A stretch of 34,845 nt of DNA, taken from Nitrosomonas sp. Its GTDB lineage: Bacteria > Pseudomonadota > Gammaproteobacteria > Burkholderiales > Nitrosomonadaceae. The notes under the pieces were generated by a model, which had not been told where the DNA came from, ran no database searches, and saw only the letters and a program-made list of their open reading frames with translations. A program made the translations under genes and the position numbers. The stretch covers positions 1 through 34,845 of the forward strand of contig JAGNZK010000033.1 in the NCBI GenBank assembly GCA_017984435.1, given 5' to 3'. Positions 1 to 34,845 of this stretch are shown in pieces (within the stretch, counting starts at the first letter, position 1; each line of letters opens with the position of its first letter).

Positions 1-180
1 AACTGGCTGAAAGGCGCAGATGGCGATGCCTTTCATGCCATCCTCTGCGGTTGCGGACACAACCTGCGGATGATTCTGAGGAAGCTGCGACTTCTTCTTG
101 TCTTGATTTTCCTGCGCTTGGATTGGCCATCAATCAATGATGACAGAACCAATCATCGTCTTGCTGGCGCTTATGCCTGA
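1..180 (+). CDS. IS5-family transposase, C-terminal fragment (truncated by window edge)
   Basis: Frame 1 is open from the first base to a TGA at 178-180 and gives 59 residues. It begins NWLKGADGDAFHAILCGCG and continues with NLRMILRKLRLL. This pattern, NxLKGxxGDAxHAxLCxxGxNxR, is the usual C-terminal end of DDE transposases of the IS5 family, where the catalytic glutamate lies just upstream, outside this window. The protein would bind the IS ends and cut and join DNA during transposition. Whether the copy is intact cannot be judged from here. Confidence 0.75.
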   Translation, partial: NWLKGADGDAFHAILCGCGHNLRMILRKLRLLLVLIFLRLDWPSINDDRTNHRLAGAYA

Positions 181-205
181 AAATAGAATTGTTCAGGGTG
201 GACTA
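1..205 (+). mobile_element. Right end of an IS5-family insertion sequence (5' part outside window)
   Basis: This is the 3' end of an IS carrying the transposase C-terminus (1-180) and a terminal inverted repeat at 189-205. The reverse complement of 189-205 is TAGTCCACCCTGAACAA. It matches 14 of 17 bases of TAGTCCGCTCTGAATAA at 34631-34647, which precedes the start of a transposase of the same type at the other edge. The two partial copies point the same way. The exact IS boundary and target duplication cannot be fixed, because TAGTCC may include target bases. Confidence 0.75.
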
Positions 206-244
206 CTTAACTTCAATAGTGCTGCTGGATAAAACCAACGATTA

Positions 245-883
245 TTAGATCCCGTATTGCACGCGATAACGCTCTACAGCACGGAGATACTGTTCAAGCG
301 CCTGATGATGCTGCAAATACTCAACCAGATCATCCAAATTAATAATCGAAGTCACCGACAGGCCATGCATTTGCTGCACTTCCTGCACGGCCGATAATTC
401 TCCGATACCACGTTCCATGCGATCGAGTGCGATCACGACACCGCCGGGCATTGCACCCGATACCTGAATCAACTCGACTGATTCACGCACCGAGGTGCCT
501 GCGGAAATCACGTCATCAACGATCAGCACCCGCCCTTTCAGTGGCGCACCGACCAATACACCGCCTTCGCCATGATCTTTCGCTTCCTTACGATTAAAGC
601 AGAACGGATAGTTATGCCCCATTTCCGCCAATGCGATAGCGATCGTACTGACCAGCGGAATGCCTTTGTACGCGGGGCCGAACAGCATATCGAGCGGAAG
701 CTGGGCAGCGACAATCGCTTTGGCGTAAAATTGTCCCAGTTGACGCAGCGAATCGCCATCGTTGAATAAGCCCGCATTAAAAAAATAAGGCGACATGCGC
801 CCTGCTTTGGTTTTAAATTCGCCAAAGCACAACACATTGCGCGCAATGGCGAATTGAATAAATGCCTGCCGGAAATCGGACAT
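245..883 (-). CDS. pyrE: Orotate phosphoribosyltransferase
   Basis: PyrE converts orotate and PRPP to orotidine 5'-phosphate in de novo pyrimidine synthesis, in the cytoplasm. The 212-residue protein matches the usual length (E. coli 213) and aligns along its whole length. It has FGEF and [13 protein letters not shown] near the N-terminus, [10 protein letters not shown] at 68-77, and the flexible catalytic loop [13 protein letters not shown] at about 96-108. The PRPP-binding motif [13 protein letters not shown] lies at 119-131. I chose ATG at 883; an in-frame TTG at 895 would add four residues, but neither start has a clear Shine-Dalgarno. The gene is divergent from xthA, with only 26 bp between starts. 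Its 3' end lies about 40 bp from the IS end. Confidence 0.96.
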
Positions 884-909
884 AAAATTAACCAAATTGA
901 AATAAAAAG

Positions 910-1683
910 ATGCAAATTATAACGCTTAACCTGAATGGCATTCGTGCAGCTGCAAAAAAAGGTTTCTTCGAATGGCTGGCCGCACAATCGGCGGATATTG
1001 TGTGCGTACAGGAACTCAAAGCGCAATTATCCGATCTTTCCAGCGAGATACTGTCGCCCGATGGCTATCAGGGCTATTTTCATTGTGCTGCGCAAAAAGG
1101 TTATAGTGGCGTCGGGATTTATTGCCAAAGTCAGCCGGACAACATCATCGAAGGCGTCGGAATCCCTGAAATTGATGCCGAAGGCCGCTTTATCCAGGCG
1201 GATTTCGGTAATTTGAGCATCATTTCCATCTATCTACCGTCCGGATCCAGCGGCGAACACCGGCAAATCGCGAAATTCTTCTTTATGGAAAAATTCTTTC
1301 CGATCCTGAAAACATTGATAGCCAACGGCCGCGAGATTATTTTGTGTGGCGATTGGAATATAGCACATAAGGAAATTGACCTGAAAAACTGGCGCTCCAA
1401 CCAGAAAAATTCCGGTTTCCTGCCGGAAGAACGCACCTGGTTGTCGAATGTTTTTGACGATATCGGTTTCGTCGATGTATTCCGGCAGCTCAATGCCGAA
1501 CCGGATCAATACACCTGGTGGTCCAATCGCGGACAAGCCTGGGCCAAGAATGTCGGCTGGCGCATCGATTACCAAATTGCCACGCCAATGATTGCGCAAA
1601 AAGCGCACCGTGTCTCGATTTATAAAACCGAGCGTTTCTCGGATCATGCACCGCTGATCATCGACTACGATCACACCTTATGA
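910..1683 (+). CDS. xthA: Exodeoxyribonuclease III (AP endonuclease family)
   Basis: This is a Mg-dependent 3'-5' exonuclease and AP endonuclease of base-excision repair, in the exonuclease/endonuclease/phosphatase fold. The 257 residues carry the family signatures in order: LNLNGIRAA (N7), VQELKA with the metal-binding E35, [14 protein letters not shown] with D148 and N150, and [11 protein letters not shown] with catalytic D245 and H246. The length is normal. The closest relatives are probably the ExoA/XthA-type enzymes with a WWSNRG segment. There is no recognisable ribosome-binding site before ATG 910. The stop overlaps the start of the ampG-like gene (ATGA, 1680-1683), so the two are probably co-translated although their functions differ. 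Confidence 0.93.
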
Positions 1684-3056
1684 CATCCACCGGATTTTCC
1701 AGTTGGTTGCAGGCATTGCGGGTTTATACCCATCCGCGCGTGCTGGGCATGCTGTCGCTGGGATTTTCCGCCGGACTGCCACTATTGCTGATACTGGGCA
1801 CATTGTCATTCTGGTTGCGCGAAGCGGGCATCGACCGTACGACGATTGGCCATCTCAGTTGGATTGGCCTGGCGTACAGTTTTAAATGGCTGTGGTCGCC
1901 GTTGGTGGATCGGCTATCGCTACCACTGTTGACGCGATGGCTGGGGCGTCGGCGGGCGTGGCTGTTACTGTCACAAATTATCATCGCCATTGCCCTGGTA
2001 GGCATGGCTAGTACCGATCCCTTGTTGAACCTGACGCAATTGGTATTTTTCGCACTGGCAGTGGCTTTTGCTTCCGCCACGCAGGACATTGCATTGGATG
2101 CCTATCGCATCGAAGCGGTGGCGGTCGAATTGCAAGGCGCGATGGCGGCAACTTATCAAGCAGGTTACCGCGTTGCGATGATCCTGGCCTCGGCGGGTGT
2201 GCTATGGATCGCAGCAGCGGTTGATGCCTCTGCGACCGACTATGACCATGCGCCGTGGCGCTTCGCTTATCTGATAATGGCTGCCAGCATGATTGTCGGC
2301 ATCATCACCACGCTGATTATTCGCGAACCGGACGTTCCCTACAGTCGGTTGATTTCAGACAATGAAAAGATCGCGCAACTCGCCATCGCAAAATGGCATC
2401 TTCCCCCACGCATCAACAACCTACTGGTATGGCTGTACGGCGCATTGATCGCGCCTTTTCGCGATTTCATCGTGCGTCATGGTAAGCAGGCATTACTGAT
2501 TTTAGGCTTGATTGCCATCTATCGTATTTCCGATGTGGTGATGGGTGTGATGAGCAATCCTTTTTATGTGGACATGGGCTACAGCAAAGATGAAGTGGCC
2601 ACCATTTCAAAAGTGTACGGCGTCATGATGACCATTGTCGGTGCGGCTATCGGCGGTGTATTGACCGTTAAGATCGGCATTATGCGCACGCTGTTTTTGG
2701 GTGCGGTATTGTCCGCTGCAACGAATTTATTGTTTGTTTGGCTGGCAGGACGCGGCCATGATGTCAGCGGACTGATCTTCACTATTTCAGCGGACAACCT
2801 TTCCGCCGGTATCGCTTCCTGTGCGTTTATTGCTTACTTATCCGGCCTGACTAATTCCGCTTATTCGGCCACCCAATATGCATTATTCAGTTCGGTAATG
2901 CTGTTATTGCCCAAATTCATCGCCGGTTTCAGCGGACAATTTGTCGATGCGTATGGTTATGAGAACTTCTTCATCGCCACTGCCATATTAGGTCTGCCGG
3001 TTCTGGTGTTGGTCTGGCTCGCCGGACAGGCAAAGTTTGTCGCATCGACCAAGTAA
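1680..3056 (+). CDS. ampG: AmpG-like muropeptide permease (MFS)
   Basis: This is an inner-membrane major facilitator transporter that imports GlcNAc-anhydroMurNAc peptides during peptidoglycan recycling. In many Gram-negatives this uptake also feeds induction of AmpC beta-lactamase. The N-terminus has AmpG hallmarks: GFSAGLPLLLILGTLSFWL, followed by a WIGLAYSFKWLWSPLVDR segment and GRRRAW. About 12 hydrophobic helices are visible over 458 residues, slightly shorter than E. coli AmpG (491). The start overlaps the xthA stop by 4 bp. No ampC or ampR is in view, so a role in beta-lactamase induction cannot be inferred here. Confidence 0.88.
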   Translation: MTSTGFSSWLQALRVYTHPRVLGMLSLGFSAGLPLLLILGTLSFWLREAGIDRTTIGHLSWIGLAYSFKWLWSPLVDRLSLPLLTRWLGRRRAWLLLSQIIIAIALVGMASTDPLLNLTQLVFFALAVAFASATQDIALDAYRIEAVAVELQGAMAATYQAGYRVAMILASAGVLWIAAAVDASATDYDHAPWRFAYLIMAASMIVGIITTLIIREPDVPYSRLISDNEKIAQLAIAKWHLPPRINNLLVWLYGALIAPFRDFIVRHGKQALLILGLIAIYRISDVVMGVMSNPFYVDMGYSKDEVATISKVYGVMMTIVGAAIGGVLTVKIGIMRTLFLGAVLSAATNLLFVWLAGRGHDVSGLIFTISADNLSAGIASCAFIAYLSGLTNSAYSATQYALFSSVMLLLPKFIAGFSGQFVDAYGYENFFIATAILGLPVLVLVWLAGQAKFVASTK

Positions 3057-3092
3057 TCACCCGATTATTACAAAAATTACAGGTAGTCCAGT

Positions 3093-4286
3093 ATGGAAAA
3101 AACAACACCTGAAACCGAATATCGCGCACTGATACAAGCGGGAGAGCTAAAACCGGATGCCGATCAAGCCAAGGCAGTCGCCGCATTAGAGCGATTACAC
3201 CGTGAACTGATCGATTATCCCGTGATAGCAAGTAAAGGGGATGGATTCTCGTTCAGATGGCCTACCGGTTTGTTTCGCTGGTTGGGTAGCGATAAACCCG
3301 CTCCGCAAGGTATCTACCTCTATGGTGGTGTGGGACGCGGCAAATCCATGCTAATGGATCTGTTTTATGCGGTTGCACCCATCGCGTCAAAACGGCGCGT
3401 ACATTTTCATGAATTCATGCTGGACATCCACGCCAGGCTGAAAGAATGGCATGATCTATCAGTTCAGAAACGCGCACAACACGGAAGCCGTTCCGGTGAT
3501 GACGATCCACTGCCGTCGATCGCGCGGAAAATAGCGCGTGAAGCGACACTGTTATGTTTTGATGAGCTGCAGGTTAGCGATATCGCCGATGCCATGGTGC
3601 TGACCCGGTTGTTCAAGGAATTGTTCGCTCAGGGCGTGATTGTCGTCGCCACATCCAACCGACCGCCGGAAGATCTGTACAAAAATGGACTGAATCGTCA
3701 GCGCTTTTTGCCTTTCATTGCGCAAATCAGGGAAAGACTCGACATTATTCCGCTCGATGGGCCGATTGATTATCGCTACAATCGCCTGCAGGGCGCACAA
3801 ACTTACTATTTTCCGATTAATGCAGTAACCACTGCGCAATTATCGGTCATCTTTTTCCGCTTGACCGATCGCCGTGTAGAAGACCGAGCAAAGGTTCCCA
3901 GTGAAACACTCAATGTACAAGGACGCACGCTGCTTGTCCCCAAAGCGGCTCGCGGCGTTGCCGTGTTTTCGTTTAAACGCCTGTGCGCAAATCCGCTGGG
4001 CCCGGCAGATTATCTTGCCATTGCCAGAACTTATCATACCGTCATCATGGTTGCGATCCCGCAATTTAATAAGGAAAACAGCGACGAAGCCAAGCGCTTT
4101 ATTACTTTTATCGACGCACTCTATGAATACCATGTCAAATTCTTGTGCTCTGCCGCCGTGCCACTGCCATCACTGTATACCGAAGGCGGTGTCAGTTTTG
4201 AATTTGAACGCACTATTTCCCGTTTGATGGAAATGCAGTCGGAAGATTATCTGATAAAAGGCCACGGCAAGGTTACAGCGAGCTAA
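3093..4286 (+). CDS. zapE: Cell division protein ZapE (AFG1-like ATPase)
   Basis: This is a P-loop ATPase of the AFG1/ZapE family. In E. coli ZapE associates with the divisome and affects Z-ring stability; mitochondrial AFG1 relatives act in protein quality control. It has Walker A GGVGRGKS at 78-85, an arginine-rich RRVHFHEFMLDIH segment typical of the family at about 101-113, and Walker B LLCFDE ending at 158, followed by LQVSDIADAM. The length of 397 residues is a little longer than E. coli ZapE (375). It lies 36 bp after ampG with no terminator between, so read-through is possible. A GC-rich hairpin follows at 4317-4338. Confidence 0.9.
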   Translation: MEKTTPETEYRALIQAGELKPDADQAKAVAALERLHRELIDYPVIASKGDGFSFRWPTGLFRWLGSDKPAPQGIYLYGGVGRGKSMLMDLFYAVAPIASKRRVHFHEFMLDIHARLKEWHDLSVQKRAQHGSRSGDDDPLPSIARKIAREATLLCFDELQVSDIADAMVLTRLFKELFAQGVIVVATSNRPPEDLYKNGLNRQRFLPFIAQIRERLDIIPLDGPIDYRYNRLQGAQTYYFPINAVTTAQLSVIFFRLTDRRVEDRAKVPSETLNVQGRTLLVPKAARGVAVFSFKRLCANPLGPADYLAIARTYHTVIMVAIPQFNKENSDEAKRFITFIDALYEYHVKFLCSAAVPLPSLYTEGGVSFEFERTISRLMEMQSEDYLIKGHGKVTAS

Positions 4287-4316
4287 ACATAACTTCCTAT
4301 TTTATAACCAATCAAT

Positions 4317-4338
4317 CGCCAGTTTTGAAGTCCTGGCG
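4317..4338 (+). terminator. Possible hairpin terminator after zapE
   Basis: CGCCAG (4317-4322) pairs with CTGGCG (4333-4338) across a 10-nt loop, about 30 bp after the zapE stop. No strong T-tract follows (GCTTTAG), so termination efficiency is uncertain. Confidence 0.4.
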
Positions 4339-4423
4339 GCTTTAGCCAAAAGCTCACGCTAATATTCGCCAATAATCGTTAATTCCGTCACGTTTATTCT
4401 TGGAGTTTTAGCATCTTATTATC

Positions 4424-4451
4424 AAGAGTATTGATCTGCATCAATACTCTT
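4424..4451. promoter_or_regulatory. Perfect 12-bp inverted repeat upstream of the chemoreceptor gene
   Basis: AAGAGTATTGAT (4424-4435) and ATCAATACTCTT (4440-4451) form a perfect 12-bp stem with a 4-nt CTGC loop. It starts about 108 bp before the chemoreceptor start. No T-run follows, so it is not a standard terminator. It could be an operator or an mRNA leader hairpin. Confidence 0.5.
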
Positions 4452-4531
4452 CGAATCATAGAGTAATCCGCCAAAATTTTATAAAATATCGGTCGTTACG
4501 GCTATCTCATAAATTAAAATGGATGATAGTC

Positions 4532-6259
4532 ATGAGAGTAAACTTGCCAGTTTCCAATACAGAATATCCTATTGGGGATGATACGTTAATTTTATCCACC
4601 ACAGATACAAAAGGACGCATAACCTATATTAATCAGACTTTTGTTGAAGTAAGCGGATTCTCGGAAGATGAACTGATCGGTAAAGCGCATAACATTGTGC
4701 GTCATCCTGACATGCCACCCGAAGCATTTAGTGATTTATGGAAAACACTGCAAGCCGGCAAATCCTGGACTGGCTTGGTTAAAAATCGCCGCAAGAATGG
4801 CGATTTTTATTGGGTACTGGGTAATGCAACACCTTTAATTGAAAATGGAAATATCGTTGGTTATTTGTCAATACGCACCAAACCATCCCGTCAATTAATC
4901 GAAAAGACAGCGCCGATCTATCGTCAGATTCTTGATGGTAAGACCAAAAATCTCAAGATAGAAAATGGTGAAGTGGTTCGTACCGATTTTATAGGTAAAT
5001 TGGCTTCATTGTTCCGCATGACCATTGGGAAACGCATTGCTTTTTATTTAGCGATACCGACATTGTCATTATTGGGTGCTGCAGGTGCCGGCTGGTGGGG
5101 TTTAACTCAAACGACCATAACACCATGGCTCAATGATTTCATTCTGGCCACCACCATGAGCGGTGTTCTGTTAATGTGCATCGTTGGCTTTTTCATCAGA
5201 CAAAATACTTTGAAACCCTTGAACAAAGCAATTGAAATAGCCAACACACTCGCTGCCGGCGATCTGCAAACTCAGTTTGCCAATGAATATTCCAATGAGT
5301 TTGGGGTATTGATTAAATCACTGACTCAAATGGGTATCAACCTAAGAACAACGGTTGCGGATGTGCGTAACAGTGCTGAATCGGTGCGCCTGGCATCCAG
5401 TGAAATAGCCAGCGGCAATCTGGATTTATCGCAACGTACGGAAGAACAGGCTTCTTCGTTGGAAGAAACTGCATCCAGTATGGAAGAACTGACTTCCACA
5501 GTAAAACAAAACGCCGATAATGCAAGACAAGCTGATCAACTCTCGACCAGTGCGAGCCATATCGCAATGAAGGGAGGCCAGATGATGACCAACGTGGTGA
5601 ATACCATGTCTTCGATCAGTAGCAGCTCGAACAAAATTGCCGGTATCATCAGTGTGATTGATGGCATCGCTTTTCAAACAAATATTCTGGCATTGAATGC
5701 TGCTGTAGAAGCTGCCCGCGCTGGTGAACAAGGTCGGGGGTTCGCCGTCGTTGCGACAGAAGTGCGAAATCTGGCGCAACGCAGTGCCGCTGCGGCCAAA
5801 GAAATAAAAAACCTGATCGATGATTCGGTAGCACAAGTTGAGAACGGAACCAAGCTGATCAGTGAAACCAGAGAAACTATAGAAGAGATCGTTACTTCCA
5901 TTAAGCATGTCGCTGAAATCATGACAGAAATTACAGCGGCTTCCCAGGAACAAAGTTCTGGTATCGAACAAGTTAATCAAGCGGTCACACAAATGGATGA
6001 TGTTACGCAACAGAACGCGGCACTGGTAGAACAGGCTGCTGCTTCCGCGGAATCTCTAGAACATCAAGCGAAGGATCTGGCTGGCGCAATTTCTATTTTT
6101 AAAGTAGGGAAAACTGCAAGAGGTACTGCACTTACCCAGAATCTCTCCGCCAGAAAATCAAACGTCGGAAGAAATAGTGTACTTTCCGTGGTAAGCAATA
6201 GGCGTAATCAAAAGAAAAAGGTGATTAACGGTGATGCTGAAAATTGGAATGATTTTTAG
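4532..6259 (+). CDS. Aer-like PAS-containing methyl-accepting chemotaxis protein
   Basis: This is a membrane chemoreceptor, probably an energy or redox sensor like Aer. The PAS domain (about residues 15-125) begins [17 protein letters not shown] and contains [21 protein letters not shown], the Aer-type flavin-PAS signature. Two adjacent membrane segments lie near 165-225, followed by a HAMP region. A long signalling coiled coil carries the hairpin tip ([20 protein letters not shown]), which contacts CheA and CheW. The extreme C-terminus is NWNDF, similar to the NWETF pentapeptide that tethers CheR/CheB in enteric receptors. I prefer ATG 4532 over 4523 because MRVNLPV is the conserved Aer N-terminus and GGATG lies upstream. 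It is a lone receptor with no che genes nearby. Confidence 0.88.
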
Positions 6260-6632
6260 GGTCTGTAACCTGGGAGTATCCGGAAATTTGTGAAGCCGGA
6301 GGGAGTAAAAATAACTACACCCCAATCCCTCCTACCAACCGGCTTCAGAGATAACCGAACATCTGAGCACAATAAGCCCGAAACTGTAATCAATCCCACT
6401 GGCTAATGCCAGAGATAGCAGAAACTGCAAGACCCTGAAAGGCATATTCTACAACCACATGATTTTATTCTTCATTCTCACCCCCTCTCCAATCATCTCG
6501 TCTCCGGAAATACCGTGGCAATTCATCCTCGCAATGATGTATGATGAAAGATGCCAGCGTAATATCAACAGTGGTTCAATCTGAGAAAATTATTCTGAAC
6601 GTTAACGAAATTTCAATTGAAGGTTGCCATCC
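6260..6632. other. Gene-free interval between the chemoreceptor and acyltransferase genes
   Basis: No credible coding region is visible. The stretch holds a long imperfect hairpin at 6292-6346 and otherwise AT-rich sequence running to the acyltransferase start. I could not identify a confident promoter. Confidence 0.6.
6292..6346 (+). terminator. Long hairpin after the chemoreceptor gene
   Basis: GAAGCCGG (6292-6299) pairs with CCGGCTTC (6339-6346). Inside it, AGGGA (6300-6304) can pair with TCCCT (6326-6330). It lies 30 bp after the chemoreceptor stop, so termination or mRNA 3'-end protection is plausible. There is no T-tract. It could instead be a remnant of a palindromic repeat. Confidence 0.35.
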
Positions 6633-7697
6633 TTGACTGTACTTGATCGAGAAAATAATAGAGTTAACGAGCTTGACTTATTGAGATTCTTTGCAGCCTT
6701 AGCGGTTGTTTTTCATCATTATTCGCTTAATGGCTTTGCAGCCAACTCTCAGACTATCATGCCTTATCCGTTGCTTGCTTCAATATTCAAATATGGCTAC
6801 TTAGGGGTTGATCTTTTCTTTATGATTAGTGGATTTGTCATATTAATGACCGCATCCAGTGGAAGTTTAAAAAAATTTATAATATCGAGGCTAGTTCGCC
6901 TTTATCCGGCTTTTTGGGTATGTTGCACAATCACGTTTCTTGTAATACTGGCGATAGGATCGCCTGAATATTCAGCCACTTCTAGTCAATATCTTGTCAA
7001 CATGACAATGTTGAGCGGTTTCATGGATGTAGCACCCATTGATAACGTATATTGGTCTTTGTTTGTTGAACTTAAATTCTATGCATTTATTGCAATCGTA
7101 TTGCTATTGGGCAGAATTCAGCAAGTTGAATTACTATTTGTTGCTTGGCTGGCGATAACAATTGCACTTGAAATTTACCCGTTCTGGCGCCTTCGTTTTT
7201 TTCTCTTGGACGGCTATTCAGCAAATTTTATAGCTGGCGCTACATTTTTCTTTATTTGGTCCAGAGGAGTAACCTGGGCGCGTAGTTTGATGTTAGTTTT
7301 AGCATGGTGCTGCGCTATATATCAATCCACGAGCGAAGTCCATGAGTTTGAAGCGCGTATCAGGAATGATTTAAGCCCTTATATCATCGCCGCAATTGTC
7401 AGCGGATTTTTTGCGATAATGGCGCTGATTTCTTTCAAGTTGACCGGTACAATCGGACGCTTAAATTGGATGTGGATTGGCGTGCTGACTTATCCGCTTT
7501 ATCTAATACACCAAGCTCTCGGTTTTTTGATTTATAACGCTACCTATACTGAATTCAATCCGCATGTCTTATTCTGGGGGATCGTAATAGGAATGATAAT
7601 GTTTGCATATTTAATACACATCTTAGTAGAGAAACCGATAGCGAAATCTATGAAAAATGCTTTAAATAAATTCGCTGTCAAATTTAGCACACCGTAA
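6633..7697 (+). CDS. Acyltransferase 3 family integral membrane protein (OafA/YrhL type)
   Basis: This is a polytopic inner-membrane acyltransferase (COG1835-like) that usually O-acylates surface polysaccharides or lipids; the substrate cannot be told from sequence. LDLLRFFAALAVVFHHY carries the conserved Arg and the His of the active site. It is followed by GYLGVDLFFMISGFVI, SRLVRLYPAFW and YWSLFVELKFY, with about ten hydrophobic helices in all. There is no C-terminal SGNH domain. Only non-ATG starts are available: an in-frame stop precedes TTG 6624, and TTG 6633 has GAAGG nine bases upstream, so I prefer 6633. It stands alone, with no other polysaccharide genes nearby. Confidence 0.87.
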   Translation: MTVLDRENNRVNELDLLRFFAALAVVFHHYSLNGFAANSQTIMPYPLLASIFKYGYLGVDLFFMISGFVILMTASSGSLKKFIISRLVRLYPAFWVCCTITFLVILAIGSPEYSATSSQYLVNMTMLSGFMDVAPIDNVYWSLFVELKFYAFIAIVLLLGRIQQVELLFVAWLAITIALEIYPFWRLRFFLLDGYSANFIAGATFFFIWSRGVTWARSLMLVLAWCCAIYQSTSEVHEFEARIRNDLSPYIIAAIVSGFFAIMALISFKLTGTIGRLNWMWIGVLTYPLYLIHQALGFLIYNATYTEFNPHVLFWGIVIGMIMFAYLIHILVEKPIAKSMKNALNKFAVKFSTP

Positions 7698-7704
7698 TAA
7701 AGCG

Positions 7705-7727
7705 CCTCCCCGTCACAGACGGCGAGG
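7705..7727 (+). terminator. Terminator-like hairpin after the acyltransferase gene
   Basis: CCTCCCCGTC (7705-7714) and GACGGCGAGG (7718-7727) form a 10-bp stem with one mismatch and a 3-nt loop, followed by TATTATC. It starts 7 bp after the stop codon, so it is a plausible intrinsic terminator with a weak U-tract. Confidence 0.55.
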
Positions 7728-7740
7728 TATTATCAGACTA

Positions 7741-7851
7741 TTGAAAAATGCATTTGAGGCAGCCAATACAAGACAAAAACAGGCAAAAAGGTGCAGTTTA
7801 TGGATGATAAATGAGCATTTTGAACCTGTTTTTAACATAGCAGCGGCTATG
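7741..7851. repeat. Nested inverted-repeat patch, MITE or IS-end remnant candidate
   Basis: This patch lies between the convergent acyltransferase and RTX genes. AAAAACAGG (7775-7783) is inverted as CCTGTTTTT (7825-7833). TTGAAAAATGC (7741-7751) is nearly inverted as GCATTTTGAA (7815-7824). A CATAGC/GCTATG hairpin occupies 7836-7851. The pattern resembles short palindromic dispersed elements, but copy number cannot be assessed from one window. The hairpin may also help end the RTX transcript on the minus strand. Confidence 0.35.
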
Positions 7852-7878
7852 CAAATAATTTTCCAACGATCTTGCTTG

Positions 7879-10800
7879 CTAGATGACGACAATATCCGCA
7901 CTGGTCATGGACAACCCAACGCCGAGCGTAGCAATTTGTATCGCAGCACCTGCACCGCTGCCTGTCGCATCGTATAACAGCGCACCCGTCACATTGTTAT
8001 AAATGATGAAATCATCCGCATCCACTGCTTGTGTACCTATTTTGAATTGGCTGGCCGCCAAAGCACCTGTCGTTGTTAATGCCGTAAATACCGCATTTTC
8101 CAGCTGGATGGTGTCATTCACAACACTGAAGTCAGTGATCGCGTCAATGTGACCCTTTGTCGTAAATCTGAAGATATCGTTACCGGCGCCGCCGGTTAAG
8201 CTATTCGTACTTGCACCGCCATCCAGCGTATCATTGCCCGCCCCGCCGTTTAACAGATTAGCAGCCGAATTTCCAGTCATCGCATTCGCCAAACCATTGC
8301 CTATGCCGTTGACCGCCGCGGTACCCGTCAGTATCAGATTCTCCACATTCGCGGGCAATGTGTAAGCCAGCCTGCTGCTGACCGTATCTGTGCCCTGGTT
8401 AAGGTTTTCAGTAACGACATCGCCCACATTCTCAACCAAATACGTGTCGTTACCCAATCCACCGACCATGATATCTGCACCAGACCACCCAGTTAAGGTG
8501 TCATCACCCCCACCACCATTTAAAGTATCGTTACCTGCCTGCCCATTTAACTGGTTGGCGGCACTATTGCCGGTGATAACATTATTTTGATCATTACCTG
8601 TGCCATTAATAGCCGATGTACCTGTCAATGTTAGATTCTCTACATTAACAGGTAAGGTGTAAGCCAATCGACTACTGACAGTATCTGTACCCTGGTTGAG
8701 ATTTTCAGTGACGATATCGCCTACATTCTCGACAAAATAAGTGTCATTACCCAAGCCGCCAACCATGGTGTCTATTCCGGACCACCCTGTCAACGTATCA
8801 TTACCGCCACCACCATTGAGTGTATCGTTGCCGGCCTGTCCATTGAGCTGATTGGCAGCGCTATTGCCAGTAATCACGTTATTCAGATCGTTGCCTGTAC
8901 CATTAGTAGCCGATGTTCCTGTCAACGTGAGATTCTCTACATTGACAGGTAATATGTAAGTTAATCGGCTACTGACCGTATCCGTGCCAGCATTAAGATT
9001 CTCAGTGACAACATCACCCACATTGTCAACCACATAACTATCATTGCCCAACCCACCGATCAGGATATCTGCTCCAGCACCACCATCCAAAATATCATCA
9101 TCCTCTCCACCATCCAGAGAGTCGTTTCCTACGCCACCATATAGTGTGTCGTTACCCGCGCCGCCATGAACTGTGTCACTGAAACTTCCACCGAAATAGG
9201 TATCGAAGCCACCGCCTAGATGCGCATTGCCCTGCCCAGTACCAGCGAACATCACTTCGGAATTATCACTTCCAAATTGATGTGCAATCACCGGCGTAGT
9301 ATCAACGACAGCATCGTTCTGCAGAGCCGTGTTGTCTGTCACGATGACCCAAAGACCTGCATATTCTGCGACGCCAATGCTGTGACTGTTAGCATCGGCA
9401 AGGAATGCAGCACCAGCCGCCGTCGCCGCGAAAAGGTCATAAGCTTCCTGCGCTGTCGCAGCGCCAGAAATCGTACCTGCTATACGCAAGCCGTTGTCTA
9501 ATATGATGTTGGTCCAATTTAGAGACTGGAACGCCAAACGGAAATCTTCGCCAGTCGAAGTGATCTCGATCCACCCGGTCGGATCGCCACCATCTTGTGC
9601 CGAAAGGGCACTGTCCGGGTTGTTTTCCATCCAATCACGAGCAACACGATTTGCAAGCGATGCCAGTTCATCGTCGATGACAAGTGCATTTCCTATGCCG
9701 CGCTGCACATTCACAATATCCGCAAGAGCTTTCTCGCTCGTAGAGAGCTTGTCGCCCGCCAGAACACCCAGCTCAGAAGTGAACACAGCCGGTACGCCGA
9801 AAGACATTGGATCGAAAGAGTTTAGATCAATCGTAATAGTCACGGGATCAATGGGATTTGCATCGGCATTTGCGATGTGACCGGCAGGGATGCCCCATTT
9901 GATGAAATATGCTAGAAGATTGCTCGCCTGACCCGACTCAACCGCAGCAACAGCAGCTGGATGCTGAGCGGCATAGAATGTAGCATCCAATAGGAGGTCA
10001 TCCAAAGCAATCTGAGACGAGGCCGCACTGAGAGCCTTAGATTCAATAGAAAGAGCAGACTTCGCCTGCAAACCATCAAATAAATTGTGCCATTTGTCTT
10101 CTTCGAGCTGTATCACCAAATCTGAGATTGAGTCTCCGAAAGGATTGTGATCATACACAAATCCTCCCAGCATATTACCAATAGTGGCTAAGGGTGCTGA
10201 AGCAATTCCCGAACTACCCAAAAGCCCTACTACGAGACCAACTAAAGTACCACCGGCTTCTGCAACCATGCCATAGGTGAAGTCCATTATTTCCGCATAT
10301 AAACGTCCTTCCCAACCACGACCATCAGCGTCAAATTCCGCATGTGCAATGTTAGCCAATCGATCGGCCACATCTAATGTTCTCGAGATGACCGGAATAT
10401 ATTGGGATTTCCCAAATTGTTCTTTTATATCAAGGAAAATTGCAGGTCCTAATACATCGAACTCGGCCCAGTCATTCACCATAGTATAGGTTCTAACAGC
10501 ATTTATAATTTTCAGAACATCGATCCCAGACTTCCAGGCACCAATTATCTCTTTGACAAGTGTAGCTGCTGCAACCTTGCTTTCATTTCCAACATCTGTA
10601 ACCTCAATGAACACTGCATCATTTGTACTAGATGAATTAGCTACGCTGAAAGGGACTGAGCTTCCATTACTAGAAAGAATCGCTGAAGATATGATGTTTG
10701 GACTCAGCGCATTCCATGCCTGTATCGAAACATCAGTGCTGCTCGCAATCGAAAGATTGCTTTGAGCCCCTCCTTGAATCTGAAAAATATTTGATCCAGA

Positions 10801-11835
10801 ACCTAAGGAACCAATCGAGATCGTAGGTACAGAAACATTTCCTAGCACCACCGGTGCAGCTCCACTTGCAACATCGTCATCAAGAATCGTTATCTGCCGT
10901 ATCGCAACCGCATCTGAACGCCCATCCGTTGGTGAAAGCCCAATCATCACATCGAAAGTCTCACTATTCTCGTCGATCTGATCTTCGTGAATGCCGACAG
11001 TAAACGTTGTCGTGTTGGCTCCAGCCAGGAAAACAACAGGAACACTTTCTGCGCCTTCATAATCATTGCCGTATCTATTTGAAGCAGAACCATAAAGCGT
11101 CGAATAATAAATGGTCGCACCCTGTAAATTGGTTCCGCTGCGCGTTACAGTAAAGGTAATCGTGTCATTATTTTCTACCACACTGGTCAGATTGGGAGTC
11201 AGTGTATAAGTTACCGCCGGGCCGGGAGAGTCATTATCGACGATGGTGAAGGTTGATCTTGCAGCAAAAGTGCCGAAAGGATCGTTTTGATTTTTCTGTA
11301 CCCAGGCTGCAAAGGTTTCATTACCCTCAGGTGCAAGATCATTAATGATAGTTACAGGCACGAAAATTGACGATGTGCCGTTTGCGAAGGTATAGGGTTT
11401 GGTATCGATCCCCTGATAATCACCATTGTTTGCAAAGCCTTCCGTCTGGACAGTACTGACATAAACAGTCTCAACCCCGATGCTGCTTGATCGAGTAATA
11501 GCTAAACTGACAGTACCACCGCCTTCATTCACATTGAGTGGTGTACTGATTGAATAGGTAGATGCGACTGCGGAATCGGCAAACTGAACTTTTTCAATAT
11601 TGGTAAGTTGTGCTGTGTAACCCGCATAAGAAGATGGCGCAGTAGCGAGTCCGGTGACATGTATTACACCATTCAAATCGGTAACTGTGAAATCGCTGCG
11701 GTTGCCAAAAAATACCGCTGTATCCGTACCAGCACCCCCATCGATAAAATCACTTCCACCATTCCCGTCAATGGTGTCGTTGCCAGCGGTGCCCGGAATG
11801 TCCTCACCATAAGTATGTCCTATTATTGTTGCCAT
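7879..11835 (-). CDS. Large RTX / Calx-beta secreted protein with a CAP-like domain
   Basis: This 1318-residue protein is predicted to be secreted by type I secretion and to bind calcium. A short RTX-like segment opens it (GTAGNDTIDGNGGSDFIDGG). Two Calx-beta domains follow at about 90-200 and 205-320, each ending in a DND/DDD motif. A Gly/Ala-rich helical middle (about 330-640) is unrecognised. A CAP/SCP-like domain lies at about 690-850 (LANRVARDWMENN, TGEDFRLAF, GLWVIVTDN). RTX nonapeptides (GGxGxDxxx) and three copies of a roughly 100-residue unit with VENLTLTGT come next. The C-terminus has the serralysin-type look (FIIYNNVTGALLYDATGSG) of an uncleaved secretion signal. There is no Sec signal peptide. 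GGAGA sits six bases before the ATG. No ABC, MFP or TolC genes lie nearby. Confidence 0.88.
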   Translation of the reverse strand: MATIIGHTYGEDIPGTAGNDTIDGNGGSDFIDGGAGTDTAVFFGNRSDFTVTDLNGVIHVTGLATAPSSYAGYTAQLTNIEKVQFADSAVASTYSISTPLNVNEGGGTVSLAITRSSSIGVETVYVSTVQTEGFANNGDYQGIDTKPYTFANGTSSIFVPVTIINDLAPEGNETFAAWVQKNQNDPFGTFAARSTFTIVDNDSPGPAVTYTLTPNLTSVVENNDTITFTVTRSGTNLQGATIYYSTLYGSASNRYGNDYEGAESVPVVFLAGANTTTFTVGIHEDQIDENSETFDVMIGLSPTDGRSDAVAIRQITILDDDVASGAAPVVLGNVSVPTISIGSLGSGSNIFQIQGGAQSNLSIASSTDVSIQAWNALSPNIISSAILSSNGSSVPFSVANSSSTNDAVFIEVTDVGNESKVAAATLVKEIIGAWKSGIDVLKIINAVRTYTMVNDWAEFDVLGPAIFLDIKEQFGKSQYIPVISRTLDVADRLANIAHAEFDADGRGWEGRLYAEIMDFTYGMVAEAGGTLVGLVVGLLGSSGIASAPLATIGNMLGGFVYDHNPFGDSISDLVIQLEEDKWHNLFDGLQAKSALSIESKALSAASSQIALDDLLLDATFYAAQHPAAVAAVESGQASNLLAYFIKWGIPAGHIANADANPIDPVTITIDLNSFDPMSFGVPAVFTSELGVLAGDKLSTSEKALADIVNVQRGIGNALVIDDELASLANRVARDWMENNPDSALSAQDGGDPTGWIEITSTGEDFRLAFQSLNWTNIILDNGLRIAGTISGAATAQEAYDLFAATAAGAAFLADANSHSIGVAEYAGLWVIVTDNTALQNDAVVDTTPVIAHQFGSDNSEVMFAGTGQGNAHLGGGFDTYFGGSFSDTVHGGAGNDTLYGGVGNDSLDGGEDDDILDGGAGADILIGGLGNDSYVVDNVGDVVTENLNAGTDTVSSRLTYILPVNVENLTLTGTSATNGTGNDLNNVITGNSAANQLNGQAGNDTLNGGGGNDTLTGWSGIDTMVGGLGNDTYFVENVGDIVTENLNQGTDTVSSRLAYTLPVNVENLTLTGTSAINGTGNDQNNVITGNSAANQLNGQAGNDTLNGGGGDDTLTGWSGADIMVGGLGNDTYLVENVGDVVTENLNQGTDTVSSRLAYTLPANVENLILTGTAAVNGIGNGLANAMTGNSAANLLNGGAGNDTLDGGASTNSLTGGAGNDIFRFTTKGHIDAITDFSVVNDTIQLENAVFTALTTTGALAASQFKIGTQAVDADDFIIYNNVTGALLYDATGSGAGAAIQIATLGVGLSMTSADIVVI
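8290..9060 (-). repeat. Internal ~300-bp tandem DNA repeats of the RTX gene
   Basis: The segment encoding the VVTENLNxGTDTVSSRLxYxLPxNVENLxLTG unit recurs near 8370, 8675 and 8975, a period of about 300 bp (100 residues). The nucleotide sequence is also strongly conserved between copies. Such arrays can expand or contract by recombination and often cause assembly errors. Confidence 0.8.
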
Positions 11836-12340
11836 TCAATTCTCCGCATTTAAGAACTCATTTGTCCTTGGATTGTTGTTTTTCTGTACAGCAAAATATA
11901 TGTAAAGTTATAGAAGTAATCCTCAGTATTTATCGAATAAACTCCCATTCTTTAATCTCTTCCAGGTTTAATTCCTCGCCCCTCTAGAACGAAGGCTGGT
12001 TGCAAACCGGCAGTTTGAAGATCATGTAATTAATGCCTCGCCGCTTGCGGTAGAATGCTCTATTCCCCTGCGCAATATATCAAAGTATTATTGAATAATA
12101 TAGAAATCATTTACCCTGAAAATCCAGATAATTATAGTGATTTACCAGGAGAAACATCCTGATTTTGTGATTGAAGCGACACGATGTTGGAAGCCGAGGT
12201 ATTAGACCAAGTAGACCTTGGTTTCAATGCCTATTTACCACATGTTCAAAATAAGCTGAAGTGATACAGAGGCATATCAAACAAAGCCGGTTAAGGTATA
12301 TAATCCCCGGTTTCCCAATATTGGATTGTTGGAGGTCTCT
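11836..12340. other. Gene-free interval between divergent RTX and fmdB genes
   Basis: This is a 505-bp AT-rich divergent control region. It holds an imperfect hairpin (GCTGGTT 11995-12001 with AACCGGC 12005-12011), a 26-codon open frame at 12184-12264 (MLEAEVLDQVDLGFNAYLPH...) too short to call, and a TATAAT at 12299 before fmdB. No known operator is recognisable. Confidence 0.55.
12299..12304 (+). promoter_or_regulatory. Candidate -10 box for the fmdB-aspS-nudB unit
   Basis: TATAAT occurs 36 bp upstream of the fmdB ATG within GGTATATAATCC. I see no good -35 match at 16-18 bp spacing, so the assignment is tentative. Confidence 0.3.
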
Positions 12341-12652
12341 ATGCCTATTTATGAATATCTTTGCAATTCATGTGGTGCCGAGAAAGAGCATTTACAAAAG
12401 ATTAGCGATGCACCGGTTGCTACTTGTCCTGTTTGTGGCAGCAGCAACTATACTAAGCTGATCTCTGCGGCAGGATTTCAACTGAAAGGCAGTGGTTGGT
12501 ATGCGACTGACTTTAAAAATAACACCGCTAAACAGGCAGATGCCAAGCCGGCTGCAAAAGAAGGTACAGAAACTGCAGTTCCAGCAACGCCTGCTGCTGC
12601 GGACACAACTGCAAAAAAAGAGAGCAGTTCGGCTTCTGCGGCAACTGAATAA
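12341..12652 (+). CDS. FmdB-family zinc ribbon protein
   Basis: This is a small 103-residue zinc-ribbon protein of the FmdB putative regulatory family, whose biochemical role is not established. It begins MPIYEYLCNSCG. Two CxxC knuckles (C8/C11 and C29/C32) would bind one zinc ion, followed by the family-typical GFQLKGSGWYATDF segment. An Ala/Lys/Thr-rich low-complexity tail completes it. ATG 12341 is preceded by GGAGG at 12331-12335, so the upstream in-frame TTG (12326) is rejected. It lies 74 bp before aspS, and fmdB beside aspS is a recurrent arrangement in beta- and gammaproteobacteria. Confidence 0.9.
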   Translation: MPIYEYLCNSCGAEKEHLQKISDAPVATCPVCGSSNYTKLISAAGFQLKGSGWYATDFKNNTAKQADAKPAAKEGTETAVPATPAAADTTAKKESSSASAATE

Positions 12653-12726
12653 CCTAAGTATCGCTGCATCGCCGCGATACAAGCAACATCCATCTCACCG
12701 TTCAACTTACTGAATAGAAATAAATT

Positions 12727-14508
12727 ATGCGTACAAATTACTGTGGCGCCATTAATGCCGGATATCTTGATCAGACCGTTACACTTTTTGGCTGGGTGCA
12801 CCGGCGCAGGGATCATGGTGGCGTGATATTCATCGATTTGCGCGATCGCGAAGGCTTGGTACAGATCGTATGCGATCCCGACAACGTGGAAACATTCCAG
12901 ACAGCAGAAAAGATACGCAATGAGTTTGTGCTGAAAATTACCGGCAAAGTCAGAAGACGCCCGGAAGGGACCGTCAATGCGTCTTTATTCAGCGGTGAAA
13001 TTGAAATTCTGGTGGCGGAAATTGAGGTGCTGAATACTTCCCTGACGCCGCCTTTCCTAATGGATGATGACAATATCAGCGAAGTGGTGCGGCTGGAGCA
13101 TCGCTATCTGGATTTGCGGCGTCCGGCGATGCAATCCAATCTGCGCTTGCGCCATAAGGTTGCCATGGCAGTGCGCGTGTTTTTGGATCAACATGGATTT
13201 TTGGATATCGAAACACCGATGCTGACCAAATCCACACCGGAAGGCGCGCGGGATTATCTGGTGCCGTCACGGGTTAATGCCGGTCATTTCTTTGCCTTGC
13301 CGCAATCGCCGCAGTTATTCAAGCAACTCTTGATGGTGTCGGGGTTTGATCGCTATTATCAGATCACCCGCTGTTTCCGTGATGAGGACTTGCGTGCGGA
13401 CCGGCAGCCGGAATTTACGCAAATCGATATTGAAACCTCTTTCCTGTCGGCAGATGAAATCATGTCGCTGATGGAAGAGATGATACGCGGCCTGTTTAAA
13501 ACCGTGAGCAATGTGGAGCTACCCAATCCGTTTCCACGGCTGACTTATGCCGATGCGATGTTCAAATACGGCTCGGATAAGCCTGATATGCGCATTGCAT
13601 TGGAATTCACCGAATTGACCGATGTCATGAAAGATGTGTCTTTCAAGGTGTTTCGCGAAGCGGCGGAAAAACCGGATGGCCGCGTCGCGGCGTTATGCGT
13701 ACCGAAAGGTGGGGAATTGTCGCGCAAGGAAATTGATGATTACACCAATTTTGTGGCGATCTACGGTGCCAAAGGTCTGGCGTATATCAAAGTCAATGAC
13801 CTGGCGAATGGCGTGGAAGGATTGCAGTCGCCGATCCTGAAATTCCTGCCGGAAGAAACGATTAAAACAATTCTTGCCCGCACCAACGCAAAGAATGGTG
13901 ATTTGATATTCTTCGGCGCGGATAAAACCAAAATCGTCAATGAATCCTTAGGTGCGTTGCGTATCAAGATCGGTCACCAACATGGTCATGCCGAATCCAG
14001 CTGGAAACCGTTATGGGTAGTTGATTTCCCCATGTTCGAACGCGATGAGGAAGAAAATCGCTGGCAGGCACTGCACCACCCTTTCACCTCACCCGCCGAT
14101 GGCCATGAAGATTTACTGGAAACGAACCCCGGTCATGCCATTTCCAAAGCCTATGATATGGTGCTGAATGGTTCGGAAATCGGTGGTGGATCGGTACGGA
14201 TTCATCGTCAGGATATCCAGTCCAAGGTATTCCGCGCGTTGAATATTTCAGAACAGGAGGCACAAGAGAAATTTGGTTTTCTGTTAGAAGCACTGCAATA
14301 TGGCGCACCACCGCATGGCGGCATTGCATTTGGTCTGGATCGTATTCTAACCATGATGACAGGCTCGGAATCGATTCGAGATGTGATCGCCTTCCCTAAA
14401 ACACAACGTGCGCAATGCCTGTTGACGCATGCACCGAGTGCAGTGGATGAAAAGCAATTAAGAGAACTCAATATTCGCTTGCGACAAGTTGAAACAAAAC
14501 CAAATTGA
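12727..14508 (+). CDS. aspS: Aspartyl-tRNA synthetase, probably non-discriminating (Asp/Asn)
   Basis: This class IIb aminoacyl-tRNA synthetase charges tRNA-Asp. Its 593 residues match the bacterial type. The N-terminal OB anticodon-binding domain contains [11 protein letters not shown]. Motif 2 includes [20 protein letters not shown], the GAD insertion domain lies in the middle, and motif 3 is [14 protein letters not shown]. His30 (E. coli Leu30) and Gly81 match the positions described for the Pseudomonas-type enzyme that also charges tRNA-Asn. That implies an indirect Asn-tRNA route through GatCAB, which is an inference because gatCAB is not in view. It is followed 19 bp later by nudB. Confidence 0.96.
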
Positions 14509-14527
14509 GAGATAGCTGGTTGTTCTG

Positions 14528-14977
14528 ATGTACAAAATACCGGTTTCCGTCTTGGTTGTTATCCACACTACGGATTTACAGGTTCTATTATTGGAGCGCG
14601 CTGATCATCCGGGTTACTGGCAATCGGTCACAGGTAGTCAAAATCCCGGCGAAACTCTGCTCCAAACTGCGTTTCGCGAGGTGTCTGAAGAAACAGGTTT
14701 AAATGCAACCGATTATGCCCTGACGGATTGGCAGGTTGAGAATCAGTATGAAATATATGAAGAATGGCGCTGGCGGTACGCGCCGGATGTCCGATTCAAT
14801 ACCGAGCATGCATTTGGCTTGTGTTTGCCCGAGATAACACCGATCAGGCTCGCTGCCAGAGAACATTTGAACTATATGTGGCTGCCATGGCAGCAAGCAG
14901 CCGAGAAAGTATTTTCAAGCAGTAATGCGGCGGCGATTCTTGATCTGTCTGTACGTCAACAGTCTGTCCCGGAATAA
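14528..14977 (+). CDS. nudB: Dihydroneopterin triphosphate diphosphatase (Nudix)
   Basis: This Nudix hydrolase probably removes pyrophosphate from dihydroneopterin triphosphate in folate synthesis. The Nudix box spans residues 36-58: G36, E42, R50-E51, E54-E55 and G57 all fit Gx5Ex7REUxEExGU. Its 149 residues match NudB (E. coli 150), as does the opening YKIPVSVLVVIHT and the mid-protein NQYEIYEEWRWRYAP. The position directly after aspS is the usual nudB context. A general Nudix role on another nucleotide is the main alternative. Confidence 0.88.
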   Translation: MYKIPVSVLVVIHTTDLQVLLLERADHPGYWQSVTGSQNPGETLLQTAFREVSEETGLNATDYALTDWQVENQYEIYEEWRWRYAPDVRFNTEHAFGLCLPEITPIRLAAREHLNYMWLPWQQAAEKVFSSSNAAAILDLSVRQQSVPE

Positions 14978-15037
14978 TCACTGATTCACTTCACTTTCAC
15001 CGGTAAATCATTCCGGAAATTTTCTTGATTCTAGTAC

Positions 15038-15099
15038 CGCCTATCAGGCGCAAAATTGGATTCTTAAATCACGAAAACAGCTTTGCGCCTTTTATCCAA
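15038..15099. terminator. Overlapping hairpins between convergent nudB and carbonic-anhydrase-like genes
   Basis: CGCCTATCAGGCG (15038-15050) is a small hairpin. GGCGCAAA (15047-15054) can instead pair with TTTGCGCC (15082-15089), which is followed by TTTT on the plus strand. ATTGGAT (15055-15061) can further pair with ATCCAAT (15093-15099). The stretch probably acts as a two-way terminator, and the pairings allow a pseudoknot. Confidence 0.45.
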
Positions 15100-15103
15100 T
15101 CGA

Positions 15104-16084
15104 TCAGCCGATAGGAATGATACATAAGGAACCGTGTCCCAGAACCGATGCGGTCGCTACATTCTGCAACGTAATTGCCTTAGCAATGCGTTGCGTATCC
15201 TGATCGTCACCGGTTGGATTGACATCTTTGGCTGCTGCGCCAAATGCCCATGCATCGACCACAAACATATCATATTGCGGGCCGTATTTTGCACGGATCG
15301 CCGAACGATCTATCGTTGTGCCAGGTTTCGTATTCAAGGCAATTCCCAGCTCATTGTGTACACCGACCAGTTCTTCAAAAACCGCCCCATTTTCCTGTGC
15401 TACGTGGAGAATAGCCGCTCTATCTTCCGCAAAAAAATCGGATTGACTCAGGCGAGTCTTGGCTTGCTGAACGATCGTTTCCTTTTCCGTTTGACTGAGA
15501 TTGATGCCAAGTTGGCTGGTCAGTGATGCAATATCGTTAATATGCTCAGTGATATGTTGATAGATGGTTTTTGCTTTTGCGCAGGCACCGCAACCACAGC
15601 TGCTGTGATCATCTCCGTGCACGCCAGTCGCATGGCCTTTTTCTTTGAGCGTATTCATTATTCTAATGGTTAATTGTGTTTCATTGGTATCGCCGGAAGT
15701 GGAAGCGCCACCAAGATCACCGCCGTAAACGATACTTAACGTACCGCCGGCAGCACATGGCGCGTTTTTACGCTTGCCATCCTTATCAGTACGGCCATCG
15801 ACGCATATCTCCGGAACAGCGCCATTTGCCGGTATGTTAAATGCACCGGATGCAATTGATTGATACATATCGCCTAATACTTTCTGATCGATATCGTTGC
15901 GATTTGCGGGGCCGATGGTGCCCACACCTAAATTAAATTTTCCTAACGTGTGATATTGAGGGCCGCTTTCATCAGCAGCTTGTGGAGTTGGTTCCGAGTG
16001 CTGACTGCCTGCAGCAGGCACGACAGATTCTGTTTCCTGACCGCCTGTAAAATGTTTTAACAGATTTTTTAAACTTTCAAACAT
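15104..16084 (-). CDS. Carbonic-anhydrase-like protein (beta/zeta, cadmium-type family)
   Basis: This 326-residue protein carries the metal-site logic of beta- and zeta-class carbonic anhydrases: C94-V-D96-G-R98 (CxDxR) and H160-S-S-C163-G (HxxCG). That predicts Cys/His/Cys binding of zinc or cadmium and interconversion of CO2 and bicarbonate. The rest does not look like ordinary beta-CA and is nearer the cadmium-carbonic-anhydrase repeat, which is my tentative family. An amphipathic N-terminal helix (MFESLKNLLKHF) is joined by a Pro/Ala/Ser/Glu-rich linker (about 15-42). No signal peptide is visible, so it is probably cytoplasmic. AAGGA lies about ten bases before the ATG. It stands alone, with no RuBisCO or carboxysome genes near. 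Confidence 0.55.
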   Translation of the reverse strand: MFESLKNLLKHFTGGQETESVVPAAGSQHSEPTPQAADESGPQYHTLGKFNLGVGTIGPANRNDIDQKVLGDMYQSIASGAFNIPANGAVPEICVDGRTDKDGKRKNAPCAAGGTLSIVYGGDLGGASTSGDTNETQLTIRIMNTLKEKGHATGVHGDDHSSCGCGACAKAKTIYQHITEHINDIASLTSQLGINLSQTEKETIVQQAKTRLSQSDFFAEDRAAILHVAQENGAVFEELVGVHNELGIALNTKPGTTIDRSAIRAKYGPQYDMFVVDAWAFGAAAKDVNPTGDDQDTQRIAKAITLQNVATASVLGHGSLCIIPIG

Positions 16085-16236
16085 TTTATATATCCTTTGT
16101 AGTAATTAGTCATCTGATCATAAGTTCTATTTCATATTTACCCATATTCAAAGTCACTCAAAGAAAGGGCAAACCTTGTCAAAACCTTTTAATCTCGTCT
16201 ATTTCTTAACTACTGAGTTAGATTAATAAGCTAAGC

Positions 16237-16250
16237 GTTAGAATTCTAAC
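16237..16250. promoter_or_regulatory. 14-bp perfect palindrome (operator candidate)
   Basis: GTTAGAATTCTAAC is a perfect palindrome. Further GTTAG half-sites lie at about 16217 and 16269. It sits 150 bp upstream of the carbonic-anhydrase-like start, so it may be an operator for that gene. Confidence 0.35.
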
Positions 16251-16339
16251 ACTACTTTTCTTCACAATTGTTAGTTCTTCTGTATTCTTATTTACACATA
16301 TACCAATTTATCCCATCAATAGAATTCCTAATAACATCA

Positions 16340-16408
16340 GTGACAGCTATCACAATATGACTGGCAGAATGCATATGTTATAGCGATAATGTGTGATTTC
16401 TTACACAT
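16340..16408. promoter_or_regulatory. Two CRP/FNR-like palindromes
   Basis: GTGACAGCTATCAC (16340-16353) has perfect GTGA-N6-TCAC half-sites, the spacing and core of CRP/FNR-family sites. ATGTGT-N8-ACACAT (16389-16408) is a second symmetrical element containing TGTGA. Both lie between divergent genes, so either or both could be regulated. Binding is inferred from pattern only. Confidence 0.4.
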
Positions 16409-16442
16409 AGGGTAGCGATCATTTCCGGCTTATTTATCGCTA
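16381..16442. repeat. Three TAGCGAT heptamers upstream of the LysM-FecR gene
   Basis: TAGCGAT occurs at 16381-16387 and 16413-16419, and inverted as ATCGCTA at 16436-16442. The first two are 32 bp apart, about three helical turns, which would suit a cooperative regulator binding one DNA face. Confidence 0.35.
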
Positions 16443-16581
16443 TTAATCATGTAAGATACTAAAGATAGACTGCTATTAATCTTATATTCTATTTTTTCCG
16501 AGGGTTGAATATCCTCATTCAGAATACGCACCTTGTTTTGCCAATTCATGCTTCGACAATACGAGGGGAAAAGGAAATGGT

Positions 16582-18237
16582 ATGCCATTAAGAATTTTCA
16601 GCAGCAGCTTTTTTAATAAAACTGACGGGTTATTATTAGCGGTTTTAATGGTTCTATCCGCTTCTGCGGCTGCTGAAGAATGGATCTATACCGTACGGCC
16701 GGGCGACAATCTGTGGAACCTGACCGAGCGTCATCTCAAAAACATAAAATATGTGCAGGGATTGCAGCAGTTAAATCATGTACAGAACCCCTATGTCATA
16801 CTTCCCGGAACCCGGCTACGAATCCCTATAGCGTGGACAAAATTGCTGCATGAAGCATCCGCAAACGTAACCAGTGTACATGGCACAGCCACCTTGCACC
16901 GCAAAGATCACCCAAACATACCGATCGAGCTGGGCATGCAACTACTGGCAGGTGATGAAATACGCAGCGGAAACGATACGTTTGTCACCATGGAATTTGC
17001 TGATAAATCCTATTTACAAATACAGAACAATACCAATCTGCGTTTGGAAAATATGCAGATATTCGGTGATTATGGTCTTGTGGATACCCTAATTAATTTG
17101 CAACAAGGACGTACTGAAAGCTCAATACCGGCAAAATCTGAGAACGGCACGCGCTTCAGAATTAAAACGCCGTCGGCGATCAGTTCGGTGCGCGGTACTG
17201 ATTTTCGTGTTGGCACCCTTGAAGTGCATTCTGCTACCCGCAATGAAGTGTTAACCGGCATTACAGAAATCAACAGCGAGCAAAGAAAACTCAGGGTACC
17301 GGCCGGTTATGGTGCGGTGATATCCAAGGAAACACCACCAACACCGCCTGTAAAATTACTGCCGCCCCCTGATCTGTCTGAAACAGCCACTTATTATCAA
17401 AGCCTGCCGCTGGTTATTCAATTAAAACCATTACCGGGTACTCAGGCATACCGCGCGCAAATAAGCACTGATCCGGATTTCAGGGATTTATGGTCTGAAT
17501 TCACCACCACCAGTCTGCCTTTCCGTGATGGTGATATTCCGGATGGTGATTATTGGCTAAGAATCCGCGGTATTGATGAATCATTGATAGAAGGCAAGGA
17601 TGCAGTCATTTCTTTCTCACTCAATGCACGCCCGGAAGCGCCTTTTGTGATTGCGCCATTGCCTGGCGGAGCAACAGCACCGGAACATCAGGAATTTAAA
17701 TGGACGATCCAGTCCGAAGCATCTCATTACGCCATGATGGTTAGCAGGGATGCTGATTTTTCCGATCTGATCTACTCTAATCCTGAAGTGAAAGGAAACA
17801 GTGTCACCTTATCTGAATCATTGACGCCAGGTCATTATTTCTGGCGTATTTTTTCTGTCTCAGCCAGCGAGGGTGCGGGCCCATTCAGTGACACCATGCC
17901 GTTTAGGGTTCCTTATCCCGGACCATCGCTGGAGAATACAAAGCTGGATGAAAACCAAATGACATTTGCATGGCGTGCCGCTGCGGAGGGACAAAGCTTT
18001 CATTTGCAGTTTTCTCGTGATAAAGCATTTACCGATATCATTCATGATCTGCCGGTGACAACTTCTCTAATAACCATAGCAAAACCGGATAGCGGTACTT
18101 ATTATTTGCGTATCAAAACCATTGAATCGGATAGCTTTCAGGGTCCATGGGGACCACATCAGATTATTGAAGTGCCGCGTGGCATATCTTACTGGTTCAT
18201 GCTGTTGATGTTGCTACCACTGTTTGTGCTTTTATGA
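16582..18237 (+). CDS. Exported LysM and FecR domain protein, membrane-anchored
   Basis: This 551-residue protein has an N-terminal signal sequence (hydrophobic LLLAVLMVLSASAAA, cleavage near AAA-EE). A LysM peptidoglycan-binding domain follows at about 36-80 (YTVRPGDNLWNL). A FecR-type beta domain lies at about 95-245, with the hallmark KTPSAISSVRGTDFRV. Three fibronectin-like repeats run from about 265 to 525, and a C-terminal hydrophobic segment (WFMLLMLLPLFVLL) could anchor it. Its stop overlaps the next gene's start (ATGA, 18234-18237), so it is probably the periplasmic partner of that CHASE2 enzyme. I infer that it senses or scaffolds at the cell wall; FecR domains elsewhere relay signals across the envelope. 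Confidence 0.82.
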   Translation: MPLRIFSSSFFNKTDGLLLAVLMVLSASAAAEEWIYTVRPGDNLWNLTERHLKNIKYVQGLQQLNHVQNPYVILPGTRLRIPIAWTKLLHEASANVTSVHGTATLHRKDHPNIPIELGMQLLAGDEIRSGNDTFVTMEFADKSYLQIQNNTNLRLENMQIFGDYGLVDTLINLQQGRTESSIPAKSENGTRFRIKTPSAISSVRGTDFRVGTLEVHSATRNEVLTGITEINSEQRKLRVPAGYGAVISKETPPTPPVKLLPPPDLSETATYYQSLPLVIQLKPLPGTQAYRAQISTDPDFRDLWSEFTTTSLPFRDGDIPDGDYWLRIRGIDESLIEGKDAVISFSLNARPEAPFVIAPLPGGATAPEHQEFKWTIQSEASHYAMMVSRDADFSDLIYSNPEVKGNSVTLSESLTPGHYFWRIFSVSASEGAGPFSDTMPFRVPYPGPSLENTKLDENQMTFAWRAAAEGQSFHLQFSRDKAFTDIIHDLPVTTSLITIAKPDSGTYYLRIKTIESDSFQGPWGPHQIIEVPRGISYWFMLLMLLPLFVLL

Positions 18238-21101
18238 TTCAGTCGGGTGGTCATCTGGTCAAGCATAATACGTTTGCTTTACGCATTATCATACTTCTGT
18301 TTGGTGTTGCACTCATCGCTTATACGGAAATGTTAGAGCGTTTTGATTCCATTCTCTATGACAAAATATCCACCCTACAACAATACCCGCAAGACCCCGA
18401 CATCATCATTGTCGCCATTGATGAAGAAAGTCTCAAAGTCTTAGGCCACTGGCCCTGGTCCAGGGGAGTGCATGCAGAGTTAATCAACCGGCTGACCGCC
18501 ATTGATAACAAGGTGGTCGCTTTGGATATACTCTTTTCAGAATCACAGGGAACGGATCCCTACGCTGATCATTTACTGGCTTTGGCCATTGCTGCACATG
18601 GCAATGTCATTTTTCCTGTAGCACCGATATCTGACAAAAACATAGATTCAGAATCATTAACCTTGGCGCAACCGCTCCCGATTTTTAGGGAACATGCAGT
18701 TTTAGGTCATGCTGATGTTGAGCTAGATAGCGACGGTGTTGCGCGGCGCGTTTTTCTGTATGCGGGTATCAATGCGCCAACATGGCCAGCATTAGGTTTA
18801 GCGCTGGCAGATCCTACAACAACAAGAACAGCACATTCATCACCGGATACCGGCAAAGGAACATTTGGGCAACAACACTGGGTCCGCTCGCAAGAGGCCC
18901 TCATACCGTATACCGGTCAACCCGGCAGTTTTCAGAAAATATCCTATGCCCGGATTTTATTCGACGATGAGGCTTTAGCCAGTCTGAAAAATAAAACTGT
19001 CATTATCGGTATGACAGCAGCCGGTATGGGGATGCGCTTCGCAACGCCGGTATCGCTGGGAAATCGTCAACCGATGACGGGTGTTGAGTGGCATGCGAAT
19101 GTTGTTTCAATGCTAAAGAATAATCGTGCCATTCATCCGGTTACCAAAACGCTGACGGCAATAATCTCAGCTTTATGGATAGTCCTTATTTTGACAGTTA
19201 TCGCGTTGTTAAAAAGAAATCTGACGATTCCAACGCTACTGGCTTTACTGGCTCTCGGTTTATTTATTCCCGGCCTGATACTTGAATTGAGCCATATCTG
19301 GATTCCACCCGGAGCTGCCTTATTAGGTACATTGTCACTTTATCCGTTGTGGAACTGGCGGCGTATTAATGAATTCCTGCGGTCCGTCTGGATTACTAAG
19401 GTCCACTCCAGCACTGCACTCGAATCCATTGGTGATGGCGTCATTATTACCGATGCTTATGATCATATTATTTACATCAACAGAGGCGCTGAAAAGATCC
19501 TGCAAACACAGCTCGATCAAATTAAGGGAAGGCTTTCGCAAGAAATTCTGGGGCTTCACACAAAATCAGGCAATTCATTGATCACTCAAGCCGAAAAAGA
19601 TATTCTGAGCGTTGATCCGGATAAAACCATTATGATCGAGTGCATGCTCAAAACAACCTATGGTAACGATCGAACCGTTCGTATTACCCGCAACCAGTTA
19701 TACGATGATCAAAAAGTGATAATGGGTACAGTGATCGCGATGACGGATATTACCGATACTGTTGAGCTGACACAACGAGTAGCGCATCAGGAAAGCCATG
19801 ATGCGCTAACAAAGCTGCCGAACCGCTCAAAACTGGTGGTTCAATTCGATCACATGATCAAAGCAATCTGGAATACCGACAAAATAATTACTGTATTTTT
19901 TGTCACGCTGGACAATTTCAAGAAAATCAATGATGCGATGGGACATCATGCCGGAGACAAATTACTCACGATGGTTTCCTGGCGATTGTTGGAAATCGTT
20001 CGCAAGGAGGGCGTCGTTGGCCGTTGGGGAGGTGATGAATTTGTTTTGCTTTCCGATCATTTACATAAAGGGGATTCCGTATTGGATATGGCGCAGAGAA
20101 TCCTCGATGCCATCAGACAGCGATTCGAGATTGATGATTTGGAAGTATTCGTTTCCGCCAGCATCGGTATCAGTTTTTACCCGGAAAATGGATTAACCAG
20201 TGAAACCGTACTGGAAAGAGCTGGGACAGCCATGTACCGTGTCAAGCAAGATGGCGGCAACCAGTTTGGTTATTATTCTCCTGAATCCTCTGTGGTTTGG
20301 ACGCTCGACCGGCTTGCATTGGAAAGAGAACTGCGCGCAGCCATAAAAAATAGCGAATTACAGGTTTTATTCCAGCCGATCGTCAATGCGCAATCGCGCC
20401 ACATCGCACGCATGGAAGCACTGGTACGCTGGCCGCATCCCAAGCGAGGATACTTATCACCCAGCGAATTTATTCCTCTGGCCGAAGATATCGGACAAAT
20501 TGAGCAACTCGGTGAAATCGTGCTAAAAACTTCGTGTATCGCTGCCTGTAAACTTTTACGACTGAATTATCCTGTCAATGTTTCAGTGAATGTCAATCCA
20601 CGTCAGCTATTGAACAGAAATTTCCCGAAAATGGTTTCCCAAATACTCCAGGACACCGGCTTACCTGCCAAATCTTTGATACTTGAAATCACTGAAGATG
20701 CCATTGTCAATGACATGGAGCGCATCAGCAAAGTTTTACAGGAAATCAAGAGCTTGGGTATTTCAATTGCCCTTGATGACTTTGGTACAGGCTATTCCTC
20801 GCTCACGCTGTTGCGTGAATTGCCCATCGATATCCTGAAAATTGACAAATCTTTCGTGCGTACATTGGACCATAACATTAATGATCTGAAGATTGTGCAA
20901 GCCATTATCGGCTTGGGTAAAAACTTAGGGTTGACAATTATCGCCGAAGGTGTGGAAACAGAACAACAAACCAGATTGTTACTCAGGCATGAGTGCTATT
21001 ATCAGCAAGGCTATCACTTCAGCCGGCCCATTCCCTATCAAGCGCTGTTTGAATTGATACACGATAAAAAAAATAGGGTGGCACATGGAAGCGCGCACTA
21101 A
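18234..21101 (+). CDS. CHASE2-PAS-GGDEF-EAL cyclic-di-GMP enzyme
   Basis: This is a 955-residue membrane sensor. TM1 lies at about 12-32, and an extracytoplasmic CHASE2 domain spans about 38-300 (YDKIS, VAIDEESLKVLGHWPWSR, VVALDILFSE). Three membrane helices follow at about 310-385. A PAS domain lies at about 400-505, GGDEF at about 530-690 (GGDEF near 599-603), and EAL at about 700-945. The EAL motifs look intact: MEALVRW near 727, NVNPRQL, EITEDAI, ALDDFGTGYSSL near 848, LKIDKSF, AEGVETEQQ and QGYHFSRP, so c-di-GMP phosphodiesterase activity is likely. GGDEF is canonical, but the inhibitory RxxD site is absent (RKEG). Net direction in vivo cannot be decided. It is translationally coupled to the LysM-FecR gene. 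Confidence 0.92.
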   Translation: MIQSGGHLVKHNTFALRIIILLFGVALIAYTEMLERFDSILYDKISTLQQYPQDPDIIIVAIDEESLKVLGHWPWSRGVHAELINRLTAIDNKVVALDILFSESQGTDPYADHLLALAIAAHGNVIFPVAPISDKNIDSESLTLAQPLPIFREHAVLGHADVELDSDGVARRVFLYAGINAPTWPALGLALADPTTTRTAHSSPDTGKGTFGQQHWVRSQEALIPYTGQPGSFQKISYARILFDDEALASLKNKTVIIGMTAAGMGMRFATPVSLGNRQPMTGVEWHANVVSMLKNNRAIHPVTKTLTAIISALWIVLILTVIALLKRNLTIPTLLALLALGLFIPGLILELSHIWIPPGAALLGTLSLYPLWNWRRINEFLRSVWITKVHSSTALESIGDGVIITDAYDHIIYINRGAEKILQTQLDQIKGRLSQEILGLHTKSGNSLITQAEKDILSVDPDKTIMIECMLKTTYGNDRTVRITRNQLYDDQKVIMGTVIAMTDITDTVELTQRVAHQESHDALTKLPNRSKLVVQFDHMIKAIWNTDKIITVFFVTLDNFKKINDAMGHHAGDKLLTMVSWRLLEIVRKEGVVGRWGGDEFVLLSDHLHKGDSVLDMAQRILDAIRQRFEIDDLEVFVSASIGISFYPENGLTSETVLERAGTAMYRVKQDGGNQFGYYSPESSVVWTLDRLALERELRAAIKNSELQVLFQPIVNAQSRHIARMEALVRWPHPKRGYLSPSEFIPLAEDIGQIEQLGEIVLKTSCIAACKLLRLNYPVNVSVNVNPRQLLNRNFPKMVSQILQDTGLPAKSLILEITEDAIVNDMERISKVLQEIKSLGISIALDDFGTGYSSLTLLRELPIDILKIDKSFVRTLDHNINDLKIVQAIIGLGKNLGLTIIAEGVETEQQTRLLLRHECYYQQGYHFSRPIPYQALFELIHDKKNRVAHGSAH

Positions 21102-21140
21102 AACAGTCTGTAAAATGCGTTTACTAAACTTTCGGATCAC

Positions 21141-21659
21141 ATGACACCTAGAATATTGGCTTTAACCATGTCTGACGCACGCACTATTTCCGCATTGGCT
21201 GAAATAATCTGGCGTCATCATTATGCTGCTATCATTTCGCCTGAACAGATTGATTATATGCTGGCACAGCGCTATCAGCCGGCGTTGATCAAGGAACAAC
21301 TATTGAATCCGGAAATCTGGTGGAGAAAATTGGTACTGGATGAAATGATTATTGGCTTTTCGTGCTGCATGCGTACACATCAACCCGGTGAACTTAAAAT
21401 TGACAAACTGTATATTCATCGTGATCATCAGCGCAAAGGCTATGGTGCCCTATTGATGGCAGATGCCATTGAAATTATGCGAGAAAACAACTTGCAATCG
21501 CTGATCCTGACCGTCAATAAACAGAACCAAACTGCTATTCTGGCTTATCAGCAATATGGGTTTGAAATTATGGAGGATAGTGTGGTAGATATTGGCGGTG
21601 GTTTTACCATGAACGATTATTTGATGACTCTGACAAAATTGAATCGCTGGAATAGCTGA
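21141..21659 (+). CDS. GNAT-family N-acetyltransferase
   Basis: This 172-residue protein has a GNAT fold. It would transfer an acetyl group from acetyl-CoA to an amine, and the substrate is unknown. The acetyl-CoA pyrophosphate-binding motif is visible as DHQRKGYGALLM (Q/RxxGxG). It is preceded by a beta strand with the KLYIH turn and followed by LILTVNKQNQTAILAYQQYGFE, the usual motif B with Asn and the YxxxGF ending. It lies 40 bp after the CHASE2 gene and 3 bp before dapF, so it probably shares a transcript with dapF. Confidence 0.85.
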   Translation: MTPRILALTMSDARTISALAEIIWRHHYAAIISPEQIDYMLAQRYQPALIKEQLLNPEIWWRKLVLDEMIIGFSCCMRTHQPGELKIDKLYIHRDHQRKGYGALLMADAIEIMRENNLQSLILTVNKQNQTAILAYQQYGFEIMEDSVVDIGGGFTMNDYLMTLTKLNRWNS

Positions 21660-21662
21660 TCC

Positions 21663-22490
21663 ATGAAACTGAAATTTACCAAAATGCACGGGTTAGGCAA
21701 TGATTTTGTCGTTCTGGACGGCATCAATCAATCGATCAGTCTTAATCAGCAACAGATGCGGCTGCTCGCCGATCGTCATTTTGGCATCGGCTGCGATCAA
21801 ATATTGCTGGTTGAGCAAGCATCCGGTCAGGCTGATTTTCGTTATCGCATTTTTAATGCGGATGGCGGTGAAGTGGAACAATGCGGCAATGGCGCGCGCT
21901 GCTTTGTCCGTTATGTACACGATCATGGTCTGACCCGGAAAAATGAAATCCGCATTGAAACACTCGGTGGCGTGATATCCCCTAAACTGGAAATCAATGG
22001 CAATATCACTGTTGATATGGGAAAACCCATATTTGAGCCTGAAAAAATTCCATTTGTCGCTGAAAAAGATGCATTAACCTATTCGCTTGAAATACAGGAT
22101 ACACCGGTTAAAATAAGTGCCTTGTCAATGGGTAACCCGCATGCCGTGCGTGTCGTAGCGGATATTGACAGTGCGCCGGTAGCTACCGAGGGTGCGTTGA
22201 TAGAAACGCATCCACGTTTTCCCAAAAGAGTGAACGTGGGCTACATGCAAATTATCGATCGCAATCGCATCAAGTTACGGGTTTTTGAACGTGGCGCGGG
22301 CGAAACGCTGGCTTGTGGAACGGGTGCGTGCGCAGCAGTTGTCGCCGGTATCCGTCTGGATTTATTGGCGCATCAGGTAACTGTCAGCACGCGGGGCGGT
22401 GAATTGAAGATCCACTGGGACGGGCCGGACGAGCCCGTTTGGATGACGGGACCGGCAGTCACTGTATTCGAAGGCGAAATAAATTTGTAA
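21663..22490 (+). CDS. dapF: Diaminopimelate epimerase
   Basis: DapF interconverts LL- and meso-diaminopimelate, supplying lysine synthesis and peptidoglycan cross-links. The 275-residue protein has the family N-terminus ([16 protein letters not shown]) and both catalytic cysteines: C74 in CGNGARC and C218 in [10 protein letters not shown]. The length matches E. coli (274). It is PLP-independent. It is followed 17 bp later by the DUF484 gene and then xerC, an order conserved in many beta- and gammaproteobacteria. Confidence 0.96.
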
Positions 22491-22507
22491 CTAATCATTA
22501 AGGAAGC

Positions 22508-23221
22508 ATGATGAAACCGGAAGATGTCGCACAGTATCTACAGGATCACCCACAATTCTTCAATGAATATGCCGATTTGCTGGCGGACATTGCTATTCCT
22601 GGCACGCACGATAACAAGGTTGTCTCAATCAATGAACGACAGGTTATCTCATTAAGAGAAAGAAATCGCGTATTACAGGATAAGCTTCTGGAACTGATCA
22701 GCTTTGGTGAAGAAAACGATGCCATCGGGGAGAAAATGCATCGTTTAACCATCGCATTACTTTCCGTTTCCAACATAGGTGAATTTTTTACTGCACTCTA
22801 TTTCAGTTTGCGAGAGGATTTCGCCGTGCCGCTTGTAGCCATGCGTCTGTGGAATCTCTCCTGCAGTGCCCCGGATCATGTTGAATTTACCCCTGTCAAT
22901 CAGGATGTTCATATGATTGCCGAAAGCCTGTCGCAACCTTATTGTGGCAATCATATCGCGGACGAAATCAAATGCTGGTTTGGTGAAGGTGCTGAGCACC
23001 TCAATTCATTTTCCATGATTCCATTGAATACCACACAAACCATTGGTTTACTGATTCTGGGCAGCCCTGATGCCGAAAGATTTTATCCGGAAATGGGAAC
23101 GCTGCATTTAAAACGATTGGGAGAACTGGTGTGTACCACCATTGCCCGCTATGACCTGGCAGAAACTGCAAATGGCGAAGAGGCCATTCAAGACGACCTG
23201 TCCAATGAACAACAAACCTGA
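22508..23221 (+). CDS. DUF484 family protein (GAF-like)
   Basis: This 237-residue protein is of the DUF484 family, whose function is not established. The N-terminus MKPEDVAQYLQDHPQFFNEYADLLADI is diagnostic. A coiled-coil stretch (SLRERNRVLQDKLLELI) follows, then a GAF-like alpha/beta region ending SMIPLNTTQTIGLLILGSPDAERFYPEMGT. AAGGAAG sits just before the ATG. The gene lies between dapF and xerC, and its last 17 bp overlap xerC. Confidence 0.88.
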   Translation: MMKPEDVAQYLQDHPQFFNEYADLLADIAIPGTHDNKVVSINERQVISLRERNRVLQDKLLELISFGEENDAIGEKMHRLTIALLSVSNIGEFFTALYFSLREDFAVPLVAMRLWNLSCSAPDHVEFTPVNQDVHMIAESLSQPYCGNHIADEIKCWFGEGAEHLNSFSMIPLNTTQTIGLLILGSPDAERFYPEMGTLHLKRLGELVCTTIARYDLAETANGEEAIQDDLSNEQQT

Positions 23222-24098
23222 GTCATTAGCTGCTGCATTTATTCATCATCTCACTTATGAGCGGCGTTTATCACCGTTGACGTCTGAAAATTATGCACGT
23301 GATATTCGTGTTCTGCTTAAACATCTCAACACAGATAATTTAACACAGGTTCAATCAGCCAATATTCGCCAGGTGATCGCGCAACTGCATGGCAAAGGCC
23401 TTTCCGGTAGAAGTTTAGCGAGAATGTTATCGGCCTGGCGCAGTTTTTATCTGTATTTGATACGCGATCATCAATACCGGCACAATCCCTGTATTGGCTT
23501 GCGTGTTCCCAAATCACCGCAGAAATTACCCGATGCACTCTCCCCTGATGAAGCGGTACGGTTATTAACGTTTCGCACTGATCATATTTTGACGTTTAGG
23601 GATAGCGCCATGTTTGAGCTATTTTACTCTTCCGGCCTAAGGCTGGCAGAACTGGCGCAACTTAAGCCTGCGGATATCAACTTTACGGAAGGAACGATTA
23701 AGGTGCTTGGCAAAGGCGGGAAAACACGTATTGTTCCAGTTGGCGATTATGCCATTCAAGCCCTAAAAGCCTGGATTGAACAACGCCTACAGATCATTAA
23801 ACCCGATGTAACCGCACTTTTTTTATCGCAACATGGCGATGCCATTAGCGTGCGCACGATCAGTCACCGTTTAAAGAATCGGGCAAGGCAACAAGGGCTC
23901 AACCAGAATGTGCATCCGCACGTGTTACGGCACTCTTTTGCCTCTCATCTTTTACAATCCAGCGGTGACTTGCGTGCCGTACAAGAAATGCTTGGTCATG
24001 CCAGCATAACTTCCACACAGGTATACACACACTTGGATTTTCAACACCTTACCAAAATTTATGATACGGCACACCCACGCGCAAAAAAAAGAAGCTAA
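23205..24098 (+). CDS. xerC: Tyrosine recombinase XerC
   Basis: XerC, with XerD, resolves chromosome dimers at dif near the division site. Its 297 residues comprise an N-terminal SAM-like core-binding domain (about 5-90) and a C-terminal catalytic domain. All six catalytic positions are visible: R146 (SSGLRLAEL), K170 (LGKGGKTRIVP), H239 and R242 (HVLRHSFASHLL), H265 (LGHAS) and Y274 (QVYTHLDF). I chose ATG 23205 because MNNKPESLAAAFIHHL fits the family, whereas the upstream start at 23142 would read deep into the DUF484 gene. The dapF-DUF484-xerC context supports XerC over XerD. Confidence 0.93.
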   Translation: MNNKPESLAAAFIHHLTYERRLSPLTSENYARDIRVLLKHLNTDNLTQVQSANIRQVIAQLHGKGLSGRSLARMLSAWRSFYLYLIRDHQYRHNPCIGLRVPKSPQKLPDALSPDEAVRLLTFRTDHILTFRDSAMFELFYSSGLRLAELAQLKPADINFTEGTIKVLGKGGKTRIVPVGDYAIQALKAWIEQRLQIIKPDVTALFLSQHGDAISVRTISHRLKNRARQQGLNQNVHPHVLRHSFASHLLQSSGDLRAVQEMLGHASITSTQVYTHLDFQHLTKIYDTAHPRAKKRS

Positions 24099-24143
24099 TC
24101 ATTTGCAGATTCCTTCTATCCGAATCGGCTATGTTTTATACGC

Positions 24144-24149
24144 TATAAT
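24144..24149 (+). promoter_or_regulatory. Candidate -10 box upstream of hslV
   Basis: A perfect TATAAT lies 29 bp before the hslV ATG in the xerC-hslV gap. No convincing sigma-70 -35 or heat-shock sigma-32 element is visible at the right spacing. Confidence 0.35.
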
Positions 24150-24178
24150 GGCATTTTGTAACAAGCTAAATAAATTTC

Positions 24179-24700
24179 ATGACAACAATTGTTTCAGTAA
24201 GACGCGGACGTCAAGTTGCATTGGGTGGTGATGGTCAGGTAACGCTCGGGGCTGTGGTGGCTAAATCCAGCGCACGTAAAGTACGCAGACTCTATCATGA
24301 CAAAATTCTGGCAGGATTCGCCGGTGGCACTGCGGATGCATTTACGCTGTTCGAACGATTTGAGGGCAAACTGGAAGCACATCATGGCCATATCATGCGT
24401 GCAGCTGTCGAACTGGCGAAAGATTGGCGTACAGACCGGATTTTGCGCAGATTGGAGGCCATGCTGGTGGTTGCCAATGAAGATGCCACTTTGATTATCA
24501 CCGGTGCCGGCGATGTGATCGAACCTGAATTGGGTCTTGCCGCCATTGGTAGCGGCGGGTCTTATGCGTTAGCCGCTGCTCGTGCGTTATTGGAAAACAC
24601 AACCTTATCCCCTAAGGAGATTGTACAAAAATCACTCAGCATTGCCGGTGATATCTGTATCTACACCAATCAGGACCATGTCATCGAAACCATTGATTAA
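24179..24700 (+). CDS. hslV: ATP-dependent protease subunit HslV (ClpQ)
   Basis: HslV is the N-terminal-threonine peptidase that forms a double hexameric chamber with HslU and degrades misfolded and regulatory proteins. Its 173 residues begin [20 protein letters not shown], so removal of Met exposes catalytic T2. The proteasome-beta-like features [19 protein letters not shown] and [17 protein letters not shown] are present. The length is normal (E. coli 176). hslU follows after 110 bp; this gap is larger than usual but holds no clear terminator. Confidence 0.96.
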
Positions 24701-24810
24701 TTATTCTCTCAGCAGCCTTTTTATTTTGACAAATATCACGCCAATCAATTTATCCGAGCCTGTCATCTAGAAATGCTGTTTATATTACCTCTATCGCAGA
24801 ATTTATACCT

Positions 24811-26142
24811 ATGTCCCAAATGACCCCACAAGAAATTGTCCATGAACTGGACAAACATATCATCGGCCAGAATTCAGCCAAACGGGCTGTGGCTATTGCA
24901 CTCAGGAACCGCTGGCGCAGGCAGCAGATTGCCGATCCGTTACGTCAGGAAATCACGCCGAAAAATATTCTGATGATCGGCCCTACCGGCGTCGGCAAAA
25001 CCGAAATCGCCCGTCGTCTGGCAAAACTGGCGCATGCGCCTTTCATAAAAATCGAAGCGACCAAATTCACGGAAGTCGGCTATGTCGGACGTGATGTCGA
25101 TTCAATCATCCGTGATTTGGTCGAAACAGCCATTAAAGAATCGCGAGAACAGGAAACCAGGAAGAAACAACCGCTCGCGGAAGACCGTGCCGAAGATCGC
25201 ATTCTGGATGCTCTATTGCCCGTTGCCAGGGATTTTGAGTCACATTCAACTGCCGAGGATCGAGATAATTTAACACGGCAGAAATTCCGTAAAAAACTGC
25301 GCGAAGGCGAATTAGATGACAAGGAAATTGAAATAGAAGTCGCCATGCCGCGCGCCAATATGGAAATCTTTGCACCACCCGGCATGGAAGATCTGACCTC
25401 CCAAATTCAGGGTATGTTTCAGAATATGACAGGAGACAAAAAGAAAACACGCAAGCTGACGATTCGTGAAGCAAAAAAAATGCTCCTGGAAGAAGAAGCT
25501 TCGAAGCTGGTCAACGATGAAGAATTGAAACTGACGGCGATACAGAATGTGGAACAGAATGGCATTGTATTTCTGGATGAAATAGACAAAATCGCCAGTC
25601 GTACAGGCAATACAGGCGGTGATGTTTCACGTCAAGGGGTACAACGGGATTTACTACCGCTGGTTGAAGGTACTACGATCTCAACCAAATATGGCATGAT
25701 CAAAACTGATCACATCCTATTTGTTGCCAGCGGTGCATTTCATATGTCCAAGCCTTCTGATCTGATTCCCGAATTACAAGGGCGTTTTCCTATTCGGGTT
25801 GAACTGTCTAGCCTGAGCGTCAGTGACTTTGAACAAATTTTGACCAATACGGATGCATGCCTGACGCGTCAATATGAGGCGCTACTGGCTACAGAAGGTA
25901 TACAACTGCAATTTGCCAGTGATGCCATCAAACGTTTGGCCGAAATCGCATACTCCGTGAATAGCAAAACTGAAAATATCGGTGCCAGACGCCTACACAC
26001 CGTCATGGAAAAACTATTGGAGGAAATTTCATACGGTGCATCTAAACACAGCGGAGAAACCATTATTATTGATGCGTCGTATGTCGACGAACGTCTCAAG
26101 AGTCTTTCGCAAAGTGAAGATCTGGCGCGATATGTCCTATAA
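24811..26142 (+). CDS. hslU: ATP-dependent protease ATPase subunit HslU (ClpY)
   Basis: HslU is the AAA+ unfoldase that feeds substrates to HslV. The 443 residues match E. coli length. Walker A is GPTGVGKT at 57-64, and the [15 protein letters not shown] pore-loop region follows at about 89. The intermediate I-domain lies at about 110-240, Walker B GIVFLDE at 251-257, and sensor 2 in [17 protein letters not shown]. The C-terminal LARYVL tail is the kind that docks into HslV. A strong terminator follows at 26246. Confidence 0.97.
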
Positions 26143-26245
26143 GTTTCTTAGTTTTAGAAATACCGCGATTCTAATTTTGAAATATTCCGCTTTACTGTCA
26201 CGCACAAGATAAAGACAATGAACTACTGAAATCAGGCTGAGGAAG

Positions 26246-26271
26246 TCTGTTTAGTACAAACAGATTTTCTT
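26246..26271 (+). terminator. Rho-independent terminator of hslVU
   Basis: TCTGTTT (26246-26252) and AAACAGA (26258-26264) form a 7-bp stem with a 5-nt loop, followed by TTTTCTT. It lies about 100 bp after the hslU stop. Confidence 0.65.
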
Positions 26272-26314
26272 AATGTAGAAGGGTTTGGGGCGAATAATCT
26301 TAATTTGCCAAGAT

Positions 26315-26427
26315 GGCCAAGCCGATAGTTGTAATGCACTTTACTTCTCTTAGTAAACTCACTGAACCAATTCATTTAGTTGGTTGGATCTAAAAGAAAT
26401 AACCCTAATAATCTACCCAGCTTGGCC
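26315..26427. ncRNA. Candidate structured RNA with three-way-junction layout
   Basis: GGCCAAGC (26315-26322) is the exact reverse complement of GCTTGGCC (26420-26427) and could close a 113-nt fold. Inside are two hairpins: TTTACT/AGTAAA (26340-26357) and AACCAA/TTGGTT (26365-26385). No coding frame is apparent. The strand is unknown. On the minus strand it would be the 3' tail of the small exported-protein mRNA; on the plus strand it lies beyond the hslU terminator. It could equally be a decayed repeat. Confidence 0.3.
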
Positions 26428-26454
26428 TAAATACGGACCATTCTATAATAATTA

Positions 26455-26497
26455 CGCTTGCTTATTTCACAGCTTGTTTAGCTCAACAAGGCAAGCG
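26455..26497 (-). terminator. Hairpin after the small exported-protein gene
   Basis: CGCTTGC (26455-26461) pairs with GCAAGCG (26491-26497), and an inner stem CTTGTT/AACAAG lies within. It sits 21 bp downstream of the minus-strand stop at 26518 and is followed on that strand by TAATTATTAT. It is a weak terminator candidate. Confidence 0.4.
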
Positions 26498-26517
26498 ACT
26501 GTTCATTTATTATTATA

Positions 26518-26766
26518 TTAGTAGGTCGATCCTGCTGCTGGTCCACCTTTTCTAGGATTCTTAATTTTTGCAGGACAGGTCAGCATTTCACCATCCGTAC
26601 GATCTTTGAATTTTTCACCAGCTTTTTTACCTTCACACGACATTTTGTTCAGAATATCTTGAGCAGATACCGGTGGCAATGCAGATTCCAAGTTTCCACT
26701 TGCCAGAGTAACAGAGGAACCAAATAAAAAGACTGAAGCGAATACTGCAATAACAAGTTTGTTCAT
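26518..26766 (-). CDS. Small exported protein of unknown function
   Basis: This 82-residue protein has a clear signal peptide (MNKLVIAVFASVFLFGSSVTLASG, cleavage near LAS-G). The mature part is about 58 residues with exactly two cysteines (MSCEGKKAGEKF and MLTCPAKIKNP), which could form one disulfide. It is basic towards the C-terminus. GGAG lies seven bases before the ATG, and the frame is complete with a stop. I do not recognise the family. It resembles small periplasmic proteins common in ammonia oxidisers and related bacteria, but that is only an impression. It is divergent from the peptidase gene (244-bp gap). Confidence 0.7.
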   Translation of the reverse strand: MNKLVIAVFASVFLFGSSVTLASGNLESALPPVSAQDILNKMSCEGKKAGEKFKDRTDGEMLTCPAKIKNPRKGGPAAGSTY

Positions 26767-27010
26767 TTTTAACTCCTATACTATAAATATTGTATTAAGA
26801 AAGCCAATGTTAACGCACCTGACTCTCCAAACATGAATTTATCACAATCATAAATATCATGGCCATTTGTTTTTAAAATCTTATGATTCAAGCCAGCGAA
26901 CTATAGCATAATTCAGGATCAATCAGGTATGTTTGAAGGATGTTTGATACGCTACGAAGCAGTTCAGCTACTTCCATTGATTAACACTTACATATAAGTT
27001 TAAAGAAATA

Positions 27011-30000
27011 ATGCGAAAAATAAAAAATTTCAGTGTGATATGGTTTGTCATCATTAACTGCATGCTCTATAGCATGACTGCATCAGCAGGCGATCAAACA
27101 TTTCATCATCAGATGGAAATTACGCTGTCGCCGGGCACCGCTGAGATCTGGGTTAAAGATCACATTTCTATTCCGGTACAAAATCAGAATCATAAAACAC
27201 CGATCAAACTTGACTTTAGCCTGCATGGCGATTTAACGGTTACCGATGCCCAGGGTGCGCAAGTTACCTTACGGCAAAGTAATGCTGCTTCGGACACCAG
27301 GCCAATTCCATTAAAACATTACACACTGACGTTACCGCCGCAACAGAAAGATGTCACCCTACATTTCAGTGGAAAAATCAATCATCCGGTGCAAGGTCCT
27401 GGGCAAGAATACGCCCGCAGTTTCAGCTATACGCCGGGCGTTATTTCGAGTGAAGGTGTTTTTCTGGCTAATTCCAGCGCCTGGTATCCGCAATTTGACG
27501 ATGCACTGGTGTCATTCCGACTCAATATTCAAGTGCCCGCCGGCTGGGATGTCGTCAGCCAGGGTACTTTAGTCAGCGAACAAAAAACCTCAACTGCGCA
27601 ACATGTGATTTGGGAAGAAAAACAATCACAAGATGACATCTATATCGTTGCGGGACGCTACAAACGTTACACACAATCCGCAGGTGCGGCGGATGCGTTG
27701 GTTTATCTGCGTAGCACCGATGATGCATTAGCCCAAAAATACCTGGACACCACCGCGCAATATATCGCCATGTATAACAAACTACTCGGTCCCTACCCTT
27801 ATACCAAATTTGCCCTGGTCGAGAATTTCTGGGAAACCGGTTACGGCATGCCTTCCTTTACCTTGCTGGGCCCCAAGGTGATCCGTTTCCCTTTCATCCT
27901 GCATTCCTCCTACCCGCACGAGATTCTGCATAATTATTGGGGCAACGGCGTGTTTGTCGATTACGCCAGGGGAAACTGGGCGGAAGGCCTGACCGCCTAC
28001 CTTGCCGATCATCTAGTGAATGAACAACGCGGCAAAGGCGAGGAATACCGCCGCGACGTGCTGCAAAAATACGCCGATTTCGTGAACAAGGAAAAAGATT
28101 TTCCCATCATTCAATTCGTGTCGCGGCATAGCGCCAGTTCTGAAGCCGTGGGCTATGGCAAAACCATGATGTTTTTTCATATGCTGCGCCAGGAATTAGG
28201 CGATGAAGACTTTGTACGCGCTTTGCGACAATTCTATAAGCAGTTTAAATTCAAGCAGGCGACTTTCAACGATCTGCAAAACACTTTCAACACACTCACC
28301 GGCAAGGATTTTTCCCGGCACTTTGAACAATGGGTACACCGCACAGGTGCGCCCAGCTTGCTGTTGCAGCACGCAGAAACCGAGCCCACCGCGCAAGGAT
28401 TCCAACTCACGCTAACGGTCGAGCAAACCCAAGCGGGCGATCCGTATCGCTTGAAGGTTCCGGTTTCCGTCACGTTGGAAGGTGAAGACATGGCAGTGCA
28501 ATCGCACATCACCGTCGATCAGCGCACGCAAACCATCGCACTGGATTTTCCCGCCCGTCCGGTGCGCGTCGAACTCGACCCGCATTTCGATGTATTCCGG
28601 CGCTTGGATAGCCGCGAGATTCCTTCCGCGTTGTCGCAAGGTTTCGGCGCGGAAAAACCGTTGCTGATTTTGCCTGCGCAAGCGGATAAATGGGCTCTGG
28701 AAGCGTATCGAGCGCTCGCAACGAACTGGCAGAAAACGCAATCGAGTCCATTGGAAATCGTCACCGACGATCAATTGAGAACACTCCCCGCAGATCGCAC
28801 CGTCTGGATCATGGGGTGGCAGAATAAATTCGCCGCCGCGGTTGCCCAAACCTTGGCGGATCGCAGGGTGTCTTATCAATCCAAGCAATTGCAGTTGAAT
28901 CAAAAAAACTATCCGCAAGCGGATCATGCCATCGTGCTGACCACCCGGCAGCCCACCAATCCGGACAAAACGCTGTTATGGGTCGCCGCCGACAACCCCA
29001 AGGCGATTGCCGAACTCGCGAACAAATTGCCGCACTATCGCAAATACAGCTATCTGGTGTTTAAAGGTGATGAATTGACCAATATCGACAAGGGTCAATG
29101 GCCGATTACACAATCGCCGCTAACGCAATGGATCAAACAGAAAGACGGCCACACGATTCACACCACGCACATCGGCATCACCAAACCGCGCCGCGCGCTG
29201 GCGGAACTGCCGCCGGTGTTTTCCGAAAGCCGCATGATGGCGGATATTAACCACTTAGCGCATGAATCGTTCAAGGGCCGCGAGCTCGGCACACCGGAAC
29301 TGGACAAAGCGGCTACGTATATCGCCAAGCAGTTTCAACAAATCGGCCTGCTACCTGGCGGCGACGACGGTAGTTTTTTCCAAACCTGGCAACAGGACGT
29401 CGGCTTGCCGAAAGGCAACATCACGCTACGCAATGTCGTCGGCATCCTGCCCGGCACCAACCCGCAGCTCGCTGGGCAAAGTTTGGTAATCGGCGCGCAT
29501 TACGACCATCTCGGCACCGGCTGGCCCGACATGCGCGCCGCGCATCAGGGAAAAATCCATCACGGCGCGGACGACAACGCCAGCGGCATCGCCGTAATGT
29601 TGGAACTCGCGCGCCAGATCGTGCCGAAATGGCAGCCGGAACGCACCGTCATTTTCGTCGCATTCACCGGCGAAGAAGCTAATCTGCTCGGCTCCAAGCA
29701 TTATGTCCGCAGCAACGATCAATTCCCGTCCGATAAAATTATCGCCATGCTCAATCTCGACACCGTCGGACGGTTAGGAAGCAATCCGGTCACCGTGTTC
29801 GGCACCGGGACCGCGCGCGAACTGGTGCATATTTTCCGCGGCACGGGCTTCGTCACCGGCATCCCGATCAACGCCGTGCAAGACGATTTCGGCTCCAGCG
29901 ACCAAGCCGCATTCATCCAAGCCGGCATCCCGGCCGTGCAATTCTTCGCCAGCGCACACGAGGACTACCACGCCCCCGGCGACACCGCCGACAAAATCGA

Positions 30001-30397
30001 CACCGCCGGACTGGTGAAAGTCGCCGCGATCCTGAAAGAAGCCACCGAATACCTCGCCAACCGCATCGAACCGCTAACGGTTACGTTATCATCAGCCCCC
30101 TCCTCCGCAGAATCCGCCGCACCCAAAGAAAAACGCACGGCCAGCCTCGGCACCGTCCCGGATTTCTCCTACCAAGGCGAAGGCGTACGCATCGACAACA
30201 CCCTACCCGGCTCCCCGGCGCAACAAGCGGGATTGCAACAAGGCGACATTTTGATTCAACTGGCCGGGCAACCGGTTAGTGATTTAGCGTCGTATGCGGC
30301 TATTTTGCGCACGTTGAAGGCGGGAGAGAAGGTAGAACTGCGGTATCGAAGGGATAATGCGGTGATGGTGGCTGAAGTGGTGTTGGTGGAGCGGTAG
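27011..30397 (+). CDS. Exported M1-M28-PDZ fusion metallopeptidase
   Basis: This 1128-residue protein has an N-terminal signal peptide ([18 protein letters not shown]). Residues about 30-450 form an M1-type aminopeptidase unit: zinc motif H303-E304-xx-H307, a downstream Glu in NWAEGL (about 325), and [13 protein letters not shown] in place of the GxMEN loop. A linker region (about 460-740) follows. An M28 peptidase domain lies at about 760-1010 with all expected metal residues: [36 protein letters not shown] and [14 protein letters not shown]-terminal PDZ domain covers about 1045-1125 ([22 protein letters not shown]). It probably trims peptides in the periplasm. The second half is visibly more GC-rich than the first. 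Confidence 0.88.
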
Positions 30398-30418
30398 CTC
30401 AATTTTTTCTTACGGGGA

Positions 30419-30449
30419 GAATTAATGCAGTCAGCCGTTGCATTAATTC
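30419..30449. repeat. Perfect 11-bp inverted repeat at the edge of the defence cassette
   Basis: GAATTAATGCA (30419-30429) and TGCATTAATTC (30439-30449) form a perfect stem with a 9-nt loop, 22 bp after the peptidase stop. No T-tract follows directly. It may terminate the peptidase transcript, or mark the junction between backbone and the accessory region ending at 30547. The remainder of 30450-30546 is non-coding and C-rich in part. Confidence 0.45.
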
Positions 30450-30546
30450 AAGTGAAGACAAGACGATGTGTGGGGCGTGCCCTCCCCCTCTCCTCAATGA
30501 GCGCGCCATGGCGGGTCAATGCTCTCATGACGCGGTGGATGGCTTC

Positions 30547-31158
30547 TTAATTCTTCTTAAATATCTGTGCGGCCGTTGCCTGCAATCCTTGTCTTATAAT
30601 TTCAGCAGCGAGAAAGGGATAGCGCTTTAACAGATGTGCCAATGTGACCTCACCAAATGCAAAATCCACCATCAGTTCACATCTTTCCTGGACAAAATAA
30701 TCGTCATCATTAAGACGTAATTGTTTAATGGTGGCCTCAACTTGATTTGTCAAAACCTTGGACAACCCTGCACCCGGCTTAACAAGGCAGCTCGGCACAT
30801 CAAGAACAAACCATCCAGATTGCACGACGAATGGGTCGATTACATCTTTGCTGTCACTTTTATACCCATTTACTCGGTGTGAACAAAGGCGATAATTTTT
30901 CCATTCATACGTTTCGCTTGGATGAATGGATTTTGGAAGAAAGTGATCTGTTGAGCCAGGCGGGACGAGATAAAAACAGGTGTATGCACAGATGCCTAAA
31001 TATGCCGCGTGTAAATCATGCACAGAATTTTTCCAAAACGCATTTTTCCGAAATTCCGTATTTGTTGGGTTTGGGCATTTTTTAAGGAATGCCTTTCCAG
31101 GTTGCCTAACTTTTGAATTGAATGATGCAGGTTCCGCCTTAAGCTGGACAGGAATCAT
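30547..31158 (-). CDS. HNH endonuclease, PtuB-like (Septu-type effector)
   Basis: This 203-residue protein has an HNH (beta-beta-alpha metal) nuclease core. C57-x3-C61 precedes STDHFLPKSIHP with D71-H72, followed by EWKNYRLC (N88) and HRVNGYK (N97, K100). This DHFxPKS...YxWxNYRLxC...N..K layout is that of TIGR02646/PtuB-type HNH proteins partnered with ATPases in Septu systems and some retrons. The start overlaps the ATPase stop (ATGA, 31155-31158), so the two are co-translated. I infer that it is the DNA-cutting effector gated by the ATPase. It is the last gene of the cassette. Confidence 0.75.
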   Translation of the reverse strand: MIPVQLKAEPASFNSKVRQPGKAFLKKCPNPTNTEFRKNAFWKNSVHDLHAAYLGICAYTCFYLVPPGSTDHFLPKSIHPSETYEWKNYRLCSHRVNGYKSDSKDVIDPFVVQSGWFVLDVPSCLVKPGAGLSKVLTNQVEATIKQLRLNDDDYFVQERCELMVDFAFGEVTLAHLLKRYPFLAAEIIRQGLQATAAQIFKKN

Positions 31159-33020
31159 AGAATTACTCCATGCTCCTCAGCGAAGAAAATCCATCTAGGC
31201 CAGAACTTATCGTCAGAAGCAAGGTAACGAACCAACCTCTCTGAGACGTTACGTACATCATCAGGAGAAGCCGTAGCGCTACTTTGCAACGCTTTCGCCG
31301 CCTCAATAGCCGCCTCCGCCTCACTTGAACGTGCATGCCTTAGCTCAAATACAGGTGACGTGAGCCACGATGACACGTCCCCAAATTTTATAAAATCGAT
31401 TTCTTTGAGCATAACCTTGCCACCTTCCAGATCAAGATGAAACAAAGAATCTGTGGCCGGATCGAAAACCTCCTCTGACGAGGCCATTACCAAAGGCGAA
31501 TGTGTTGCCACAATATATTGTGCTTCTAGCTCAGACGAAAGCATCTCTTGTAACGACATTAGCGCAGGTAATACCGCACGTTGCCAACGTGGATGTAAAT
31601 GCGCTTCCATTTCATCAACCAATACTACGATTCGCCGTTGGGGGTCAGTGTAAGCTAATTTGGCGGCGATGACGTGTTCGGTCCATGCCCAAACAATGAG
31701 GTATGCAAGCGTTACAATTCTACGAACACCAGCAGACGAATAAATAATTGGAGTAGTTCCAAAGGGGTGTTTGATTGTTGGTATATCTCGCGGGTCTCCA
31801 AGCACACGCACTGGCTCGCCCGGTTCGAAGACCCCGAGGTCAGGCGGTGACAAGTGTGCCAATACCCTCTTGAATGTTTCGTATGGGGATGTAGATGGAC
31901 TGCTTTGCCAACGAACCCAATCACGAATTAGCCCTTCAATACGACCAGACAATCCATCCCACACCTCCTCGCTAGAGAAAACAGCTTGCTGCCCAAGTTG
32001 CGGAATCCCCTGCTTTGCCGGATCCCAAACAGCAAATGAGCCATCTACGCGCGCATAAACAATCAAACCTGGAATAGTAGGACGATTCTTTGGAGTGGGC
32101 CAAGCCAATGCTTTCCAATCGAACGCGATAGTCTTTCGCTCTGGTTTGGCCGCCTTCCCCTTTATTTCAAACGTAATTTCAGTCTTGCCATGAGGTAATC
32201 CTGGATTTGATAACGCTGGACGACCGGCCCATGTTCCAGTTAAAGCCCACCAACAACATTCTAGCAAGAACGTTTTGCCAAGTCCGTTATCTCCAGTTAT
32301 CAACGTAAGCCGGTCAGCAGGTTCAAGCACAAATTTCTCTGCTGGACCAAGGCCAACCAACTCTAGATATGAAAGAGTTCCACCTTGATCTGGCTTAGAG
32401 TCTGGTGCGGAAGGCAGTAAAGGACGAAGCTCATGCCACACATAAATTTTGTCATCAAAATAGGTCTTAGCCATCGATGAATCAGGCAACGAAGTATCAA
32501 GCAGAGCCGCTTTTTCTTGCGGTGTTATGTTGAATGCCTCCATGAACGTCGTCAAAATTTTTTCGAATGAAATTGTGTCTGGCCATTCACTGCGCTGATA
32601 CAACCATACTGCCAAATGGAAGGCTGGTATCTTCTTTTTCTTGGGAAGTCGTGATTCTAGAAACGACACATAGTTTCTATCCCAGCCCCAAACTCGTGAA
32701 GCGCGTGGATGGATGAAAGCGTCGAGAAACGAACCTGTATTTACTGCATTTAGACCTTTGGGGGCATAGTCAGGACGCACCCATTTCTTGTTTTTATCGG
32801 AAGACTTGAAAGGCTGGAAGAACCAATCTGAGGTGGGATCGATTTGGTGATGTTCTTTTAGAAATGCATCTGTAAATGAGTCCATAGCAAACGTGACCGA
32901 TGTATCAACCGGCAAGTTGGCTTGCTTGCAAGCTAAAAAAGTAATGCCATGAAACGGGTGAACGTCTGCAAGAGCTTCTATCGAATCAGCAATCTTCGTA
33001 GCTGTAAAATATTTACTCAT
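31155..33020 (-). CDS. ABC/OLD-like ATPase with a novel N-terminal domain, PtuA-like
   Basis: In this 621-residue protein, residues 1 to about 205 form an unrecognised domain rich in Trp, Phe and Lys (WFFQPF, WVRPDYAPKG, WGWDRNY, PKKKKIP). The C-terminal two-thirds is an ABC-type ATPase: Walker A GDNGLGKT at 243-250, Walker B VVLVDEMEAHLHPRW near 467, and an H-loop in YIVATHSPLVMAS. Such ATPases (PtuA in Septu, OLD, RecF-like) sense or load on nucleic acid and control a nuclease partner. It overlaps the methyltransferase by 4 bp (33017-33020) and the HNH gene by 4 bp. The N-terminal domain may recognise DNA or modification state, but this is inference. Confidence 0.72.
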   Translation of the reverse strand: MSKYFTATKIADSIEALADVHPFHGITFLACKQANLPVDTSVTFAMDSFTDAFLKEHHQIDPTSDWFFQPFKSSDKNKKWVRPDYAPKGLNAVNTGSFLDAFIHPRASRVWGWDRNYVSFLESRLPKKKKIPAFHLAVWLYQRSEWPDTISFEKILTTFMEAFNITPQEKAALLDTSLPDSSMAKTYFDDKIYVWHELRPLLPSAPDSKPDQGGTLSYLELVGLGPAEKFVLEPADRLTLITGDNGLGKTFLLECCWWALTGTWAGRPALSNPGLPHGKTEITFEIKGKAAKPERKTIAFDWKALAWPTPKNRPTIPGLIVYARVDGSFAVWDPAKQGIPQLGQQAVFSSEEVWDGLSGRIEGLIRDWVRWQSSPSTSPYETFKRVLAHLSPPDLGVFEPGEPVRVLGDPRDIPTIKHPFGTTPIIYSSAGVRRIVTLAYLIVWAWTEHVIAAKLAYTDPQRRIVVLVDEMEAHLHPRWQRAVLPALMSLQEMLSSELEAQYIVATHSPLVMASSEEVFDPATDSLFHLDLEGGKVMLKEIDFIKFGDVSSWLTSPVFELRHARSSEAEAAIEAAKALQSSATASPDDVRNVSERLVRYLASDDKFWPRWIFFAEEHGVIL

Positions 33021-33943
33021 AAATTCGACAAATTGTTAGCTGAATATACACAGAACTCTCGATTTAAATCGATACCGATTGCATGGTATCCCATTGCCAA
33101 GGCAACACGGGCAGTTGTGCCGCTGCCAAGAAATGGATCGAGTACAACCCCTCCTGGCAAGCAACCGATCTGAAGGCATCTCTGAACCAGCTCGTCAGGA
33201 TATGGAGCCGTATCTAGGCCATTAGATGCTTTGGGTCTTGCAGCAATTGTCCACATATCTTCTTCAACTTTTTGTTCAATTAAAGGTTGTTTGTTGAAAT
33301 AATATCGCCTGTTCTTTGCGAACATAAAGAGATTTTCATAGCTTCTGCTAGCCCGATCTGCAACAGATTCTGGCAAGCATCTTTCGCGATGCCAAATGAT
33401 TGGACTTCTCAGCACCCATCCGTGGGTCGTCATCTCGATAGCAACACGCCATGGTATTCCGATAATTGACTTACGTTGAATCCCGATACCTAGGCCACCA
33501 CTCTTATCCACTGCACGCAGACCAAAGCGGCGCTTATTGCTTTTTCGGTCATTACCGTGTGACTTACCTTTCCCTGAATAATAGGTGTCACCTAGATTCA
33601 GAAAGAGCAAACCATCGGGTCGCAGTACACGCATTATCTGATCCATCACTGCACAAATTGATTGCACGTAACTATCGACGGTTTCTTCGAGACCAATTTG
33701 GCCTTCAACACCGTAATCACGAAGCCAAAAATAAGGTGGGGATGTTACGACGCAATGGACCGATTCATCCGGTAGTTTACTGAGATTTACTACAGCATCA
33801 CCTTGATAGATGCTCCATTGCTGCCCCCCTAATGTCGACCCATGCCATTCCTGCGCCTCATTTAAGGATTGTTTTTCATTTGCCAAGCACGCCCCGTGCC
33901 CCACTATGAGTTCTTGAGAAAATTCTTTTTCCATTGATGGCAT
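33017..33943 (-). CDS. Site-specific DNA methyltransferase (beta order, N4-cytosine or N6-adenine)
   Basis: This 308-residue enzyme transfers methyl from SAM to a DNA base. Catalytic motif IV is TSPPYF at 67-72, followed by the family-typical LRDYGVEGQIGLE. The SAM-binding motif I is C-terminal (LDPFLGSGTT near 269-277), which gives the beta permutation. The TSPPY form suits N4-cytosine methylation, but N6-adenine cannot be excluded. The variable target recognition region lies at about 130-245. ATG 33943 and ATG 33934 are both possible starts; no Shine-Dalgarno is clear. It is the first gene of the overlapping MTase-ATPase-HNH cassette and probably marks self DNA. Confidence 0.88.
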   Translation of the reverse strand: MPSMEKEFSQELIVGHGACLANEKQSLNEAQEWHGSTLGGQQWSIYQGDAVVNLSKLPDESVHCVVTSPPYFWLRDYGVEGQIGLEETVDSYVQSICAVMDQIMRVLRPDGLLFLNLGDTYYSGKGKSHGNDRKSNKRRFGLRAVDKSGGLGIGIQRKSIIGIPWRVAIEMTTHGWVLRSPIIWHRERCLPESVADRASRSYENLFMFAKNRRYYFNKQPLIEQKVEEDMWTIAARPKASNGLDTAPYPDELVQRCLQIGCLPGGVVLDPFLGSGTTARVALAMGYHAIGIDLNREFCVYSANNLSNL

Positions 33944-33987
33944 TTTATACTAACCAGTCGACAGCTAATTAAAGATACACCACATTC

Positions 33988-34306
33988 TCACCGACCAATC
34001 GGCTTATACCGAATCCGCTTAGGCTTCGCGCCTTCCTCACCCAAGCGCTTTTTCCTATCCGCTTCGTATTCCTGATAGTTGCCGTCGAAGAAGGTCCGCT
34101 TGGAATCGCGTTCGCAGGCGAGTATGTGGATGACGATGCGGTCGAGGAACCGGCGGTCGTGGGAGATCTCACCAGCACGCAACCAGCAAACTCCAGCAGG
34201 GAATCTTCCAGCGCACGCAGGGTTTCCACATCCAGATCATTTGATAGCTCATCCGGCAGCAGCACGTTGCTACCGGAGATGCGGGTTTACGCCAGATGCA
34301 GGCGCG
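33988..34306 (-). pseudogene. ettA: Decayed 3' fragment of ettA (ABC-F translation factor)
   Basis: Two frames together spell the end of EttA. One reads [20 protein letters not shown] (the normal Walker B is LLLDEPTNDLD) and then [15 protein letters not shown]. The other continues with [17 protein letters not shown] and ends [10 protein letters not shown]-stop, the standard EttA C-terminus. The frameshift lies near 34180, and an in-frame stop lies upstream near 34290. The Walker B residues are altered, and everything 5' is missing, replaced by IS sequence. Intact EttA would bind the ribosomal E-site and throttle translation by energy state; this copy cannot. Confidence 0.85.
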
Positions 34307-34448
34307 TATAGGAAAAATAAACGCCCTTTTCCATAAGAACCGAATGTATCGGGAAACAGTTTGGTCGTCAATCTGGCCGGAAAGTCATCCGAAATTCGCA
34401 AAACTTGTGTCAGATCAGCAACAAAAAGATTGGTTTTGGTTCCTTTTC
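34307..34448. other. Unassigned sequence between the ettA remnant and the IS3 end
   Basis: This is 142 bp without a recognisable gene. It lies outside the probable IS3 terminal repeat that begins near 34449. It may be further degraded ettA or other IS debris. Confidence 0.4.
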
Positions 34449-34640
34449 TGAATCGCCCCGGGTTTCCCGGAGACTATCTGCCTTGAGTCAAACCTCATTG
34501 GCTGACTCCCTTAATTGGCGATAATATGCCATTTCAAATTCAGCCGGTGGAATATTTCCGATTGGCTCCAGTAACCGGCGATTATTGAACCAGTCCACCC
34601 ATTCAAGGGTGGCGAATTCCACTTCCTCGATAGTCCGCTC
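34449..34640 (-). mobile_element. IS3-family insertion sequence remnant, interrupted by an IS5-family copy
   Basis: The outer end near 34449 reads TGAATCGCCCCGGGTTTC, a terminal-repeat-like sequence with a CCGGG/CCCGG dyad. Inside it a transposase C-terminus is encoded on the minus strand. The sequence is cut at about 34631-34640, where the IS5-family terminal repeat begins, so the IS5-type element inserted into this one. Confidence 0.7.
34488..34636 (-). pseudogene. IS3-family transposase (OrfB) C-terminal fragment
   Basis: The minus strand encodes about 50 residues including TIEEVEFATLEWVDWFNNRR and LLEPIGNIPPAEFEMAYYRQ, then a stop at 34488-34490. This is the end of the rve integrase domain of IS3-family OrfB proteins. 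The preceding sequence, where PWR should stand, is replaced by IS5-family DNA. Only this tail remains in the window, so it is non-functional here. Confidence 0.85.
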
Positions 34641-34845
34641 TGAATAACCCATAACGATGTGATTTTATGTAATGAATAGATAAATTTGAGCGGTTAAATT
34701 CACCAGTTCTTGGTAAATTTGCAGCAATTTCCTGCAAATTTAGCGAGAGTTACATGGGACCAAAACCGCGCACGCCAGAGAACAATGACTTATTTCGCCA
34801 ACGGTTGGATGAACTGGTCAACCTGAGTCATCCCTTGGTGCAACT
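34631..34845 (+). mobile_element. Left end of an IS5-family insertion sequence (truncated by window edge)
   Basis: The terminal inverted repeat TAGTCCGCTCTGAATAA (34631-34647) pairs with the end at 189-205 (14 of 17 bases). A 106-bp leader precedes the transposase start. The boundary with IS3 is ambiguous by a few bases, because the IS3 sequence expected there (CCTCGATAGTCCGCCA) shares TAGTCCGC with the IS5-type end. Confidence 0.75.
34754..34845 (+). CDS. IS5-family transposase, N-terminal fragment (truncated by window edge)
   Basis: ATG 34754 opens 30 complete codons to the window end. It starts MGPKPRTPENNDLFRQRLDE and goes on NLSHPLVQL. This is the N-terminal region that precedes the DUF772 domain in IS5-family transposases. 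The upstream GCGAGAG may serve as ribosome-binding site. It probably belongs to the same IS type as the C-terminal fragment at 1-180, but no shared stretch exists in the window to prove identity. Confidence 0.72.
   Translation, partial: MGPKPRTPENNDLFRQRLDELVNLSHPLVQ

Follow-up and report, generated by a model that had tools for sequence, protein, structure and literature searches.

A DNA methyltransferase and an additional PtuA domain linked to the Septu ATPase/nuclease pair

Three adjacent genes link a DNA methyltransferase (MTase) and an extra N-terminal domain of PtuA (N-domain) to the Septu pair, and this link is what is new; the ATPase/HNH pair itself, as recognized from its sequence, is already known as Septu PtuA and PtuB. 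The genes under study occupy positions 30547-33943 of the window, which here means the entire 34,845-nt stretch of DNA analysed. Our preferred but tentative reading is that they constitute an MTase-coupled form of Septu, in which the MTase would be the subunit for both recognition and self-marking, coupled to PtuAB through the N-domain.

To our knowledge, how Septu senses phage is largely open. One control module of PtuAB is already known, a retron; the MTase together with the PtuA-specific domain is a second candidate, present in many phyla. The question of the trigger thereby becomes testable, as the motif that the MTase is predicted to methylate could be charted by sequencing and turned on or off. 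If our reading is true, restriction-type self marking is joined here to an effector that may act via abortive infection. Annotation based on PADLOC would presumably split the trio into Septu type I and an MTase.

Gene order and identity of the three proteins

The features of the locus are as follows:

33017..33943, minus strand: beta-class DNA methyltransferase (MTase), 308 aa, identified by PADLOC, Pfam and motifs
31155..33020, minus strand: long PtuA (Septu ATPase), 621 aa, its start within the MTase stop (ATGA)
32385..33020, minus strand: N-terminal extra domain, spanning PtuA residues 1-212, that short PtuA lacks
31155..32384, minus strand: PtuA ATPase core, with Walker A (GDNGLGKT), Walker B (VVLVDE), HLHP and THSP
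30547..31158, minus strand: predicted PtuB HNH-type nuclease, 203 aa, its start within the PtuA stop (ATGA)

The list of open reading frames bears out the original prediction of three minus-strand genes joined by two ATGA overlaps, four bases being shared by the MTase and PtuA genes (33017-33020) and four by PtuA and PtuB (31155-31158). The motifs named in that prediction (TSPPYF, DPFLGSGTT, GDNGLGKT, VVLVDEMEAHLHP, THSP and STDHFLPKS) are all present in the translations. The decayed ettA that it placed beside the locus was also recovered, a profile search locating EttA (TIGR03719) fragments at 33997-34307, one of which carries a stop. Upstream of the MTase, over the ~900 bases to the contig end, no listed ORF exceeds 98 aa, frames running off the end being unlisted.

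ORF 1 corresponds to a type II MTase (PADLOC PDLC03387, 1.5e-79) and matches Pfam N6_N4_Mtase (2e-39). Motif IV (TSPPYF) precedes motif I (DPFLGSGTT), the arrangement of the beta class, and the enzyme is of the N6/N4 type. Its PADLOC and Pfam matches and its catalytic motifs suggest an active enzyme. Among 52 MTase rows picked by an MTase score >300 bits (one record present twice), TSPP[YF] is kept in 51 and D[PC]F-G-GT likewise in 51. At two other loci (L185, L186), cousins of the MTase with ~40% identity are paired with XcyI and SmaI restriction enzymes.

ORF 2 is PtuA (PADLOC PDLC00270, 1e-256, residues 4-620 of 621), with a Pfam match to AAA_21 (3.9e-14) and intact Walker A and B motifs; in a fold search with the window PtuA, retron I-A PtuA chains came out as the top matches. 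ORF 3 is PtuB (PADLOC PDLC00348, 2.9e-65, residues 1-195 of 203). Because the Pfam HNH match is sub-threshold (HNH_4, E 0.21), the HNH assignment is based on PADLOC and on residues conserved across 76 aligned PtuBs (D71-H72, N88, N97 and K100). Since both proteins match the Septu models nearly end to end, and PtuA also by fold, we regard the locus as a Septu variant. The pair had been described as merely "PtuA-like" and "PtuB-like"; its ATPase/HNH make-up holds, and the qualifier can be dropped. What the original prediction overlooked is the distinguishing feature, the PtuA N-domain of ~210 residues that accompanies the MTase. The structure of this domain is modelled at a pLDDT of 96.1, and searches with it gave no shared Pfam match, no PDB-sequence match and no significant PDB-fold match. 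In short-PtuA loci, the PtuA matches start at residue 194 or beyond.

The methyltransferase accompanies long PtuA

A collection of 84,980 species was searched and 79 loci were taken, 68 of them with long PtuA and 66 of these assessable. The ranking of long loci followed their resemblance to the window PtuA, and the counts therefore cover the closer long PtuAs. The MTase gene lies directly upstream on the same strand in 53 of the 66 (that of L110 is broken), and, with L054, L035 and the window added, in 56 of 69 assessable long-PtuA loci (one broken). Of the remainder, four contain only MTase remnants and nine contain nothing at that place. The distance from MTase stop to PtuA start ranges from -16 to +56 nt with a median of 5 (54 measured, the window contributing its 4-base overlap; L126, in which PtuA is broken, and L052, the same record as L153, were omitted). 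The association extends over 14 named phyla, one archaeal locus included, Spirochaetota being represented by L110 alone. The recurrence of the trio in distantly related bacteria and one archaeon suggests that it is a genuine defence unit.

In contrast, none of 33 short-PtuA loci has an upstream MTase within 1.5 kb (30 of them with at least 1.4 kb of sequence), a difference between long and short PtuA with a Fisher p of 1.8e-15 for rows that are not independent. Short PtuAs nested among the long ones (L150, L152, L156) lack both the MTase and the N-domain, as do three further, less resolved cases (L145, L157, L158), and in no locus examined was the MTase retained without the N-domain. The three genes are thus a recurring unit, as had been proposed, for long PtuA and not for short PtuA. 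By the test that the original prediction had set itself, the idea would fail if the ATPase/HNH pair almost never occurred with the MTase; this is not so for long PtuA, and short PtuA is indeed without it.

Loss of the methyltransferase and co-divergence

The 13 long loci without an MTase or with remnants of it retain the PtuA motifs in all cases and the PtuB motifs in 11, the two exceptions being L146, in which PtuB is broken, and L095, in which it lies past the contig edge. In L098, L099 and L102, MTase remnants stand next to intact PtuA and PtuB ORFs. PtuA and PtuB are under purifying selection in MTase-less lineages; for PtuA of the Dolichospermum/Anabaena clade, dN/dS is 0.27-0.44 (five rows, of which L116 is not assessable for the MTase). 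Because such loci keep both the motifs and the selection, the MTase is dispensable for the retention of PtuAB, and since it can be lost beside intact PtuA and PtuB, it is no obligate antidote. The N-domain evolves faster in MTase-less rows (median ratio 1.88 vs 1.32, p 0.002), a difference that is weak when short-branch cyanobacteria are compared among themselves.

In 41 trios, MTase distances correlate with those of the PtuA core (0.74), the N-domain (0.67) and PtuB (0.65). When one alphaproteobacterial clade is left out, the MTase shows a partial correlation of 0.40 with the N-domain given the core and of 0.57 with the core given the N-domain. As the value is higher for the core, these data do not single out a docking of the N-domain on the MTase. 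In a separate distance comparison, residues 1-100 of the N-domain track PtuB better than the MTase.

Comparison with known systems

Septu type I shares with the window PtuA and PtuB that match its models near end to end, the ATPase fold, and the Walker and HNH-type residues. However, it is defined by two genes with no further core gene, and the 33 short-PtuA loci lack such an MTase, whereas the window PtuA carries the N-domain and an MTase precedes most of the long PtuAs sampled. Septu type II, or retron type I-A (RT, msDNA, PtuA, PtuB), also has a third gene upstream of the ATPase/HNH pair, but here the directly upstream gene encodes a DNA MTase instead of an RT. Type II R-M systems of the SmaI and XcyI families use an MTase of the same broad family; the partner here is an ATPase with an HNH nuclease, and the MTase can be lost. 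An N-domain profile did not match the SmaI and XcyI proteins paired with the MTase cousins. PARIS (AriA and AriB) has a related ABC ATPase, but ORF 2 is far closer to PtuA (1e-256 vs 2.1e-18 for the AriA profile in PADLOC), and where PARIS has the TOPRIM nuclease AriB, ORF 3 is PtuB. BREX and type I and III R-M may be alike in the logic proposed below, since one MTase is reported to serve both marking and defence in BREX (PMC11842806), but the trio has only three genes, and no PADLOC BREX model was among the best 25 of 134 ATPase rows or the 23 of 23 PtuB rows. According to PMC12839542, RM-like systems have been reported in which an OLD-type ABC ATPase is combined with a different nuclease, for example HNH. 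The suggestion of a possible undescribed defence type survives in that no named system of this make-up and no description of the trio was met in PADLOC-DB or the literature searched, which took in a likely earlier report of 2020 only as cited in PMC12839542; it does not survive as a separate type, the locus being a Septu variant.

Proposed mechanism and alternatives

In type I and III R-M, recognition is performed by the M or specificity subunit. In the MTase-coupled form of Septu that we tentatively favour, the MTase would bind a specific DNA site and methylate the host copies of it, and might double as the recognition subunit, by analogy with those subunits and with BrxX of BREX. The N-domain would dock on the MTase or its complex with DNA. 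An unmethylated site, for example on incoming phage DNA, would be relayed to the PtuA ATPase, which would switch on an otherwise silent, default-off PtuB nuclease; cleavage of phage DNA or host tRNA would then halt infection. Because recognition and modification would reside in one protein, MTase loss would silence this branch and not kill, which would explain the MTase-less loci.

The targets reported among PtuB relatives include DNA as well as tRNA-Tyr. PtuAB of Septu EcB88 is reported to cleave tRNA-Tyr, and phage defence there to need both ATPase and nuclease (PMC13096335); in retron-Eco7, PtuAB is described as a toxin with the same target and RT plus msDNA as the antitoxin (PMC11555353). 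A guard role for the MTase is thus conceivable, if somewhat unlikely: the bound MTase would keep PtuAB inactive, in the manner of RT-msDNA in type I-A retrons, or would serve as bait, and its removal by a phage inhibitor or DNA mimic would let PtuAB fire, probably on tRNA, the methylation mark being secondary. Besides the retron and EcB88 precedents, such a role is favoured by the place of the MTase gene upstream of ptuAB, where Septu type II is reported to have its RT gene (PMC8565338), by the retron I-A PtuAs among the best fold matches, and by the kinship of PtuA with AriA of PARIS, reported to detect an anti-restriction protein (PMC12839542). However, loss of an antitoxin beside intact PtuAB should kill, yet such loci exist, and catalytic motifs kept in all but one MTase row exceed the needs of mere bait.

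We consider it unlikely that an m4C-type MTase acts as self-marker and foreign-DNA sensor and signals via the PtuA domain to a PtuAB that cuts tRNA, not invader DNA. If true, this would wire restriction-style discrimination of self and non-self to abortive tRNA cleavage in a widespread immune system.

The original prediction, in which methylation protects host sites and the ATPase/HNH pair recognizes and cuts unmethylated ones, is improbable as a plain R-M-like antidote scheme, although the pairing of the MTase cousins with XcyI and SmaI and the fixed gene order with the nuclease speak for it. A type II nuclease is not expected to be kept after MTase loss, but L098, L099 and L102 keep it; a decayed MTase beside intact PtuAB motifs should not be viable with a restriction enzyme that cuts its own host, and purifying selection on PtuA and PtuB persists in MTase-less lineages. 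Attack on unmodified DNA is unproven, relatives being reported to cut tRNA-Tyr; if PtuAB simply cut host DNA lacking the methylation, MTase-less loci would not be expected to keep the PtuA and PtuB motifs.

A suicide or anti-element switch, in which PtuAB destroys MTase-marked DNA, is very improbable; a writer-reader pair could consist of an MTase together with a nuclease that has an additional domain, but no data favour this reading, and because the MTase gene immediately precedes ptuAB, the ends overlapping or nearly so, a host carrying the locus would be tagging its own DNA for destruction. Equally hard to credit is an MTase of an ordinary orphan or type II kind lying beside Septu by chance: nine of 69 long loci show no trace of it, but position, strand and near-zero spacing are constant in 56 of them against none of 33 short loci, and MTase relatives (E <=1e-50) are rare, occurring in 3 of 299 genomes of the phylum, the window's own included, two of the three as trios.

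Composition of the trio

The window, contig C33, belongs to a draft genome of 2.8 Mb in 85 contigs. As originally predicted, it carries three minus-strand genes joined by two ATGA overlaps, which the ORF listing places as follows:

33017-33943, minus strand, DNA methyltransferase (MTase) gene
31155-33020, minus strand, PtuA (ATPase) gene
30547-31158, minus strand, PtuB (HNH-type) gene

PADLOC identifies the first product as a type II MTase (E 1.5e-79), the second as PtuA (PDLC00270, E 1e-256, residues 4-620 of 621) and the third as PtuB (PDLC00348, E 2.9e-65). Pfam yields N6_N4_Mtase for the MTase and AAA_21 for PtuA, and an HNH match for PtuB falls below its threshold. The 50 best PDB matches listed for the AlphaFold model of PtuA (pLDDT 93.2, pTM 0.86) are all PtuA chains, from type I-A retrons and from Septu. 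The kinship expressed as "PtuA-like" and "PtuB-like" therefore holds, but the wording was too weak: judged by its PADLOC matches, the pair is Septu proper.

The MTase has motif IV (TSPP[YF]) ahead of motif I, the order of the beta class, whose chemistry is usually m4C; its PDB profile matches comprise N4-cytosine as well as N6-adenine enzymes, so the modified base may be either. Cousins with ~40% identity (L185-L187) adjoin genes for XcyI, SmaI (plus an XRE gene) and an HNH nuclease, in ordinary-looking type II restriction-modification loci. SmaI and XcyI cut CCCGGG and are partnered by m4C MTases. Across 41 trios, MTase identity averages 62% (minimum 48%), one alphaproteobacterial clade and L035 being left out.

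In the portions of the literature covered, no MTase-linked Septu was recognised, although Krishnan et al. (2020) may include the trio. Septu type II, with a reverse transcriptase, is reported in the PADLOC paper, as is Hma, a separate helicase-m5C-MTase-ATPase operon often found near Septu type I (PMC8565338). According to PMC12839542, which cites Krishnan et al. (2020), OLD-type ABC ATPases are accompanied in RM-like systems by HNH nucleases, among others.

Linkage of the MTase to long PtuA

When 84,980 species genomes were scanned, 79 loci came from the best 80 of 502 confirmed, ranked by PtuA similarity only, and these are thus a sample close to the window's PtuA rather than a census. PtuA is long in 68, with an extra N-terminal domain of ~210 residues (N-domain), and short, without it, in 11. 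With two loci cut by contig edges omitted (L116, L149), 66 long-PtuA loci were assessable. An MTase gene lies directly upstream in 53 (52 open; L110 broken) and remnants in four (L095, L098, L099, L102), and no MTase is recognisable at that position in nine (L097, L113, L114, L117, L118, L120, L142, L144, L146). Adding L054 (a viral-collection contig), L035 (genome G374) and the window, and leaving L052 uncounted as the same record as L153, brings the total to 56/69; the possibility that the ATPase/HNH pair almost never accompanies the MTase is not borne out for long PtuA. By tblastn (E 1e-4), the 1.5 kb upstream of short PtuA holds no relative of these MTases in any of 33 loci, some of them near-copies (at least 1.4 kb of sequence was available for 30); MTases of unrelated families may be there. 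The long-short difference gives a Fisher p of 1.8e-15 on related rows drawn from different collections, and 1.4e-5 in the genome collection alone (53/66 vs 0/8).

MTase-bearing loci span 14 named phyla and include one in the archaeon Methanosarcina, Spirochaetota being represented by L110 only. PtuB follows PtuA in 72/79 loci; the exceptions stop at a contig edge (L095, L136, L151) or have short PtuA (L158, L159, L160, L162). One KSB1 MAG has both a long-PtuA locus with MTase (L123) and a short PtuAB (L145).

Loss, retention and selection

On a quick, midpoint-rooted tree of 66 long PtuAs, MTase presence has to change 7 to 8 times, 4 to 5 of these forced by well-supported branches. Since rows without MTase fall within MTase-bearing clades, its loss looks repeated on this tree. 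On a tree of 95 ATPase cores, 23/29 short PtuAs cluster apart, and L150, L152 and L156, with L145, L157 and L158 less resolved, nest among long trios. Upstream of these nested six, neither an MTase nor the N-domain was found (N-domain by tblastn, up to 4 kb; 0.85 kb for L156). Retention of the N-domain after MTase loss is common, and no locus was seen with the reverse combination.

PtuA Walker residues are present in 13/13 MTase-less or remnant loci and PtuB active-site residues in 11/13 (L146 PtuB is broken; that of L095 lies past the contig edge). Decay in the other direction, with the MTase open and PtuA or PtuB interrupted, occurs in L126, L140 and L132. Selection on PtuA is purifying, perhaps less strongly so without the MTase: dN/dS lies at 0.27-0.44 in the Dolichospermum/Anabaena clade and at 0.18 in Symploca, against 0.08-0.14 (mostly at higher dS) in cyanobacteria with MTase. 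PtuB alleles of Dolichospermum/Anabaena are discordant with PtuA (L116/L118 and L117/L120 pairs 88%, cross pairs ~64-68%), as if PtuB had been swapped by recombination.

Possible role of the MTase

Because short Septu is tolerated without such an MTase, PtuAB is presumably silent until triggered, and the N-domain together with the MTase resembles a sensing module that was added to it. Tentatively, and at slightly less than even confidence, we regard the MTase as itself the subunit that recognises the DNA site. Its loss would silence this branch and leave the cell unharmed, and the remaining N-domain would be idle or otherwise used. The main rival, a guard or antitoxin model, is somewhat less probable; if the MTase did no more than neutralise PtuAB, losing it should kill, which MTase-less loci contradict. 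The original prediction that methylation labels self DNA and the pair attacks unmodified DNA seems unlikely, as loss of a merely protective MTase should be lethal and the existence of MTase-less loci with PtuAB motifs kept indicates that it is not. PtuB of the trio may cut either RNA or DNA: the reported target of PtuAB is tRNA-Tyr in retron-Eco7 (PMC11555353), Septu EcB88 likewise cleaves tRNA-Tyr (PMC13096335), and another Septu nicked DNA (as told in PMC11555353).

Genomic setting

The trio comes after a peptidase gene and before decayed ettA pieces, the latter as predicted. Other features of the window are:

7879-11835, minus strand, protein of 1318 aa whose calcium-binding repeats look Calx-beta-like and RTX-type by eye
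27011-30397, plus strand, predicted 1128-aa peptidase with apparently fused M1-type, M28-type and PDZ parts (by eye)
33997-34307, minus strand, pieces of the EttA (TIGR03719) C-terminus, one of them interrupted by a stop

Elsewhere in the 92%-complete assembly no EttA match exceeds the curated cut-off, yet only 4/14 control genomes have one that does. Peptidase relatives occur in 41/41 genus genomes searched (E 1e-50; some partial or just ~33% identical). The window's PtuA is confined to its own genome among 61 of the genus, and six relatives carry varied other genes behind the same peptidase gene, none with this PtuA; together with the decayed ettA, this makes the trio probably a sporadic acquisition. 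In L054 (101-2088), the trio is preceded by an ORF that looks recombinase-like by eye and by a Pfam-identified XRE gene ending beside the MTase, which suggests mobile cargo.
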